64,000 nucleotides of DNA from Nitratireductor sp. B36 (lineage in GTDB: Bacteria; Pseudomonadota; Alphaproteobacteria; Rhizobiales; Rhizobiaceae), in contig NZ_JACKZY010000004.1 of the NCBI RefSeq assembly GCF_020833685.1, positions 310,001 through 374,000 on the forward strand, written 5' to 3'. The translations under genes and the position numbers were made by a program. The first letter of the stretch is position 1; every line of letters starts with the position of its first letter. The notes beneath the pieces were generated by a model. The model was given only the letters and a program-made list of their open reading frames with translations, ran no database searches and was not told where the DNA came from. Below are positions 1 to 64,000 of the stretch, piece by piece.

Positions 1-769
1 TCTGGCATTCGGTGACGCGGATGCGACCGAGCGTGAGCGGGAAATCGAGTTCCGGCACATCGATCTCCACCTCCACCTCGCCAATGCGGATTTCGCCGGC
101 GAAGGGGTGGTTGCGGCCATAGCCGCGCTGGGTGGAATAACCGAGCGCCAGAAGGAAACCCTCGTCGCCGCGTGAAAGCGCCTGGAGGCGCTGGTCGCGT
201 TCCATGGGGAATTCCGGCGGCTCGCGGGTGATGTCACCGGGTTCGCGGTCTTCCGGCAGGGAGCCGTCTTCCTCGATCAGGCCTTCATTGGCGAGAATGT
301 CGGACACGCGCGGCATGGCTTCTTCGGCTTCGCTGCGCGCCTCGGGTGTTGCCGGTTCGGCGTCTTCGGCCAGTTCCGGGTCAAGCAGACGGTGCGTGTA
401 ATCGAAGGTGGGGCCGAGAAGCTGCCCGCCGGGCAGATCCTTGTAGGTGGCGGAGACGCGCCGCTCCACCAGCATGGCCGCCGTGTCGACCGGACGCGTA
501 TAGCCGAAGCGCGGCAGGGTGGTGCGATAGGCGCGCAGAAGGAAGATCGCTTCGATCATGTCGCCGCGTGCCTGCTTGACGGCCAGCGCTGCAAGGCCCG
601 TATCGTAAAGCGAGCCTTCGGACATGACACGGTCGACGGCGAGCGAAAGCTGGCTGGCGATCTGTTCGAGCGTGATCGAGGGAAGATTGCGGTCACCGCG
701 CCGACGGTCGGCCAGAAGCCGGTGCGCGTTCTGGATGGCGGCTTCGCCGCCCTTGACGGCTACATACAT
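1..769 (-). CDS. phnI: C-P lyase subunit PhnI (C-terminus outside window)
   Basis: PhnI is a core subunit of the carbon-phosphorus lyase complex; with PhnG, PhnH and PhnL it helps attach ribose triphosphate to alkylphosphonates in the cytoplasm. The leftward frame opens with MYVAVKGGEAAIQNAHRLL, a start typical of PhnI, and stays open to the window edge (about 256 codons seen; the family is usually 350-370 residues). The start codon lies 3 bases after the phnH stop, so the two are almost certainly co-transcribed. The remaining phn genes should lie beyond position 1. Confidence 0.93.
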   Translation of the reverse strand, partial: MYVAVKGGEAAIQNAHRLLADRRRGDRNLPSITLEQIASQLSLAVDRVMSEGSLYDTGLAALAVKQARGDMIEAIFLLRAYRTTLPRFGYTRPVDTAAMLVERRVSATYKDLPGGQLLGPTFDYTHRLLDPELAEDAEPATPEARSEAEEAMPRVSDILANEGLIEEDGSLPEDREPGDITREPPEFPMERDQRLQALSRGDEGFLLALGYSTQRGYGRNHPFAGEIRIGEVEVEIDVPELDFPLTLGRIRVTECQ

Positions 770-772
770 GGC

Positions 773-1381
773 TCAGGCCTCCTGGCTGGTGATGCGGGTG
801 GAGCGGGGCAGGGCTGCAAGGCCCTTACGGCTGACCAGAATGAGGTCGACGCCACGGGGAAACCGGGCATGGTTTTGTGCCCATTGGCGGATGAAATGGC
901 GCGGCATGGGATGGGGTGCGAGCCGCGCCTCGCTCTCGATGCCGGGCCCGGCGAGAACCAGGCCCTCACCGCCCGAAAGGTCGCTTACCTGAAGAACGAG
1001 CGTGGCGGAACGGTCCGGATACTCCTGTGAGCCCTGAGCAAAATTCTCGAGCCCGATCAGGTGTTCCGGATCGGCGGAAAAGGCGAAATGCGCATCGGCT
1101 GGTGTGTTCGCAAGCGGCGCGCCGGTGTGGAATGCGAGCCATGCACGGACGGCGTCCTCTGCGGCAAGCGATGAATCGAGCCAGACCGGCGTGTCCTGGT
1201 CGCAAAGGGCCAGGGCGACAGCGGCTGCCTCCGGCGTCAGCGGGGCGGGTGGTTTGGCGAGCGCCATTCCCCGGTGGATCGTGCCCGGCTCTGCCATGGC
1301 CTGCATGATCGCGCGAAAAACGGTCTGTGCGTCAAACACCGGCTTCTGGAAGCCGCCTTCGATGGCGATGGAATCAAGCAT
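773..1381 (-). CDS. phnH: C-P lyase subunit PhnH
   Basis: PhnH (202 aa, normal length) is a structural subunit of the PhnGHIJ core complex that processes phosphonates for use as a phosphorus source. The sequence has PhnH hallmarks: an early FRAIMQAMAEPGTIHRG segment, LCDQDTPVWLD in the middle, and a C-terminal RGVDLILVS segment. Its ATG overlaps the phnG stop in a TGATG arrangement, pointing to coupled translation in a phnG-phnH-phnI operon. Confidence 0.95.
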   Translation of the reverse strand: MLDSIAIEGGFQKPVFDAQTVFRAIMQAMAEPGTIHRGMALAKPPAPLTPEAAAVALALCDQDTPVWLDSSLAAEDAVRAWLAFHTGAPLANTPADAHFAFSADPEHLIGLENFAQGSQEYPDRSATLVLQVSDLSGGEGLVLAGPGIESEARLAPHPMPRHFIRQWAQNHARFPRGVDLILVSRKGLAALPRSTRITSQEA

Positions 1382-1848
1382 CAGTCCTCTCCCCGAACCA
1401 TGGTGAAGAAGTCGACCTTGGTGGCAGCCGTTTCAGCGCGTCGCTGGGCGTCGGCCTCGGTCTGGCGCGCACGCAAGGGTGCGAGAATCTTTTCTTCGAT
1501 CTGATCCTGAAAATCCGGTTTTTGCCTCAGAGCATCGATAAGTGCGGCGACCCGCACCTTCATTTTCTCCCGGCCGAGTGCATAGGCGTGCCCAACCTCT
1601 CCTGAGGGCAGCTTGACGGTGGCGCGTGTGACGGTGGCTTCGCCGAAATTGAACGGCGCCCCGCCCCCTCCCATGCGCCCGCGCACAGTCACGAGCCCGG
1701 TTTCCGGGCCGCGAAGCGTCTTGGCGTCCTCGGGAAGCCCGGCTTCTTTCCAAAGCGCAAGCAGCTCAGATCCACCGGCCATTGCCAATATTGCCATGGC
1801 TTCGCGGCGTTGCTCGGTAAGGGCTTGTCGTTCCTGTCGTGAGACCAT
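1381..1848 (-). CDS. phnG: C-P lyase subunit PhnG
   Basis: PhnG (155 aa from this start) is a small subunit of the C-P lyase core complex. The segments around LRGPETGLVTVRGR and FNFGEATVTRATV, with GHAYALGR, match the family. The frame also has an ATG at 1896, but that would place the first 16 codons across the perfect inverted repeat at 1877-1896 and give an overlong protein, so I choose the internal ATG at 1848 (MVSRQERQAL). This is the first gene of the leftward phn operon and is divergent from phnF. Confidence 0.93.
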   Translation of the reverse strand: MVSRQERQALTEQRREAMAILAMAGGSELLALWKEAGLPEDAKTLRGPETGLVTVRGRMGGGGAPFNFGEATVTRATVKLPSGEVGHAYALGREKMKVRVAALIDALRQKPDFQDQIEEKILAPLRARQTEADAQRRAETAATKVDFFTMVRGED

Positions 1849-1876
1849 GATGGATCCAATCTCGTCATCGCTGAAT

Positions 1877-1896
1877 TTGTCTATTGTTCTAGACAA
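1877..1896. promoter_or_regulatory. Inverted repeat, candidate PhnF operator
   Basis: TTGTCTA-N6-TAGACAA is a perfect inverted repeat with 7-base arms, 29 bases upstream of the chosen phnG start and about 85 bases upstream of phnF. GntR/HutC-type repressors such as PhnF bind palindromes with GTCTA/TAGAC-like half-sites, so the site is a good candidate for autoregulation and repression of phn. The repeat is seen; the assignment is inferred. Confidence 0.7.
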
Positions 1897-1931
1897 CCAA
1901 ACATATTATGACTCCTGCCTATCGAGTGTCC

Positions 1932-1949
1932 ATGACGTGTTGATGACAA
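1932..1949 (-). promoter_or_regulatory. Candidate Pho box upstream of phnG
   Basis: Read on the minus strand, TTGTCAT-CAAC-ACGTCAT gives two 7-base repeats 11 bases apart, the layout of PhoB sites (consensus CTGTCAT-N4-CTGTCAT). A possible -10 element (CATAAT, 1910-1905) lies downstream. It sits upstream of the phn operon, where PhoB activation is expected. Confidence 0.6.
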
Positions 1950-1980
1950 TGCGGGCGAAGCAGGTAGAAAAGCGGTGCAG

Positions 1981-2736
1981 ATGGCCGAAGCGATAATCGA
2001 ACGACGCAGTGGTGTCGCACTCTGGCGGCAGATCGCCGACCGTATGCGGCGCGAGATCAGCCAAGGGACGCTTGGCAGCGAGGGGCGTATGCCCCCCGAG
2101 ATGGCTTTGGCCGAACGGTTTGGTGTGAACCGGCACACGGTGCGCACCGCCATTGCAGCTCTGGTGCAGGAGGGCGTTCTAAGAGCCGAGCAGGGGCGAG
2201 GCACCTTCGTGGAGGGGCGAAAGCGGCTTGCCTATCCCATCCGCAATCGCACGCGCTTCTCCGAGGGATTGGCCGGCCAGTCGCGCGGGCTGGCGGCCGA
2301 CCTGCTCGATCATGCGGTGGAAGCGGCACCGATTGATGTCGCGCGCGCTTTGAAGCTTGCTCCTGGCTCGCCCGTTATCCGGCTTGAAACACGCTCGCAT
2401 GCTGACGGGCGGCCGGTCTCCCGGGCCAGAAGCTGGTTTGATGCGCACCGGTTTTCCGGCATGGCGGAGGCATTTGAGGGCACGCGCTCGATCACCGCGT
2501 CGTTCAGGAAACTGGGGCTTGTCGATTACCTTCGTCAGAGCACGACCGTAACGGCGCGGCACGCCGACACCGGTGACCTGAAGGACCTGAAGCTCTCGCC
2601 CGGTGCAATCGTCCTCGTCACCATCGCCATCAATGTCGACACCGAGGGCTCTCCCGTGCAGTATTCCGAGACCCGTTTCGCCGCCGACCGGATTGAATTG
2701 CACATCCCTGGAGCGGGGACAGAGGCTGGCGGCTGA
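1981..2736 (+). CDS. phnF: GntR/HutC-family phosphonate regulator PhnF
   Basis: PhnF (251 aa) is the local regulator usually found beside phnG. Residues 1-70 form a GntR winged helix (ALWRQIADRMRREI, then PPEMALAERFGVNRHTVRTAIAAL) and the rest is a UTRA ligand-binding domain (PVIRLETRSHADGRPV, and a late VQYSETRFAADRIEL). It is transcribed away from phnG, with an inverted repeat and a Pho box between them. A GTG two codons upstream (1975) is an alternative start; I prefer ATG at 1981. It probably represses phn until a phosphonate or a derivative binds. Confidence 0.9.
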   Translation: MAEAIIERRSGVALWRQIADRMRREISQGTLGSEGRMPPEMALAERFGVNRHTVRTAIAALVQEGVLRAEQGRGTFVEGRKRLAYPIRNRTRFSEGLAGQSRGLAADLLDHAVEAAPIDVARALKLAPGSPVIRLETRSHADGRPVSRARSWFDAHRFSGMAEAFEGTRSITASFRKLGLVDYLRQSTTVTARHADTGDLKDLKLSPGAIVLVTIAINVDTEGSPVQYSETRFAADRIELHIPGAGTEAGG

Positions 2737-2859
2737 TACCTCGTTTCACCTGACGCTCACCGTGAAGTGACCGTAGCGCGAGGTGGTTTGCGTTGATTTG
2801 CAAAGAGCCCACGTGCTCTATCGTCAAGATTTCAATTCTGGGCGAGTCAGGGGATTTGC

Positions 2860-4086
2860 GTGAGGTCACTTGTTTTTTCAACGGCCATTCTGGCGCTCGG
2901 TGCCATTTCAGCAAGCGCTGGTCAGGGCGACCCCAGTCCTGACGACTGGGCTTCCGTTCTCGCAGATGCACGCGGCGAAACAGTCTATTTCAACGCCTGG
3001 GGAGGGTCGCAGAACATCAATGCCTATATCGAGTGGGCCGGTGCGGAACTGAAGGAACGCTACGGCGTCACGCTCAAACACGTGAAGCTTGAGGACACCG
3101 CAAGCGCGGTGGCCACCGTGGTGGCGGAAAAAGCCGCCGGGCGCGATGAGAGTGGGACGGTCGATCTCATCTGGATCAATGGCGAGAATTTCGCCGCCAT
3201 GAAACGGCAGGGGCTGATCCTGTCTCCTGGCTGGGCGGAGAAGCTGCCCAACTGGGCCTTTGTCGATGTCGAAAACAAGCCGACCATTCGCACCGATTTC
3301 ACCGTTCCTGTCGAGGGACTGGAAAGTCCGTGGGGCATGGCGAAGCTCGTCTTCTTCTATGATTCAGCCCGCGTCGAGGTGAGCGACCTGCCGCAGGACT
3401 CGGACAGTCTGTTGAAATGGGCAAAGGAAAATCCGGGACGTTTTTCCTACCCGCAGCCGCCGGACTTCATAGGCACTTCGTTTTTGAAACAGGTGCTTGC
3501 CGAAACTGTCGAAAATCCCGAAATGCTCCAGAAGCCGGTCGATGAAGAAACATTCGACCAGGTGACCAGTTCTCTGTTCGACTATCTGGACGAGCTCAAC
3601 CCTGTCATGTGGCGTTCAGGCCGTGCCTACCCACAGAATTACCCGGCGATGAAGCAGCTTCTGGCCGATTCCGAACTCGACATCATTTTCGCTTTCAACC
3701 CGGCTGAAGCTTCAAACGCCATCGCCAACGGCGAACTGCCGGACACGGTGCGCTCCTTTACCTTTCCCGGCGGTACGCTTTCCAACACACATTTTCTGAC
3801 CATCCCTTACAATGCGCCGGCCAAGGCAGGTGCGCTGGTCACAGCCAATTTCCTGTTGTCACCACAGGCCCAGGCCCGCAAGCAGGACCCCGCTGTCTGG
3901 GGTGATCCGACGGTGCTGGCAATCCACAAGCTGCAACCGGAAGACCGTGCCCGCTTCGATGCCATCGATCTCGGCGTTGCAACATTGCGGCCTGAAGAAC
4001 TAGGCCCGGCGCTGGATGAGCCACACCCAAGCTGGATGGAGCGCATCGAAACCGAGTGGAAGCGCCGCTATGGAGTTGGCAATTAG
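2860..4086 (+). CDS. ynjB: YnjB-type ABC transporter substrate-binding protein
   Basis: A 408-aa periplasmic binding protein starting at GTG with a Sec signal peptide (hydrophobic stretch to about residue 20, ending SASAGQG). The mature part resembles the YnjB family of bacterial type 1 binding proteins: VYFNAWGGSQNINAYI near the N-terminus, DLIWINGENF and a late PHPSWMERIE. The substrate is not established for the family; similarity to iron and thiamine binding proteins is only general. It is followed by ynjC and ynjD on the same strand, making a complete importer. Confidence 0.85.
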   Translation: MRSLVFSTAILALGAISASAGQGDPSPDDWASVLADARGETVYFNAWGGSQNINAYIEWAGAELKERYGVTLKHVKLEDTASAVATVVAEKAAGRDESGTVDLIWINGENFAAMKRQGLILSPGWAEKLPNWAFVDVENKPTIRTDFTVPVEGLESPWGMAKLVFFYDSARVEVSDLPQDSDSLLKWAKENPGRFSYPQPPDFIGTSFLKQVLAETVENPEMLQKPVDEETFDQVTSSLFDYLDELNPVMWRSGRAYPQNYPAMKQLLADSELDIIFAFNPAEASNAIANGELPDTVRSFTFPGGTLSNTHFLTIPYNAPAKAGALVTANFLLSPQAQARKQDPAVWGDPTVLAIHKLQPEDRARFDAIDLGVATLRPEELGPALDEPHPSWMERIETEWKRRYGVGN

Positions 4087-4134
4087 TCTGTTCGCTGGGC
4101 GGGTGCCACGGTCGCAGCTCAGGTCCTGGGGCCC

Positions 4135-5814
4135 ATGCTGACGCACCTCGGTCCCATTCTCGCCATAGGGCTCCTGACGGTTCCGGTGGTGTTCGGCCTG
4201 GCCGGTACGTTGCTGCCGGCCTTCGGCTATCTGCCGGCCCTGGGCGGAACGTCGTTTGACCTCGAGCCGTTTCGAAGGTTGTTCGCAGAGCCTGCCATCC
4301 TCATGTCGGCGCTTATGAGCCTTGCGACCGGGCTCGTCACAGCCGCGTTTTCACTTGTGACCGTGATGCTTTTCACGGCCGCATGGGGCGGCACACGCAT
4401 GTTTGCGCGCATACAGCATCTCTTGTCACCGCTCCTGTCCGTGCCCCACGCGGCCACCGCATTCGCGCTGGCTTTCCTCATCGCGCCGTCCGGCTTGATC
4501 GCGCGCGTTCTCTCGCCGGAGCTGACCGGTTGGGAGCGTCCACCCGACCTCCTGATCGTGCACGACCCGCTTGGTCTTTCCATGATGGCAGGACTGATCG
4601 TGAAAGAAATTCCGTTCCTGCTGCTCGTCACGTTGGCAGCACTGCCGCAGGTCAAGCCGAAGCGCATGCGGGCTTTGATCGCATCAATGGGATACGGACG
4701 CATCTCCGGCTTCGCATTCGGCCTATGGCCCTCCATCTATCGGCAGATACGTCTCCCTGTGTTCGCCGTCATAGCATTCGCCACCTCGGTGGTGGATGTC
4801 GCCGCCATCTTGGGCCCCACAACACCGGCGCCGCTCGCGGTGCGGCTCGTCACCTGGATGAACGACCCGGACCTCTCCATGCGTTTTCTCGCCTCGGCAG
4901 GCGCCATTCTGCAACTGGGTGTCACGGCGTTGGCAATCGCCATCTGGATCGGCGTGGAGAAACTTGGCGCGCTCGTGCGCGAGCGTCTTGCCTGTGCCGG
5001 GTGCCGGTTTCGACGCGATAGAGCTCTGCGGCTCGGCGCGCTGGCCGTGATGCTCGCGTCGGCGGGAGCGATCTTTGCCGGCATCGCGGCGCTCGCGCTT
5101 TGGTCTGTTGCTGGGCTATGGCAGTACCCGGACGTTCTGCCGGCGCGGTTCGAACTGCGCAACTGGATGCGCGTCTTGCCCAATCTCATGGAGCCGTTGG
5201 CGACCACGCTGTCGGTTGCGCTCGTCTCCACGATAATCGCCGTGGTGCTTGCCATACTTTGCTTCGCACGAGAGGACCAGATCGCGAGACCGCCGGGGCG
5301 GGGGGCACTCACCGTGCTCTATCTGCCGCTGCTCGTACCGCAGGTGGCCTTTCTGTTCGGGCTTCAACTGCTTTTCATTCTCGCAGGTATCGAGGCCACG
5401 TGGACCGCACTTGTCTTCGCGCATCTCGTCTTTGTTCTGCCCTATGCCTGGTTGAGTTTGAGAGACCCGTGGCGGGCCTTCGATCGTCGCTATGATCAGA
5501 TCGCGGCGGGGCTCGGCAAGGGGCCGATGCGGCGGTTCTTTCAGATCCGCCTGCCGATGCTGGCGCGGCCATTGCTCGCGGTCGCCGCAATTGGGTTCTC
5601 CGTCTCTGTCGGGCTTTATCTGCCCACCGTTTTGGTGGGAGCAGGCCGACTGACAACCATCACCACCGAGGCCGTGGCGCTCGCTTCGGGCGGCAATCGT
5701 CGTGTGATCGGTGTCTATGCCTTCATGCAGATGGTGTTGCCGGCCGCAGGCTTTGCCGTTGCCACGATCGTGCCGGCGCTGATATTCCGCCGGTATCGCG
5801 ACATGCATGTTTGA
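4135..5814 (+). CDS. ynjC: YnjC-type ABC transporter permease, two fused domains
   Basis: A 559-aa inner-membrane permease with about 12 predicted hydrophobic segments in two homologous halves, as in the iron/thiamine (FbpB/ThiP) class where one chain carries both permease domains. The N-terminal LAGTLLPAFGYLPALGG is characteristic of YnjC. The frame is the same as ynjB and a TAG at 4084 separates them; there is no strong ribosome-binding site before ATG 4135, so the true start could be a non-ATG codon between 4087 and 4135. Only 6 bases separate it from ynjD. Confidence 0.83.
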   Translation: MLTHLGPILAIGLLTVPVVFGLAGTLLPAFGYLPALGGTSFDLEPFRRLFAEPAILMSALMSLATGLVTAAFSLVTVMLFTAAWGGTRMFARIQHLLSPLLSVPHAATAFALAFLIAPSGLIARVLSPELTGWERPPDLLIVHDPLGLSMMAGLIVKEIPFLLLVTLAALPQVKPKRMRALIASMGYGRISGFAFGLWPSIYRQIRLPVFAVIAFATSVVDVAAILGPTTPAPLAVRLVTWMNDPDLSMRFLASAGAILQLGVTALAIAIWIGVEKLGALVRERLACAGCRFRRDRALRLGALAVMLASAGAIFAGIAALALWSVAGLWQYPDVLPARFELRNWMRVLPNLMEPLATTLSVALVSTIIAVVLAILCFAREDQIARPPGRGALTVLYLPLLVPQVAFLFGLQLLFILAGIEATWTALVFAHLVFVLPYAWLSLRDPWRAFDRRYDQIAAGLGKGPMRRFFQIRLPMLARPLLAVAAIGFSVSVGLYLPTVLVGAGRLTTITTEAVALASGGNRRVIGVYAFMQMVLPAAGFAVATIVPALIFRRYRDMHV

Positions 5815-5820
5815 ACGGAA

Positions 5821-6468
5821 ATGGAATTGGCGGAACCAGGGCTCTTCATCGATGGGGTAACGATTACGCTGGAAGGTCGAGAGATCGTCTCGCTTACCAG
5901 GAAGGTCGCGCCCGGAAGCGTGTTGACCGTAATGGGGCCTTCGGGTGTGGGGAAGTCCACCCTGCTTGCCTATATTGGCGGGTTTCTCGATCCGGTTTTT
6001 TCGGCGCGCGGCAGGGTTTTTGTCAATGGAACCGAGGTAACGGCGCTCAAACCCGAGGACCGGCATATGGGCGTGCTATTTCAGGACCCGCTTTTGTTTC
6101 CGCATATGAGCGTCGGTGCCAATCTGATGTTCGCGCTGCCCGAAACGCTGCGCGGGCGAGAGGCGCGGGCTAAGCGTGTCGCTCAGGCGCTTGAGGGCGT
6201 GGGCCTTGCGGGGCTTGAGGCGCGCGACCCGGCAACGCTCTCCGGTGGTCAGAAGGCGCGTGTGGCGCTGGCACGCGTGCTCGCCTCCGCACCCCGCGCC
6301 CTGCTTCTGGACGAGCCCTTTTCCAAGCTCGATGCGGACCTGCGCGCGCAGACCCGTGAACTCGTCTTTTCCAAAGCACGCGAAAGCGGATTGCCGGTGC
6401 TTCTGGTGACGCATGACGCGGCGGATGCGGAGGCGGCTGGTGGCGACATCGTGCGGATCGGCGCCTGA
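5821..6468 (+). CDS. ynjD: YnjD-type ABC transporter ATPase
   Basis: A 215-aa ATPase with Walker A GPSGVGKST (about residues 39-47), Q-loop LFQDPLLFP, signature LSGGQKARVALARVL, Walker B ALLLDEPFSKLD and the switch histidine in LLVTHDAADAE. It powers the YnjBC importer. The protein is shorter than FbpC-type ATPases because it lacks the C-terminal regulatory domain, as is usual for YnjD. Its TGA overlaps the ATG of hrpB by one base. Confidence 0.85.
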   Translation: MELAEPGLFIDGVTITLEGREIVSLTRKVAPGSVLTVMGPSGVGKSTLLAYIGGFLDPVFSARGRVFVNGTEVTALKPEDRHMGVLFQDPLLFPHMSVGANLMFALPETLRGREARAKRVAQALEGVGLAGLEARDPATLSGGQKARVALARVLASAPRALLLDEPFSKLDADLRAQTRELVFSKARESGLPVLLVTHDAADAEAAGGDIVRIGA

Positions 6469-8927
6469 TGGAGAGACTTGAACTTCCCGACCTGCCGGTA
6501 ACGGAAGTGCTGCCGGCGCTGAGCGCGGCGCTGGAGACGCAGGGCAAGGCAGTGCTGGTCGCGCCGCCGGGAGCAGGTAAGACGACGCTTGCGCCGCTTG
6601 CGCTTCTGGAGGCTGAATGGGCATCTGCTGGGCGCATCGTGCTTCTGGAGCCGCGCCGGCTTGCCGCGCGGGCGGCTGCCCGGCGCATGGCGGCGATCCT
6701 TGGTGAGGAGCCGGGCCAGACCGTCGGCTACGCGATGCGCATGGAGCGGAAGATTTCCGCCAGAACGCGCATTCTCGTGGTGACGGAAGGCGTTCTCGCG
6801 CGCATGATCGTCGATGATCCGGAGCTTTCCGGCATCGCGGCGGTGCTGTTTGACGAGTTCCACGAGCGCTCGCTCGATGGTGATTTCGCGCTGGCACTGG
6901 CGCTTGATGCGCAGGCAGCACTGCGGCCGGACCTGCGGCTTCTGGTCATGTCCGCCACGCTCGATGGCGCGCGGGTGGCGGCGCTTCTCGGCGATGCGCC
7001 GGTGATCGAGAGCAAGGGACGCAGCTTTCCGGTTGAACTTCGCTACGCGGAACGGCCCGCTGGCGAGGCCATCGAGGACACGATGGCGCGGGCGGTGCGC
7101 ACGGTTTTGGCGGAGGAGGAGGGCAGTGTGCTCGCCTTCCTTCCCGGTCAGCGCGAGATCGAGCGAACGGCGGAACGCCTTGCCGGACGGCTGCCCGCCG
7201 ATGTGGACATCACACCGCTTTATGGCGGTCTCGACGGGCGCGCCCAGGATGATGCCATCAGGCCCGCCGCCCAAGGTCGGCGCAAGGTGGTTCTGGCCAC
7301 GGCCATTGCTGAAACCTCGGTGACCATTGACGGCGTGCGGGTGGTGATCGACAGCGGCCTTTCGCGCCTGCCGAAATTCGAGCCTTCAACGGGTCTGACG
7401 CGGCTTGAAACGGTGCGCGTGTCGCGCGCTTCCGCCGATCAGCGGGCGGGCCGCGCGGGGCGCACCGCGCCGGGCATCGCGCTTCGTCTTTGGCGCGCCG
7501 AACAGACAGCGGCATTGCCCGCCTTCACGCCGCCGGAAATTCTGGAGGCGGATCTGTCGGGCCTGTTGCTCGATTGCGCCGCCTTCGGCGTCAGCGACCC
7601 GGCGTCGCTTTCCTTTCTCGATGCCCCGCCGGCCCCGGCGCTTGCCGAAGCGCGCAGCCTTTTGCAGCGGCTCGGAGCATTGGGCGCGAGCGCTCGTCTC
7701 ACACCGTCGGGCGAGGCCATGCGCCAACTCGCACTCCCGGTGCGGCTGGCGCATATGGTGGCGCGTGCGGCTGAAGATGGTCATGCGCTTGCCGCAGCGG
7801 AACTCGCGGTTCTACTCTCCGAGCGCGGGCTGGGTGGTCGATCCACCGATCTGGATGAACGGCTGCAGCGCTTCCGCCGGGAAAAGGGCGCGAGAGCGGA
7901 ACAGGCGCGCGGGTTGGCCGCGCGGCTCGCCAGGACCGCAGGTGGCGCGCGCTCCGGCAGTGCCGTCTCTGCGGGCCGCCTGCTCATCCACGCCTGGCCG
8001 GACCGCGTTGCCAGGGCACGCGGCGCGCATGGGCATTTCGTGATGGTCAATGGGCGCGGCGGCGTGGTGGCACCGGACGAGCGGCTTGCCGGTGCTGACT
8101 ATCTCGTGGTGGCTGATCTCCAGGGGCGAGCCCAGAACGCGCGCATTGCCCAGGCCGCCGCCATCGGGGAAGACGAGATCATTGCCGCGCTTGGGGATCA
8201 GGTCGAGGAAATCACGGAGACGCGCTTCGACCGGGCCTCGGGATCATTGCGGCAGCGACGCGTCCGCCGTCTGGGCGCGCTGATTTTCGCCGAGCAGGCG
8301 CTGCCATTGCCATCAGGCCCCGAGGCCGACCGTGCCATGGTCGAGGCAGTCAGGGCCAACGGCCTTTCGCTTCTGCCTTGGGACAGGGAGGCAAACGCCC
8401 TGCGATCCAAGCTTGCGTGGCTCCACACCGCGAAAGGCGCCCCTTGGCCGGACATGTCGGATGAAGCCCTTCTTGAACGGCTTGACGATTGGCTTCTCCC
8501 TTTTCTCACGGGAGAAGCGTCGCTTTCAAAGCTGGCGTCTCACAGCTTGCGCGAAGGGCTGACTTCGCTGGTGCCGCACGCGTTCCAAAGACGCATCAGC
8601 CAGATGGCGCCCAGCCATTACGATGCGCCTTCGGGCAGCCGCGTACCCATCCGATATGAGGCGGAAGGGCCGGTGCTGGCGATCCGCGTGCAAGAGCTTT
8701 TCGGCCTGAAAGAACATCCAACAGTCGCCGATGGCATCCCGCTGAAGCTCGAGCTTCTGTCGCCTGCCCATAGGCCGATCCAGACCACGCGTGACCTGCC
8801 TGGTTTCTGGGCTGGCTCGTGGTCGGATGTACGCGCCGACATGCGCGGGCGCTATCCGAAGCATGTTTGGCCGGAAGATCCGGCGAATGCAGCCGCGACA
8901 CATCGCGCCAAACCGCGTAAAAAATAA
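6468..8927 (+). CDS. hrpB: ATP-dependent helicase HrpB
   Basis: An 819-aa DExH helicase of the HrpA/HrpB group. Visible motifs: Walker A APPGAGKTTLAPL (about residues 33-45), motif II FDEFHERSLD, motif III SATLDG, and motif VI region QRAGRAGRTAPG. The C-terminal half carries the HrpB-specific domain ending in GRYPKHVWPEDP, a conserved finish for the family. It begins one base inside the ynjD stop, but its function in RNA or DNA remodelling is unrelated to the importer. Confidence 0.95.
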   Translation: MERLELPDLPVTEVLPALSAALETQGKAVLVAPPGAGKTTLAPLALLEAEWASAGRIVLLEPRRLAARAAARRMAAILGEEPGQTVGYAMRMERKISARTRILVVTEGVLARMIVDDPELSGIAAVLFDEFHERSLDGDFALALALDAQAALRPDLRLLVMSATLDGARVAALLGDAPVIESKGRSFPVELRYAERPAGEAIEDTMARAVRTVLAEEEGSVLAFLPGQREIERTAERLAGRLPADVDITPLYGGLDGRAQDDAIRPAAQGRRKVVLATAIAETSVTIDGVRVVIDSGLSRLPKFEPSTGLTRLETVRVSRASADQRAGRAGRTAPGIALRLWRAEQTAALPAFTPPEILEADLSGLLLDCAAFGVSDPASLSFLDAPPAPALAEARSLLQRLGALGASARLTPSGEAMRQLALPVRLAHMVARAAEDGHALAAAELAVLLSERGLGGRSTDLDERLQRFRREKGARAEQARGLAARLARTAGGARSGSAVSAGRLLIHAWPDRVARARGAHGHFVMVNGRGGVVAPDERLAGADYLVVADLQGRAQNARIAQAAAIGEDEIIAALGDQVEEITETRFDRASGSLRQRRVRRLGALIFAEQALPLPSGPEADRAMVEAVRANGLSLLPWDREANALRSKLAWLHTAKGAPWPDMSDEALLERLDDWLLPFLTGEASLSKLASHSLREGLTSLVPHAFQRRISQMAPSHYDAPSGSRVPIRYEAEGPVLAIRVQELFGLKEHPTVADGIPLKLELLSPAHRPIQTTRDLPGFWAGSWSDVRADMRGRYPKHVWPEDPANAAATHRAKPRKK

Positions 8928-8965
8928 CGCTTGGAGTGCGGGCGGACTTCCCCCATAACCCCGCC

Positions 8966-10300
8966 ATGCTTGAAGATATCAGGGCCCACGATCCGAGCCA
9001 CGGCCTGCGGCTCAACACGTTGATCAAACTGCGCTGGCTGGCCATCATTGGCCAGAGTGCAGCGGTGATCGTCGTCGCCTTCGGGCTCGATTTTCCGCTG
9101 CCGGTCGGCCTTTGTTTCGCGCTGATCGCGGCTTCCGCATGGCTCAATGTGCATCTGGCCATTCGCTATTCGGTCGCACACAGGCTGGCGCCTCTGGCAG
9201 CGCTTGGCATTCTCACCTTCGATGCTTTCCAGCTTGCCGGTCTGTTGTACATGACGGGCGGCCTCACAAACCCGTTCTCGCTTCTTATGACAGTGCCTGT
9301 CGTGATCTCGGCGACATCGCTGCCGCTGCGATGGACCGCACTTCTCGGCTCTCTCGTGGTGGCCCTGACCACAGCGCTCGCCGTCTTCCATCGGCCGCTT
9401 CCGTGGTTTCCTGGCACAGAACTGGTGATGCCTCTCGTCTATATCATCGGCGTCTGGATTGCCGTGGTGTCGAGCATCGCCTTCACCGGGGTCTATGCCT
9501 ATCGGGTGGCGAAGGAAGCCCGGCTTCTGGCCAATGCGCTTGCCGCTACAGAACTGGTGCTGCAGCGCGAACAGCACATCTCTGCACTGGATGGTCTGGC
9601 GGCGGCCGCTGCCCACGAGCTCGGCACTCCGCTGGCCACCATCGCCCTTGTGGCGCGTGAGATGGAGCGTGCTCTCGGTAAGGACGAGCGCTTTAGCGAA
9701 GATGTTACCCTGCTGCGCACGCAGAGCGAACGATGCCGTGAGATTCTGCGTCAGCTGACCAGCCTGTCGTCGGAAGGCGAGGCCCATATGGCGCGCCAGC
9801 CCTTTACGTCGCTGATCGAGGAAACAGCCGCCCCGCACCGTGATTTCGGCATCGAAATCCGCCTGGAGCCCGGCGCGACGGAAGGGCCGGAGCCGGTGGG
9901 ACGACGCAACCCGGGCGTCATCTACGGGTTGGGCAATCTGGTGGAAAACGCGGTGGATTTCGCGCGGGAAAGCGTCACCATCCGCTGGCACTGGGACGCG
10001 GACACTGTCGGGCTTCTTGTGGTCGATGACGGCCACGGCTTCCCTGCTGAAATCCTGGATCGGATCGGTGAGCCCTATATGTCGAAGCGCTCGTCCGATG
10101 GCAGCAGTGGTGGCGGGTTGGGACTTGGGCTTTTCATCGCCAAGACTCTCCTTGAGCGTTCCGGCGCCCAGATCCGCTTCGGCAATCTCGCCGAAAAGGG
10201 CAAGGGTGCATTTGCAGAAGTCATCTGGCCGCGCTCGATCTTCGTCGTGCCGGAGGACAATCTGGATTCAGGCGAAAAGAGTCCTAAATTGGAAAGCTGA
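8966..10300 (+). CDS. actS: Redox sensor histidine kinase ActS/RegB/PrrB
   Basis: A 444-aa membrane kinase with six hydrophobic segments (about residues 25-175), an H-box with His217 in AAHELGTPLATI, Cys257 in ERCREIL corresponding to the redox-active cysteine of RegB, and ATPase motifs NLVENAVDFA, DDGHGFP and GGGLGLGLF. It senses aerobic electron flow or quinone state and phosphorylates ActR, which follows. I start at ATG 8966 (MLEDIRAHD) rather than GTG 8936, because homologues begin shortly before the RLNTLIKLRWLA segment. Confidence 0.93.
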   Translation: MLEDIRAHDPSHGLRLNTLIKLRWLAIIGQSAAVIVVAFGLDFPLPVGLCFALIAASAWLNVHLAIRYSVAHRLAPLAALGILTFDAFQLAGLLYMTGGLTNPFSLLMTVPVVISATSLPLRWTALLGSLVVALTTALAVFHRPLPWFPGTELVMPLVYIIGVWIAVVSSIAFTGVYAYRVAKEARLLANALAATELVLQREQHISALDGLAAAAAHELGTPLATIALVAREMERALGKDERFSEDVTLLRTQSERCREILRQLTSLSSEGEAHMARQPFTSLIEETAAPHRDFGIEIRLEPGATEGPEPVGRRNPGVIYGLGNLVENAVDFARESVTIRWHWDADTVGLLVVDDGHGFPAEILDRIGEPYMSKRSSDGSSGGGLGLGLFIAKTLLERSGAQIRFGNLAEKGKGAFAEVIWPRSIFVVPEDNLDSGEKSPKLES

Positions 10301-10335
10301 CAGATTTCGGTTAGAAACATTCCAGGAAAATTAAT

Positions 10336-10920
10336 GTGCTGAACGTGCTGGATATGACAAGCAACACCGTGGAAGACCCGGAAGCGGCCCTGGGTGAAGA
10401 CCGCTCCCTTCTCATCGTCGATGATGACAAACCGTTTTTGACGCGTTTGGCGCGGGCGATGGAGAGCCGTGGCTTCACGGTAGAAACGGCTGAAAGCGTG
10501 GAAGAAGCCATCGCGCGCGCCAAGGCGGCCCCGCCCGCTTTCGCCGTTGTCGACATGCGGCTTGCCGATGGCAATGGTCTGGACGTGGTGGCCACCATCC
10601 GGGAAAAGCGCAAGGATTCCCGTACGATCATCCTTACAGGCTATGGCAATATTGCGACTGCCGTCACTGCGGTAAAGCTCGGTGCGGTCGATTATCTGGC
10701 AAAGCCAGCTGATGCAGACGACATTTACGCGGCGCTCACCCGGCAAGCCGGTGAAAAGGTGGCGCCCCCGGAGAATCCCATGTCCGCCGACCGGGTGCGC
10801 TGGGAGCACATCCAGCGGGTCTATGAAATGTGCGATCGTAATGTTTCGGAAACGGCGCGCAGGTTGAACATGCACCGGCGCACCTTGCAGCGTATTCTTG
10901 CCAAGCGCGCGCCACGCTAG
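10336..10920 (+). CDS. actR: Redox response regulator ActR/RegA/PrrA
   Basis: A 194-aa response regulator: receiver domain with Asp73 (VVDMRLADGNG) and Lys in DYLAKP, then a Fis-type helix-turn-helix whose last 40 residues (EHIQRVYEMCDRNVSETA onward) are almost invariant in RegA/ActR proteins. The GTG at 10336 has an AGGAA ribosome-binding site 7 bases upstream; an ATG at 10354 is the alternative. It pairs with ActS 35 bases upstream and controls energy and redox genes in relatives. Confidence 0.94.
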   Translation: MLNVLDMTSNTVEDPEAALGEDRSLLIVDDDKPFLTRLARAMESRGFTVETAESVEEAIARAKAAPPAFAVVDMRLADGNGLDVVATIREKRKDSRTIILTGYGNIATAVTAVKLGAVDYLAKPADADDIYAALTRQAGEKVAPPENPMSADRVRWEHIQRVYEMCDRNVSETARRLNMHRRTLQRILAKRAPR

Positions 10921-11027
10921 GGCTTCTCGGGCAGATACTGATGCCGGAACCGAGCTGAGCCCGGGATATTGCCTCCAGTAGGCAAGCATGGGTTTATGGA
11001 CAAGTTCCAGAACCAGCGGTAAAACAA

Positions 11028-11051
11028 GAAACAGGTATTTTTTCCTGTTTC
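11028..11051. promoter_or_regulatory. Palindromic operator before S24 regulator
   Basis: GAAACAGG-TATTTTTT-CCTGTTTC has two perfect 8-base arms around an 8-base spacer and ends 15 bases before the ATG at 11067. This position and symmetry suit autorepression by the LexA-like protein encoded next. Confidence 0.65.
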
Positions 11052-11066
11052 CAAGGTCCCGGAAGG

Positions 11067-11723
11067 ATGGGTAGCGTGCTTTCGCACGACAAGGTTTGGG
11101 CAGCCATAGACGCACTGGCTGTGCGTCACTCGCTTTCCGCCTCCGGCTTGGCCCGGAAGGCAGGTCTGGATTCGACTGCCTTCAACAAATCCAAGCGGCT
11201 TTCGGCGGATGGCCGCCCGCGCTGGCCTTCGACAGAATCCCTATCGAAGATCATGGAGGCGACCGGCACCACGATCTGGGAGTTTGTCGCGCTGTTACAG
11301 CACGAGGGCAAACCATCCGAACCCTATGAACAGCCTTCATCCAGCGTTCCCCTGATTGGCTTTGCACAGGCCGGAGCAGGCGGGTTTTTCGACGATGCGG
11401 GTTTTCCGTTGGGAGAAGGTTGGGAGCATGTCGATTTGCCTGGGCCGGCACATGAGGGAGCCTACGCGCTCCAGGTGCAGGGCGAATCCATGATGCCGTT
11501 GTATCGCGACGGCGATACGCTGATCGTGGACCCGACCGCGCGCCTGCGCCGTGGCGATCGCGTGGTGGTCAAGACTGCCGATGGCGAGGTGATGGCAAAG
11601 GTTCTTTTGCGTCAGACGAACCGGCAGGTGGAACTGCTTTCGCTCAATCCGGATCATCCCAATCGCGTTCTGGAAAAATCGCAGATGGAATGGATGGCAC
11701 GCATCATCTGGGCAAGTCAGTGA
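11067..11723 (+). CDS. XRE-HTH / S24 peptidase LexA-like regulator
   Basis: A 218-aa regulator with an N-terminal helix-turn-helix (residues about 8-75, SASGLARKAGLDSTAFNKS) and a C-terminal S24 domain. Ser141 (GESMMP) and Lys178 (EVMAKVLL) are 37 residues apart, as in LexA (Ser119/Lys156), and an Ala-Gly pair at 104-105 lies where a LexA cleavage site would be. It resembles phage CI/LexA-type repressors found as core genes in rhizobia; its targets are unknown. It overlaps the nuclease gene by one base. Confidence 0.8.
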   Translation: MGSVLSHDKVWAAIDALAVRHSLSASGLARKAGLDSTAFNKSKRLSADGRPRWPSTESLSKIMEATGTTIWEFVALLQHEGKPSEPYEQPSSSVPLIGFAQAGAGGFFDDAGFPLGEGWEHVDLPGPAHEGAYALQVQGESMMPLYRDGDTLIVDPTARLRRGDRVVVKTADGEVMAKVLLRQTNRQVELLSLNPDHPNRVLEKSQMEWMARIIWASQ

Positions 11724-12346
11724 TGCGCGGGCCGGTGCGTCGCCGCATTCGGCTTATGGTCGCCGCCGTGATGCTTGCGTCCCTGGGGCTTGGTTCCGCA
11801 GCAGCTCAGGACTCGCGGCAGCCGCGTATCATCGCGCCCGAACTCGTGGCCCCACCCCCAATCGATGCCACCGGATTGAAGCGTACAGAGCCGCGCACAC
11901 CCTTGAGTGAGCTGGGAGCGCCCGCACCTGAACCAAAGCCTCAGGACACGCTTTACTATCGGCCGATCGCAATCGCCGCGGGAATGTTTGAATCCGAGGG
12001 ACACACCATCACCGTTGCCGGCATCCGCGTCATCGCTCCCGATCAGGTCTGTGATGCAACGGATGGCGGCGCTTGGCCCTGTGGCAAGCGTGCCCGTACG
12101 GCGTTTCGGTACTGGTTGCGCGGGCGCGCAGTGGAGTGCCACATTGGGGAGAATGCAGAAGAGGCGGCCGCTGGGGAAGAGAGCGAGAGGCCGATGCGCT
12201 GTTCGCTTGCAGGCTATGATGTCGGGACGTGGCTGGTGGAAAACGGCTGGGCGCTGTCCCAGGCGGAAGGCCCTTACGCGGAAGAGGAAAAGGCGGCCCG
12301 CGATGCCGGCAAGGGCATCTTCAGCGGCGGGCCGTCTGGTTCCTGA
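11723..12346 (+). CDS. Secreted thermonuclease-family (SNase-like) protein
   Basis: A 207-aa protein with a basic N-terminus and hydrophobic signal segment (residues about 8-27, ending GSAAAQD), so exported. The C-terminal half fits the SNase-like fold: ITVAGIRVIAPD, CGKRARTAFRYWLRGRAVEC and WLVENGWALSQAEGPYAEEEKAARDAGKGIF. Typical catalytic arginines of staphylococcal nuclease are not clearly aligned by eye, so nuclease activity is uncertain. The start ATG overlaps the previous TGA. Confidence 0.75.
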   Translation: MRGPVRRRIRLMVAAVMLASLGLGSAAAQDSRQPRIIAPELVAPPPIDATGLKRTEPRTPLSELGAPAPEPKPQDTLYYRPIAIAAGMFESEGHTITVAGIRVIAPDQVCDATDGGAWPCGKRARTAFRYWLRGRAVECHIGENAEEAAAGEESERPMRCSLAGYDVGTWLVENGWALSQAEGPYAEEEKAARDAGKGIFSGGPSGS

Positions 12347-12369
12347 TCTGGCGCTGCGGACGACTTCGC

Positions 12370-14025
12370 CTACAGCCCGCCGTCCAGCGCTGCAGTGATC
12401 AGGGCACGCGTTTCCGCGATCCCGTAAAGTGCTGCGAAGGAGCCGAAGCGCGGGCCTCGTTCCTGACCCAAAAGGACCTGGTAGAGCATCTGGAAGAAAG
12501 CAACCGAAACACCGGGGCCCCCATTCGGACTCTTGCGCTTGTGGTCCTGATAGCGCTCGATGCCGCGGGCCACATCCAGTATGGCGTTCTGGATCGCTTC
12601 GCCGTCGGCATCCGAGGGCAGGGCGGCAAGGGCATCGTTGATCCCGGCCAGTGCTTCTCGTTCGACCTCATCAGGCGCACGGAATGCCTTGGATGGCTTT
12701 ACGAAATCCTCGAAATAGCGCAGCGCGTAGCCGGTAAGGCGGTCGAGCTCGGGATGTGTCTGCGGTGTGACACCGGGCGCATAGCGAGAGATGAAGCCCC
12801 AAAGGACATCCGTATTCTGCGCGTTGGATGCGCTGACGAGATTGAGCAGCAGCGCAAATGGAACAGGGAGTTCTGTGGCCGGCGGATTGCCGTCATGAAT
12901 GTGCCAGACGGGATTGCCGAGCCGGTTCTTCCAGTCCTGACGGTCATAGGCTGACAGGAAGGTGTAATACTCGTCCACCGCGCGCGGGATCACGTCGAAA
13001 TAGAGCTTCTTGGCCGCCTTCGGCTTCTGGAACATGTAGAGCGAAAGGCTCTCGGTCGGCGCATAGGAAAGCCATTCGTCGATGGTCAGACCATTGCCCT
13101 TGGATTTGGAGATCTTCTGACCGTTCTCGTCCAGGAACAGTTCGTAGTTGAAGCCTTCCGGCGGCGCCTTGCCCAGTGCCGTGCAGATCTGCGCCGCCAG
13201 CTTGACGCTGTCGATCAGGTCCTTGCCGGACATTTCATAGTCTACGCCCAGGGCCGCCCAGCGCATCGCCCAGTCGGGCTTCCACTGCAGCTTGCAATGG
13301 CCTCCGGTCACGGGCGTTTCGAAGAGTTCGCCGCTCTCGGGGTCGCGCCAGACAATGCTGCCTGCATCGACCTTTCGCTCCTCAAGTGGGACCTGCATCA
13401 CCACGCCCGTCTTCGGATGGATCGGCAGGAAGGGCGAATAGGTCTGCGCCCGTTCCTCGCGCAGCGAAGGCAGCATGATGTCCATCACCGCGTCGTAGCG
13501 CTCGAGCATGGTGAGGAGCATTTCGTCAAAACGCCCCGAAGCGTAATACTCGGTCGAGGATGCAAACTCGTAGTCGAAGCCAAACTGATCGAGGAAAGCG
13601 CGCAGCCGCGCATTGTTGGCGGCACCGAAGGATGGATATTCGTTCGAAAACGGATCCGGCACCTGAGTCAGTGGCTTGCCCAGGTGGGAGCGCAGCATTT
13701 CCTTGTTGGGCACGTTGTCCGGGACCTTGCGCAGCCCGTCCATGTCGTCGGAAAAGCACAAGATCTTGGTCTTGACCTTGCCCTCGGTAAGCACGCGAAA
13801 CGCGTGCCGCACCATGGAGGTGCGGGCCACCTCTCCGAAGGTGCCGATATGCGGCAGGCCCGAAGGGCCGTAGCCGGTTTCAAACAGGACGGTTTCAGGG
13901 AAGCTGCCGCCTTCGTAGCGTTTGACGATTTTGCGCGCCTCTTCGAAGGGCCATGCTTTGCTCTCGGCTGCGGCCTCCATCACTTCAGGCGTCAATTCAA
14001 GCGCGTCTTGGCTTGCCGTCGTCAT
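12370..14025 (-). CDS. lysK: Class I lysyl-tRNA synthetase
   Basis: A 551-aa class I (archaeal-type) lysyl-tRNA synthetase, the form used by most alphaproteobacteria in place of class II LysS. The HIGH-like motif is seen in [10 protein letters not shown] (about residue 47) and the KMSKS-like motif in KISKSKGN. It charges tRNA-Lys in the cytoplasm. The frame also contains an ATG at 14091, but I choose ATG 14025 ([12 protein letters not shown]) because homologues begin near there. It is divergent from terB. Confidence 0.94.
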
Positions 14026-14171
14026 GTCGCTTTCCAGGGTTCGGGTTTCATCAAAAGCAATGCCTGTAAGGCGGCTCAGGCGGTGCGTCAATCGAAGCGG
14101 CGATTTTTCATTGCGACATGACGCCCGGCTACCTACCTTCAGGCTCCATTGTTTTGCCAGCGGAGATTGAT

Positions 14172-14585
14172 ATGGCCGAGCCGACCGCCCAGGAAGCCCT
14201 GATCTATTTGATGGTTGTCATGTCGGCCGCTGACCGAGACATGACCGATGCGGAGCTGGCGATTATCGGAGACACGATTCGCTCCTGGCCGGTATTCAGG
14301 GATTTTGATGACAACCGCATTATCGAAGTGGCGCGCCAGTGTCAGCAGATACTTCAGGAAGACAGCGGGCTCGAGCGTATCCTGAATGCGGTTCGCGACA
14401 CCGTGCCGGCGAAACTGCACGACACGGCTTATGCGCTGGCGGTCGAGGTCGCGGCTGCCGACATGCATGTGGAGCCAGAAGAAAAGCGCATGCTCCACAT
14501 CGTGCGCAGCCGGCTGCATCTGGAGCCGCTCGTGGCCGCCGCCATCGAACGAACGGTTCAGGCCCGCAAACGGGTACTTGCCTGA
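14172..14585 (+). CDS. TerB-family protein
   Basis: A 137-aa all-alpha protein of the TerB (tellurite resistance B) family. It shows [21 protein letters not shown] near the start and [21 protein letters not shown], two acidic TerB repeats that bind a metal in known members. The ATG at 14172 follows a GGAG ribosome-binding site; an upstream ATG at 14118 is less likely. No other ter genes are near, so a role in tellurite resistance should not be assumed. Confidence 0.8.
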
Positions 14586-14646
14586 CGTGATGCCCACTCA
14601 AGCGCATGTGACTGGCGTTTGATCGGCATTGCGGAATAATGGCGCC

Positions 14647-15474
14647 ATGACCTCGTTTCTGTTCTCCGAAGCAGCAATCCGTCTTTTCGCTTTCATCGGC
14701 ATATTCGCGGCCATGGGGCTTTACGAGTTGTGGTCGCCACGTCTGGAACGGCCGGAAATGACAGGCGCGCTGAAATCGCGCCGGTGGTTTGCCAACCTCT
14801 CCATGGTTCTCATCTCTTCGGTGATGCTAAGGGTGGTTTTCCCGGCGGCAGCCGTGGGCGCTGCGCTTTGGGCGGAAACCCGCGGCATGGGGCTCTTCCA
14901 CGGCATTGTGGCCATCGATCCGCTTCTCGCGGGACTGATCTCGTTTGTCGTGCTGGATTTTGCGGTCTGGCTCGAACATGTGGCAAGTCACAAAATTCCT
15001 GTTTTGTGGCGTATTCACCGCATGCATCATGCCGACAATGGTTTTGACGTGACCACAGGTCTGCGTTTCCATCCGCTCGAAATCCTTCTGTCGATGGTAT
15101 GGAAGGCGATCATTGTGGTTCTTCTTGGCGCGCCAGTTCTCTCCGTTCTGTTGTTCGAAATCGTCCTGAATGGCATGTCGATGTTCAACCACTCGAACGT
15201 GAAGCTTCCGCTCAGGCTTGATCGCCTTGTCCGGAGGTTTGTGGTGACCCCGGATATGCATCGGGTCCATCATTCTACGATAAGGCAGGAGACGGATTCC
15301 AATTACGGTTTCAATTTCCCGTTTTGGGACCGCTTGTTTGGCACCTACATCGCCCAACCGAAGCGGGGCCATGAAGGCATGGATATCGGGCTCTCCGCCT
15401 ATCGTGGTGCCTTTACCGCGACCCTTGTCTGGATGCTTGCGCTGCCATTCCGCTCATTGGGTCGGGGTCAGTAG
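14647..15474 (+). CDS. Sterol desaturase / fatty acid hydroxylase family protein
   Basis: A 275-aa membrane protein with four or so hydrophobic segments and the eight-histidine di-iron motifs of the family: HVASH (about residue 112), HRMHH (about 125) and HRVHHS (about 200), plus conserved HPLE. The substrate (sterol, hopanoid, carotenoid or fatty acid) cannot be told from sequence. Its last 7 bases overlap the end of the convergent binding-protein gene. Confidence 0.85.
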   Translation: MTSFLFSEAAIRLFAFIGIFAAMGLYELWSPRLERPEMTGALKSRRWFANLSMVLISSVMLRVVFPAAAVGAALWAETRGMGLFHGIVAIDPLLAGLISFVVLDFAVWLEHVASHKIPVLWRIHRMHHADNGFDVTTGLRFHPLEILLSMVWKAIIVVLLGAPVLSVLLFEIVLNGMSMFNHSNVKLPLRLDRLVRRFVVTPDMHRVHHSTIRQETDSNYGFNFPFWDRLFGTYIAQPKRGHEGMDIGLSAYRGAFTATLVWMLALPFRSLGRGQ

Positions 15475-16310
15475 AAACCAACAGGAAAATAGCGCAGATA
15501 GATATCGGTGAAACGACCGCTCGCATTGATGCTGTGGAGGGCGAAATCAATGGCTTGCGCAAGTTGAGGCATATCGCGTGGTACGGCGATCGCCAGACCC
15601 TGCCCCAAATATTCGGGCGCGAGATACGGTCCACCCGCAAAAGTGCAGCAATTTTCGGAATTCTGGCCCGCGAGCCAGAAACTCAGTTTTACCCCATCGC
15701 CGAAGACGGCATCGATACGGCCCGATTTCAAATCGTCGAACAGCCAGCCGGTCCGGCTGTAAACGACACTCTGCGCCTCTGGAAAGAGATCGCGCAACAG
15801 CATTTCGTGAGCGCTGGCGCCGAGAACACCAACCCGTTTGCCGGCGATGGCCGTGTGAAGCGGTTCAGTCAGTTTCTCTCCGCGTCGCGTGACAAGCCGT
15901 GCAGGAAAGCGCAGATAAGGGCGTGAAAACAGGTAGCGCTCTCGATTTTCGGCTGTGATCGCCATCCCCGCGATAATCGCTTCGCCCTGTCTGTTCTCGA
16001 GGGCTGTATCGAGCTCATCCCAGGGTAGAGCCTGGACCTGGCAACGCTCCATGATCTCAAGCTCGGCGCAAATCTCCCGCGCGAGATCGACATGAAGCCC
16101 GCTGAGACGGTTTTCAGCGTCCAGATAGTTGAAGGGGAAAAAATCGACTGTGGTCAGGAAGCGCAGCCTCGCCAAGGCAGAAAGGTCCGGCCTTGATTGC
16201 CGTTGCTTGGGCTCCCAAAAACCCGGAGGAGCGGCGTCCTCTGCTGAAGTGGTCTGCGTCGGATACAAGAAGAATAAGGCAAGCGCGAGCTGAAGAACGA
16301 ATAGTTTCAT
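15468..16310 (-). CDS. Periplasmic solute-binding protein, family 3
   Basis: A 280-aa exported protein: signal peptide MKLFVLQLALALFFLYP (start chosen at ATG 16310 because the upstream part of the frame would bury it), then an SBP_bac_3 fold with LRFLTTVDFFPFNYLDAENR, GLHVDLAREICAEL and DAVFGDGVKLSFWLAGQ. Such proteins bind amino acids or similar solutes. There is no permease or ATPase beside it, so it may act as an orphan binding protein or sensor partner. It is divergent from the LuxR regulator. Confidence 0.8.
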   Translation of the reverse strand: MKLFVLQLALALFFLYPTQTTSAEDAAPPGFWEPKQRQSRPDLSALARLRFLTTVDFFPFNYLDAENRLSGLHVDLAREICAELEIMERCQVQALPWDELDTALENRQGEAIIAGMAITAENRERYLFSRPYLRFPARLVTRRGEKLTEPLHTAIAGKRVGVLGASAHEMLLRDLFPEAQSVVYSRTGWLFDDLKSGRIDAVFGDGVKLSFWLAGQNSENCCTFAGGPYLAPEYLGQGLAIAVPRDMPQLAQAIDFALHSINASGRFTDIYLRYFPVGFY

Positions 16311-16348
16311 TTCCTTTACCGTATAGCCGGCAAATATGTTGAAAGTTT

Positions 16349-16360
16349 TTTGCGCGCAAA
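16349..16360. promoter_or_regulatory. Perfect 12-base palindrome in divergent promoter region
   Basis: TTTGCGCGCAAA lies between the binding-protein gene and the LuxR gene (39 bases before the former). It could be an operator for the LuxR protein, but it is shorter than a usual lux box (18-20 bases). Confidence 0.35.
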
Positions 16361-16476
16361 GTTTTGTGGGCCGCTCTTTAACATCGTTATATTCTTCCTT
16401 CACAGCGGTATATAGTCGTCAAATGACGCGTGAAAATTCTGCGCGGGGGACGGTAAGACGGCGGGGACGAATACAT

Positions 16477-17367
16477 ATGTTCGATTTTGGAAGGACACGG
16501 GCCTTTGTTCAACAAATTCAGAAAGCCCGCAGCCCGTTGGCCATTTGCAATACACTCATCTCGTTTACGGAAAACTACGGTCTTCATGCTGTTTGCGCGG
16601 GCACACTTCCCGCGAAGGGGAGTACAGCTGGCGATCAGGTCGGGCACATCGTGCTCAGCAGTTGGCCGGCGGAATGGATCGACCGCTATGTTTCGTGCAA
16701 CTACATCTTTCATGATCCGATCGTAGACCATGCGCGTCAAAGCGGAAATGCCATTTTGTGGCGTGATATTCTGAAGAAGCATGATGCCTCCCGCAAAACC
16801 TCGAAATTCTTGAGCGAGGCGCGGGAGTTCAAGCTTGCTGATGGCATCGCCATGTCATTCACCACGCTGGAGGGAACGCAGGTCGTCATGTCCTTTGGCG
16901 GCGAGCAGGTGGAGCTGTCGCCGAGTGAGATGCAGATGCTCTCATTCGCCTCTTCCTACGCGATCGGCCACGCGCTGAGTTTACGTGGCAAGGATCGTTT
17001 CGCCGAACTGGAAAGGTTGGAGAAAGAGTGCCTGCAATTGGCGATCCGTGGCCGATCAGTCACGGAAATTGCCGAGCGGCTCGGCGTGACCGAAGATGAG
17101 GTGAGCGACAAGATCCGGCGTGCGAGGCAGAAGATCGGACCTGGACATGCACTGTATCGGCAAGGGGGAGCGCCGCGCCTGACGCCGCGCGAGAAGGAAT
17201 GCCTTCAATGGGCGGCATTTGGAAAATCCGAATGGGAGGTCTCTCAGATACTTGGCATCTCAGAGCATACGGCGGAAAAGCATCTGCTCAATGCCAAGAC
17301 GAAACTTGGGGCTTCAAATCGAGTTCATGCAGTTGCAGAGGCTATACGATGCGGCGTTCTGGACTGA
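16477..17367 (+). CDS. LuxR-family regulator with AHL-binding domain and two tandem HTH domains
   Basis: A 296-aa quorum-sensing type regulator. The N-terminal domain keeps all six acyl-homoserine-lactone pocket residues of TraR with a constant offset of 10: Trp67, Tyr71, Asp80, Pro81, Trp95 and Gly123. It is followed by two LuxR-type helix-turn-helix units, residues about 178-221 and 235-295. Both contain EKECLQ and align without gaps at an offset of 57 residues, so the second looks like a tandem duplicate; usual family members have one. No luxI is nearby. ATG 16477 follows a GGGG-rich site; ATG 16423 is an alternative start. Confidence 0.88.
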   Translation: MFDFGRTRAFVQQIQKARSPLAICNTLISFTENYGLHAVCAGTLPAKGSTAGDQVGHIVLSSWPAEWIDRYVSCNYIFHDPIVDHARQSGNAILWRDILKKHDASRKTSKFLSEAREFKLADGIAMSFTTLEGTQVVMSFGGEQVELSPSEMQMLSFASSYAIGHALSLRGKDRFAELERLEKECLQLAIRGRSVTEIAERLGVTEDEVSDKIRRARQKIGPGHALYRQGGAPRLTPREKECLQWAAFGKSEWEVSQILGISEHTAEKHLLNAKTKLGASNRVHAVAEAIRCGVLD

Positions 17368-17472
17368 AGTCGAACTTCAGGCGAGATCTCCTTCTTTATA
17401 TATTCTTACATAAGTTGCGAAAAATAAGGTATTGTGATGCTATAGTTGAAATCTAGCGGGGAGTTGGGGGTT

Positions 17473-17598
17473 ATGGGGCGTAATTTCCTACTGGTGCGTG
17501 AGATGTCGTATGGCAGCTTCCGGAATGGTGCGCGAGCTGCTGTCGGCAGAACAGATTTTAGCGAAAACAGTGCTTTGAACCACAGGTCGGTCGTTTGA
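17473..17598 (+). CDS. Possible small protein or leader peptide, 41 aa
   Basis: A short frame starting at ATG 17473, about 10 bases after a GGGGAG site, and ending 14 bases before the glycosyltransferase gene. The product is basic (MGRNFLLVREMSYGSF at the start) with no domain I recognise. A weak promoter (TTGCGA near 17415 and TGCTATA about 17 bases further) lies upstream. It could be a translated leader of the next gene or chance. Confidence 0.3.
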   Translation: MGRNFLLVREMSYGSFRNGARAAVGRTDFSENSALNHRSVV

Positions 17599-17612
17599 TG
17601 GGATGATCGGTC

Positions 17613-19550
17613 ATGGGTCATCTCTCCGCAGGCCGGACGACTCCAAATAATGCCAAGGGCGCAAGCGAAGGGGATGAGTTAGCCAGCGTCGCAGCGCCGT
17701 CTGCTGTTACGGACTGGCTTCCGATCCTGAAAATCCTCTCAATCGATGAAGAAGAGGCCTACCGGGTGGAAGCGCGGGCCAAAATGGCCGGTGTGTGTTT
17801 CCAGACGGAACTCTTGTCGTCCGGGCTTGTGTCCGAGCGGACTTTGTTCATGGCGCTTGCTCAACATCTCGGACTTGCCTTTGTGCAACGCGTGGATCCC
17901 AATGCGCTTGTCATGCGTGAGAAACAGGGCCTCGCCGCGCTCGGGCGGCGCGGAGGGGCCCGTGTGAGCCTCATTGTCGACGAGCGTGGACTGTCTGTAG
18001 TGCTTATTGCTCCGGACAAGCTGAACATTCCGGCCTTGAGATCGTTTGTACAGCGATATCCCCGCGCTTCGACACGCATCCGGGTGGTTCAACCCACCGT
18101 ATTGAGAGACGCTATTTCAACGCGGTCTCAAAAGGCGCTTATGCGCATTGCCACGGAAGAACTGTTTTCCATTGCGCCGGACATGTCGGCGCGCTTTGTC
18201 GCCAATGCCTGGCAGGGCGCGGTGCTGGGGGCGGCACTTGTTTCTTTGGTCTTCGCTGCCTTTTATGCGCCTTGGCCAACGCTTCTGGTGTTGCATGGTC
18301 TGTTTTCACTGGCGTTTTTCTCGTGCGTTCTCCTGAGAGTTGTCATCCGTCTTGGCGGGCGCACACGTGCCGAAGCGTCTTTCGCAACCGTCCACCCGGC
18401 GGAAATGCCCGTCTATTCGGTGTTGATCGCCCTCTATAAGGAAGCAGAGATCATCCCCGATCTGCTGATCGCTCTCGGCAAAATTGTCTGGCCTCGCGCA
18501 AAGCTTGAGATCAAGCTGGTCTGTGAACAGGATGACGGCGAGACACTGGCGGCACTCCGTGCTCAGGAACTGCGTCCCTATATCGAGGTGATAGAAGTGC
18601 CCGCGGGTGGCCCGCGCACAAAGCCGAAAGCTTTGTCCTATGCGCTTCCAATGACGTCGGGAACCTTCGTTGCCCTCTATGATGCCGAGGATCGCCCACA
18701 CCCGTTCCAGCTTGTCGAAGCCTGGCATGCCTTTCGCAATTCCGACGAGCATCTTGCCTGTGTGCAGGCACCTCTAAGCATTTCCAATCGACGTGAAAGC
18801 TGGGTGTCATCGATGTTCGCGCTCGAATACGCAGCACTTTTTCGTGCCGTGCTGCCATGGCTGGCGCGACGCGGTTTCATGATGCCGTTGGGTGGCACGT
18901 CAAACCACTTCCGCCGATCAGCGCTTGAGGCAGCGGGCGGGTGGGATCCCTATAATGTGACGGAAGATGCGGATCTCGGTGCTCGCCTTTGTCGGTTCGG
19001 GTACCGGACGGACGTCATCTGGAATGCCACCCAGGAGGATGCGCCGACAGACATTCGCACCTGGCTGCCTCAACGCACCCGGTGGTTCAAGGGGTGGGTT
19101 CAGACCTGGCTTGTCCATATGCGCAATCCGTTCGCGACCCTTCGAGAGCTCGGAATGCCCTCCTTTCTGGTCATGCAGGTGCTGTTTGCAGGCATGGTTC
19201 TGTCGGCGCTGGCCTATGGTGTGTTCTGGGCGACCACCATCGGGATCGGTGCCTACTGGATTTTCGGTGGCGTCTTCAGGCCTGCGGAAAGCCTGTTGTT
19301 GATCATCGATACCGCGAATGTCGTTTTAGGGCATGCGGCCTTCTTGATGCTGGGCTGGTCGACGCTTCATAAAACTGAAAGACCGGGTTTCTGGAAGCGC
19401 GTTTTATGGACGCCTGCTTACTGGTGCCTGATGTCGGTCGCCGCCTGGCGTTGTGTCTGGCAGCTCTACTGGAATCCTCACCACTGGGAGAAGACGCCAC
19501 ACAAAAGGCGCCATCAGGCGCCGGCATCACTCCAGAAACCCAGGGCCTGA
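17613..19550 (+). CDS. Family 2 glycosyltransferase with N-terminal T2SSE-like domain
   Basis: A 645-aa membrane protein. Residues about 35-175 resemble the N-terminal domain of type II secretion ATPases/MshEN modules ([23 protein letters not shown]); then a pair of membrane segments; then a processive GT2 domain with [19 protein letters not shown] (DxD-type), [10 protein letters not shown] and QRTRWFKGW (QxxRW), and further membrane helices. This is a BcsA/NdvC-like layout for making an exported polysaccharide, product unknown. The MshEN-like part could bind cyclic-di-GMP; that is inference. It overlaps ppk2 tail-to-tail by 24 bases. Confidence 0.8.
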
Positions 19551-20426
19551 TCCAATGATCAGCTGATCCTCCTGCCCTATGGCCTCAAGGTCACGACCGT
19601 CATAGGGGATTGCCAGGAGCATGCGGCGGATGACCGCCAGGCGTGCCCGTCGCTTGTCGTTGGCGCGCACGATTGTCCATGGCGCATGGGCGCTATGCGT
19701 ACGCTCGAGCATGAGATCGCGCATACGGGTATAGTCGTCCCACTTTTTTATCCCGGCAACATCCATGGGCGAAAACTTCCAGTATTTGAGCCGGCTGTGC
19801 CGTCGGTCATGGAAGCGTCCAAGCTGCGTCTCCTGGCCGATATTCAGCCAGAATTTAAAGAAATGAATCCCGTCATTGACGATTGCGCGCTCGAAATCGG
19901 GCGTCTCATCCAGAAATTGCTCGTGTTGGGCGGGCGTGCAGAAGCCCATCACCGGCTCCACACCGCCCCGATTGTACCAGGACCGATCGAAGGTGACCAA
20001 CTCTCCGCTGGTGGGGAAATGCGCAACATATCGCTGAAAATACCATTGGCCCCGCTCCGTTTCGCTGGGTTTGGGCAAGGCAACATTGCGCGCGCTGCGA
20101 GGGTTGAGATAGGCGCGAATGCGCGAAATCGTGCCGCCCTTGCCCGCAGCGTCCCGCCCCTCAAACAGAGCCATGACACGGGCGCCGCTTTTCTGCATCC
20201 AGGCCTGGAGCTTGACGAGTTCTACTTGAAGCGCCTCTAGCTGCTCCTCATAGATGTCCTTGTCGAGCTTTTCGTCATAAGGATATCCGCCGGCCGTCAG
20301 TTCCTTGTCCTTGATCCAGTCTGGCAGGTCCGGATCGTCTATGTCGAACTCCCGTTTCTTGCCGGACAGTGTCAGCTTGAAGGGTTCGATTTTTTCCAGG
20401 GCGGGGTTATCCAGAGGCTTGTTCAT
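19527..20426 (-). CDS. ppk2: Polyphosphate kinase 2
   Basis: A 299-aa PPK2 family enzyme that uses polyphosphate to phosphorylate nucleotides (or the reverse). Walker [14 protein letters not shown], Walker [14 protein letters not shown] and the lid motif [19 protein letters not shown] are clear. The length fits the single-domain class. ATG 20426 is chosen over an upstream ATG at 20558 because homologues start near [11 protein letters not shown]. It is divergent from phoR, giving a phosphate-related neighbourhood. Confidence 0.95.
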
Positions 20427-20572
20427 AAAATCGATCCTGAACCGTGGGAGTGTCCATGCTATTTGCAGCTTGATACAAGGTCCAGCGGCGAAGGCAAAGC
20501 GACAACAGGTCTGCATGACACGAACCCGGGAACGGCAGGCAGGCCCCCGTGGAAACAAAATTGGTTGGCGGC

Positions 20573-21775
20573 ATGAGCGATGAAGAGCGGGAAGTAGGGC
20601 AGGGGAAGGTGTTGCGGCGTATCACGCAGAGCGGAACACCTTTCGCGCGGGCCCTCCATGCTTTTGTGAAGCGCGATTCCCCCGAGGAGCGCGGCGAGAA
20701 ACGTTTGACCGCGCGCGGCGACATTGACTCCCTGCCTGCAGTTTATCTGGCGGCGGCAGTGCTTGATCCGCTCTATATTTTCGACGCCGGTGGAAGCATT
20801 CTTTACTCCAACGAAGCTGCGGACCTGGCCTTTGGTCCTGTTGCAAAGAGTGTGTCGTTGCGGCTGAAATTCCGCGCGCCAGAGATGCATGAGCTGGTTA
20901 GCCGGGTCATATCGGGCGAGGAACAATCGACCGCGATCAACTACGCTGAGCGGGTGCCGGTGGAGCGGGCCTACCGTGTGGTGGCAAGCCGGATCGGAAA
21001 TGACACCGGCCTGTATGTGCTGATGTTCAAGGATCAGAGTGAAGCGCGCCGGATCGATAGGATGCGGGCCGACTTCATCGCGAATGCGAGCCATGAGTTG
21101 CGCACGCCGCTCGCCTCTGTCGCTGGTTTTATTGAAACGCTGCGCGGCCCTGCCCGGGATGATCCTGCAGCACGGGATAATTTCCTGCAGATAATGCAGA
21201 ACCAGACTCAGCGCATGGCTCGCCTGATTGATGACCTGCTTTCGCTTTCACGACTGGAAATGAAGCCCTACCAGAAGCCGAACGTTCAGCTCGACGTGGT
21301 GGCGCTGGTGAAGGGTGTGATCGAATCCATGCGTCATATCGCCAGCGAAAACGGGGTCGACATCGTCTCCGAGCTCGGTGACACGCCGCTGTTGGTGGCG
21401 GGCCATTCCGATGAACTGGTTCAGGTGTTTGAAAACCTGCTGGAGAACGCCTGCAAGTATGGCAGTTCAGGTGAGCGGATTGTGGTTTCGGCGGATCAGG
21501 CAAGCCCCATGGACGAAGTGCGGGTTACGGTTCAGGACTTCGGGCCGGGTATCCCCGAAGAACATATTCCTCGCATAACCGAGCGTTTTTATCGCGTTGA
21601 TGTGGAAACCAGTCGCACGCAGAAGGGGACAGGCCTCGGTCTGTCCATCGTCAAGCACATATTGACGCGGCATGATGCGCGATTGTCAGTCAAATCAGGA
21701 GTCGGCAAAGGAGCGATGTTCATGGTGCACTTTCCACCGGTCCCACCCTCTCCTGTCGGTGTCGAGCGCGCTTGA
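20573..21775 (+). CDS. phoR: PhoR-type sensor histidine kinase without membrane segments
   Basis: A 400-aa kinase with a PAS domain (residues about 55-150, [20 protein letters not shown]), HisKA with His174 ([20 protein letters not shown]), and HATPase motifs [17 protein letters not shown] and [14 protein letters not shown]. The HisKA region is PhoR-like and phoU follows 103 bases downstream. No hydrophobic segment long enough for a membrane helix is seen, whereas rhizobial PhoR normally has an N-terminal anchor. GTG 20549 is an alternative start and adds no hydrophobic residues of note. Its partner PhoB is not in the window. Confidence 0.8.
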
Positions 21776-21878
21776 GCGGCACTCATACAGGGTTCACGAC
21801 TTTCATTTTCCCGCCATCACGATCACATAGTAGAGGTGGGAGACAACAAAGCCGGTTTGGCTGAAGAGGAACGATATC

Positions 21879-22595
21879 ATGCAGAACCAGCACACCATGC
21901 GGTCCTTCGACGATGAGTTGAACTACCTGTCGGATCAGATCGCAGCGATGGGTGGATATGCTGAGCGCATGGTCGCGGAATCCGTCGCAGCGCTGGTGCA
22001 GTCGGATTCAGGTCTTGCCCGAAAGGTGGTGGAAGACGACGCATTTCTCGACGCCAAGGAACGGGAGATCGGCGAACGGGCTGTCATCATCATCGGCAAA
22101 AGGCAACCGGTTGCCGACGATCTGCGCGAGATTGTCGGCGCGATCCGCATCTCTTCGGATCTGGAGCGTATCGGTGACCTTGGCAAAAACATCGCAAAGC
22201 GTGTTGTTGCCGTCACGGAAGGCAAACAGCCGGTTCGCCTCTTCCGCGGATTGGAGGCGCTTGCCAGTCTGGCGCTCACCCAGCTGAAGGAAGTGCTCGA
22301 TGTTTATGCGTCCCGATCGGTTGAGCGGATCGGGTTTGTTCGCGACCGGGACGAGGAAATCGATGCGATGTACACATCGCTCTTCCGGGAACTTCTGACC
22401 TACATGATGGAAGACCCGCGCAACATCACCGCCTGTACTCATCTTCTGTTCTGCGCCAAGAACATCGAGCGTATCGGAGATCATGCAACCAACATCGCCG
22501 AGACCGTGCACCACATCGTGACAGGGCGCCAGTTGCCTCTGGAGCGTCCCAAGGAAGACCAAAGCCACAGCGTCGTTGCGGAACCCGAGGCATAG
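21879..22595 (+). CDS. phoU: Phosphate signalling protein PhoU
   Basis: A 238-aa helical protein with the two PhoU repeats; typical segments are SFDDELNYLSDQIAAMGGYAE, RQPVADDLREIVGAIRI and HLLFCAKNIERIGDHATNIAE. It links the Pst transporter to PhoR and dampens PhoB signalling. The ATG follows GAAGAGGAACG. In relatives it sits between pstB and phoB; here it is directly behind phoR and in front of a convergent ridA. Confidence 0.95.
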   Translation: MQNQHTMRSFDDELNYLSDQIAAMGGYAERMVAESVAALVQSDSGLARKVVEDDAFLDAKEREIGERAVIIIGKRQPVADDLREIVGAIRISSDLERIGDLGKNIAKRVVAVTEGKQPVRLFRGLEALASLALTQLKEVLDVYASRSVERIGFVRDRDEEIDAMYTSLFRELLTYMMEDPRNITACTHLLFCAKNIERIGDHATNIAETVHHIVTGRQLPLERPKEDQSHSVVAEPEA

Positions 22596-22608
22596 GAATG
22601 TCTTGAAA

Positions 22609-22636
22609 CCGGGAGTGCACTGAGGCGCACCCCCGG
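22609..22636. terminator. Possible bidirectional hairpin between phoU and ridA
   Basis: CCGGGAGTGC pairs with GCACCCCCGG (nine of ten positions) around an 8-base loop, in the gap between convergent genes. There is no clear T tract on either side, so termination is plausible only. Confidence 0.4.
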
Positions 22637-22657
22637 AGGGCACGGCGGAAGGCTGCG

Positions 22658-23044
22658 CTATGCGTTGGCGACAGCGATGGCTTCGATTTCGATCAACGCT
22701 TCGGGAGTGTAGAGAGCCTTCACCTCAATGATGCTGTCGGCGGGGTAGGGGGCGGAAAAGAACTCCCGCCGCAAAGTAACCACGTCGGCGAAATTCCCCA
22801 TGTCGGTCACGAAAATGGTCACTTTGGCGATATTGCCAAACTCCAGGCCCCCACTCTTCAGCGCCCGTTCCAGGTTCTTGAAAGCGCGGCGCCCCTGGGC
22901 CAGAAATCCGCCTTCCACGATCTTGCCATCCTCGTCATAGCCAGCCTGCCCGGAAATGAAGACGAGATTGCCGGCCTGAATTCCTTGAGAAAGGAGATAG
23001 GGGGCATAGGGATCAGGCTCGGTGTGGATTTGCTTGAGGATCAT
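22658..23044 (-). CDS. RidA family enamine/imine deaminase-like protein
   Basis: A 128-aa YjgF/YER057c/UK114 protein with IQAGNLVFISGQAGYDEDG near the start, a central RRAFKNLERAL and a C-terminal EALIEIEAIAVA. RidA proteins clear reactive enamines made by PLP enzymes; subfamily members act on other imines. It is divergent from a LysR regulator with a palindrome between them, which probably controls it. Confidence 0.88.
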   Translation of the reverse strand: MILKQIHTEPDPYAPYLLSQGIQAGNLVFISGQAGYDEDGKIVEGGFLAQGRRAFKNLERALKSGGLEFGNIAKVTIFVTDMGNFADVVTLRREFFSAPYPADSIIEVKALYTPEALIEIEAIAVANA

Positions 23045-23123
23045 AGCTGTTCTCCATTTGAGTTGGCGGTCAGCTATGACGCAGTTAATCCACTGTTACA
23101 AAAGGCGAATTCTCAGCATATAA

Positions 23124-23138
23124 ATGAATTTTATTCAT
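23124..23138. promoter_or_regulatory. ATGAAT-N3-ATTCAT palindrome in ridA-lysR gap
   Basis: A perfect inverted repeat of 6-base arms just upstream of the LysR gene's ribosome-binding site. It fits the LysR-type T-N11-A site pattern and may serve autoregulation and control of the divergent ridA. Confidence 0.5.
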
Positions 23139-23154
23139 CCATAAGGAGCTCGCC

Positions 23155-24027
23155 TTGTCCTGGATGCCGTTGCCCGCGTTACGCACTTTCGTCGAGGTTG
23201 CACGTTTGGGAAGCTTCAAAAAAGCAGCCCATGAACTCAATGTGACGCCAACAGCCGTCAGTCATCAGATCAGGAAGCTGGAAGAGCAACTGGGGTGTGA
23301 TCTTTTCGAGCGCCAAGTGCGGCGCATTGCGCTGACCCGGGAAGGCGCTCGTCTTTATCCGGTGCTGGAGGAGGCATTTGGGCGGATCAGCGATGCATTG
23401 GATGCGGTCCAGCGGGATCTTTCTCGCAGCTCTCTGGTGGTTTCGGCAACCATGGCCGTCTCGACCTTCTGGATTGCGCCGCAGGTGGGTGCGTTCCGAG
23501 CGGCGTTTCCGGAGCTGGGCTGGCGTATTCTGGCGTCGGACGATGTGGTCGACCTTTCGGGCGGAGAAGCCGATCTCGCGGTTCGGTTCCAACGAAGCAG
23601 CGATCCGGACCTGGATAGCTTCGATCTTGCCCCCGGCAGGTTTGCGCCTGTGGCGGCGCCATCTCTTCATCCGCTCACCATTCGCAATGCGCCTCTACTT
23701 GCGTTTGAATGGATGTCACCGCACCCCGAAGCGCCCGACTGGGAAATGTGGTGGCGGGAGGCCGGCCTTGGGCGTCTCGATACCGGTCGGATTGCATGGT
23801 TTTCGGATGAAGCGCATGCCGTTCAGGCGGCAATTAGCGGTCAGGGAGTTCTTCTCGCGAATATGAGCCTGCTTGGGCGAGAGCTGGCTGCGGGTCTTCT
23901 GCATAGACTGGATGGGCCGCTTCTGCCCTATGGGCAGTTTCGCCTGGTTCGTGCCCGCAAACGACGGAGCGCCGCCGAGGAATCCGCCTGGCAATGGTGG
24001 TGTGCGGCGCTTTCGAAGATGGCCTGA
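23155..24027 (+). CDS. LysR-family regulator, GcvA-like
   Basis: A 290-aa LTTR: helix-turn-helix in residues about 5-62 (TFVEVARLGSFKKAAHELNVTPTAVSHQIRKLEEQLG), then a substrate-binding domain. TTG 23155 is chosen because AAGGAG lies 7 bases before it; ATG 23164 is the alternative. The N-terminal half is close to the GcvA/AmpR group. The likely target is the divergent RidA-family gene. Confidence 0.88.
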   Translation: MSWMPLPALRTFVEVARLGSFKKAAHELNVTPTAVSHQIRKLEEQLGCDLFERQVRRIALTREGARLYPVLEEAFGRISDALDAVQRDLSRSSLVVSATMAVSTFWIAPQVGAFRAAFPELGWRILASDDVVDLSGGEADLAVRFQRSSDPDLDSFDLAPGRFAPVAAPSLHPLTIRNAPLLAFEWMSPHPEAPDWEMWWREAGLGRLDTGRIAWFSDEAHAVQAAISGQGVLLANMSLLGRELAAGLLHRLDGPLLPYGQFRLVRARKRRSAAEESAWQWWCAALSKMA

Positions 24028-24042
24028 TCAATCGACAAAGAA

Positions 24043-24072
24043 AACCCGGCCGCAGGATATGCCGGCCGGGTT
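24043..24072 (-). terminator. Rho-independent terminator of gcrA
   Basis: AACCCGGCC and GGCCGGGTT are perfect 9-base arms around a 12-base loop. On the minus strand the stem is followed by TTTTCTTTG, fitting termination of gcrA; it may also stop the converging lysR transcript. Confidence 0.75.
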
Positions 24073-24097
24073 AGTCCAGAGGAGAGATAAGATGGGA

Positions 24098-24613
24098 TCA
24101 GCGGCTCCTGCGCCGCTCCGAGGCAGGCTGATATGCCAGGCGCGAATGGTAGGTGCAGTAAGGCCCGCTTTCGCCCGCTTCATTGCCGCAGAAGCTGAAA
24201 TCCTCAGAAAGAGGATCACCGTTCGGCCATTTGCAGGTGGTTTCGGTCAGTTGAACCAGCTCAAGCTTGCGCGAGATCGGCACCACCACATTTTCCGTCG
24301 GGCGGAGATAGGTCCGGGCCACCGGCTCCTCGTCGAACTGCGCCTGCAGGGCCGTCGCGCCAACGCTGACCGTGGTCGGCCGGGTATTGCGGGGGCGACG
24401 CGTCGTCGTCGTGCCCTGGGTCGCGGGCGCGGCCTTTTTCTGGCGCGTGCGCGGGCTTGTGGCTCGGCCCCGGCTGGACAGCTTGAGGCGGTGGACCTTG
24501 CCGATAACGGCATTGCGGCTAACGCCGCCCAGCTGTGCGGCGATCTGGCTTGCGCTCAAGCCTTCCGCCCACAATTTTTTCAAGGTTTCGACTCTTTCGT
24601 CAGTCCAGTTCAT
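24098..24613 (-). CDS. gcrA: Cell-cycle regulator GcrA
   Basis: A 171-aa GcrA protein with the hallmark N-terminus MNWTDERVETLKKLWAEG and SASQIAAQLGGVSRNAVIGK (DNA-binding helices), then a basic low-complexity linker and a cysteine-containing C-terminal region (CKWPNGDP, FCGNEAGESGPYC) that contacts RNA polymerase sigma70 in Caulobacter. GcrA activates promoters with CcrM-methylated GANTC sites. Five GANTC sites lie upstream of this gene. An in-frame ATG at 24667 is too far upstream. Confidence 0.95.
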   Translation of the reverse strand: MNWTDERVETLKKLWAEGLSASQIAAQLGGVSRNAVIGKVHRLKLSSRGRATSPRTRQKKAAPATQGTTTTRRPRNTRPTTVSVGATALQAQFDEEPVARTYLRPTENVVVPISRKLELVQLTETTCKWPNGDPLSEDFSFCGNEAGESGPYCTYHSRLAYQPASERRRSR

Positions 24614-24826
24614 CGGGACACGCTCCTGTCCAGCGTGCGGAATCCGAATCCAGTCTCGCCCGGCCAAAGCCGAGGGAGCACCATATGATCATGGTAGATG
24701 TGGTCCGCCGCACAAAATGTAGTCTTTTTGCTTGGGCTGAAACTACCTTATCGCAAGACTCCGTGACAAGAGTCCTTACCGTAAGCTGATTCGCTTTTTG
24801 GGGTTTTCCCCAATTTGCTGGTTTTT

Positions 24827-24917
24827 GCTGTCACTGAGCTGTCGTGCCTGCCTGCGTTGACAGCCAAGCTGAAACAACCGATAAATCGCTCGAGTGCCGC
24901 CCCTTGGGCGGCATTTT
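24827..24917 (+). ncRNA. Candidate trans-acting sRNA (alpha-r45-like position)
   Basis: A region of about 90 bases has two GCTGTC copies that can pair with GACAGC at 24859-24864, an unpaired stretch, then an excellent terminator: TGCCGCCC-CTT-GGGCGGCA at 24895-24913 followed by TTTT. No gene on this strand ends here, so a short independent transcript or an attenuated argD leader is likely. I recall the rhizobial alpha-r45 sRNA family beside argD; this is from memory and not confirmed by alignment. The 5' end is a guess. Confidence 0.5.
24895..24917 (+). terminator. Intrinsic terminator upstream of argD
   Basis: A perfect 8-base-pair GC-rich stem with a 3-base loop and a TTTT tail, 70 bases before the argD start. 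It ends either the candidate sRNA or an attenuated leader. Confidence 0.75.
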
Positions 24918-24987
24918 GATTTCATTCTTCCGTGCCCGTATGTGCTCGGACCGAAAACCAATCTCAGGCTCAGCGGAGACCGTGTGG

Positions 24988-26181
24988 ATGCGTGAATCTG
25001 CGCTTTATGGAACTTATGCTCGCCAGCCACTGGCGTTTGAACGTGGCGAAGGATGCTGGATAGAGACCGCCGAAGGCGAGCGCTATCTGGATTTCGCTGC
25101 CGGTATCGCGGTCAATTCGCTGGGGCATGCCCATCCGCATCTTGTCGCCGCGCTGACTGAACAGGCAGGCAAACTATGGCACGTCTCCAATGTCTACGAG
25201 ATCCCCGGCCAGGCTCGGCTTGGAGAGCGGCTCGCTGAAAACAGCTTTGCCGACAAGGTGTTTTTCACCAATTCCGGCGCAGAGGCGCTGGAGTGCGCCA
25301 TCAAGACAGCGCGCCGCTACCATCATGTGAACGGTCAGCCCGAGCGCTATCGCGTGATCACTTTCGAAGGCGCGTTCCATGGACGTACGCTGGCAACCAT
25401 CGCCGCTGGCGGGCAGGCGAAATACCTTGAGGGTTTTGGCCCGAAGGTCGAAGGCTTCGACCAGGTTCCGTTTGACGATACCGAAGCCCTTTTGAAAGCG
25501 ATCGGCCCCGAGACGGCCGCGATCTTGGTCGAGCCCATTCAGGGCGAGGGCGGGGTTCGCCCGATCCCCAATGCATCCCTGAGACGGCTGCGTGAAATTT
25601 GTGATCGCCATGGGCTGCTCCTTATCCTGGATGAGGTGCAGAGCGGTGTCGGGCGAACCGGCAAGCTGTTTGCGCATGAGTGGGCGGAGATCACGCCCGA
25701 CCTCATGGCCGTGGCGAAGGGCATTGGCGGAGGCTTTCCGCTGGGTGCGTGTCTTGCCACAGCGGAAGCCGCAAAAGGCATGACCCCCGGCACCCACGGC
25801 ACCACGTTCGGTGGCAATCCGCTCGCAATGGCCGTGGGCAATGCGGTTCTGGATGTGGTCCTCGCCGATGGCTTCATGGAAAGCATCAGCAGGAAAGGGC
25901 TTCAGTTCAAGCAGAGTCTCGCTGCCGTTGCCGATGAGTTCCCGGACATTATAGAGGGCGTCCGTGGCGAAGGCCTCATGCTCGGCATCAAATGCAAGGT
26001 TCAGAATCTGCGTCTGCTGGAAGCTCTGCGTGATCAGAAGATGCTGGTGGTGCCCGCTGGCGACAACGTGCTTCGGCTGTTGCCGCCATTGATCATCACC
26101 GAAGATGAGATCCGCGAAGCGGTGAAACGCATCCACGATGCTGCCGCTGCCGTTAGGGCGACCGAAAAAGCCGATGCTTGA
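24988..26181 (+). CDS. argD: Acetylornithine aminotransferase
   Basis: A 397-aa class III PLP aminotransferase of arginine (and possibly lysine) biosynthesis. It shows [42 protein letters not shown] and the PLP-lysine segment [16 protein letters not shown] 24988 has a GGAG site upstream. It is followed 19 bases later by argF, which uses the ornithine produced by this branch, so the two form an operon. Confidence 0.94.
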
Positions 26182-26200
26182 GAAAACCAGGGAGACGGGC

Positions 26201-27118
26201 ATGGCCAATGGTCTGCGCCACTTCATTGATCTGTCGACCGTTGATCCCCAGGATCTGCGTTCCATGCTCGACGATGCGCGAGCGCGCAAGGCGCGCCTGA
26301 AGGCCGGTGAACGCGAAAGGCCTCTGGAAGGCAAGGCGCTGGCGATGATCTTCGATAAGCCGTCCACCCGGACCCGCGTCTCTTTTGATGTCGGCATGCG
26401 CCAGCTTGGCGGTGAAACGATCATGCTCACCGGCACCGAGATGCAGCTTGGCCGCTCCGAGACCATCGCTGATACGGCGAAGGTGCTCTCGCGCTATGTG
26501 GATGCAATCATGATCCGCACAACGGCGCACGAGCGTCTCATCGAACTGGCGGAGAATGCTACCGTTCCGGTGATCAACGGGCTGACGGATGACACGCATC
26601 CGTGTCAGATCATGGCCGATGTTCTCACCTTCGAGGAGCATCGGGGGCCGGTCAAGGACAAGCTCTTTGCCTGGACCGGCGACGGCAACAACGTTCTGCA
26701 TTCGTTAATCGAGGCTTCTGCCCGCATGGAGTTCCGGCTGAACATTGCAGTGCCCCCCGGCAGCGAGCCTATGGCGCAATATGTCGACTGGGCCCGTGCG
26801 AATGGCGGGCGGATCACGTTCACGAAAACTGCCGAGGAGGCCGTCGCCGATGCTGATTGCGTGGTGACCGACACCTGGGTGTCAATGGGGCAGGAGCATC
26901 GTGCGCGCGGCGACAATGTTTTCAAGCCCTTCCAGGTGAACGAAGCGCTGATGAAGCACGCCAAATCCGATGCACTGTTCATGCATTGCCTGCCCGCTCA
27001 TCGCGGCGAGGAAGTGACTGACGAGGTGATAGACGGGCCGCATTCGGTGGTGTTCGATGAGGCGGAAAACCGCCTTCACGCGCAAAAAGCGGTTCTTGCA
27101 TGGTGTTTCAACAGGTGA
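26201..27118 (+). CDS. argF: Ornithine carbamoyltransferase
   Basis: A 305-aa enzyme making citrulline from ornithine and carbamoyl phosphate. Carbamoyl-phosphate site [13 protein letters not shown], ornithine loop [18 protein letters not shown] and [11 protein letters not shown] are all present. ATG 26201 has a GGGAG site; the ATG at 26138 lies inside argD. The hslO start overlaps its last 19 bases. Confidence 0.96.
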
Positions 27119-28101
27119 CGAGCGAAACAAGACAATTGGGCGAATTTGGTTTCGCCGGAGACGACCACGTCGTTCCTTTCGACGTCGACCCGCTGGATGT
27201 GCGCGGTCGCGCGGTTCAGCTCGGGCCGATGCTCGATCAGATCCTCGCGCGCCACACCTATCCCGAGCCGGTTGCACGCCTGCTTGCAGAAGTCATCGTT
27301 CTGACGGTGCTTCTGGGAAGCTCGCTCAAATTCGAGGGCAAGTTCATCGTCCAGACCCGCTCCGATGGTCCGGTCGACATGCTGGTTGCCGATTTTTCCA
27401 CGCCCAGCTCCATGCGGGCTTACGCGCGCTTTGACGAGACACGTCTGGAAGAGGCGATTGCAGCCGGCAAGGATGCCCCGGAAGATCTGCTTGGCGCCGG
27501 TGTTCTGGCTCTCACCGTGGACCAGGGCGCCGATATGCAGCGTTACCAGGGTATCGTGCAGCTCGATGGAGCGACGTTGGAAGACGTCGCGCGCACCTAT
27601 TTCCGCCAGTCCGAGCAGATACCGACCGAGGTTCGTTTGGGTGTGGCCAAGATGGTTCTGCCGGGCGGCGAGAGCGGCGAGGAACATTGGCGCGCGGGCG
27701 GTTTGCTTATGCAGTTCCTTCCCAGCTCGCCCGAGCGTATGCGCGGCTTGGATCTTCCCGGCGGCGATGGTGACGAGGGGCACGAAGGATCCACGCATCC
27801 GCAAGACAATGCGTGGCAGGAAGCGCGGATGTTGCTTTTCACTGCGGAGATGACGGAACTCGTCGACCCCACGGTCGGTGCCGAGCGCTTGCTTTACCGT
27901 CTGTTTCACGAGCACGGTGTGCGCGTCTACGAAGGCTCCGACGTGCGCGATGACTGCTCATGTTCGCGAGACAAGATCAAGGCCGTTCTGGACGGCTTTA
28001 CACCGGATGAAGTGGCCGACAGCATCGAGGATGGCGTCATACGCGTCACCTGTGAGTTCTGTTCGACCGAATATGTCTTCGATCCGAAGGATTTCAGTTG
28101 A
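27100..28101 (+). CDS. hslO: Hsp33 redox-regulated chaperone
   Basis: A 333-aa holdase activated by oxidation. The zinc-binding cysteines are Cys286, Cys288, Cys318 and Cys321 (CSC...CEFC), giving the CxC-x29-CxxC switch. The N-terminal domain has [19 protein letters not shown], as in alphaproteobacterial Hsp33. The ATG overlaps argF by 19 bases and the 3' end overlaps apaG on the other strand by 8. Confidence 0.96.
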
Positions 28102-28486
28102 TCCGGGCCGCGGCGCCGGGGAGATCGAGCGAAAATGCGGGAATGTCAATCTCGAACAGCGCCCCGCGCGGTCCCCGCATCGTGTAGCGCCCCACCATGA
28201 TGCCGGAGGGAGCGGTCAGCGGGCAGCCAGACGTATACGTGTAGCTGTCGCCCGGTTGCAGGACCGGCTGCTCTCCCACCACGCCTTCTCCACGCACCTC
28301 CTGAACCCGGCCTGTCTCGTCGGTTATGTGCCAATATCGCGCGACAAGTTGAACAGTCTCGGGCGAATGGTTTGTGATCGTGATCCGATAAGCCCATACA
28401 AAATGGCCGCTTTCCGGGTCTGACTGTGCGGGCAGGTAGCTGGGTTCAGCGCTCACTTCGATCGATTGGGTAACAGCTCTGTACAT
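28094..28486 (-). CDS. apaG: ApaG protein
   Basis: A 130-aa ApaG/DUF525 beta-sandwich protein: [42 protein letters not shown] and MVGRYTMRG are diagnostic. It has been linked to Co2+/Mg2+ homeostasis in enterics, but its biochemical role is unclear. Confidence 0.95.
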
Positions 28487-28677
28487 GGCTCAAACTCGCA
28501 TTGCACGCACTCGAGGCAGGAAGGATGGGGCCTTCCCGTGAAAGATCAAGAGCATAGCAGAGATGTCACGGGGGATCATGCACGGGGTGCGATGATCTTT
28601 CATGACGCCATTGTGAGCGGCACGAGAGGTCGAATGGCGATAAGCATGGGGCATTGAGGACAACGCGCTGGTGAAAC
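28487..28677. other. apaG to phosphatidyltransferase gap with inverted repeats
   Basis: It contains a GGAAGG-N6-CCTTCC hairpin (28519-28536) and a perfect 9-base inverted repeat GAAAGATCA/TGATCTTTC with arms at 28540-28548 and 28593-28601. No coding frame is convincing. It must hold the promoter of the rightward gene. Confidence 0.45.
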
Positions 28678-29283
28678 ATGCTTGACGGTTGGGCGCATCG
28701 AAAGATCGACCCGGGGTTATCGGCCATTGCCGCTCAACTCGCGGCAGCGGGGGTGCGCGCCAATGCTGTCACCTATGCGGGGCTTGCCCTGGGGTTGGCC
28801 GCCGCCGCTCTCATTGCATATCAGGCTTTCTGGGCGGGCCTCGCCCTCATTTTGGCCAGCCGCTTATGTGACGGGCTGGATGGAGCCATTGCCAGAATTC
28901 ACGGCAAGACCGATTTCGGCGGCTATCTCGACATCGTTCTGGATTTTGCCTTTTACGGAGCCGTGCCGCTCGGCTTCATCATCGTCGATCCCGGTGCAAA
29001 CGCGATTGCCGGCGCTGTCCTTCTACTGGCGTTCTACGTGAACGGGGCGAGCTTCCTGGCCTACGCGATCATGGCCGAAAAGCGCGGGCTCAAGAGCGAT
29101 GCACGGGGGGAGAAATCGCTGTTCTTCACCACGGGGCTTGCCGAAGCGAGCGAGACACTTGCCGTATTCGTGGCCATGTGTCTCTTACCGTCCTGGTTTC
29201 CGGTACTCGCCTTTGGCTTCGCCGCGCTGACCGCCTATACCACCGTTTCACGCATTGTTCTGGCGGGCAGGCGGTTCAGCTAG
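28678..29283 (+). CDS. CDP-alcohol phosphatidyltransferase
   Basis: A 201-aa membrane enzyme with about six hydrophobic segments and the family motif DG-x2-AR-x8-G-x3-D-x3-D visible in DGLDGAIARIHGK followed by FGGYLDIVLD. It transfers a phosphatidyl group from CDP-diacylglycerol to an alcohol; the acceptor is not determinable. It is convergent with metZ, 8 bases apart. Confidence 0.88.
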   Translation: MLDGWAHRKIDPGLSAIAAQLAAAGVRANAVTYAGLALGLAAAALIAYQAFWAGLALILASRLCDGLDGAIARIHGKTDFGGYLDIVLDFAFYGAVPLGFIIVDPGANAIAGAVLLLAFYVNGASFLAYAIMAEKRGLKSDARGEKSLFFTTGLAEASETLAVFVAMCLLPSWFPVLAFGFAALTAYTTVSRIVLAGRRFS

Positions 29284-29291
29284 ACTCCTGG

Positions 29292-30482
29292 CTAGATCGC
29301 ATCGAGTGCCTGTTCAACGTCGGCGAGAAGGTCATCGCAATCCTCCAGACCGACCGACAGGCGCAGCGTGCCGTCGCCGATGCCCAGCTCGGCGCGTGCC
29401 TCGTCAGACAGATTCTTGTGCGTCGTCGTGGCAGGATGGGTAATCAGGCTCTTGGCGTCACCCAGATTGTTTGAAATCTGGAAGATTTTCAAAGCATTCT
29501 CAAAAGCGAATGCGTCCTTCTTGCCGCCTTTCAGTTCAGCGCAGATCAGGGTCGAACCGCCCTTCATCTGCCGGGCGATGATATCGGCCTGGGGGTGATC
29601 CTCGCGCCCCGGATAGATGACACGGGCGACCTTGGGGTGGTCGGCGAGCAGATCGGCGATGCGGCCGGCGCTTTCGGTTTGCTGGCGCACGCGCAGCGGC
29701 AGTGTCTCCAGCCCCTTGAGCAGCGTCCATGCGTTGAAGGGCGAAAGGCTGGGCCCGGTGTGGCGGAAGAAGTCCTGGAGTTGCTCGTCCACCCATTCCT
29801 TGTCCGACAACACAACACCGCCCAGACATCGGCCCTGACCGTCAATGTGCTTGGTGGCGGAATAGACGACCACGTGCGCGCCCAGTTCAAGAGGCTTCTG
29901 CAGGAGAGGAGTGGCGAACACGTTGTCGACAACGAGACGCCCGCCGATCTCATTCGCAAGGGCGGCGACACCGGCAATGTCCGCCACTTCCAATGTCGGA
30001 TTGGTGGGGCTTTCAAGAAAGAAAAGCTTGGTGTTGGGGCGTATGGCCGCTTTCCAGTTTTCAAGCTTCGCGCCGTCGACAAGCGTTGTCTCGATCCCGT
30101 AGCGGGGCATCAGCGTTTCGACGACCCAGCGGCAGGATCCGAAAAGCGCGCGGCCGGCCACCACATGATCGCCTGCCTTGAGCGAGCAAAGCAGCGCGGC
30201 GGTGACAGCCGCCATGCCGGAAGACATGGCGCGCGCCTCTTCGGCGCCCTCCAGTGCACACATGCGGCGCTCGAACATGTCAACGGTCGGGTTGGCATAG
30301 CGGGAATAGACGAAGCCCGGTTCCTCACCCTTGAAGCGGGCTTCCGCCGCTTCTGCGCTGTCATAGATGAAGCCCTGCGTCAGATAGAGCGCTTCGGAGG
30401 TTTCGCCAAAATGCGAGCGTGTGACCCCGCCATGAACCAGCGCTGTCTGTGGTTTCCAGTCGTTCTCGGAATTCTCTGTCAT
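29292..30482 (-). CDS. metZ: O-succinylhomoserine sulfhydrylase
   Basis: A 396-aa Cys/Met-metabolism PLP enzyme that makes homocysteine from O-succinylhomoserine and sulfide. It shows YSRYANPTVDMFERRMCALEG, SSGMAAVTAALL and the PLP lysine in YSATKHIDGQGRCLGG. ATG 30482 (MTENSENDWKP) is chosen; the longer frame to 30545 runs through the terminator hairpin of the riboswitch leader. A SAM-II riboswitch upstream makes regulation by S-adenosylmethionine very likely. Confidence 0.95.
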   Translation of the reverse strand: MTENSENDWKPQTALVHGGVTRSHFGETSEALYLTQGFIYDSAEAAEARFKGEEPGFVYSRYANPTVDMFERRMCALEGAEEARAMSSGMAAVTAALLCSLKAGDHVVAGRALFGSCRWVVETLMPRYGIETTLVDGAKLENWKAAIRPNTKLFFLESPTNPTLEVADIAGVAALANEIGGRLVVDNVFATPLLQKPLELGAHVVVYSATKHIDGQGRCLGGVVLSDKEWVDEQLQDFFRHTGPSLSPFNAWTLLKGLETLPLRVRQQTESAGRIADLLADHPKVARVIYPGREDHPQADIIARQMKGGSTLICAELKGGKKDAFAFENALKIFQISNNLGDAKSLITHPATTTHKNLSDEARAELGIGDGTLRLSVGLEDCDDLLADVEQALDAI

Positions 30483-30498
30483 CGCTTCTACACCCAAC

Positions 30499-30530
30499 AA
30501 AAAACCGGCCGCGAAAAGCCGCATGCCGGT
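30499..30530 (-). terminator. Hairpin with T tract between SAM-II riboswitch and metZ
   Basis: On the minus strand ACCGGC (30530-30525) pairs with GCCGGT (30509-30504), with an inner GCG/CGC, followed by TTTTTT. It lies 17 bases before the metZ ATG and looks like an intrinsic terminator in the leader. Confidence 0.65.
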
Positions 30531-30550
30531 CCGGTGATCGAGCACGGCCT

Positions 30551-30604
30551 TTTAGCGACTTCTTTAACGTGGCTGCAAGCCGACCGGCCAAATCACCACG
30601 GGAT
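30551..30604 (-). ncRNA. SAM-II riboswitch (metA RNA motif)
   Basis: The minus strand reads CGTGGTGATTTGGCCGGTCG, GCTTGCAGCCACGTTAAA and AAGTCGCTAAA in order, matching the conserved SAM-II core including the H-type pseudoknot strands (CGTGG with CCACG). It lies about 70 bases upstream of metZ. SAM-II is known from alphaproteobacteria upstream of metA, metX and metZ, where SAM binding lowers expression. Confidence 0.92.
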
Positions 30605-30692
30605 AAAGCTCCATTACGCCCTCAAGCGCCTTGCGTCAACGACAAGCGGCGCTAAACCTCGTTCAAACAAAGCCTGTGCAAGGAGAGGGGCG

Positions 30693-31784
30693 TTGGCAAA
30701 AGCGGGAATTCTGCCGGACAAGGATATCGCGGCACTGTTCGACAATGGGGCGCTTGCCTCGGCCCGCCCGCTGGATCACGATCAAATTCAGCCGGCCAGC
30801 CTCGATCTGCGACTTGGCACCGTCGCCTATCGCGTGCGCGCCAGCTTCCTGCCGGGACCGAACCACCGCGTTTCGGAAAAGCTCGAGAAACTCAAGCTGC
30901 ATGAGATCGCGCTCGGTGAGGGCGCGGTTCTGGAGACGGGCTGCGTCTATATTGTCCCACTGCTGGAGGGGCTCGATCTGCCAGACGGCATTTCCGCCTC
31001 GGCCAACCCCAAAAGTTCGACCGGACGCCTCGACATCTTTACCCGCGTGATGACCGATCACGGGCAGGAGTTCGACAAGATCCCCGCCGGCTATTCCGGT
31101 CCGCTTTATATGGAGGTGAGCCCGCGCACTTTTCCGATCGTGGTGCGCACCGGCTCGCGCCTCTCCCAGATCCGCTTCCGTACCGGCAAGGCGCTGCTCG
31201 ATGAAAGCGCGCTGGCGGAGCTGCATGCGCGCGAGACGCTTGTTGCTTCGGAAGATCCCAACATCACCGGTGGTGGTATCGCGCTTTCGGTCGATCTGAG
31301 CGGTGGCGGCACCGGGCTGATAGGCTACCGTGCAAAACACCACACGGCGCTGATCGATGTGGACAAGCGCGATCAACACGACATCGCGGACTTCTGGGAG
31401 CCTTTGACCGGCGACGGTGCGGGCGGCCTGATCCTCGATCCCGACGAGTTCTACATTCTCGTGTCACAGGAAGCGGTGCATGTGCCGCCGCACCATGCCG
31501 CCGAGATGACGCCCTTCGATCCATTGGTGGGCGAGTTCCGAGTGCACTATGCGGGCTTCTTCGATCCCGGCTTCGGTCATTCCTCTGCCGGCGGCACCGG
31601 CAGCCGCGCGGTTCTGGAAGTGCGCAGCCATGAGGTCCCGTTCATTCTCGAGCATGGCCAGATCGTGGGCCGCCTCGTCTACGAGCGGATGCTTTCACGC
31701 CCTGATGCACTCTATGGCGCAGATCTGAAATCCAATTATCAGGGCCAGTCGCTGAAGCTTTCCAAACACTTCCGCATGGGCTGA
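30693..31784 (+). CDS. dcd: dCTP deaminase, long alphaproteobacterial form
   Basis: A 363-aa 2'-deoxycytidine 5'-triphosphate deaminase, larger than the 190-aa E. coli Dcd because the family form here has two Dcd/dUTPase-like halves. Seen: DQIQPASLDLRLG, ANPKSSTGRLDIFTRVM and GHSSAGGTGSRAVLEVRSHEVPF. The start is TTG 30693 with AAGGAGAGG about 5 bases before it; no ATG is better placed. It makes dUTP for dTMP synthesis. Confidence 0.9.
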   Translation: MAKAGILPDKDIAALFDNGALASARPLDHDQIQPASLDLRLGTVAYRVRASFLPGPNHRVSEKLEKLKLHEIALGEGAVLETGCVYIVPLLEGLDLPDGISASANPKSSTGRLDIFTRVMTDHGQEFDKIPAGYSGPLYMEVSPRTFPIVVRTGSRLSQIRFRTGKALLDESALAELHARETLVASEDPNITGGGIALSVDLSGGGTGLIGYRAKHHTALIDVDKRDQHDIADFWEPLTGDGAGGLILDPDEFYILVSQEAVHVPPHHAAEMTPFDPLVGEFRVHYAGFFDPGFGHSSAGGTGSRAVLEVRSHEVPFILEHGQIVGRLVYERMLSRPDALYGADLKSNYQGQSLKLSKHFRMG

Positions 31785-31792
31785 CGCAAAAA

Positions 31793-32590
31793 TTAGCGCT
31801 TCTCTCGCGCCTTTTCCGCGGCCATTGCCTGCACTTCTTTGCGCAGGGCTCGAATCTCGTTGAGGATGATCTCCTGCTCGGCCTGCAGGGCGGTGCGCTC
31901 AGCCGATGCCTCTTCATCATGCTCGGCCTGCATCGCCGAGACGATGATACCGATAAACAGGTTCAACACCGTGAAGGTGGTCGAGACGATGAAGGGAATA
32001 AAGAAAAGCCAGGCGAGCGGATAGACCTCCATCACCGGACGGACGATGCCCATCGACCAGCTTTCCAGTGTCATGATCTGGAACAGCGAGTAGGCAGAAA
32101 GGCCTATCGTGCCGAACCAGTCCGGAAAGGAGGCGCCGAACAGCTTCGTGGCCATGACGGCGAAAACATAATACACCAGCCCTAGAAGCAGCATGATGGA
32201 ACCCATGCCAGGCAGGGCCGAGATCAGTCCCCCGACCACACGCCGCAATGACGGCACCATGCTGACAAGCCGCAGAACACGCAGGATGCGCAGCGCGCGC
32301 AACACCGAGAGCCCGGCGGTCGCCGGAACAAGCGCAATGCCCACCACCACGAGGTCGAAGATACGCCACGGGTCGCGGAAGAAGTTCTGCCGGTAGACGA
32401 CGAAGCGCGCGAGAAGCTCGGCGACGAAAACACCCAATATGGCCTGGTCCAGTGTTTTCAACAGTGGGCCAAATGCAGCCATGGCCCGTTCAGAAGTCTC
32501 AAGACCCAGCGTGATCGCATTGACGACGATAAGGGCAGTGATGACCGCTTCGAAACGGCGGGATTCGATCAGGCTTTTGAGCGCTTGCAC
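31793..32590 (-). CDS. Bacterial voltage-gated sodium channel (BacNav)
   Basis: A 265-aa six-helix channel subunit that would form a tetramer. S4 carries Arg98, Arg101, Arg104 and Arg107 at every third position; the pore has the filter TLESWSM (residues 174-180), the same as the Na+-selective NavMs; S6 includes VSTTFTVLNLFIGIIVSAM; the tail (about 222-260) is a charged coiled coil with DEEASAERTALQAEQEI. Start is GTG 32590, because the frame upstream has no membrane-protein character. Confidence 0.88.
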   Translation of the reverse strand: MQALKSLIESRRFEAVITALIVVNAITLGLETSERAMAAFGPLLKTLDQAILGVFVAELLARFVVYRQNFFRDPWRIFDLVVVGIALVPATAGLSVLRALRILRVLRLVSMVPSLRRVVGGLISALPGMGSIMLLLGLVYYVFAVMATKLFGASFPDWFGTIGLSAYSLFQIMTLESWSMGIVRPVMEVYPLAWLFFIPFIVSTTFTVLNLFIGIIVSAMQAEHDEEASAERTALQAEQEIILNEIRALRKEVQAMAAEKAREKR

Positions 32591-32797
32591 GTTTGGGAGT
32601 CCGGTTGGTGTTTGGCAGAATTGAGCGGCACACAGGTGGGATGGAATCGGCGAAACGTCAAGCCGTTCGCGACAGTTCGGCCACAAAGTGCCTGCGATGG
32701 AGCACCGGCAAAGCGAGCGCAGCGCACTCGTTTCCCTGAACGAAAAGAGGCAGGAAGTGCGTCTTCCTGCCTCGTTCATCAATTGCAGCGTTTCGAG

Positions 32798-34678
32798 CTA
32801 GCCGATGACTTCACCGTCTTCCCGCCAGACGGAGATCACTGCCGAGCGTGGCTTTCCATTGCCGTCTGGCCAGCTGCCGCCGGGATGCTGGATGCCGACG
32901 AACGCAACCTTGCGGTCCGGCGACCAGGTAAGGCCGGTCACTTCTGCGCCGTTCGGAGCTGTGAGGAAGCGCGCGATTTCACCGGTTTCGGGATTGCCGA
33001 CCAGCATCTGGTTGTTTCCTTGTCCTTCGAATTCACCTTCATTGCTGTCATCACCATCGGTCTGGATCCACAGCAACCCGTCCGAAGAGAACGCCATGCC
33101 ATCGGGCGAATTGAACATGTTGCCTTCGTTCACATTGTCCGATCCGGCATAGACATTGTTATACGCCTTCGGATTGCCGGCCATGACGTAAAGATCCCAG
33201 GTAAACCTGTCAGCGCCATGGTCTTCCCCTTCCGGCCGCCAGCGAACGATCTGGCCGAAATTGTTGGTCTCGCGTGGGTTGGGCCCGCCCACCGGCTGTT
33301 CATCGCCGCCGGCATTGGCTTTCACACCGCGATTCTTGTTGTTGGTCAGGGCGCAATAGGCCTCGACCCGCAACGGATTGGCGGCAACCCATTCCGGACG
33401 ATCCATCGTGGTGGCCCCGACCTTGGAGCCGGCGATACGGGAAAAGACAAGAATCTCCTCAATGGACATTCCAGTGCTTTCGGGTGTCAGTGGCAGCCAT
33501 TCGCCGGTCATGTCATCGTTGAATTTGGCGACATAGAGTGTGCCGTCCGAAAGCAACCCGTCTGTGGGCTGGCCTTCGGCCCAGGTGCCGTTCGACACGT
33601 AGCGATAGATGAACTCGCCGCGCTCATCGTCGCCCATATAGACCACGACGCGCCCGTCGGCAGCCTGCACCATCTCGGCGTTTTCGTGCTTGAAGCGTCC
33701 GAGCGCAGTGTGCTTGACGGGCGTCGATTCCGGATCGAGCGGGTTGATCTCCGTCACCCAGCCGTGGCGGTTCGGCTCATTGGGTTCCTTGGACAGGTCG
33801 AAGCGTTCGTCGAACTTCTCATAGGCGTAGCGGCCTTCACCGCCGATGCCGTAGCGCACTTCGCCCTCCGTGGCCTCGCGTTCTGCCGTCGTGCCGAAAT
33901 AGCCGTTGAAGTTTTCTTCGCAGGTCAGATAGGTGCCCCAGAGCGTCTTGCCGGAGCCGCAATTGTTCATGGTGCCTTTCGGCGAGCGGCCTTCCGGATC
34001 GGCATTGGTCTTGACCAGATCGGAGCCTGCTGCCGGGCCGTCCATGGTCATCGGCGTCTCATGGGTGATGCGGCGGTTATAGGGGCTGTCGAGCACCACG
34101 GCGTAGCCCTCGCCCCTGTCGGCGATTTCCAGCACTGTCACGCCCTGCATGTTCTTGAGGAGTTTCACCTCGTCGGCATTGCGAGGCATGCCTTCCGCTT
34201 CTGCGGGGAGATTGATTTCCGGGTTCACATATTCGGAATTGATGGCAAGGATCGTCTTGTCACCATCGACAAAGGTCTCCATGCCATCGGTGTTCTCACC
34301 GAACACCTTGTCCGACATTTCGACAGGAACTCCGGCCGCTGGCGAGTAGGCGCCTTCCGCATCCGTGAAGAGCGGGTCGCCCCAGCGAACGAGTGTTTTC
34401 CAGCGATATCCATTGGGAACGTGTATTTCGTGATCGGTCGCGATCCCGATCGGCTCGAATTTGAAAGCCGCGCCTTCAGCCTTTGCGGTTGAGGTGGAAG
34501 AAAGAACGCCGGACCCCATAACGGCGGCCGCAGAACCGAAGGCGAGAACACCACCCAGAAAACCGCGACGCGAGATGGCACGCTCCACCACGGCGTCAAA
34601 ACCATTGTCCTCAGGGCGCGGATCGCGCATCTCGTCGAATTCGTCCCATGACAGGCGAACGATATCCTGCTTTTTCAT
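32798..34678 (-). CDS. phoX: PhoX-family alkaline phosphatase (DUF839)
   Basis: A 626-aa exported, Tat-dependent phosphatase. The twin-arginine signal is ISRRGFLGGVLAFGSAAA (residues about 35-52). PhoX features include NPEINLPAEAEGMPRNADEV, NCGSGKTLWGTYLTCEENFNG, VVVYMGDDERGEFIYRY and the C-terminal PGGSWPDGNGKPRSAVISVW. Such enzymes use calcium and iron to release phosphate from esters in the periplasm. A strong Pho box lies upstream. Confidence 0.93.
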   Translation of the reverse strand: MKKQDIVRLSWDEFDEMRDPRPEDNGFDAVVERAISRRGFLGGVLAFGSAAAVMGSGVLSSTSTAKAEGAAFKFEPIGIATDHEIHVPNGYRWKTLVRWGDPLFTDAEGAYSPAAGVPVEMSDKVFGENTDGMETFVDGDKTILAINSEYVNPEINLPAEAEGMPRNADEVKLLKNMQGVTVLEIADRGEGYAVVLDSPYNRRITHETPMTMDGPAAGSDLVKTNADPEGRSPKGTMNNCGSGKTLWGTYLTCEENFNGYFGTTAEREATEGEVRYGIGGEGRYAYEKFDERFDLSKEPNEPNRHGWVTEINPLDPESTPVKHTALGRFKHENAEMVQAADGRVVVYMGDDERGEFIYRYVSNGTWAEGQPTDGLLSDGTLYVAKFNDDMTGEWLPLTPESTGMSIEEILVFSRIAGSKVGATTMDRPEWVAANPLRVEAYCALTNNKNRGVKANAGGDEQPVGGPNPRETNNFGQIVRWRPEGEDHGADRFTWDLYVMAGNPKAYNNVYAGSDNVNEGNMFNSPDGMAFSSDGLLWIQTDGDDSNEGEFEGQGNNQMLVGNPETGEIARFLTAPNGAEVTGLTWSPDRKVAFVGIQHPGGSWPDGNGKPRSAVISVWREDGEVIG

Positions 34679-34753
34679 CACGGCAGTCCTCTGGCTGTTT
34701 GGCTGGATTGAGCCGCCGATGGCGGCATCTGCCGTTATCCGTAGCGAATGCAT

Positions 34754-34771
34754 GCGACAGGATTTTTACAG
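34754..34771 (-). promoter_or_regulatory. Pho box upstream of phoX
   Basis: On the minus strand CTGTAAA-AATC-CTGTCGC shows two repeats 11 bases apart, close to the PhoB consensus, 75 bases before the phoX ATG. It places phoX in the Pho regulon. Confidence 0.75.
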
Positions 34772-34812
34772 GGCTGTGTCCGGATGGTCGACCTGAAGGC
34801 CGAAAAGGGAAG

Positions 34813-34832
34813 GGCCAACCATTGCGCTGGCC
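34813..34832 (-). terminator. Possible terminator of the TonB receptor gene
   Basis: GGCCA-N10-TGGCC lies downstream of the receptor stop, followed on the minus strand by CTTCCCTTTTC. The stem is short. Confidence 0.35.
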
Positions 34833-34871
34833 GGCCCCGGTTTCAAGGTTTCTGTTCTGCTCTCGGTGAGG

Positions 34872-36851
34872 TCAGAACTTTACGGCGGTGTGGAATGTGA
34901 AGGTGCGACCTGGCGCATACACGGGTTCGATCCCGCCACGGTTCGAGCTTGCGGCAAAGCCGGTGCGCTCGAAATAGGTTTCGTCGAACAGATTTTCGAC
35001 GCCGACGCGAATGGTCATGTTTTCATAGGACGGCGGCGTCCATTCGGCATAGGTGTTGACCACCGTATAGGCGGGCTGATCGTAAAACCCTTCAGCCGTG
35101 GCATAGGCATCGGAGATCTTCCCCGCCCAGGCCAAGGATGCGCCCAGCTTCAGATTGTAGTCCGGAATGACATGGTCGATATAAAGCGTGGCCATATCGC
35201 CAATCGGCATGAAGGTACTGCTGTTGGGAAGGGCGGTATTGTCTCCGGTCGTCACCTTCGCCTTTGTGAACGTTGCGCCGATCTTCGTGTTTTCCCAGCG
35301 ATATCCGGCATTCAGCGTCACACCACGCGAGCGTGACTCATCGGGAGAATTGTGCAGCGTGCCGCCCGTTCCCCACTCATAGACGGGCAGGCCGTCAATG
35401 CGTGTGTCGAAGAAGGTCACGCCGGCGTTCCAGTTCTCGCCTCCGAAATTCGCCCCCACTTTGAGGTTCTGCGCCGTGCCGGCGCTGAAGCCGGGGGCTG
35501 TGGTGAAACTGTCGTCGCGGGCGTGCACATAGCCATAATCGCCGATCACATAGCCCAGCCAGGTGCGCGAGGCACCGGCAAACACCTCGAAATGGTCGTT
35601 GAACTTATAGGAGACCGTCGCGTTCACGCTGGCACCGCTGTCGGAGAACTTTGTGTCGTTCCAGTCGGTGAAGCGATGGCCGTCATAGCGCACGCCGGTC
35701 GACAGGTTGAAGCCGTTGTCGAATTCGAAGCGGCCCTGCGCGAAGGCGCCGAGCTGAAAGGTCGAGAAGTCGCGGTATCGGCGGTCATTGTTGCCGTAAT
35801 TGTCGGTGAAATAGCCATGCCGGCCGAAATCGACACCCGCCGTGATGTTGCCGCTGTCGAAAGTGAAACGGTTCTGGACCTTGCCGCCGAACAGGTCTTC
35901 ATCCAGCGCCATATTGCCATTGGTGCGGTCCTGATAGTTCGGCCGCCAATAGTTGTTCTCGCTGTAATAGACCATCACCTCCGGATCCCACATGTCGGTG
36001 GGTGCCGTTGTGGTGTATTTCAGGTTCACGGCATCCCGCGCCACTTCGAGCGGATGCACCGTGTCGCCGGCCAGCCCCATGTTCATCTTGATCAGGCGAT
36101 CAGCCTTGTCGCGGCTGCGCTCATAGCCCAGCTCGAGGCGATGACCTTCTGCTTCATAGCCGAGTTTGGTGAGAATGTTGCGGGCCGCGGGCTCGGTGCC
36201 GAGGATTTCCAGCCCGTCGCCGTTCTCGTAGTTCTTGCCCGTTGCGCCGTGCGTCATCACGAACCAGTCGAACCCTTCGTGTCGGCCATAACCGGCGGCA
36301 CTGCCCGAGAAGCCCCGGCCGTTGGTGCCATAGGAAAGTCCGAGCCTTGCACCGAGGTTCTTTCCCTCTTCAAGGAGATCGAGTGCACCGACGGTCTCGT
36401 AGCGGATCGCACCGGCTGCCGCGCCAAAGCCGGAATCGGCGGCGGCGGCACCGGCTTCCACCTCCACCTGCTTCAGGAATACGGGGTCGATGACGTTTGA
36501 ACCGGTATGGTGCCAGCTTGTTGCGGTCTGCGGCACGCCATCCACGCTGACGGCAAGGTGCGACTGTTCCATGCCCAGAACGTGGATACGCTTGGAAGGG
36601 CCGCCGCCGCCCGAGACGCTGATCGAGGATTCACGCGAAAAAAGCTCCGAGGTATTGCTGGGTTGGAGGGTCTCCAGGTCTTCCCTCGTTACAACCGTGC
36701 CGCCCGTCGCTTCGATGTTTTCCTTGCCGTCGCTGATGACGGTGATCGTGTCGAGGACAGTGGTTGTCTGGTTGCCGTCCTGTGCCTGCAATGCGGAAGC
36801 CATCGCAAGCAGCGAGACACCGGTAAGCGGCAGTATCCGCGTAAACGTCAT
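34872..36851 (-). CDS. TonB-dependent outer-membrane receptor
   Basis: A 659-aa receptor: signal peptide ([18 protein letters not shown] to about residue 23), TonB-box-like segment ([10 protein letters not shown]), plug domain with [17 protein letters not shown] and [25 protein letters not shown], then a beta barrel ending in [15 protein letters not shown] with the terminal Phe. Together with a divergent AraC regulator and an iron-box-like motif it is probably a siderophore or heme receptor. No transport genes for the inner membrane are next to it. Confidence 0.88.
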
Positions 36852-37235
36852 TTTTGTTTCCCTGTTGATCCCCGGCCGGAAAGCGCTGGGCTCCGGCTTG
36901 GCAGCCAATGGTCTGATGCAGCAAAGGGTCGATAAGAGACGAAGCGTCGGTATCGTGCCTGCGCAAGCAGACACACCGTTTCGCGATCCCACCGGAATGA
37001 GCCCCTTGCTCGCGAACTTCTCAAGCATCGTGCTGGTGCCGGTCGCTTGTTTCAGGCCTCAGCCTTGCTTCTCGCACCCGTACAGCTTAATCTTGAGAAG
37101 ATTGGTCATATATATGTCTGACCTCAAAAACGTGTCGAGCCGAAAGAGTTTGTCAGGAACTGCAATCTCTTAGGCTCAAACGGCATTGTGCCGGTCGCGA
37201 TGTCGGTCGCGCCGTGCCGGTGTCAGGGTCTTTGA
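36852..37235. other. Divergent promoter region of TonB receptor and AraC regulator
   Basis: A 384-base gap with no convincing gene. It holds AATCTT-N3-AAGATT at 37089-37103 and TGA-N9-TCA at 37094-37108, overlapping each other, and an AT-rich ATATATAT stretch just beyond that could be a -10 region. Confidence 0.6.
37094..37108. promoter_or_regulatory. IRO-like iron box (TGA-N9-TCA)
   Basis: TGAGAAGATTGGTCA matches the RirA iron-responsive operator pattern TGA-N9-TCA known in Rhizobiales. It lies within the shared regulatory region of a TonB receptor and an AraC regulator, where iron control is expected. The pattern is short and could occur by chance. Confidence 0.5.
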
Positions 37236-38153
37236 ATGCAGTACACATCACAGGAACTTTTTGTTGGTGCCCTGGAGGGGGTGCCCAACTGCACCTCCGA
37301 TACGCGTGAGCTGAACATCTGGCCGAAATTCATGTTGATGGTGCTGTTGCAGGGCGCCCAGCACTTCGTGATCGATGGCCGACATTTTGAGATCGACGCG
37401 GGCACGGAGGCGGAGCGCTCGCCGACAGTGTTCATGCTCAATATCGCAAAGGACAGCCGGTTACGCTTCTTCAATGACAGCGAGACACCGCTGCGCAAGG
37501 TGATGATTTCTGCACCGCTGCCCTGGCTTCAGCGTCTGTTTGAGGTGCAGGATGAAGCGCAACAATCGGTCCTTCGGACCTTCTTTTCTCAGCATCTTGC
37601 CCATTTTGCCTTTGAGCCGGGGCAACACATCGTCCAGTCAGCCCAGAAGATCATGCAGCCGCCGCCAGCCCTGCAGGGCGAGTTGTGCTCCCTCTATCTG
37701 AGAGCTCAGGGGCTTGATCTGATGTGGCAGTCCCTGTTGACGATGCTCGCGGAAAAGCATGAGCTTCTTCCTGCGCCGACGCTCATCAGCCTGCGGTATT
37801 GTGAGCGTGCCCGCGATTTCATAGCCGGCAATCTGGATCGGGAACTCACCATAGGCCGCATCGCGCGTGAGGTCGGCTGCAGCACCTCCACGCTGCAACG
37901 GCATTTCAAGATGCACTTCGGCATGACAGTCTTCGACTTCATTCGGCAGAAACGCCTGGAAGCTGCTCGCGCGGCCCTTGCGCAGGATGGAATCCCGATC
38001 GCGCATGCAGCGTATTTGGCCGGTTACAACAACATTTCGAGTTTCACGACGGCTTTTCGCAAGGCATATGGCATGACCCCTAGTCAGGTTCGTGCCGGTG
38101 TGCCTCGGCCAGACGCTCAAAGATCTCCACCAGCGCTTCACACTCCGGGCTGA
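37236..38153 (+). CDS. AraC-family regulator (PchR/RhrA-like)
   Basis: A 305-aa regulator with a C-terminal AraC/XylS domain (residues about 195-290): ELTIGRIAREVGCSTSTLQRHFKMHFGMTVFDFIRQKR and HAAYLAGYNNISSFTTAFRKAYGMTPSQVR. The N-terminal part is of the type seen in siderophore-sensing regulators. It is divergent from the TonB receptor and probably activates it when the ferri-siderophore is present. Its last 74 bases overlap the 3' end of the opposing LysR gene. Confidence 0.85.
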   Translation: MQYTSQELFVGALEGVPNCTSDTRELNIWPKFMLMVLLQGAQHFVIDGRHFEIDAGTEAERSPTVFMLNIAKDSRLRFFNDSETPLRKVMISAPLPWLQRLFEVQDEAQQSVLRTFFSQHLAHFAFEPGQHIVQSAQKIMQPPPALQGELCSLYLRAQGLDLMWQSLLTMLAEKHELLPAPTLISLRYCERARDFIAGNLDRELTIGRIAREVGCSTSTLQRHFKMHFGMTVFDFIRQKRLEAARAALAQDGIPIAHAAYLAGYNNISSFTTAFRKAYGMTPSQVRAGVPRPDAQRSPPALHTPG

Positions 38154-38982
38154 GCTTTTCTCCGATCGGCTTGATAACCGAGTATTCAAAGCGCTCTTCA
38201 GTGTTGAGAGGACGGACGATACCCCCGGCGCGCTCATGTTCCTCGGCGGTGAATGGATCGACGATCCCCACGCCCAGGCCGCGCCGCACCAGAGCGGCAA
38301 TGACGATGGAAAGATAGCTGCGCATCTTCATCACCGGCGGCTTGCGCATTCTTGCAAAGCGTCGGTCGAAACTGCGGCCGGTCATGGTGGAATCGACAAA
38401 GCCCACGAAATCCAGGCCCGACAAATCCTCTATTTCCACCTCCGCCTTCTCGCCCAGGAAATGTCCGGCTGGAGCGATGAAGCGGTAGGGCAATGCGCCG
38501 GTTCGCACCACATCGATCTCCGACTTGTGCTGGGTCGGAATACCGAAGCCGATCTGGCATTGCCGCAGCGCGACTTGTCGCACCACAGGCAGCGTGGTCA
38601 TCGAGAAAAACTCCGCTCGGAACTCGGGCCGTAACTGGTGGAGTTCAGCAACGGCCTGTGGCAACGCTGCCTGGGCGAACGCCGGTGCTGCAGCGATGCT
38701 CAGCGTGGCACGTTGCCCGCGCTTGATCTGTTGGGCCGCCCGCTCGATATGCTTCAATCCGGTGAAGCTGCGCTCAACCTCCATCCAGAATTCATGCGCG
38801 GCCGGTGTCGCAACAATCCGACCGCCGTGGCGGGTAAAGAGCCGCAGATCGAGCCGTTCCTCCAGTTCCCTTATCAGGCGGCTGACGGCTGGTTGTGAGA
38901 TCAGAAGTTCTTCTGCAGCCCCGGAAACACTACCGGTGCGCATCACTTCGCGAAAGGCTTCCAGAGATCGTGGGCTGAGCAT
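38080..38982 (-). CDS. LysR-family regulator of the oxidase/peptide-ABC operon
   Basis: A 300-aa LTTR with HTH residues about 4-60 (AFREVMRTGSVSGAAEELLISQPAVSRLIRELEERLDLRLF), similar to the OccR/NocR opine-regulator group. It is divergent from the FAD oxidoreductase operon, and a perfect 9-base inverted repeat begins 3 bases before its ATG. It probably controls the operon in response to its substrate. Confidence 0.88.
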   Translation of the reverse strand: MLSPRSLEAFREVMRTGSVSGAAEELLISQPAVSRLIRELEERLDLRLFTRHGGRIVATPAAHEFWMEVERSFTGLKHIERAAQQIKRGQRATLSIAAAPAFAQAALPQAVAELHQLRPEFRAEFFSMTTLPVVRQVALRQCQIGFGIPTQHKSEIDVVRTGALPYRFIAPAGHFLGEKAEVEIEDLSGLDFVGFVDSTMTGRSFDRRFARMRKPPVMKMRSYLSIVIAALVRRGLGVGIVDPFTAEEHERAGGIVRPLNTEERFEYSVIKPIGEKLSPECEALVEIFERLAEAHRHEPD

Positions 38983-38984
38983 TT

Positions 38985-39037
38985 GGCTATAAGTTTTTCT
39001 GATAGAGATGGAATAAATCCTTATTTGCCTTATAGCC
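38985..39037. promoter_or_regulatory. Long inverted repeat, candidate LysR operator
   Basis: GGCTATAAG at 38985-38993 and CTTATAGCC at 39029-39037 are perfect complements, 35 bases apart, filling the gap between the LysR gene and the oxidase operon. The spacing suits a tetrameric LysR protein bound at recognition and activation sites. Confidence 0.6.
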
Positions 39038-39086
39038 GCTTCAGCCGTTCACTGACAGGATAATTCCATCCGGCCATGTGAGGGGC

Positions 39087-40403
39087 ATGAAGGTGAACGG
39101 TACCAGCTCCCAGGGGAGGATTGATCCGTCCCCCGTTCCAAATCAAACCGAGATTGTGGTTATCGGTGGCGGTATTGTTGGTGTCACGGCGGCTATTCAT
39201 CTGGCCGAGCGGGGCATTCCGGTCGTCCTGTGCGAGAAGGGGCGCATAGCCGGCGAGCAGTCCTCGCGAAACTGGGGCTGGATCCGCAAGACGGGACGCG
39301 ATCTACGTGAACTGCCGTTGATGATCGAGAGCGCGCGTCTTTGGGCGCGGATCGTCCCGCAGCTCGACACGGACATCGGCTATGGCGTGCGCGGCACCAC
39401 CTATCTCGCGGAAAATGACGCCGAGTTCGAACCCCATGAGGCGTGGTACGAGGCAGCAAAGCCCTTTCAGCTCGACACGGTTCTTTTGTCTTCAGCCGAG
39501 ACGGATCGGTTTCTCGGCCGTGGTGACCGCCGCTTCCGGGGTGCCATCCACACGCCCTCGGATGCAACAGCTGAACCTGCGCTTGCTGTGCCGGCAATGG
39601 CTCGATATGCAAAGAAATGCGGTGTTACCGTCCTTGAAAACTGCGCGGTTCGGATGGTGGAAAGAGCCAATGGCGCGGTTGTCGGTGTTGTCACCGAACA
39701 TGGTGAAATAGCGTGTAAGTCGGTCATCCTGGCCGGCGGCGTGTGGTCGCGCACATTCCTTGAAAATCTCGGGCTGAATCTGCCGCAGCTTGCCGTCAAG
39801 TCATCTGTATTGCGAACAGGCCCCGCGCCGGAGATCGTGTCCGGCGGTCTGGGTGCTGCGCGTGCTTCCGTGCGGAGGCGGCTGGATGGCGGTTACACGA
39901 TTGCGCGCAGCGGTGCCGCCGAGTTTCAGCTCATTCCGGCAGCGTTCCGTCATTTTGGCGCATTTCTGCCCGTGTTGCGGGATCGCTGGCGCATCATGAC
40001 AATCAAGGCCGGGCGGGATTTCTTTGGCCCGCTCGGAACGGCCCGTTGGCGGGCCGATGAGGAAACCCCTTTCGAGCGCGTCCGGGTCTTTGATCCGAAG
40101 CCGGACCCACGGCTCATCAACAGCGTGATGAATGCGGCGAGAGAGTTGCATCCGCAATTGGCTGATGCCCACCCGGTCGAGACTTGGGGCGGGATGATCG
40201 ACGTTATGCCAGACGAAATTCCTGTTCTGGATTCACCGCCGGGATGGCAGGGGCTCCTGATCGCAACAGGACTATCCGGCCACGGTTTCGGCATCGGCCC
40301 GGGCGCGGGCCTGCTTGCCGCGCAGATGACGACAGGCGAAACGCCGGTGGTGGACCCGAAACCGTTCAGCCTTTCCAGGTTCTCTAGGAGAGCGGTGGCA
40401 TGA
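39087..40403 (+). CDS. FAD-dependent amine/amino-acid oxidoreductase (DadA/DAO type)
   Basis: A 438-aa flavoprotein with the dinucleotide motif IVVIGGGIVGVTAAIHLAERG (FAD site), EQSSRNWGWIRKTGRD (a SRxxG-type flavin contact), and the C-terminal WGGMIDVMPDEIPVLD and GLSGHGFGIGPGAGLLAAQ typical of DAO enzymes. It would oxidise a D-amino acid, N-alkyl amino acid or opine. ATG 39087 is chosen over GTG 39078. Its stop overlaps the second oxidoreductase by 4 bases. Confidence 0.88.
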   Translation: MKVNGTSSQGRIDPSPVPNQTEIVVIGGGIVGVTAAIHLAERGIPVVLCEKGRIAGEQSSRNWGWIRKTGRDLRELPLMIESARLWARIVPQLDTDIGYGVRGTTYLAENDAEFEPHEAWYEAAKPFQLDTVLLSSAETDRFLGRGDRRFRGAIHTPSDATAEPALAVPAMARYAKKCGVTVLENCAVRMVERANGAVVGVVTEHGEIACKSVILAGGVWSRTFLENLGLNLPQLAVKSSVLRTGPAPEIVSGGLGAARASVRRRLDGGYTIARSGAAEFQLIPAAFRHFGAFLPVLRDRWRIMTIKAGRDFFGPLGTARWRADEETPFERVRVFDPKPDPRLINSVMNAARELHPQLADAHPVETWGGMIDVMPDEIPVLDSPPGWQGLLIATGLSGHGFGIGPGAGLLAAQMTTGETPVVDPKPFSLSRFSRRAVA

Positions 40404-41566
40404 GCGCAGCCGATGTCCTCGTCATCGGGGCAGGTATAACGGGCGCGGTCGCGGCCCTTGAGCTTGCGGAGATGGGCGCGCGGGTGGAAGTGGTCGACCG
40501 TTACGGCCCTGCGGCCATGGCATCGGGCTGGACGCTGGCCGGTGTACGGCAGTCCGGTCGACATCCAGCCGAGCTCCCGCTGGCCCGGGCTGCTGTGGCG
40601 CGTTGGCAGGAACTGGATCACAGGCTGGAAGCTAAGACGCATTACCGCCAGGAGGGAAATCTGCGCCTGGCGCGCAGCGACGCCGAAGTGGAGACAATAA
40701 AAGCGCTGGTTGCCGATCAGAAGGCGGCCGGGCTCGACATAAGTTTTCTGGCCGACAACAGCGCGGTCCGCGCCATGGTGCCGGCCCTTTCGGCGTCTGT
40801 GCGGGCTGCTTCCTGGTGCCCGACGGATGGCCACGCAGATCCGGTTGCCACGGTGAACGCCTATCTGCGGCTGGCGGAGCGAAAGGGCGTGAAAATTTCG
40901 ACGGGGGAGGTCGTCCAGCGTCTGGTGGTGAACGGAGCGAAAGTCAGCGGTGCCGTTACCCGGAACAGGGAGATATCGGCTGGGGCGGTTCTTGCGGCTC
41001 CAGGCATCCTGGTCAATAGGCTTCTGGAACCGCTTGGCCACGCCATCCCGTTGCAGCATCCGCTTGTCACGGTCCTGCGCAGCGCGCCCTGCCCACCGGT
41101 GGTTGCGCCCGTGCTCGGTGTCGCCAACGCAAATATGGCGGTGCGACAGGAGGCCGGGGGCCATCTAAGGGTGACGAGCGGCGCGGAAATCTGGACGGGC
41201 AAACTTGATGAGAAGGATGGCAAGCCTGTGGCGCGAACCTCCATGGGAAAGATCCAGGAGACGATCTCCCGCGTTTCCCACGTGTTGCCGGTCTTTGCCG
41301 ATGCCGAGATCGAAAGCGTTTGGGGTGGGGTGCTTGATCTCACTCCGGACGCTCTGCCGGTCATCGATGCCGTGCCTGGCGTCGACAATCTGGTGGTGGC
41401 GGCAGGGTTTTCCGGTCATGGTTTCGGTATCGGGCCGATAAGCGGCCTGCTCGCAGCCCAGCTTCTCCTGAACCGGCCGCCGGAGTTGGATATCAGTGCC
41501 TTTGGATTTGGCCGTTTTTCGAACCTTTCTCCAAAGGATCACGCTGCACTGACATTGCATGGTTGA
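40400..41566 (+). CDS. Second FAD-dependent DAO-type oxidoreductase
   Basis: A 388-aa flavoprotein with DVLVIGAGITGAVAALELAEMGA at the N-terminus and VWGGVLDLTPDALPVID plus GFSGHGFGIGPISGLLAAQLL at the end. It is related to, but not a recent copy of, the gene before it (438 aa). The ATGA overlap suggests a tight partnership, such as the two subunits of an opine oxidase or two related oxidases. Confidence 0.88.
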   Translation: MSAADVLVIGAGITGAVAALELAEMGARVEVVDRYGPAAMASGWTLAGVRQSGRHPAELPLARAAVARWQELDHRLEAKTHYRQEGNLRLARSDAEVETIKALVADQKAAGLDISFLADNSAVRAMVPALSASVRAASWCPTDGHADPVATVNAYLRLAERKGVKISTGEVVQRLVVNGAKVSGAVTRNREISAGAVLAAPGILVNRLLEPLGHAIPLQHPLVTVLRSAPCPPVVAPVLGVANANMAVRQEAGGHLRVTSGAEIWTGKLDEKDGKPVARTSMGKIQETISRVSHVLPVFADAEIESVWGGVLDLTPDALPVIDAVPGVDNLVVAAGFSGHGFGIGPISGLLAAQLLLNRPPELDISAFGFGRFSNLSPKDHAALTLHG

Positions 41567-41592
41567 GAGGGAAATGATGAGGGGAGACAGAA

Positions 41593-42306
41593 GTGCTTGA
41601 TCCAGCAGGCCGTGTGGTGATGGTTTCCGGTGCCAGCAGGGGGATTGGCAGGGCGCTGGTGGAAACACTGCACGCAAAGGGATACGCGGTGAGTGCCGGC
41701 GCGCGGGATGCGGCGTCGCTGGAAGCCGCTTTCACCCACCTTGCCGGAGACCGGCTGCTCTGCGCCCGGTATGAAGCCGGCGACCGGCAGACACATGCGG
41801 ACTGGCTGGCGGCGACACTGGAAAAATTCGGCCGCCTCGATGCTCTGGTCAACAACGCAGGCACCTCCAACACATTTTCCATCGAAATCGGCGAGGAAGC
41901 GGACCTTGATGCGCTCTGGACAATCAATGTGAAGGGCCCTCTTTTCCTCACCCGTGCCTGCCTTCCGCATCTCAAGGCGTCTGGAAGCGGACGCATCGTC
42001 AATGTGGTCTCGCTTTCGGGAAAGCGGGTCCGCAACGAAAACATCGCCTACAATATGACGAAGCATGCCATGATGGCGCTGACACACGGCACGCGCCGCA
42101 TCGGCTGGGAGCATGGCGTGCGCGCAACCGCGCTTTGCCCGAGCTTCGTTGCAACCGATCTCACCGCGGGCGTCACGAAGGTGGCGCGCGAGGAGATGAT
42201 AGAGCCCGGCGACCTTGCCGAGCTTGCTGCTACGGCGATCGCCCTGCCGAACACGGCAGCGATGGCTGAAATGCTGGTGAATTGCCGGCTCGAAGACACG
42301 CTTTAG
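41593..42306 (+). CDS. Short-chain dehydrogenase/reductase
   Basis: A 237-aa SDR: cofactor motif SGASRGIG (residues about 12-19), NNAG in LVNNAGTS, and active-site YNMTK with an upstream serine in VVSLSGK. Start is GTG 41593 after GGGGAGAC. It lies within the oxidase/ABC operon and probably reduces or oxidises an intermediate of the same pathway. Confidence 0.85.
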   Translation: MLDPAGRVVMVSGASRGIGRALVETLHAKGYAVSAGARDAASLEAAFTHLAGDRLLCARYEAGDRQTHADWLAATLEKFGRLDALVNNAGTSNTFSIEIGEEADLDALWTINVKGPLFLTRACLPHLKASGSGRIVNVVSLSGKRVRNENIAYNMTKHAMMALTHGTRRIGWEHGVRATALCPSFVATDLTAGVTKVAREEMIEPGDLAELAATAIALPNTAAMAEMLVNCRLEDTL

Positions 42307-42348
42307 GGAGCACGTCACGACAGATCGAAACTCGAAGAGGTGGAACCA

Positions 42349-43890
42349 ATGAAAAGAACAATCGGAACGACATTGATAAGCCTGCTGATGGCAGGCAGCG
42401 CGCTTGCCGCGGGCGAGACCTTGAACATCGGCATGGGAAGCGCCGATGCGGGCAAGCTTGATCCGCATGTGGCAACATCCACACCCGACAAGGGCCTTTT
42501 GCACTGGATGTTCAACGGCCTTGTGCGGATCAAGCCTGGTGAGGCAAGCCCCGCCAATATTGAACCCGACATCGCGGAAAGCTGGACGGCGTCGGAGGAC
42601 GGACTTACCTGGACCTTCAAGCTGCGCGAGGATGTCGAATGCCACGGCGATTACGGCCCGCTTGACGCTGAAGATGTGGTCTATTCGCTCAATCGCTCGG
42701 CAAATGCGGATGTCTCGGCCTTCGCCAAGGACTACACGGCGTTCGACAGTGTCGAGGCAACGGGTGACTATGAAGTCACGATCAAACTCAAGAACCCGGT
42801 TCCAAGCCTCCTTGGCATGCTCGTGCCCTATCATGGTGGCAACATCGTCTGCAAGGACGCGGTCGAGGCACTGGGTGCGGATTTCGAACGCACGCCCATC
42901 GGCACCGGGCCCTTCATGTTCGATGAATACCAGCCGCAGCAATATGTGAAGCTTGTGGCCAATCCCGAATATTTCCGCGGCGAACCCAAGATCAAGGAAA
43001 TCTACTACCGCTACATCCCCTCGGATGCTTCGCGTGACCTGGCGTTCCAGTCGGGTGAGATCGATATGATCTACGGCAAGCAGGATCAGACCTGGGTCGA
43101 GCGCATTTCGAAGATTCCCGGCACGAAAGTGGCGGTGATGAAGCCTGGCGAAATGTCCGTCATCCATCTCAACATGACGATGCCGCCGCTTGACGATGTT
43201 CGTGTCCGCCGCGCCGTGGCCCATGCGGTCAACCGTGATGCGATGGTTCAGTTCAAGGGGCCGGACGTGACGCTCGCGGCAGTATCGCCTGTTCCGGAAG
43301 GTTATCTCGGCTTCACCGACGATGTGCCGACCTACGAATATTCCATCGAGAAGGCCAAGGCGCTTCTTGCCGAGGCGGGCCACCCCGATGGCGTGACCAT
43401 CAAGGCGATCCACACCACCCTCCCGGGGATGATCACCACGATGGAAGCCATTCAGGCTCTTCTGCGTGAGGCGGACATCAATCTTGAGATCGAGACCGTC
43501 GAGCACGCGACCTTCCACGAGCAGATCCGCAAGGATTTGAGCCAGGTGACCCACTATTCGGCAGCGCGCTTCCCTGTTGCCGACACCTATCTGACTCAGT
43601 TCTTCCACTCCGATTCCATCGTCGGCACACCGACGGCGGTGACCAATTTCTCCCATTGCGCGGTGGCAGATGACGAGATCACCGGTGCCCGTGTGGCGAC
43701 GGATCCGGAGAAGCAGCTTGAACTGTGGGCGGAAGCACAGCGCAAGATCATGGATGAGGTCTGCGCCATTCCGATTGTGCAGAGCCTCCAGCTCTGGGCG
43801 TGGAAAGACACGCTTGATCTCGGCGTGGAAGTCAACGGTTCGCTCAATCTGAGCCCGCCGGTGACCGAAGCAGCCCACTTCACCGAATAG
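42349..43890 (+). CDS. Peptide/opine-type ABC binding protein (SBP_bac_5)
   Basis: A 513-aa exported binding protein with a signal peptide (MKRTIGTTLISLLMAGSALA). The mature protein has family features such as IAESWTASEDGLTWTFKLRE, a YSLNR segment and the GTGPFMFDEY motif. It carries a large solute (peptide, opine, glycoside) to the permeases that follow. Homologues include DppA and opine-binding proteins. Confidence 0.9.
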   Translation: MKRTIGTTLISLLMAGSALAAGETLNIGMGSADAGKLDPHVATSTPDKGLLHWMFNGLVRIKPGEASPANIEPDIAESWTASEDGLTWTFKLREDVECHGDYGPLDAEDVVYSLNRSANADVSAFAKDYTAFDSVEATGDYEVTIKLKNPVPSLLGMLVPYHGGNIVCKDAVEALGADFERTPIGTGPFMFDEYQPQQYVKLVANPEYFRGEPKIKEIYYRYIPSDASRDLAFQSGEIDMIYGKQDQTWVERISKIPGTKVAVMKPGEMSVIHLNMTMPPLDDVRVRRAVAHAVNRDAMVQFKGPDVTLAAVSPVPEGYLGFTDDVPTYEYSIEKAKALLAEAGHPDGVTIKAIHTTLPGMITTMEAIQALLREADINLEIETVEHATFHEQIRKDLSQVTHYSAARFPVADTYLTQFFHSDSIVGTPTAVTNFSHCAVADDEITGARVATDPEKQLELWAEAQRKIMDEVCAIPIVQSLQLWAWKDTLDLGVEVNGSLNLSPPVTEAAHFTE

Positions 43891-43996
43891 GGAACGGTAT
43901 CGCGCCGATCCCGATGATCCGGCCCGCCCCTTGCCTGTTTCCACATGGCAGGGGGCGGAGCATCGCCGGTTTGGCTTCGGCGCACCGAAAGGTGCC

Positions 43997-44938
43997 ATGA
44001 CAGCATTCGTCCTCAAACGGCTTGGCTTCGCGGTCATCACGCTCTTTGCCGTTCTGACCATCGTGTTTTTCATCGTCCGCATTCTTCCGGGCGATCCGGC
44101 GATGGCGATCCTTGGTGACCAGGCCAGCCAGGAAGCGCTGGTTGCTCTGCGAGCCCGGCTCGGCCTCGATCAGCCGCTCTATGTGCAATATGTCCAGTTT
44201 CTGGGAGGCGTGATCGTCGGAGACTGGGGCGTCTCCATGGTCTCGGGTCGCCCGGTCATTCAAGAGATTTTGAAGGTCCTGCCTGCGACCCTTGAGCTGA
44301 CGATCGTATCGCTCATCCTGGGCGCCGTGGTCGGTGTTCCGCTTGGTGTGTGGTCCGCAGTTCGGCGCAACAAGCTTCCCGATTACATCACCCGTATGGC
44401 ATCGCTGCTCGGGCTTTCCTTTCCGGCATTCGTCTCTGCGGTTCTCCTGCTTCTGGTTTTCGCCATCCAGCTCAGGTGGTTCCCGGTGATCAGTTCGGGG
44501 CAGGGCACGACATTGGGCGAGCGCCTGCGCGATCTCGCGCTGCCTGCAATCAATCTCGGCCTCATCATGGCCGCCTACATCACCCGCGTGGCGCGCTCAG
44601 CCATGCTGGAGGTGCTCAATCAGGACTATGTGCGAACGGCCTATGCCAAGGGGCTGGCCTTTGCCACCATCATCTGGCGCCACTGCCTACGCAACGCGAT
44701 GATCCCGGTCGTCACGGTGGTCGGTCTTTATCTCGGGATTTTGATTGGCAATTCGGTTCTGACAGAAATCGTCTTCAATCGCCCGGGACTCGGAAAGCTC
44801 ATCATCGGTGCACTCAACCAGCGTGATTACACCATGCTACAGGGCATGATGGTGATCTACACGCTTATCGTCGTTCTCGTGAACCTGTTGACCGACCTGA
44901 CCTATGGTCTGATCGACCCGAGGATCAAGTACTCATGA
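43997..44938 (+). CDS. ABC permease, DppB type
   Basis: A 313-aa inner-membrane permease with a typical DppB start (MTAFVLKRLGFAVITLFAV), FFIVRILPGDPA, LGLDQPLYVQY and the EAA-loop segment YVRTAYAKGLAFATIIWRHCLRNAM. About six hydrophobic helices. ATG 43997 is chosen; the longer frame to 43931 is not hydrophobic. It overlaps the next gene by 4 bases. Confidence 0.92.
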   Translation: MTAFVLKRLGFAVITLFAVLTIVFFIVRILPGDPAMAILGDQASQEALVALRARLGLDQPLYVQYVQFLGGVIVGDWGVSMVSGRPVIQEILKVLPATLELTIVSLILGAVVGVPLGVWSAVRRNKLPDYITRMASLLGLSFPAFVSAVLLLLVFAIQLRWFPVISSGQGTTLGERLRDLALPAINLGLIMAAYITRVARSAMLEVLNQDYVRTAYAKGLAFATIIWRHCLRNAMIPVVTVVGLYLGILIGNSVLTEIVFNRPGLGKLIIGALNQRDYTMLQGMMVIYTLIVVLVNLLTDLTYGLIDPRIKYS

Positions 44939-45837
44939 CACAGGCTACAACAACCTCTCTTTCGCGCGTTGCCTATCTGCGCAGCGCGCTCGCCGCCACC
45001 GGCAGTGGCCTCCTGAAGGCTTTCAATGCCAACAAGACGTCCTGGGTCGGCCTCGGTGTTTTCCTGATCGTCGCCGCCTTGGCCATCCTGGCGCCCTGGA
45101 TTGCGCCCTATGATCCGCTTGATCAGAACATCCTGTTTCGGCTCAAGCCGCCATCGGCCGAGCACTGGTTCGGCACGGATTATTATGGCCGCGATACGCT
45201 CTCCCGCATTCTGTGGGGCGCGCGCATTTCGCTTGCCATCGGTCTGCTTGCCATCGGGTCGGCCATGCTTCTTGGAACATTGATCGGCATGATCGCAGGC
45301 TATTATGGCGGGCGCACCGATATCATCATCATGCAGATCATGGATGTGCTGCTGGCCTTCCCCTCGTTGATCCTCGGCCTCATTGTCGTTGCCATGCTTG
45401 GGCCTTCCATCGCCAATCTGGTGATCGCGATCGCGCTGACGGCCATCCCGCCCTTTGCCCGCATCGCACGTGCTCCCACCATCGCCGTAAAGAACCGCGA
45501 GTTTATCGAAGCCGGTCGTGCGCTGGGTTACTCCGACACACGCCTGATGTTCGGCCATATCCTGCCCAACATCGCGCCGGAGATCCTCGTCATGGGTTCG
45601 CTCTGGCTCGCCACGGCCATTCGCGTGGAGGCTTCGCTTGCCTTCATCGGCCTTGGTGTGGCCCCGCCGACCGCCACCTGGGGCGGCATGATCCGGGAGG
45701 GCTTCGAGAACATTCTCGATAGTTTCTGGCTGGCCCTCTTTCCATCCATCGCCATCCTCATCGTCGTTTTCGCACTCAATCTGCTCGGTGATGGATTGCG
45801 CGACGCCATTGATCCAAGACTGCGGGGTGAAGAATGA
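44935..45837 (+). CDS. ABC permease, DppC type
   Basis: A 300-aa permease with the DppC N-terminal helix, APYDPLDQNI, HWFGTDYYGRDTLSRILWGAR and EFIEAGRALGYSDTRLMFGHILPN (EAA loop). It partners the DppB-like protein before it. ATGA overlaps at both ends indicate coupled translation. Confidence 0.92.
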   Translation: MTQATTTSLSRVAYLRSALAATGSGLLKAFNANKTSWVGLGVFLIVAALAILAPWIAPYDPLDQNILFRLKPPSAEHWFGTDYYGRDTLSRILWGARISLAIGLLAIGSAMLLGTLIGMIAGYYGGRTDIIIMQIMDVLLAFPSLILGLIVVAMLGPSIANLVIAIALTAIPPFARIARAPTIAVKNREFIEAGRALGYSDTRLMFGHILPNIAPEILVMGSLWLATAIRVEASLAFIGLGVAPPTATWGGMIREGFENILDSFWLALFPSIAILIVVFALNLLGDGLRDAIDPRLRGEE

Positions 45838-47630
45838 GCACGCCCATCCTATCCATCAACGGGCTCACCACTTCCTTTCGCGTGGAGGGAAAATGGCTGC
45901 CGGTGGTGCGCAATGTCAGCTTCGATATCGGTCGCGGCGAGACGGTCGCCGTGGTCGGCGAATCCGGTTCCGGAAAGTCGGTTACCGCACTCTCCATCAT
46001 GCGGCTCATCCAGCAGGGCATGGGGCGCATAGAGGGTTCGATCAAGCTTGATGGCCGTGAGCTGTTGACCCTTGACGAGGAAGCCATGCGCGATGTGCGC
46101 GGTGGCGAGATCGGCATGATTTTCCAGGAGCCCATGACGAGCCTGAACCCGGTTCTCACCGTCGGCTTCCAGGTGGCGGAAGCACTGCGCCGCCACCGCG
46201 GCATGGATGCGGCCGCGGCCGAAGCCGAGGTCCAACGCCTCTTCGAGCTTGTGCGCATACCGGATGGCAAGCGCCGCGCGAGCGAGCACCCGCACAGTTT
46301 TTCCGGCGGTATGCGCCAGCGTGTGATGATCGCCATGGCGCTTGCCTGCCAGCCCAAGCTTCTGATTGCCGACGAGCCGACAACGGCGCTCGACGTGACC
46401 ATTCAGGCCCAAATTCTCGAGCTCATCCGCGAGCTTCAAAAAGACATCGGCATGTCGGTGATGTTCATCACCCACGATATGGGCGTGGTTGCCGAAATCG
46501 CCGATCGCGTCGTGGTGATGTTGAAAGGCGACAAGGTTGAGGAGGCGCCGGCAGCAGAGCTCTTCAACGCCCCGAAAGAGGGCTACACCAGAATGCTTTT
46601 GGGCGCAGTGCCCAAACTTGGCACGCTGGCCAACACGCAGACACCGCGTCGGTTCCCGGCAATGGATCTCTCCGGCCCAGGTCCCGAGCCGAAAGGTGAA
46701 CCGGACAATCGCGGCAAGCCTATTCTGCAAGTCGAGGGGCTGACGACACGTTTCGCGGTACGGGGAGGCCTGTTTGGTGGAGTGAAGGGCCAGGTCCATG
46801 CGGTGGAGGATGTGTCGTTCTCGGTCCGCGCTGGCGAGACGCTCGCGCTGGTCGGGGAATCCGGCTGCGGAAAATCCACAACCGGCCGATCTATCCTGCG
46901 GCTTGTCGAACCGGTCGCCGGCAGCGTTTCGTTTGAAGGCGAAAACCTGATGGATGCCGACCCGGCGAGCCTGCGTGCAGCGCGCCGACGCATGCAGATG
47001 ATCTTTCAGGACCCCTATGGTTCGCTCAATCCCCGTCAGACGGTGGGATCCGCTATCGCCGAGCCGATCCGGGTGCACGGTCTCGGCAATCCCATGGAGG
47101 CGCAGGACAAGGTCGCCCGCCTCCTCGAATTGGTTGGGCTCACCCCGGAACATGCGCTGCGTTTCCCGCACGAGTTCTCAGGTGGTCAGCGCCAGCGCGT
47201 CTGCATTGCCCGAGGTCTCGCCCTTGAGCCCAGTCTCATTGTTGCCGATGAATCGGTTTCGGCGCTCGATGCTTCGATCAAGGCGCAGGTGGTCAATCTC
47301 ATGCTTGATCTGCAGCGCGAGCTAGGCTTGGCCTATCTGTTCATCAGCCATGATATCGCGGTCGTCGAAAGGGTCAGCCATCGCATTGCCGTGATGCTCC
47401 TCGGCGAGATCGTCGAGATCGGGCCACGCGACGCGGTCCTGTCCAATCCACGTCACCCCTACACCCGCAAACTCATCGATGCGGTGCCGGTCCCCGATCC
47501 GGCGACGCGCGGTCGCCGGCGCGGTCTTATCGCCGAAGAGTTGAAGAGCCCGGTGCGTCCGCTTGGCTGGGAGAGGCCCGCGCGCCGAATGCTGGAGGTA
47601 GGACCCGATCACTTTGTCATGGAGCATTAG
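45834..47630 (+). CDS. Fused ABC ATPase, DppD-DppF type
   Basis: A 598-aa protein with two ATPase domains in one chain. First: Walker A GESGSGKSV, signature FSGGMRQRVMIAMAL, Walker B LIADEPTTALD. Second (from about residue 300): Walker A GESGCGKSTTGRS, signature FSGGQRQRVCIARGL, Walker B LIVADESVSALD. The Walker B glutamate is kept in both (DEP and DES). It completes the importer: one binding protein, two permeases, one double ATPase. Confidence 0.93.
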   Translation: MSTPILSINGLTTSFRVEGKWLPVVRNVSFDIGRGETVAVVGESGSGKSVTALSIMRLIQQGMGRIEGSIKLDGRELLTLDEEAMRDVRGGEIGMIFQEPMTSLNPVLTVGFQVAEALRRHRGMDAAAAEAEVQRLFELVRIPDGKRRASEHPHSFSGGMRQRVMIAMALACQPKLLIADEPTTALDVTIQAQILELIRELQKDIGMSVMFITHDMGVVAEIADRVVVMLKGDKVEEAPAAELFNAPKEGYTRMLLGAVPKLGTLANTQTPRRFPAMDLSGPGPEPKGEPDNRGKPILQVEGLTTRFAVRGGLFGGVKGQVHAVEDVSFSVRAGETLALVGESGCGKSTTGRSILRLVEPVAGSVSFEGENLMDADPASLRAARRRMQMIFQDPYGSLNPRQTVGSAIAEPIRVHGLGNPMEAQDKVARLLELVGLTPEHALRFPHEFSGGQRQRVCIARGLALEPSLIVADESVSALDASIKAQVVNLMLDLQRELGLAYLFISHDIAVVERVSHRIAVMLLGEIVEIGPRDAVLSNPRHPYTRKLIDAVPVPDPATRGRRRGLIAEELKSPVRPLGWERPARRMLEVGPDHFVMEH

Positions 47631-47678
47631 TCCGCGATCGCCATGCGGGGCGTTCAGCCACTCGGGGTCATTCCAATA

Positions 47679-49007
47679 CTACTGTCCTCCGAGCGCGGCG
47701 TCGACGGCGTGGCCCAGTTTCTCGACGATCAGATCAATGGTTTCCCCGTCGACATTGTAAGGTGGTGCCAGAAGAATGTGATCGCCTGAGGTCCCGTCGA
47801 TCGTGCCGCTCCCCGGGTAGATCAGGAGCCCCGTCTCCAGGGCGCTTTTCTTGATCGCAGCGCCGATTTTCCGGCCGGGCGAGAAAGGCACCTTGGTATC
47901 GCGATGCTCGACCAGTTCGATGGCCTGAAGCAGGCCGCGCCCCCGAACATCCCCGACATGCGGGTGATTGCCGAACCGGGCGAGCAATCGGTCGCGCAAC
48001 TGAGCGCCGCGTACAGTCACATTGTCGAGCATAGCATCATCACGAATGATCTGCTGAACGGCAAGCGCGGCAGCACAGGCCAGCGGATGGGCTGAATAGG
48101 TGTGCCCATGCACGAAACTGCCGCTGCCTTTGGTAATGGTCTCGTAGACGTTGCCCGAGCACATGACGGCAGCAATGGGCTGGTATCCGCCGCCAAGACC
48201 CTTGGCGAGTGTCAGGATGTCGGGCACCACATTTTCCTGCTCGCAGGCGAGAAAGCTGCCGGTTCTGCCGGAGCCGCACATCACCTCATCCAGAATGAGA
48301 AGCACCCCGTAGCGATCACAGATTTCCCGGATTTTCTGAAAGTAGCCCTTTTCGGCGGCAACCGCGCCTGCGGTCGCTCCCACGACCGTTTCGGCCAGAA
48401 AGGCGATGACATTTTCAGGGCCGAGTTCCCTTATCTTGTCTTCAAGGAGGTTGGCGGCACGGTTTGCATAGTCATCCGCGCTTTCACCAGCATGGGCATA
48501 TCGGTAGGCGAAGCAGGGCTCGATCTTGGGTTCTTCGAGCAGGAACGGGGCATAGGGTTTTCGCCGTGGCGGATTGCCCCCGACCGAGAGCGCGCCCAGC
48601 GTGTTGCCGTGGTAGCTCTGGTGCCGGGAGATCACCAGTCTGCGCGAGGGCTCGCCGCGCTCGACATGATACTGCCGCGCCATCTTGATCGCCGCTTCGA
48701 TCGCTTCGGAGCCGCTGCCGACGAGATAGACCTTGTCGAGGGGAAGCGGCGTCGCGGCGCACAGATGGTCGGCGAGTGCCTCGGCCGCACTGGAGGTGAA
48801 GAAGCTGGTATGCGCATAGCTGATCTGCGCCATCTGCTGCTGAATGGCTTCAAGAACACGCACATCGCCATGCCCGATACAGGACACGGCAGCGCCACCG
48901 CAGGCATCGATATAGCGCTTGCCGGTTTCGTCGGTGATGTAGGCGCCGCTCCCCCCGATAGCGACCGGAAGCGGGTTGCCAGGGGAGCGGTGAAAAACAT
49001 GGGTCAT
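47679..49007 (-). CDS. Class III aminotransferase
   Basis: A 442-aa omega-type PLP aminotransferase: YLVGSGSEAIEAAIKMAR, HQSYHGNTLGALSVGG, LILDEVMCGSGRTG and PLP-lysine LAKGLGGGYQPI. Start chosen at ATG 49007 (MTHVFHRSPGNPLPV) over 49061. It is the last gene of a leftward operon with an RpiR regulator, TRAP transporter and M81 peptidase, and probably takes the amino group from the released product. Confidence 0.88.
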   Translation of the reverse strand: MTHVFHRSPGNPLPVAIGGSGAYITDETGKRYIDACGGAAVSCIGHGDVRVLEAIQQQMAQISYAHTSFFTSSAAEALADHLCAATPLPLDKVYLVGSGSEAIEAAIKMARQYHVERGEPSRRLVISRHQSYHGNTLGALSVGGNPPRRKPYAPFLLEEPKIEPCFAYRYAHAGESADDYANRAANLLEDKIRELGPENVIAFLAETVVGATAGAVAAEKGYFQKIREICDRYGVLLILDEVMCGSGRTGSFLACEQENVVPDILTLAKGLGGGYQPIAAVMCSGNVYETITKGSGSFVHGHTYSAHPLACAAALAVQQIIRDDAMLDNVTVRGAQLRDRLLARFGNHPHVGDVRGRGLLQAIELVEHRDTKVPFSPGRKIGAAIKKSALETGLLIYPGSGTIDGTSGDHILLAPPYNVDGETIDLIVEKLGHAVDAALGGQ

Positions 49008-49020
49008 TCGGAGGTCTCTG

Positions 49021-49905
49021 TTATCGTGCGCGCCGATGCGCGTGGTAGGAGCCGGAGGCATAAAGCTGTTCTTCGATGGTGCCGATGCGTTCCATCGCTG
49101 TGTCCTGAAGCTCTGTCAGCATGGCAGCGGCAAGCCCTTCGACAACGCCGACAGCCGAAATCACGGAGGGAAAAAAGGACGGGCTCTCGGCTGAGAAGAG
49201 CAGGCTGGTCGATGCATGGGGTTGCAATGGTGTGGCGCGGCTGTCGCTCAGTGAAACCAGTTTCGCGCCGGAAGAACGAATGCCTTCAGCCACCATATCG
49301 ATCTCGCGCGCATAGGGCTGGAAATTGATGGACAGAACCGCATCGCGCTCCGTCAGCATGGCAAGGTCGGCCACCAGCGAAGAGCCCTCGCTGCCGAGAA
49401 GCTCCACATTGGGGCGCAGCATCTTGCACAGATAGGTGAAGGTCAGCCCCGGCCCCCGGCAACTCATGAAGGCGGCGACGTATAGCCGCTCGGCATGGGC
49501 GAGTGTTTTGGCGGCAGAAGCGATATCTGCAGTCGAATTGCTCTCCAGCGCGTAGGCAAGGCTTGCCTCCTGCGCCTTGAAGGTCTCGGCCAGAAGGCCG
49601 CTGCCCTTGTCCTGCTTCACCGCTTCCACGGCCTTGTCGGCATAGCGCGCGGGCCCGGTCCTGAAACTTTCGGCATAAACGGCACGCAATTGCGACCAGT
49701 CGGCGAAATCCAGCGTGCGCGCCAGGCGCACGAGTGTGGCCGGTGCAACGCCGGCACGGTTGGCGATTTCGCGCATGGAGAGCAGCACGACGTCGTCCGG
49801 GTGATCGATCAGGTAGCGGGCTCCATCGGCAAGCCGGCGGGGCAGCGTTTCAATCTGCGAGATCATGCGCTGTGTCAGCGCTTCAAGGTCTGTCATCTCT
49901 GCCAT
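49021..49905 (-). CDS. MurR/RpiR-family regulator
   Basis: A 294-aa regulator with an N-terminal HTH_6 domain (DVVLLSMREIANRAGVAPATLVRLARTLDF) and a C-terminal SIS domain that usually binds a phosphosugar, though many members sense other compounds. It sits inside the TRAP/M81 operon, 4 bases after dctM, so it likely controls its own transcription. Confidence 0.87.
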   Translation of the reverse strand: MAEMTDLEALTQRMISQIETLPRRLADGARYLIDHPDDVVLLSMREIANRAGVAPATLVRLARTLDFADWSQLRAVYAESFRTGPARYADKAVEAVKQDKGSGLLAETFKAQEASLAYALESNSTADIASAAKTLAHAERLYVAAFMSCRGPGLTFTYLCKMLRPNVELLGSEGSSLVADLAMLTERDAVLSINFQPYAREIDMVAEGIRSSGAKLVSLSDSRATPLQPHASTSLLFSAESPSFFPSVISAVGVVEGLAAAMLTELQDTAMERIGTIEEQLYASGSYHAHRRAR

Positions 49906-49909
49906 CCTT

Positions 49910-51214
49910 TTACCCGCTTATCAGGCTGGGCAACCACAGGACGGTTGCCGGAAATGCGATGAGTATGGCGACGGTCACCACATCGGCAAGCAGGAACCAT
50001 CCCACGCCGCGGAAGACATCGCTGATGGACACTTTATCGGCGACGACATTCTTGATGACGAAGACATTGAGACCCACTGGCGGTGTGATGAGCCCGATTT
50101 CCAGATATTTGGTGATCATGACACCGGCATAGATCAGGCTGATGTCCGCGGTCTCGAAGATCGGCAGGAGAACCGGCAGGGTGAGCAGCATCACCCCGAT
50201 GGGATCGAGGAACATGCCGAGCACCAGATAGATCAGCGACACCGCGATGATGATCAGAAGCGGCGACATGTCCTCTCCGATAAGCCCCTGCACATAGTCG
50301 GGGAAGCCCGCAAAGGCGAAAAGCCGGGTCAGAAGCGCTGCGGCCACCGCTATGAGGAAGATTGCGGAGGTGGAGCGGATCGTCTCGAACGCAGCCGCCT
50401 TCAGCGCTTCCCAACTCAGTGTGCGCTTGGCAAAGCCGATGGCGATGGAGGCAAGGGCACCGATGGCGCCAGCTTCGGTTGCGGAGAAAAGCCCGGCAAA
50501 GATGCCGCCGAACACGGTGATGACGAGTAGGAAGAGCGGCCATGTCTCGCCCAGAGCAAGAAACCGCTCGCGCCAGTCGACGCTCGTCTCACGCGGCGCA
50601 AGCGCCGGGTTGTGCTTGACGCGAAGCAGGATCATCAGGCCGTACATGAGCGCGGTCAGAAGGCCCGGAATCACGGCCCCGATGAAAAGCTCGCTGACGG
50701 GGACCTCGGCAAAAACGGCATAGAGAAGCAGAATGGTGCTCGGCGGAATGAGCGAGCCCATCGTGCCGGCGGCGGCAATCGTGCCTACGGCAAGCTTGGC
50801 GTCGTAGCCACGGTCGAGCATGGCCGGCACGGCAATCTTGCCCATCGCGGCTGCACAGGCGACGGACGAGCCGGTGACGGAGGAAAAGAGCGCGGCCCCA
50901 CCCACCGAGGAAATGGCGAGCCCGCCGGGCAGAAAATTCAACCAGGCGCGGGCGACGCGGAAAAGCCCGTCTGTCAGTCCGGCGGAAAAGCACACATAGC
51001 CCATGAACAGAAACATGGGGATGGCGCTCAGGCTCCAATGGGCGGCGAAGGCATGGGGAACCGAGCGCATGACGCCCCAAGTCGCGCGTTCTCCCACAAG
51101 GAGATACATGCCGACGATTGCGACGAGGCCCAGCGCTGCAGCAACGGGAACGCGCAGCGCAAGGAGGATCATGAGCGCACCGAGCGCCCAGTAGACAAGG
51201 GTGATGCTATCCAC
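49910..51214 (-). CDS. TRAP transporter large permease, DctM type
   Basis: A 434-aa, about 12-helix membrane subunit. Characteristic segments: AAALGLVAIVGMYLLVG, SSVTGSSVACAAAMGKIAVPAM, AAAGTMGSLIPPS and LIYAGVMITKYLEIGLITPPVGLNVFVIK. Start is GTG 51214 with AAGGG upstream; the ATG at 51289 lies within dctQ. It moves the solute using a sodium or proton gradient. Confidence 0.92.
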   Translation of the reverse strand: MDSITLVYWALGALMILLALRVPVAAALGLVAIVGMYLLVGERATWGVMRSVPHAFAAHWSLSAIPMFLFMGYVCFSAGLTDGLFRVARAWLNFLPGGLAISSVGGAALFSSVTGSSVACAAAMGKIAVPAMLDRGYDAKLAVGTIAAAGTMGSLIPPSTILLLYAVFAEVPVSELFIGAVIPGLLTALMYGLMILLRVKHNPALAPRETSVDWRERFLALGETWPLFLLVITVFGGIFAGLFSATEAGAIGALASIAIGFAKRTLSWEALKAAAFETIRSTSAIFLIAVAAALLTRLFAFAGFPDYVQGLIGEDMSPLLIIIAVSLIYLVLGMFLDPIGVMLLTLPVLLPIFETADISLIYAGVMITKYLEIGLITPPVGLNVFVIKNVVADKVSISDVFRGVGWFLLADVVTVAILIAFPATVLWLPSLISG

Positions 51215-51224
51215 GGTAAGGCCC

Positions 51225-51740
51225 TTACTGGTCGCTGTTTTGTGTCTGGGATGAAGCGGCGCGCGAAATCGCGCCAGCAGCTCGGACAAGGCAGAGAAGT
51301 GCCGTCAGGAAACCCGCCACCGGCAGGAAAAAGCGCGGCGGCCATGTGATGACGGGGATCATGCCGACAATGAACTCGCCCTGACGATAGGCGCGCAGGG
51401 CCTGTTCAAACCCCGCATAGGCGATCAGTGCCAGAAACGCGCCGAAGCAGATCAGCGCAAAGGCATCGAGCACCGCCTGTGCCCTTGGTCCCAGCCCCTG
51501 ATAGAAAAGATCGACGGCAATGTTCTCGTTGCGCCATTCGACATTGAGCAACGGAAGAAAGATGAGAGCCGGCATCCACCAGTCCGACACGATCTCCAGT
51601 GTGGAGGGCATCGGCTTGCCAAAGAGGTAGCGGCCGCCGACATCCAGACAGATCTGGAACATCATGACGACGAGACACAGGCTGGCCAGAAACGCCAGCA
51701 GGCGGCCGATCCGGCCCAGAAAGAGATCGATGGTTTGCAT
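51225..51740 (-). CDS. TRAP transporter small permease, DctQ type
   Basis: A 171-aa protein with four hydrophobic helices and the DctQ pattern FLASLCLVVMMFQICLDVGGR then PSTLEIVSDWWMPALIFLPL. It is between dctP and dctM, as in most TRAP operons. Confidence 0.9.
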   Translation of the reverse strand: MQTIDLFLGRIGRLLAFLASLCLVVMMFQICLDVGGRYLFGKPMPSTLEIVSDWWMPALIFLPLLNVEWRNENIAVDLFYQGLGPRAQAVLDAFALICFGAFLALIAYAGFEQALRAYRQGEFIVGMIPVITWPPRFFLPVAGFLTALLCLVRAAGAISRAASSQTQNSDQ

Positions 51741-51800
51741 GGTGGATCCCGGCTGATCAAAAGCGTGGGCGGCACCCGCAAGGGCACCGCCGTAACAGGC

Positions 51801-52916
51801 TCAAAGGCCGTATTCGGTTTCAGAAAGCTTGTCGAAGATCTCTGTCTTCATGCGCTCTGCGAGGGCTTCGTCGGAAAGGCCGGATGCGGTGATCTCTTCC
51901 CACTTGGCCAAAGCCGCCTGATAGCTCTCGATCAGCGATTGCGCGTCGTCGACGCCATAGACGTCCTTCGCTTTTGTCACAATCGCGGAAACGTCCTGGC
52001 TGTTGAAGTTGGCGATTTCGGCTTCAAGCGCTTCCGGCTTGTCCAGAACCTTCATGCCGTGATCGGCCGCTTCGGCTTTCGCCTCTTCATTCTGCGCGAC
52101 ATAGGCATTGGTCGTCGCAACGATGGCCTCTGCCATCTTGTCGAGCATGACGCGACGGTTCTCGGGGGTGAGCTCCGCCCAGCTGTCCTTGTTGAAGGCG
52201 AGCAGCGGTCCGGAATTGTAGACGCCGAAGCTGCCGAGCGTGATCGTGTCGGCAACATCCCAGAGCGAGTGTGTTTTCAGCGAAGCGGCGGGCTGCATGG
52301 CAACATCGATGACACCCTTGTCGAGCGCTTCATACATCTCCGAGCTGGAGGTGTGGACGACCGTCGCGCCGGCCTCACCGATCCAGCGATCCCACGCGCC
52401 ACCGGGCGAACGAACACGCTTGCCGGCGATGTCCGCCGTCTTGCCGATCTCGCTCTTGCTGATCAGCGCATAGGGTGCGGTGGCGTAGCTGCCGGTATAG
52501 ACCACGTTCTGCTTTGAAAATTCTGCGATGCAGGGCGCGCAGTTCAACAGAGTGAACTCGGTGACCGCCGCCGCGACGGCAAGGGAGTTGCCGCTCAACA
52601 TGGCAAGCTCTGCCACAAGCTGGCTGGTGGGCAGCTGTGCCGGGTTGTAGGTGAGCGCGAGAACGGAGGCGTCGGCCACCCCATCGCCCAGACCGGTCAG
52701 GGTTTCCTTGCCGCCCAGAAGTGCGCCGCCTGAGACGAGGTTGAAGGTCACTTCGCCATTGGATGCTTCGGCCACCGCCGGGAAATATGTTTCATAGCCA
52801 GCGAAAATCGTCGGGTGCGAAGGAGCGACCCAGGAGCTGACGGTGAGTTCGATCGCAGCGGCGCTGGCCGTGCTGGCGGCCAGAGCGAGAATGGCGGCGG
52901 TGATGGTTTTCTTCAT
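51801..52916 (-). CDS. TRAP transporter solute-binding protein, DctP type
   Basis: A 371-aa exported protein: signal peptide to about residue 20 (ending STASAAA), then a DctP fold with AGKRVRSPGGAWDRWIGEAGA and TSSSEMYEALDKGVIDVAMQP, which holds the usual carboxylate-binding arginine. Ligand unknown. Its ATG overlaps the M81 peptidase stop by 4 bases. Confidence 0.9.
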   Translation of the reverse strand: MKKTITAAILALAASTASAAAIELTVSSWVAPSHPTIFAGYETYFPAVAEASNGEVTFNLVSGGALLGGKETLTGLGDGVADASVLALTYNPAQLPTSQLVAELAMLSGNSLAVAAAVTEFTLLNCAPCIAEFSKQNVVYTGSYATAPYALISKSEIGKTADIAGKRVRSPGGAWDRWIGEAGATVVHTSSSEMYEALDKGVIDVAMQPAASLKTHSLWDVADTITLGSFGVYNSGPLLAFNKDSWAELTPENRRVMLDKMAEAIVATTNAYVAQNEEAKAEAADHGMKVLDKPEALEAEIANFNSQDVSAIVTKAKDVYGVDDAQSLIESYQAALAKWEEITASGLSDEALAERMKTEIFDKLSETEYGL

Positions 52917-54400
52917 GTTACCCTCTGTTCTTTCAGGTTGAAGCGCTCCCGAGGCACATTTCGGAAGGGCAGTTTTGAAACGTCAGCCATGGCTGGCCCC
53001 AGCGTGTCGCAGGACTGGATGACGTCGAACCGGTTGCCGAATGCAGCCCGGAAATGGTTTTTCGCTTTGGCGAGCAGCACGGGCACCTGGTCGATCTCAA
53101 TGCCGTGCAGACGGAAATAGGCACTGTCATTGGGAGACTGGCAGCCCGTGGTCACGATGACCCGAAGGTTTCCGACGCGCAGCAGAGCTGTCGGACCGAG
53201 ATCCACCTTCATGCCCCGCTCCATGGCGTCCTCATTCTGGAAACGGCCATTGGTGATGCGCAGGACTTCAGCCCGGCAGGCGACCGGCACTCCGAAACGG
53301 ACGTCGAGCCTTGCGCCGAGGCTGATGTCGAGCTCTGCACCAATGCCCGCACGATGGGTTTCCGCCACGATCTCCGGCGCGGCGAAAAAGGCGAACACGC
53401 TGCCATCCGGCAATTCCGTATTCATCGCGGCGCGGAAGAGACCCGGCGTGTCGCCAATGCCTCCGGAAAGGGGATTGTCGGCAGGTTCCAGGATCGCGAC
53501 GCGATTCCCATCGGCCCACGGACGGCCTGACAGCACCGCTTCGGCCGAGGGAAGGTCAGGCTGAAAGCGAGCCTGCGTGCCTCGCATATAGCCGGCAACA
53601 TGATCCGCCAGAGCCTGCCCCTGATATTTGTCCTCGCAGGTCACCAGAACGCCGGCATTGGCCTGCGGAACGTCAGCGTATGCGAAACTGGCAAAGGGGT
53701 AGGCGACCGGAAAGAGAGACTTGCCGCCGATCTTGATGCCCGCCGCCCGCGCTTCGTTTTCGATGTCCAGCATGGGACCTGGCGCATCTGTGCGCATGTT
53801 GAAGCTCGGCAGGATCCTGTCGATCGTCTTCAAGAGCACGTGGCTCTTCACCCCGTCCCTGATGATATGCGCAAGCATGTCCAGCGCATCGCGCGCGGCC
53901 TCAGCCATGTCAATGTGAGGATAGGTCCGGTAAACGGTAGCGGCATTGAGCATGTCGGCAAGCTTCGGCGCGATGCAGGCATGCATGTCGAAGGAAGCGG
54001 CAATCGGCAAGTCCGGGAAGCGGCGGCGAAGACCCCCAACAAGCGTCGTTTCGGGATCCGGATCAACCGTGCCGATACAGGCACCGTGAAGCGACAGGTA
54101 CAGACCGTCGATGCCTTCCAGTGCCGGGTCTTCGGCGATCTCGGCCGTCAGCTGGTCGAGAAGTTCCTGATCCACGGGGCCTGCCGGAGCGGCCGAAGCG
54201 CAGCGCGAGAAAACCAGCTCCACATCGTCGCGCAGCTCCGCCCAGGCAATTGCTCCGCCAGGTTCCGTTGCCGTGCCGCGATAATGCGCGATGCAGCTCT
54301 CTCCGCGGAACCATTCCCGTGCCTCAAAATGCTCCAGTCGTGTCTGGCAGACCGAAAAGGAGTTTGCTTCGTGCCAAAGGCGGGCGATGCCGATACGCAT
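52913..54400 (-). CDS. M81-family metallopeptidase (MlrC-like)
   Basis: A 495-aa protein of the M81/DUF1485 family whose named member MlrC opens linear microcystin peptides in Sphingomonas. Seen: MRIGIARLWHEANSF, DGLYLSLHGACIG, ASFDMHACIAPKLADMLNAA, YRTYPHIDMAEAA and the C-terminal DSAYFRLHGIEIDQVPVL. It lacks a signal peptide, so it would act in the cytoplasm on solutes imported by the TRAP system. First gene of the leftward operon. Confidence 0.88.
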   Translation of the reverse strand: MRIGIARLWHEANSFSVCQTRLEHFEAREWFRGESCIAHYRGTATEPGGAIAWAELRDDVELVFSRCASAAPAGPVDQELLDQLTAEIAEDPALEGIDGLYLSLHGACIGTVDPDPETTLVGGLRRRFPDLPIAASFDMHACIAPKLADMLNAATVYRTYPHIDMAEAARDALDMLAHIIRDGVKSHVLLKTIDRILPSFNMRTDAPGPMLDIENEARAAGIKIGGKSLFPVAYPFASFAYADVPQANAGVLVTCEDKYQGQALADHVAGYMRGTQARFQPDLPSAEAVLSGRPWADGNRVAILEPADNPLSGGIGDTPGLFRAAMNTELPDGSVFAFFAAPEIVAETHRAGIGAELDISLGARLDVRFGVPVACRAEVLRITNGRFQNEDAMERGMKVDLGPTALLRVGNLRVIVTTGCQSPNDSAYFRLHGIEIDQVPVLLAKAKNHFRAAFGNRFDVIQSCDTLGPAMADVSKLPFRNVPRERFNLKEQRVT

Positions 54401-54437
54401 ACATTATCCGACGAAATATAAAACAAATGTTCCGCAT

Positions 54438-54466
54438 CTTAAAAAATAATTGTTTTGTTTTGTCAA
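54438..54466 (-). promoter_or_regulatory. Promoter of the M81-TRAP operon
   Basis: On the minus strand a perfect TTGACA -35 (54466-54461) is followed after 17 bases by TTTAAG as -10 (54443-54438), 38 bases before the ATG. Flanking AAAACAAAT and AATTGTTTT form a near-inverted repeat that could be an RpiR operator. Confidence 0.55.
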
Positions 54467-54672
54467 CAGCGCTCACACACTTGGCCGACCCGTAGAAGCT
54501 GTGCGGTCGGCGGTCCTGGTCGAGCGGCAGACGGGGCATGAAAAGAACGCGCACTGGTTTCGACGCCGGCTTTGTGTGATCATCACTGAAGGGGAGAATG
54601 GGAGAGCAAAAACAAGATGCGAAAAGCACAAACCCTGCCTGAAGGGCAGTGTTCGGGGCGGAGTGCGGATTA

Positions 54673-57309
54673 GTGGAAACACCGCAATCGCCTGCCTTAC
54701 GGTCCTATCATTCATGGATCGCCAATGAGACGCTGGAGGATTACTCTCTGCGCTACGCCGCGCGGTCCTTCCGGCGCTGGTCTCCGTTCGTCATCGCCAA
54801 CACTGCGCTGGGCGGCATCTCGTTTCTGGCGCTGGAGGCCATCGGCGGAGCGATCACACTGAGCTACGGCTTCGCCAATGCGTTTCCCGCCGTTCTCATC
54901 ACCTGCCTGTTTGTCTTCGTCACGAACCTGCCCATCGCCTATTATTCGAGCCGTTACAACATCGATATGGATCTGCTCACCCGCGGGGCGGGATTCGGCT
55001 ATATCGGCTCCACTATCACGTCGCTGATCTATGCGACCTTCACCTTCATCTTTTTCGCGCTCGAGGGCGCGATCATGGCGCAGGCGCTGAAGCTCTTTGC
55101 GGATGTGCCGCTGGTGCTGGGCTACATTATCTCGTCGCTCGTCATCATTCCCATCACCTTCATGGGCGTGACGATGATCAGCAAGTTGCAGATGGTCACC
55201 CAGCCCATCTGGATCGCCATGCTGCTTGCGCCCTTCATCTACATCGCGGTCGGCCATCCCGAAACGCTCGATCAGTGGATGGCGTTTGCCGGCAGCGAAA
55301 CGCCGGATGGCGGCTTCGATGTGCTCGCCTTCGGCTCGGCCATCGGTGTCCTGTGCGCGCTTTCGATACAGATCGGCGAGCAGGTGGACTATCTGCGCTT
55401 CCTGCCCGACAAGACGCGCGAAAACCGTTGGCGCTGGTGGGCGGCGGTCATCTCCGCCGGTCCCGGCTGGATCGTGGTCGGCGGTTTCAAGATTCTCTGC
55501 GGCAGCCTTCTGGCCGTGCTCGCGGTCTCTGCCGGCCTGTCGCCATCGACGGCGCTCGAGCCGATCCACATGTATATCAAGGCCTATGAATATGTGAGTG
55601 ACGACCCCCGCACCGTGCTGGCGCTGGCGGCGATCTTTGTCCTCATCTCTCAGGTCAAGATCAACGTGACAAACGCTTATGCCGGCTCGCTCGCCTGGTC
55701 CAATTTCTTCTCGCGCGTCACACATTATCACCCTGGCCGCGTGGTCTGGCTGATCTTCAACATCCTGATCTCTCTGCTTTTGATGCTGCTCGGCATCTTC
55801 CAGACACTGGAGCTGGTGCTGGCGGTCTATTCGGTCATCGCCGCCGCGTGGATCGGCTCCATCTTTGCCGATCTCGCCATCTTGAAGCCGATGGGCATCA
55901 GCCCGCCTTTCACCGAGTTCAAGCGCGCCTATCTCTACGATTTCAATCCGGTGGGTTGCGGGTCGATGGCGTTTGCTTCCCTCTTCGCGCTCATCTGTTT
56001 CATGGGTGGATTTGGCGATCTGGCCGAAGCCTACGCCGCTCCCATCGCCTTCTTCACCGCGCTTTCAGGCGCCGTTCTGATAGGCGTGGTCACACGCGGC
56101 CGCTATTATCTCGCCCGCCCGCGTGCTCCGCTCGCCGAGCCCGAAAAACCGGTGGTGCGGTGCGAAATCTGCGAGCTGGAGTACGAGCGACCGGACATGG
56201 TGCATTGCACCTTTTATCAGCGCCCGATCTGCTCGCTTTGCTGCAGTCTCGATTCCCATTGCCACGATGTCTGTAAATCGTCGGGCACGGTTCTGGAGAC
56301 CTCGCGTTCACGGTATTTCGGACGCGCCCTTCGCAGCAAGATCGCGCCGCGGATGACACAACGGCTGCTCAAGGTGAGCGGCGTCCTTTTCTCGCTCGCC
56401 GTGATGACAGCTGCGGTATTCCTTCTCACCTACCGGCTGATAGAGCCCACCGCGCTTCAGCCCCATGTGGAAAGCGGTGCGCTTTTGCTGCGGGTGTTCC
56501 TGGCGCTTCTTCCGCTGCTTGCCATTGGCGCATGGTGGATCGTTCTTTCGCATGAAAGCCGGGAACTGGCCGAGCGCGATCTGGTCACCTCGCTTGAAAA
56601 GCTTCGCCAGGCGCAGCAGGAACTCGCCTCAAACGAGCGTCTGGCGGCAATCGGTCAGATCACCGCCACGGTCAGCCATGAGCTGCGCAATCCGCTGGGC
56701 ACAATGGTCACCTCCACCGACATTCTGCGGCGCTCACTCAAGAACGCGGATGAACCCGTCACCGGCGAATTGCAGCGCTTGCAGCGCAATGCCTGGCGCT
56801 GTGTGCGCATCATCGAGGATCTTCTGGATTTCTCGCGCAAGCATGCGCCCGTCATGTCGCCCGTGGCCATCGACCGTTGGGTCAAGCAGCAGTTGAGCGA
56901 AGAGGATCACGAGATCGCGCATCTCATCACGCTCAAGCTCGATGCCGGTTGCGATGTGCTTGCCGATGCCGAGCGCCTGCGCCAGGCCTTCTCCAATGTT
57001 CTGCAGAATGCAGCGCAGGCCTGCGAGGAGCGCGGGAAGCAGAGCGGTCAGATCATCATTTCCACACAACGCCTGCATGACCGGGTCTACCTGTCGGTCT
57101 CCGATAATGGCGGCGGCATGTCTCAGGATGTGGCAGAGCGCGTGTTCGAGCCACTCTTCAGCACCAAGGCGTTTGGCGTTGGGCTTGGCATGCCACTCGT
57201 CAAGCGTATCGTGGAGCAGCATGGCGGCGACGTGCTCATTGAGAGTCAGAAGGGTGTCGGCACCACCGTGTCGCTCGTTCTGCCATGCGCGGGAGAGCAT
57301 GCACCATGA
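54673..57309 (+). CDS. NCS1-type transporter fused to sensor histidine kinase
   Basis: An 878-aa fusion. Residues about 15-480 resemble a nucleobase:cation symporter-1 (cytosine permease type) with about 12 helices (RRWSPFVIANTALGGISFLAL, GYIGSTITSLIYATF). Residues 497-534 form a cysteine-rich unit, CxxC-x11-C-x7-CxxCC-x5-CHxxC, probably zinc-binding. Two more helices follow (about 570-625), then HisKA with His669 (TVSHELRNPLGTM) and an ATPase domain (NVLQNAAQACEE, DNGGGMSQD, GVGLGMPLVKRIVEQHGG). GTG 54673 is chosen; GTG 54649 is possible. It probably senses, and may also import, a nucleobase-like or amide solute. ATGA overlap with the next gene. Confidence 0.88.
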   Translation: METPQSPALRSYHSWIANETLEDYSLRYAARSFRRWSPFVIANTALGGISFLALEAIGGAITLSYGFANAFPAVLITCLFVFVTNLPIAYYSSRYNIDMDLLTRGAGFGYIGSTITSLIYATFTFIFFALEGAIMAQALKLFADVPLVLGYIISSLVIIPITFMGVTMISKLQMVTQPIWIAMLLAPFIYIAVGHPETLDQWMAFAGSETPDGGFDVLAFGSAIGVLCALSIQIGEQVDYLRFLPDKTRENRWRWWAAVISAGPGWIVVGGFKILCGSLLAVLAVSAGLSPSTALEPIHMYIKAYEYVSDDPRTVLALAAIFVLISQVKINVTNAYAGSLAWSNFFSRVTHYHPGRVVWLIFNILISLLLMLLGIFQTLELVLAVYSVIAAAWIGSIFADLAILKPMGISPPFTEFKRAYLYDFNPVGCGSMAFASLFALICFMGGFGDLAEAYAAPIAFFTALSGAVLIGVVTRGRYYLARPRAPLAEPEKPVVRCEICELEYERPDMVHCTFYQRPICSLCCSLDSHCHDVCKSSGTVLETSRSRYFGRALRSKIAPRMTQRLLKVSGVLFSLAVMTAAVFLLTYRLIEPTALQPHVESGALLLRVFLALLPLLAIGAWWIVLSHESRELAERDLVTSLEKLRQAQQELASNERLAAIGQITATVSHELRNPLGTMVTSTDILRRSLKNADEPVTGELQRLQRNAWRCVRIIEDLLDFSRKHAPVMSPVAIDRWVKQQLSEEDHEIAHLITLKLDAGCDVLADAERLRQAFSNVLQNAAQACEERGKQSGQIIISTQRLHDRVYLSVSDNGGGMSQDVAERVFEPLFSTKAFGVGLGMPLVKRIVEQHGGDVLIESQKGVGTTVSLVLPCAGEHAP

Positions 57310-58505
57310 GCGATCGCGAGATCGACCTTCCCGCAGAGGTCATCGGAGAACACCCGCTGCGTGAGACCACGCCGGCGGAAGAACACGGTGTTCTCATCGT
57401 CGACGATGACGAGGATTTTGCCGCAAGCCTTTCCGGCCTTTTGAAGATCGAGGGGTTCAGGGTCGCAGTCGCGCACGACCCTGAGGGCGCGCTTGCCGTT
57501 CTTGAGGAGGCGCGGATCGCGGTGGCCCTGGTCGATGTGCGGCTGGGCACGGGCAATGGTGTCGATCTCGTGCGCCAGATTCGTCAACGTGATCCTGACC
57601 TTGTTTGCGTAATGGTCACCGCCTATGCGTCCATTGATACGGCCGTGGAGGCGTTGCAGGCCGGCGCATATGATTACCTTTGCAAGCCGTTTCACAGCGA
57701 AGACCTGCTGGCAACGCTCGCCCGCTGCTTTGAACGCATCCGACTTCTGGAAGAAAAGCGGCTCGCTGCCGAGCGGCTGGGGCAAAAACAGCGCATGGAG
57801 GCCATGGGTCAGCTCACCAGCGGCATAGCGCACGACTTCAACAACATTCTCGCCGTGCTTCTGAGCAATCTGCGCTGGCTGGAGCAGCGGCTGGGCGATC
57901 AGCCGGAACTGGCAGAGATCGTGGCGGATGCGCTGGACGCCACGCAATCGGGATCAGAGCTGACCGATCGGCTTCTCCAGTTCGGGCGTCAGAACGCGAA
58001 GGATGTTGCAGTGGTGCAGCTTGGCGAGGCCTTGCCCCCGTTGATGCGTATGCTTGCGCGCACGCTTGGAGAGACGATCACGATCTCGCTTGAGGTAGCC
58101 GATGGATTGAACAGCGTACTCATTCCCGCCGGTCAGCTGGAGCCCAGCCTGCTCAACCTCGCGCTGAATGCGCGCGATGCGATGCCGGGCGGCGGAAGCC
58201 TGTATTTTGAAGCGTCGAACGTAATCGTCCGTCCGGAGGACGCGCGGGTTGCTTCTGGGCTTTTGCCGGGCCGCTATGTGCTGCTGTCGGTGCGCGACAC
58301 AGGCCATGGCATGCCGGTGGCGGTGCGCCGCCGCGCGCTCCAGCCCATGTTCACCACCAAGCCGCCAGGGCAGGGCAGTGGTCTCGGCTTGTCGATGGTG
58401 GATGGTTTCGTGCGCCAGGCCGGTGGGCGTCTCGGCATTCTCAGCACGCCGGGCAAAGGGACCAGCGTCAATTTATATTTGCCGGCGCACTATTCCTCGG
58501 ACTGA
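57306..58505 (+). CDS. Receiver-first hybrid histidine kinase
   Basis: A 399-aa soluble protein with a receiver domain first (VLIVDDDEDF, Asp77 in LVDVRLGTGNG, Lys in DYLCKP), a short coiled-coil linker rich in Glu/Arg, then a kinase core with His176 (SGIAHDFNNILAVLLSNL) and HATPase motifs LLNLALNARDAMPGGG, DTGHGMP and GQGSGLGLSMVDGFV. It has no DNA-binding domain, so it likely receives phosphate from the fused transporter-kinase and passes it on. Its 3' end overlaps the opposing OmpR-type gene by 16 bases. Confidence 0.88.
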   Translation: MSDREIDLPAEVIGEHPLRETTPAEEHGVLIVDDDEDFAASLSGLLKIEGFRVAVAHDPEGALAVLEEARIAVALVDVRLGTGNGVDLVRQIRQRDPDLVCVMVTAYASIDTAVEALQAGAYDYLCKPFHSEDLLATLARCFERIRLLEEKRLAAERLGQKQRMEAMGQLTSGIAHDFNNILAVLLSNLRWLEQRLGDQPELAEIVADALDATQSGSELTDRLLQFGRQNAKDVAVVQLGEALPPLMRMLARTLGETITISLEVADGLNSVLIPAGQLEPSLLNLALNARDAMPGGGSLYFEASNVIVRPEDARVASGLLPGRYVLLSVRDTGHGMPVAVRRRALQPMFTTKPPGQGSGLGLSMVDGFVRQAGGRLGILSTPGKGTSVNLYLPAHYSSD

Positions 58506-59227
58506 GGCGCGAACATGTAACCGACCCCGCGAATGGTCTTGATGAATTGCGTGTCACGGGCATTGTCGCGCAATTTCCGCCGGATCTTGCCAATCATCAC
58601 ATCGATGCTGCGATCGTAAGGGTTCCAGTTGCGATTGGCGACGATATCGAGGATCTGCTCACGGGAAAGCACACGTCCTCGCCGCTCTACAAGTGCGGCC
58701 AGAAGCTGGAATTCCTGGCTCGTCAGCCGCACCGTGTCACCTCTCGGAGAGGCGAGATGATGGCGCGAGGGGTCAAGTTGCCAGCCGGCAAAGCACATGA
58801 TTGGAGAACGGCTTTTCTCCTGGGGTTCCGGCACGCTGATGCGTCTCGCAAATCGGCGCATGACAGTGCGGATGCGGGCCAGCAGTTCACGTGGCTCAAA
58901 CGGTTTGGTCACGTAGTCGTCCGCGCCCAGTTCAAGGCAGACCACCTTGTCGATCGTGCTGTTTTTGCCGGAAAGCATGATCAGCGGCAGGTCGTGCTGG
59001 GCGCGCAGTGAGCGCGCCAGCGAAACACCGTCTTCGCCTGCAGGAAAGGTAAGATCGAGAATAACCAGATCGAAATCCTCGTCCGCCATGGCCCGCCGCA
59101 TGGCGCGGCCGTCCTCGGCGCTTGTGACGGCATAGCCTTCGCTAGCGAGGAAGCGCTGAAGAAAGCGACGAAGACGCTGATCATCATCGACCACAAGAAC
59201 GCGATGCTTTTCGTCCGAGATCCCCAT
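58490..59227 (-). CDS. OmpR-family response regulator
   Basis: A 245-aa regulator: receiver with VLVVDDDQRL, phosphoacceptor Asp58 (LVILDLTFPAGEDG) and Lys in DYVTKP, then a winged helix with LTSQEFQLLAALVERRGRVLSREQILD and RSIDVMIGKIRRKLRD plus IRGVGYMF. It is convergent with the two kinases and divergent from fmdA, which puts its promoter region next to the repeats at 59440-59487. Likely the output of the phosphorelay. Confidence 0.9.
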   Translation of the reverse strand: MGISDEKHRVLVVDDDQRLRRFLQRFLASEGYAVTSAEDGRAMRRAMADEDFDLVILDLTFPAGEDGVSLARSLRAQHDLPLIMLSGKNSTIDKVVCLELGADDYVTKPFEPRELLARIRTVMRRFARRISVPEPQEKSRSPIMCFAGWQLDPSRHHLASPRGDTVRLTSQEFQLLAALVERRGRVLSREQILDIVANRNWNPYDRSIDVMIGKIRRKLRDNARDTQFIKTIRGVGYMFAPQSEE

Positions 59228-59606
59228 GGCTTATACGATAGTCGCAAACGGTTGCGCAGGTCGAGATGGGAACGAACGCCGATCGGTCATAAAAATTGAG
59301 CCATGGTCTTCCTGCTCGCGAAAAGCCCTCATCCGCCGTGAGGGTCATCTGGGCTGAAGCTTCAAGCAACCTGCTGAAAATAATTCCTTATTTCGAACTG
59401 TAGAGCGTCAGGCAGCTTCTGCGCGGCCTTCGAGAACGGTTACAAAAAATTACAAATCGGGCGTCCTCCAGAGCCAATCGGGTTACAGTCCGAACCTAAT
59501 CTTCTCCGGCACGGTTTCGTCCGGCTGCATCTTGTTGCCGGGCGCAAAAATGACGGGGGGCTCAAAATGGAAACCTCCGACTGGCCGTTCAAGAGGAGGA
59601 GACCCA
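59228..59606. other. Divergent regulatory region between OmpR regulator and fmdA
   Basis: A 379-base gap without a gene. It carries three TTACA motifs at 59440, 59450 and 59483 and an AGGAGGAGA ribosome-binding site just before fmdA. No clear sigma54 promoter is seen. Confidence 0.6.
59440..59457 (+). promoter_or_regulatory. Direct repeats TTACAAA, candidate OmpR-type site
   Basis: TTACAAA occurs twice with a 10-base period, and TTACAG follows 33 bases later, so all three sit nearly on one helix face. Tandem repeats with helical spacing are the usual binding pattern for OmpR/PhoB regulators, one of which is encoded next door. Confidence 0.5.
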
Positions 59607-60833
59607 ATGCCTAAAACAGTGTTTTCTGTCGATCTCAACAAGGCACCAGAGGATCAGGCGATCAAGACGCACAATCGCTGGCATCCCGACATTCCGATGG
59701 TTGAGACTTTCAAACGCGGTGAAGTGTTCCGTGTCGAGTGCTACGACTGGACCGGTGGTCAGATCGGCAACAATGACAGCGCCAACGACGTGCGTGATGT
59801 TGATTTGACCCGCGTTCACTATCTGAGCGGTCCGTTCGGTTTCGAGGGAGCAGAGCCAGGAGATCTGCTTGTTGTCGACATTCTCGATATCGGCGCTTTG
59901 CCAAACTCCGAATGGGGCTTCAACGGCCTGTTCGCCAAGGAGAATGGCGGCGGCTTCCTGACGGAGCATTATCCGAACGCAACCAAGTCATGCTGGGATT
60001 TCCAGGGGATCTACACGACCTCGCGCCACATTCCGGGCGTGCGGTATCCGGGCATCATTCACCCGGGGCTGATCGGCTGTCTGCCCGATCATGCGCTTCT
60101 TGCCGAAGCGAACCGCCGTGAGGAGGAGCTCGTTTCTACCGATCCGAACCGCGTCCCGCCGCTGGCCGCACTGCCTTATTCCGACACGGCGCTCATGGGC
60201 CAGATGTCGGGTGATGCAGCGCGCAAGGCGGCTGCCGAAGCGTGGCGCACCGTGCCGCCGCGCGAACATGGCGGCAATTGCGACATCAAGAACCTGTCGC
60301 GTGGCTCCAAGGTTTATTTCCCTGTCTACGTGAAGGGTGGCGGTCTCTCCATGGGCGACATCCACTTCTCGCAGGGCGATGGCGAAATCACCTTCTGCGG
60401 CGCCATCGAAATGGCCGGCTGGATCGATCTGAGCGTCGATGTCATCAAGGGCGGCATGGCCAAATACGGCGTCACCAACCCGATCTTCAAGCCGAGCCCG
60501 ATCGATCCGCATTTCGACGATTATCTGATCTTCGAGGGCATCTCGGTCGATGAGCACACGGGCGAACAGTATTATCTGGACGCGCATGTGGCCTATCGCC
60601 GGGCCTGCCTCAACGCGATCGAGTATCTGAAGAAGTTCGGTTACACGGGCGAGCAGGCCTACAGCATCCTCGGCACAGCGCCGGTGGAGGGGCGAATAGC
60701 CGGCATCGTGGACATACCGAACGTGTGCGCAACGCTGGCCATTCCGACAGCGATTTTCGATTTCGATATCAATCCGAACTCGACCGGGCCGACCAAACAG
60801 GTCTCCGGCGTGGACGTCGCGCGAACCACTTGA
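59607..60833 (+). CDS. fmdA: Formamidase / acetamidase
   Basis: A 408-aa FmdA_AmdA enzyme that hydrolyses formamide or short amides to ammonia and the acid. Typical segments: FSVDLNKAPEDQ, HNRWHPDIPMVETFKRGE, GGNCDIKNLSRGSKVYFPVYV, GDIHFSQGDGEITFCGAIEMAG and a C-terminal DIPNVCATLAIPTAIFDFDI. ATG 59607 follows AGGAGGAGA. It heads the fmdA-amiS-fmdB gene set and would supply nitrogen. Confidence 0.94.
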   Translation: MPKTVFSVDLNKAPEDQAIKTHNRWHPDIPMVETFKRGEVFRVECYDWTGGQIGNNDSANDVRDVDLTRVHYLSGPFGFEGAEPGDLLVVDILDIGALPNSEWGFNGLFAKENGGGFLTEHYPNATKSCWDFQGIYTTSRHIPGVRYPGIIHPGLIGCLPDHALLAEANRREEELVSTDPNRVPPLAALPYSDTALMGQMSGDAARKAAAEAWRTVPPREHGGNCDIKNLSRGSKVYFPVYVKGGGLSMGDIHFSQGDGEITFCGAIEMAGWIDLSVDVIKGGMAKYGVTNPIFKPSPIDPHFDDYLIFEGISVDEHTGEQYYLDAHVAYRRACLNAIEYLKKFGYTGEQAYSILGTAPVEGRIAGIVDIPNVCATLAIPTAIFDFDINPNSTGPTKQVSGVDVARTT

Positions 60834-60868
60834 GGCTTGCCACAGGATATTCAATGAAACGAACGGGA

Positions 60869-60890
60869 CAGCCGGGGTGGGACCCGGCTG
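60869..60890 (+). other. Intergenic hairpin between fmdA and amiS
   Basis: CAGCCGGG-GTGGGA-CCCGGCTG is a perfect 8-base-pair stem with a 6-base loop and no T tract. It may protect the fmdA 3' end or tune expression between the two genes. Confidence 0.55.
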
Positions 60891-60918
60891 AACCCGCCTT
60901 TCGGGAGGAAGAGCTGCC

Positions 60919-61431
60919 ATGCTGCTCGGTTTTGCCTTGCTATACGTCGGCGCCGTCCTGTTTCTCAACGGGCTGTGGCTGATGGGAAAGATCGACGACA
61001 AGGAGATTGTCGTCATCAATGTCGTGTCCGGCTTCGTCACGCTTTGTGTTGCACTGGCGTCGGCGTTCGGGACTGCGGCGGATGCTGCGTCGGTCAAGTC
61101 GGCGGCGCTGACACTGCTGTTCACCACCACCTATCTCTGGGTCGCCTACAACCGTGTGGTTGCGGTGGATGGCCGCGGGCTCGGCTGGTTCAGCCTGTTC
61201 GTGGCAATCACCGTCGTGCCTATCGCGATTGAAGGGCTGGCCGGCGCGCAGAGCTTCACCGACACCTGGCTCGGGCTCAACTGGGCCATCTGGGCGGTGC
61301 TCTGGTTCATGTATTTCCTGCTGCTTGCCTTGAAGCGTCCGATCCTGCAGGCCACCGCGGTCGTCACGCTCCTCACCGGCATAGTCACCGGCTGGCTGCC
61401 GGGCTTCCTGCTGCTTCAGGGAATGCTCTGA
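60919..61431 (+). CDS. amiS: AmiS/UreI-type amide or urea channel
   Basis: A 170-aa protein with six hydrophobic helices, e.g. LGFALLYVGAVLFLNGLW and AIWAVLWFMYFLLLALK, and the family features of the H. pylori urea channel UreI and Pseudomonas AmiS. It would let short amides or urea cross the inner membrane for FmdA. GGAGGAA lies before the ATG. Confidence 0.9.
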   Translation: MLLGFALLYVGAVLFLNGLWLMGKIDDKEIVVINVVSGFVTLCVALASAFGTAADAASVKSAALTLLFTTTYLWVAYNRVVAVDGRGLGWFSLFVAITVVPIAIEGLAGAQSFTDTWLGLNWAIWAVLWFMYFLLLALKRPILQATAVVTLLTGIVTGWLPGFLLLQGML

Positions 61432-61492
61432 ATTTTTCGTGCGGCGGCATCTGGTCGCCGCACCATGCGAGACAGAATTTTCGGAGACCAAA

Positions 61493-61798
61493 ATGCCGCT
61501 TTACAATTACGTTTGCGAAGATTGCGGACCTTTCGACGAGTGGACCTCCATGGCGGAGGCGGGCAATGCATGCGCCTGCCCAAGCTGCCAGACACCGAGC
61601 AATCGCGATGTGGCCGCACCGAGCCTCAGCCTCATGAACGGCACACTCCGGCGCGCGCTTGCCCGCTCGGAAAAAAGCGGCAGCGAGCCGCGTGTGGTCA
61701 AGAAGGAGCATCTGGCCGGGTGCGGCTGCGCGCTCTGCAAGGTCGGCAAGAAAGGCCCACCCTCGCCACGCAAGAAATGGATGATCGGCCATTGCTGA
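61493..61798 (+). CDS. fmdB: FmdB-family zinc ribbon protein
   Basis: A 101-aa protein with a short N-terminal zinc ribbon: MPLYNYVCEDCG, then CACPSC about 20 residues on, and a second cysteine cluster near the C-terminus (GCGCALC). FmdB proteins accompany formamidase genes and were proposed as regulators of fmdA in Methylophilus. Start at ATG 61493 after GGAG. Confidence 0.88.
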   Translation: MPLYNYVCEDCGPFDEWTSMAEAGNACACPSCQTPSNRDVAAPSLSLMNGTLRRALARSEKSGSEPRVVKKEHLAGCGCALCKVGKKGPPSPRKKWMIGHC

Positions 61799-61830
61799 GG
61801 CCGGGATCGGCCTGAAGGCCTGCCACAACC

Positions 61831-61884
61831 AGCCCCAATTGTTCTCAAAAGGCCAAAACTGCCGTGATGAGAGCGGTTGGGGCT
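61831..61884. repeat. Long imperfect palindrome after fmdB
   Basis: Arms at 61831-61847 and 61868-61884 pair at 14 of 17 positions (AGCCCCAA/TTGGGGCT at the base); the other three positions become G-U pairs in RNA read on the plus strand. It follows fmdB by 32 bases and may end its transcript or be a dispersed palindromic element. Confidence 0.6.
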
Positions 61885-62143
61885 AAGTGATTTATGCAGC
61901 CGCTCTCCAGTGGCTTCGAGAACATCACTTTTGCCAACGATCGGCTATTGTCGTGCAGCACCCGCTGCGCTCGGTCTTGTTCGGGCAACCGGACCGCATC
62001 CCCTCCATCGCGCCTCGTTGAAGAAATCTGGGTATCCCTCCCGAGAGGCACACACCCGGTTTGATTTGACCTGTCATTCCGGCGAGGGGCTCCGGAGGAC
62101 GCCTTCGCACCCCCGTCCTTCCCCTGTGCACAAAGGCTATAGT

Positions 62144-62167
62144 GCGGCGCTGGCTGTGAAGCGCCGC
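62144..62167. repeat. Perfect GC-rich hairpin
   Basis: GCGGCGCT-N8-AGCGCCGC is a perfect 8-base stem in the non-coding stretch. No T tract follows directly. Function unclear; possibly part of a repeated intergenic element. Confidence 0.5.
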
Positions 62168-62569
62168 AGCTTCACCCTTTCGGACATTCGCGAATTTCGC
62201 AAAGACGTCTGGCCGCTGGCCTGCGCCTGTCCCTTGCAGGGATACTATGCAGTCGGGTGTATCAATAATTAGAATTTCCGGGTGCTGTCATTCAGGGGCT
62301 TCTTCTTCTTATAAGCTCTTGTGGCGCTCGAGAGCTGGAAGGCAGAAAACCAACGCTTCCCGTGGGAATTTCTCAGCAAGATTGATGGTAAATAAGTATA
62401 TGAAGTAATTAGGGAATTATCACGTGAGGAGATTTGGATTTATGACCGTGAACTCTCGACAAAGACGCAGCAGCGCGTTCTGAGAAAAGTTCGCTGACTC
62501 ATTAATGGCGCTGGACATGTCGTCTAAATTTTGAGAACTTATCCCGCAAGGGCGCATTTTTCAGACGCC

Positions 62570-62581
62570 TTAATCGATTAA
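62570..62581. promoter_or_regulatory. Palindrome TTAATCGATTAA before ABC importer genes
   Basis: A perfect 12-base palindrome with a central CG, 22 bases upstream of the ATPase start. The form suits a LacI- or GntR-type operator. The regulator is not visible in the window. Confidence 0.5.
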
Positions 62582-62603
62582 ATCGCCTTTGGAAGGTCTC
62601 AGA

Positions 62604-63347
62604 TTGATAACCACTTCTGGTCTGACGAAGAGCTTCGATCTTGAAGGTGGAAGCATCCTCGCCCTGGCCCCGCTTGATCATCGGATTGAAAAGGGTTCGT
62701 TCGTTTCGATTGTCGGGCCCTCTGGCTGTGGCAAGTCGACGTTTCTTCGATTGATCGCGGGCCTCGAAGACGCTTCCGGCGGCACGGTCAAGCTCGACAC
62801 CGGCTCTGCAAAGCGCCCCGTTGGGTTCGTGTTTCAGGATGCGGTGCTCCTTCCCTGGAAGACCGTCCGCGACAATATCCGCTTTCCGCTCGACACCGCC
62901 GGTGTGCGCCGCGACGAGGGCAACCGGATCGTTGGTGAGCTGATTGATCTCGTTGGGCTCACGGGTTTCGAAGATGCGTTGCCCAAGCAGCTTTCCGGCG
63001 GCATGCGCCAGCGTGCTGCCATTGCTCGGGCCCTGTCCGACGATCCGCCCATCCTTCTGATGGATGAGCCGTTCTCGGCGGTGGACCTTCTCACCCGTGA
63101 AACGCTGAACGATGAATTGCTGCGAATCTGGCAGCGCACGGGCAAAACCATCCTTCTGGTCACCCACAGTGTGGAAGAGGCAGCGTATCTCGGCAGCGAG
63201 GTCATGGTCATGTCGCCACGTCCGGGCCGCTTGAAGAAAACCTATACGGTGGACCTGCCGCATCCGCGCGGCGAGGCCACCAAGCTTGATCCCGCTTATC
63301 ACCAACTGGTCGCCGAACTGCGCCAGGACATGCGGGAAACGGAATGA
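62604..63347 (+). CDS. ABC ATPase, NitT/TauT (SsuB-like) family
   Basis: A 247-aa ATPase with Walker A GPSGCGKST, Q-loop FVFQDAVLLPW, signature LSGGMRQRAAIARAL, Walker B ILLMDEPFSAVD and switch LLVTHSVEEAAYL. The start is TTG 62604, because GGAAGG lies 7 bases before it; TTG 62589 precedes that site. The family imports nitrate, sulfonates, pyrimidines or similar small solutes. It overlaps the permease by 4 bases. Confidence 0.9.
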   Translation: MITTSGLTKSFDLEGGSILALAPLDHRIEKGSFVSIVGPSGCGKSTFLRLIAGLEDASGGTVKLDTGSAKRPVGFVFQDAVLLPWKTVRDNIRFPLDTAGVRRDEGNRIVGELIDLVGLTGFEDALPKQLSGGMRQRAAIARALSDDPPILLMDEPFSAVDLLTRETLNDELLRIWQRTGKTILLVTHSVEEAAYLGSEVMVMSPRPGRLKKTYTVDLPHPRGEATKLDPAYHQLVAELRQDMRETE

Positions 63348-64000
63348 TGCTCGCCCGCTTTCGACCCGTTTTCGAATATGGTTTGGCGCTGTTGTTGCTG
63401 ACCATCGCCTGGTGGTATGCCAGCGGGCCGATGGGCATCCCCAAATATCTTCTTCCGTCGCCGCAAAGCACAGTCTCCACCCTGTGGGATTCGCTGGTGA
63501 GCGGCCAGTTGTGGCCCCACCTCTGGTTCACCCTCCGCAACATTTTCCTGGGTTTGGCTATCGGTGGCGTGGCCGGCGTTGCCGGCGCCTATCTGCTCTA
63601 CAAGATGCCCCGGCTTTCCACCTATCTGGATGGCCCGCTGGTTGTCTTCCAGACCGCGCCGAAGATCGCGCTCGCGCCTCTCTTCGTCGTCTGGTTCGGT
63701 CTCGGTCTCACGGCAAAGATCGTGCTCATCGTCTCGCTCGTCTTCTTCCCGGTCCTCATGGGCGCGCTTGCGGGCTTCCGCAGCATCGACAGCCGTATGC
63801 ATGACCTCGCCAAGCTCCTGAAGCTCAGCCCGCTTTCGCTGTTCTGGCGTATCGATCTGATGGCAGCGCTTCCGGGGATTTTCGTCGGTCTCAAGATCGG
63901 GGCGGTGCAGGCGCTTGTCGGCGCGATCCTTGCCGAGTGGATCTCCGGCAGTGACGGGCTCGGTTATCTGATGACCTTCGCCTCCGCCACCTACAAGACC
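63344..64000 (+). CDS. ABC permease, NitT/TauT family (3' end outside window)
   Basis: 219 codons are visible to the window edge (family about 250-270 aa). Helices include EYGLALLLLTIAWWYA; GIPKYLLPSPQSTVSTLW is the typical early motif, and AEWISGSDGLGYLMTFASATY a typical late one. It pairs with the ATPase before it; a binding protein is expected beyond 64000. A solute of the formamide/pyrimidine kind is only a guess from the neighbours. Confidence 0.9.
   Translation, partial: MMLARFRPVFEYGLALLLLTIAWWYASGPMGIPKYLLPSPQSTVSTLWDSLVSGQLWPHLWFTLRNIFLGLAIGGVAGVAGAYLLYKMPRLSTYLDGPLVVFQTAPKIALAPLFVVWFGLGLTAKIVLIVSLVFFPVLMGALAGFRSIDSRMHDLAKLLKLSPLSLFWRIDLMAALPGIFVGLKIGAVQALVGAILAEWISGSDGLGYLMTFASATYKT

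Follow-up and report, generated by a model that had tools for sequence, protein, structure and literature searches.

The locus analyzed here lies in a window of 64,000 nucleotides from Nitratireductor sp. B36 (the window being the whole stretch of DNA studied), and its central gene fuses a transporter-like module to a complete histidine kinase in a single open reading frame (Table 1). A DHp domain with a phospho-acceptor histidine and full ATP-binding boxes was recognized by Pfam and motif reading both in this protein and in the REC-kinase encoded next to it, and a 4-bp ATGA overlap (57306-57309) joins the two genes. The REC-kinase gene is convergent with that of an OmpR-type response regulator, overlapping it by 16 bp, and fmdA and a gene for an AmiS/UreI channel follow the regulator gene. 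The original prediction, made from the sequence alone, had described one chain of transporter, cysteine-rich module, two helices and kinase, translationally coupled to a receiver-first kinase, convergent with an OmpR-type partner and adjacent to formamidase and amide-channel genes. The single chain is upheld by the open reading frame, Pfam and the AlphaFold model, the ATGA overlap and the leading REC domain agree with the coupling, and the gene order bears out the rest.

Table 1. Features of the sensor kinase locus and the adjoining fmdA genes (positions in the window).
Feature	Position	Strand	Basis
Sensor kinase: NCS1-like module, Cys-rich cap, two helices, histidine kinase	54673-57309	+	ORF of 878 aa, GTG 54673 to TGA 57309; HisKA and HATPase_c matches; NCS1 fold
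NCS1-like membrane module (residues 1-484)	54673-56124	+	AlphaFold model, fold search, hhalign
Cys-rich cap (residues 497-534)	56161-56274	+	CxxC-x11-C-x7-CxxCC-x5-C-x3-C
Two predicted helices, cap-kinase linker (residues 561-630)	56353-56562	+	AlphaFold model, helices 561-589 and 601-652
HisKA (661-725) and HATPase_c (765-872) of sensor kinase	56653-57288	+	Pfam, 54.4 and 86.8 bits, both above cut-off; motifs H669, N-box 775, G-boxes 811 and 835
REC-HisKA-HATPase kinase, 399 aa	57306-58505	+	Pfam; motifs D77, H176, N- and G-boxes
OmpR-type response regulator, REC and Trans_reg_C	58490-59227	-	Pfam: PF00072 97.5 bits, PF00486 89.3 bits
Candidate regulator site TTACA-N5-TTACA, 10-bp period	59440-59454	+	Footprint across loci
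Third TTACA (59483-59487) and TANNNT -10-like element (59497-59502)	59483-59502	+	Alignment of 33 intergenic regions
fmdA, formamidase	59607-60833	+	PF03069; NF045496 757.9 bits (cut-off 500)
amiS/ureI-type amide or urea channel	60919-61431	+	PF02293, 200.9 bits
FmdB-like zinc-ribbon ORF (named by eye)	61493-61798	+	FmdB tblastn matches at the same place in close relatives

The fusion is more than a chance event, since 54 further loci found in one scan encode relatives over most of its length, one of them (L032) with a broken reading frame. The family was aligned in several sets: A1 with 51 of the 54 loci (all except L023, L028 and L032), A2 with 27 of these loci plus nine plasmid copies, and A4 with 44 of 53.

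No Pfam transporter family matched the membrane part, and Transp_cyt_pur was absent from the window protein at E 0.1 and from all 37 rows at E 10, a setting at which HMMER filters drop most weak matches; its naming thus rests on profiles and fold. Searches of PDB sequences with the window fragment and its profile likewise returned nothing at E 10, and the NCBIfam cytosine permease model matched 15 of 37 rows (best 1.8e-7), the window row not being among them. When compared with a profile of 11 NCS1 proteins, the module profile gave an hhalign value of 95.9% (E 6e-9, 358 columns, 17% identity) versus 0.1% for SSS and 13.4% for APC, and a larger profile gave 95.7, 0.2 and 6.4, respectively. Block means of the AlphaFold model are mostly 76-97 over residues 41-480 but fall to 52-67 at 151-170, 331-380 and 411-420. 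A fold search with it was led by CodB (Z 31.1, 394 aligned, 3.7 A) and included Mhp1 (Z 27.3, 26.8, and 23.6), at 14-19% identity to both; the best non-NCS1 row reached Z 22.4, just 1.2 under the last Mhp1 row, and SLC5-type structures were listed from the choline transporter CHT1 (Z 21.4) downward. Profile-profile comparison and fold search therefore support the predicted NCS1 relationship, and in the proposed check against NCS1 structures the module did not fail to align. An SLC5 (SSF) module was considered and rejected (no PF00474 match, hhalign only 0.1-0.2%). Fifty module positions are invariant across 93 rows. Among the conserved residues, Lys329 (93/93) sits in the profile alignments on the TM8 TTN stretch of Mhp1, which we take to hold the Na2 site.

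The module is followed by a cap whose eight cysteines are all invariant in 52 of 52 aligned rows and whose motif recurs in each of the 56 fused proteins of the phylum survey. Among 142 alphaproteobacterial genomes searched, this domain was seen solely with the NCS1-like module. No catalogued family in the PDB or family libraries fits it well: Prok-RING_1 matched weakly in 3 of 20 rows (best E 0.0075), zinc-finger fragments were retrieved over profile positions 2-13 (best E 0.021), and the family libraries also returned weak RING, zinc-finger and unrelated matches. Because these matches are weak or fragmentary, zinc binding by the cap is a guess on our part. The linker helices are modeled at low confidence (pLDDT 41-72), as is the cap together with the helices when modeled separately (pLDDT 68.9, pTM 0.38), and the Pfam matches include no STAC domain.

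Among 398 sampled Pseudomonadota genomes, 55 matched the NCS1-like module, three of them weakly. This survey gave 61 places, of which 57 loci were fetched; the four omitted were the locus of this study and G311, G114 and G269, which are short or weak. Amide or urea genes adjoin the module in 53 of these 57 loci and in 48 of 54 from the genome-contig scan, and clustering of all neighboring ORFs points to the same context; AmiS is nearby in 48/54 loci of the scan and UrtA in 45/57 of the phylum sample. The neighborhood, first described as unusual, is thus the rule for this module family. Outputs differ by clade, comprising the OmpR-type regulator with a REC-kinase (as here), a hybrid kinase with a LuxR-type regulator, or REC-EAL. 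Near the fused copies of Vibrio profundi (L046) and of L013, fmdA was not detected within about 20 kb, nor was it in 22.7 kb at two Sinorhizobium meliloti loci (L002 and L003), where only a UrtA relative (41%) was found. In Methylovirgula (L010), a kinase-less module with the same Cys-rich cap is flanked on one side by a fused copy and its regulator and on the other by an aliphatic amidase gene.

Upstream of fmdA, a tandem TTACA-N5-TTACA repeat is conserved across loci and co-occurs with the OmpR-type regulator: it is present in 37 of 38 loci with both the regulator and fmdA, versus none of the 12 fmdA loci lacking the regulator. Exact matches numbered 37 across 56 loci (1,085,099 bases), every one of them upstream of fmdA and on its strand, and six Markov simulations produced none. 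At L042 the second repeat reads TTACG. In two Paracoccus loci (L004 and L005), fmdA flanks the kinase gene on its opposite side, and there too the site accompanies fmdA. The footprint alignment comprised 33 of 37 regions, the four exceeding 480 bases being covered by the count over loci, and the third TTACA is kept in 31 of the 33. In the 4.19-Mb genome of the organism itself, GTTACA-N5-TTACA occurs once and TTACA-N5-TTACA twice, compared with four matches to a reversed control pattern; the short pattern alone is therefore at chance level, and its weight comes from conservation and position. The OmpR rows form one clade in the tree, and thus site and regulator did not co-arise many times. In the first tree, the output label was set by default for L013, L028 and L040, at which no regulator was detected; a second tree without them gave the same result. 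Upstream of the kinase gene, the footprint (14 rows) gave scattered conserved positions only.

We propose that the sensor kinase probably acts as a transceptor for an amide (or urea) and governs fmdA-amiS-fmdB via the OmpR-type regulator. The NCS1-like module would bind a small amide, most likely formamide in the OmpR clade and urea or related amides in sister clades, and the Cys-rich, probably zinc-binding cap and the two extra helices would transmit the module's movement to the DHp domain for autophosphorylation at H669. Whether by direct transfer or by way of the REC-kinase, the signal would arrive at the OmpR-type regulator, which would bind the tandem TTACA repeat and turn on the three genes, the direction of control that we infer. 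AmiS would admit the amide and FmdA would hydrolyze it to formate and ammonium. An amide had been among the signals originally suggested, and the recurrent amide and urea genes are in line with it. NCS1 proteins are known to bind nucleobases, hydantoins and allantoin; to our knowledge, formamide and urea are not among their ligands.

The gene linkage fits sensing of substrate, product or nitrogen status alike. It is possible, although we do not favor it, that the module still transports, importing amide or urea, with the kinase responding to flux or occupancy in the manner proposed for CbrA and histidine. The kinase-less Methylovirgula copy near an amidase is consistent with this, as is the histidine transport by CbrA reported in two papers (PMC7918813, PMC13022988). 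However, other uptake genes (AmiS in one set, UrtA in the other) lie near most loci; Lys329 on the TTN stretch might also argue against transport, but the kinase-less copy carries it too, so it is no mark of transport loss. It seems unlikely that the signal is a product (ammonium, formate) or nitrogen status and not the amide. Amide and urea breakdown genes both lead to ammonium, and this one shared product would explain both contexts; yet basal hydrolysis would be needed first, and the NCS1 pockets characterized to date accommodate neutral rings of larger size. Sensing of a nucleobase or hydantoin, which the NCS1 fold and its closest structures, CodB and Mhp1, would suggest, is very improbable. 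Amide and urea genes are the rule beside the module, which makes the cytosine or hydantoin signal first put forward less likely, and in an untargeted reading of the 40 largest neighbor clusters, many of them antisense frames or unidentified, no nucleobase gene was recognized.

For the amide transceptor that we favor, the phosphate route can also be read in several ways. A true multi-step phosphorelay, from H669 via D77 and H176 to the OmpR-type regulator with the second DHp domain as phosphotransfer domain, appears doubtful. The translational coupling of the two kinases would suit it, as would the identity of D77 and H176 in 30 of 30 aligned rows, in which N284, N288, D331 and the G-box glycines are also identical. 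Pfam revealed no PF01627-type HPt among the proteins encoded in the window, in agreement with the original prediction that none is visible, and the sole trace is a PF10090 histidine phosphotransferase match inside the second kinase, below cut-off (17.5 versus 22.9 bits). On the other hand, the REC-kinase retains ATP-binding motifs, unlike a pure phosphotransferase, and at L038 the second kinase carries GAF and PAS domains of its own. In the LuxR clade, REC is attached to the first kinase and followed by an extension; an HPt was sought there, and no conserved histidine was found in the long forms among 53 aligned proteins, so the role of the receiver may be to modulate and not to pass phosphate on. 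Just as possible as a relay are a kinase gated by its REC domain and a phosphate sink.

More broadly, and with confidence a little short of even, we suggest that these proteins could form a widespread Pseudomonadota family of amide/urea receptors, with an NCS1-fold head, a lysine where Na+ may otherwise bind, a Cys-rich (probably zinc) coupler and three clade outputs, including a REC-gated second kinase. Kinases fused to transporters allow the conversion of a transport cycle into a signal to be studied directly, and few kinds have been characterized. If our interpretation is correct, this system would provide an NCS1-type sensor whose structural relatives are solved, whose linker domain is uncatalogued, whose ligand is likely to be small and whose candidate target site is short, with each signaling step testable within one operon. 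Regulation of formamide and urea use in many Pseudomonadota would then also have a candidate.

Among the papers listed by a literature search conducted mostly outside subscription journals, none was found to describe a sensor kinase of NCS1 type or a kinase serving formamidase; in PMC8399564, the term "NCS1 family" is confined to the title of a cited reference. Kinases fused to transporters, CbrA and Ks-Amt5 among them, are already known. According to PMC13022988, PMC7918813 and PMC9100948, CbrA, CrbS, RpuS and PrlS are SLC5(-STAC) histidine kinases, which share with the present protein an N-terminal LeuT-fold transporter module, a linker, a histidine kinase and metabolic target genes. In contrast to these, the sensor here is NCS1-like, has a Cys-rich cap with two extra helices where those kinases have STAC and PAS, and adjoins amide or urea genes. 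The ammonium sensor kinase Ks-Amt5 similarly combines a nutrient transporter fold, repurposed as a receptor, with a HisKA kinase, but differs, according to PMC5764959, in its Amt domain, trimeric state, lack of a linker module, ammonium ligand and regulator, which was not identified there. The module is closest in fold to the solved NCS1 structures of CodB and Mhp1, and its D[YF]xR stretch aligns with the NCS1 profile, whereas it lacks a Transp_cyt_pur match, is fused to a kinase and has Lys329 at the TM8 TTN stretch. As in OmpR/PhoB-family systems, the regulator combines REC with Trans_reg_C, and a direct repeat whose units recur at roughly each helical turn, here a candidate site recognized by sequence conservation, lies upstream of the presumed target.

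The original prediction described a transporter-fused histidine kinase, a coupled REC-kinase and a convergent OmpR-type regulator, and the ORFs, domain matches and overlaps bear this out. The stop codon of the sensor gene and the start codon of the REC-kinase gene (399 aa, REC-HisKA-HATPase) overlap by 4 bp. Diverging from the OmpR regulator gene, 379 bp away, is fmdA-amiS, with an FmdB-like ORF in the same run.

Features of the sensor locus, with one further ORF of the same genome
Feature	Position	Strand	Remarks
DctP-type solute-binding protein, M81 metallopeptidase, RpiR-type regulator and class-III aminotransferase genes	47679-54400	-	directly upstream of the sensor gene
Sensor gene, 878 aa	54673-57309	+	HisKA and HATPase_c at C-terminal end
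OmpR-type regulator gene	58490-59227	-	convergent with REC-kinase gene, 16-bp overlap
TTACA-N5-TTACA	59440-59454		exact in 32/33 aligned regions; locus L042 ends TTACG
Third TTACA	59483		in 31/33 aligned regions
TANNNT-like box	59497		33 aligned intergenic regions
Second, shorter acetamidase/formamidase-family ORF, 359 aa	C1:1367954-1368862		separate contig

Pfam gave no transporter match for the membrane part of the sensor, either in the window protein or in the family rows. In profile-profile comparisons, a 37-member profile of this module (residues 1-484) matched 11 NCS1 proteins with 95.9% probability over 358 columns, versus 0.1% for an SSS set and 13.4% for an APC set; a 93-row profile gave 95.7 (NCS1), 0.2 (SSS) and 6.4 (APC). 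A fold search with an AlphaFold model built from 52 sequences (residues 1-653, mean pLDDT 73.6) returned CodB (Z 31.1) and Mhp1 (27.3, 26.8 and 23.6) at the top, the best non-NCS1 structure scoring 22.4. Both approaches uphold the earlier NCS1-type call, and we take the module to be a distant branch of the NCS1 fold, as predicted from profiles and model. Lys329, invariant in 93/93 rows (the kinase-less copy of L010 among them), aligns in both profile alignments to the TTN stretch of TM8, where Mhp1 binds Na+. Because of this position the module may be Na+-independent, which we treat as a lead only, since the alignment is gapped locally and residues 331-380 are poorly modelled.

A Cys-rich cap (residues 497-534) and two helices join the module to the kinase. 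The Cys of the cap motif, CxxC-x11-C-x7-CxxCC-x5-C-x3-C, are invariant in 52/52 rows, and the motif occurs in 56/56 fused proteins of the phylum survey; Pfam yielded at most weak RING or zinc-finger matches. Six matches to a cap profile were found in 142 alphaproteobacterial genomes, all adjoining an NCS1-like module, namely the window's own and modules 51-58% identical to it. A plasmid of Methylovirgula sp. HY1 carries an NCS1-like module without a kinase (L010:12652-14301), preceded by a fused sensor with its regulator and followed by an aliphatic amidase gene. This kinase-less copy ends in the same cap; thus, the cap accompanies the transporter unit.

The module profile (E 1e-5) matched 55/398 Pseudomonadota genomes, three of them (G114, G269, G311) weakly or by a short stretch only. 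Within the order it matched 86/297 genomes, including two (G269, G507) with a weak partial stretch only. On plasmids, tblastn recovered 506 records in which a single place covers 80% or more of the sensor protein, although near-identical megaplasmids recur among them. Of the 61 matching places of the phylum survey, 57 fell within open reading frames 888 aa or longer. The sensor is 97% identical to the N. aquibiodomus protein and 99% identical to a copy in a Nitratireductor MAG (L032:8983-10881), where the kinase frame stops early (633 aa), possibly through an assembly error; the window's genome is thus near Nitratireductor.

Amide or urea genes lay within about 9 kb in 53/57 loci fetched in the phylum survey (FmdA 37, UrtA 45, AmiE 18, UreC 10). 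The four exceptions are two truncated contigs (L172, L212), a locus with UrtA and UrtD and no UrtB (L207), and a kinase-less relative (L213). FmdA and AmiS were each found in 48 of the 54 query-centred scan loci, and the six loci missing these genes comprise four short pieces (L028, L040, L049, L060) and two that are not short (L013, L046). Among nine plasmid loci, FmdA occurred in six and urease in one, and two from Sinorhizobium meliloti had a distant UrtA relative only. Clustering of neighboring ORFs without preselected queries agrees with the amide/urea linkage. In Nitratireductor pacificus (L013), the fused sensor and REC-kinase are present; the OmpR regulator and fmdA were not detected in 21.8 kb.

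Three output types accompany the sensors. REC-kinase with OmpR output, characteristic of the window's clade, was found in 36/54 scan loci, and long NCS1-HK-REC hybrids come with a REC-LuxR-type regulator, whose cluster occurs in 54/57 phylum-survey loci. REC-EAL (14) or REC-GGDEF-EAL (1) partners occur in beta- and gammaproteobacteria. In a FastTree phylogeny of 120 modules, where rows lacking a detected regulator carried no output label, 41 OmpR rows fall on one side of a branch (96), as do 60 LuxR rows (99), and 15 EAL rows require two changes; thus, output type follows lineage. In the beta- and gammaproteobacterial loci L052:11672-13000, L045:11714-13000 and L046:11690-13975, REC-EAL or REC-DUF3369-GGDEF-EAL proteins follow the sensor, their domains pointing to a putative c-di-GMP output; on visual inspection, the L052 EAL domain appears degenerate.

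The regulator-fmdA intergenic regions (33 aligned) are mostly unconserved outside the TTACA elements and the TANNNT-like box. Across 56 loci there are 37 exact copies of the tandem repeat, each of them upstream of fmdA and on its strand; 33 lie within 600 bp and four at 1.4-1.6 kb (L039, L041, L043, L059), where an unassigned ORF of 386-485 aa intervenes. The loci are related, so these occurrences are not independent events. Of the 38 loci having both fmdA and the OmpR regulator, 37 carry the repeat, as do 0/12 fmdA loci without this regulator. In Paracoccus, fmdA lies past the opposite end of the kinase gene, and the site accompanies it. Six Markov simulation runs produced no occurrence. The window's own genome holds two exact matches, one being the tabulated site, whereas the reversed control pattern has four; for the longer GTTACA form there is a single match, and for its control none.

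We propose that the NCS1-like module most likely binds an amide, a ligand we infer from the neighboring genes alone. The cap and helices would relay the module's change to the kinase, and the OmpR regulator, phosphorylated directly or via the REC-kinase, would bind the tandem TTACA repeat and switch on fmdA-amiS-fmdB. The REC, His and ATP-binding residues of the REC-kinase are identical in 30/30 rows, so a REC-gated kinase, a sink and a relay are all possible.

Our literature search found no paper on an NCS1-type sensor kinase or on a kinase for formamidase; the NCS1-type fused family is widespread and well placed for testing. Transporter-fused kinases of SLC5 types are already known (PMC13022988, PMC7918813, PMC9100948), and Ks-Amt5 is another (PMC5764959). 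In accompanying the transporter unit, the cap is loosely comparable to STAC in CbrA-type kinases.
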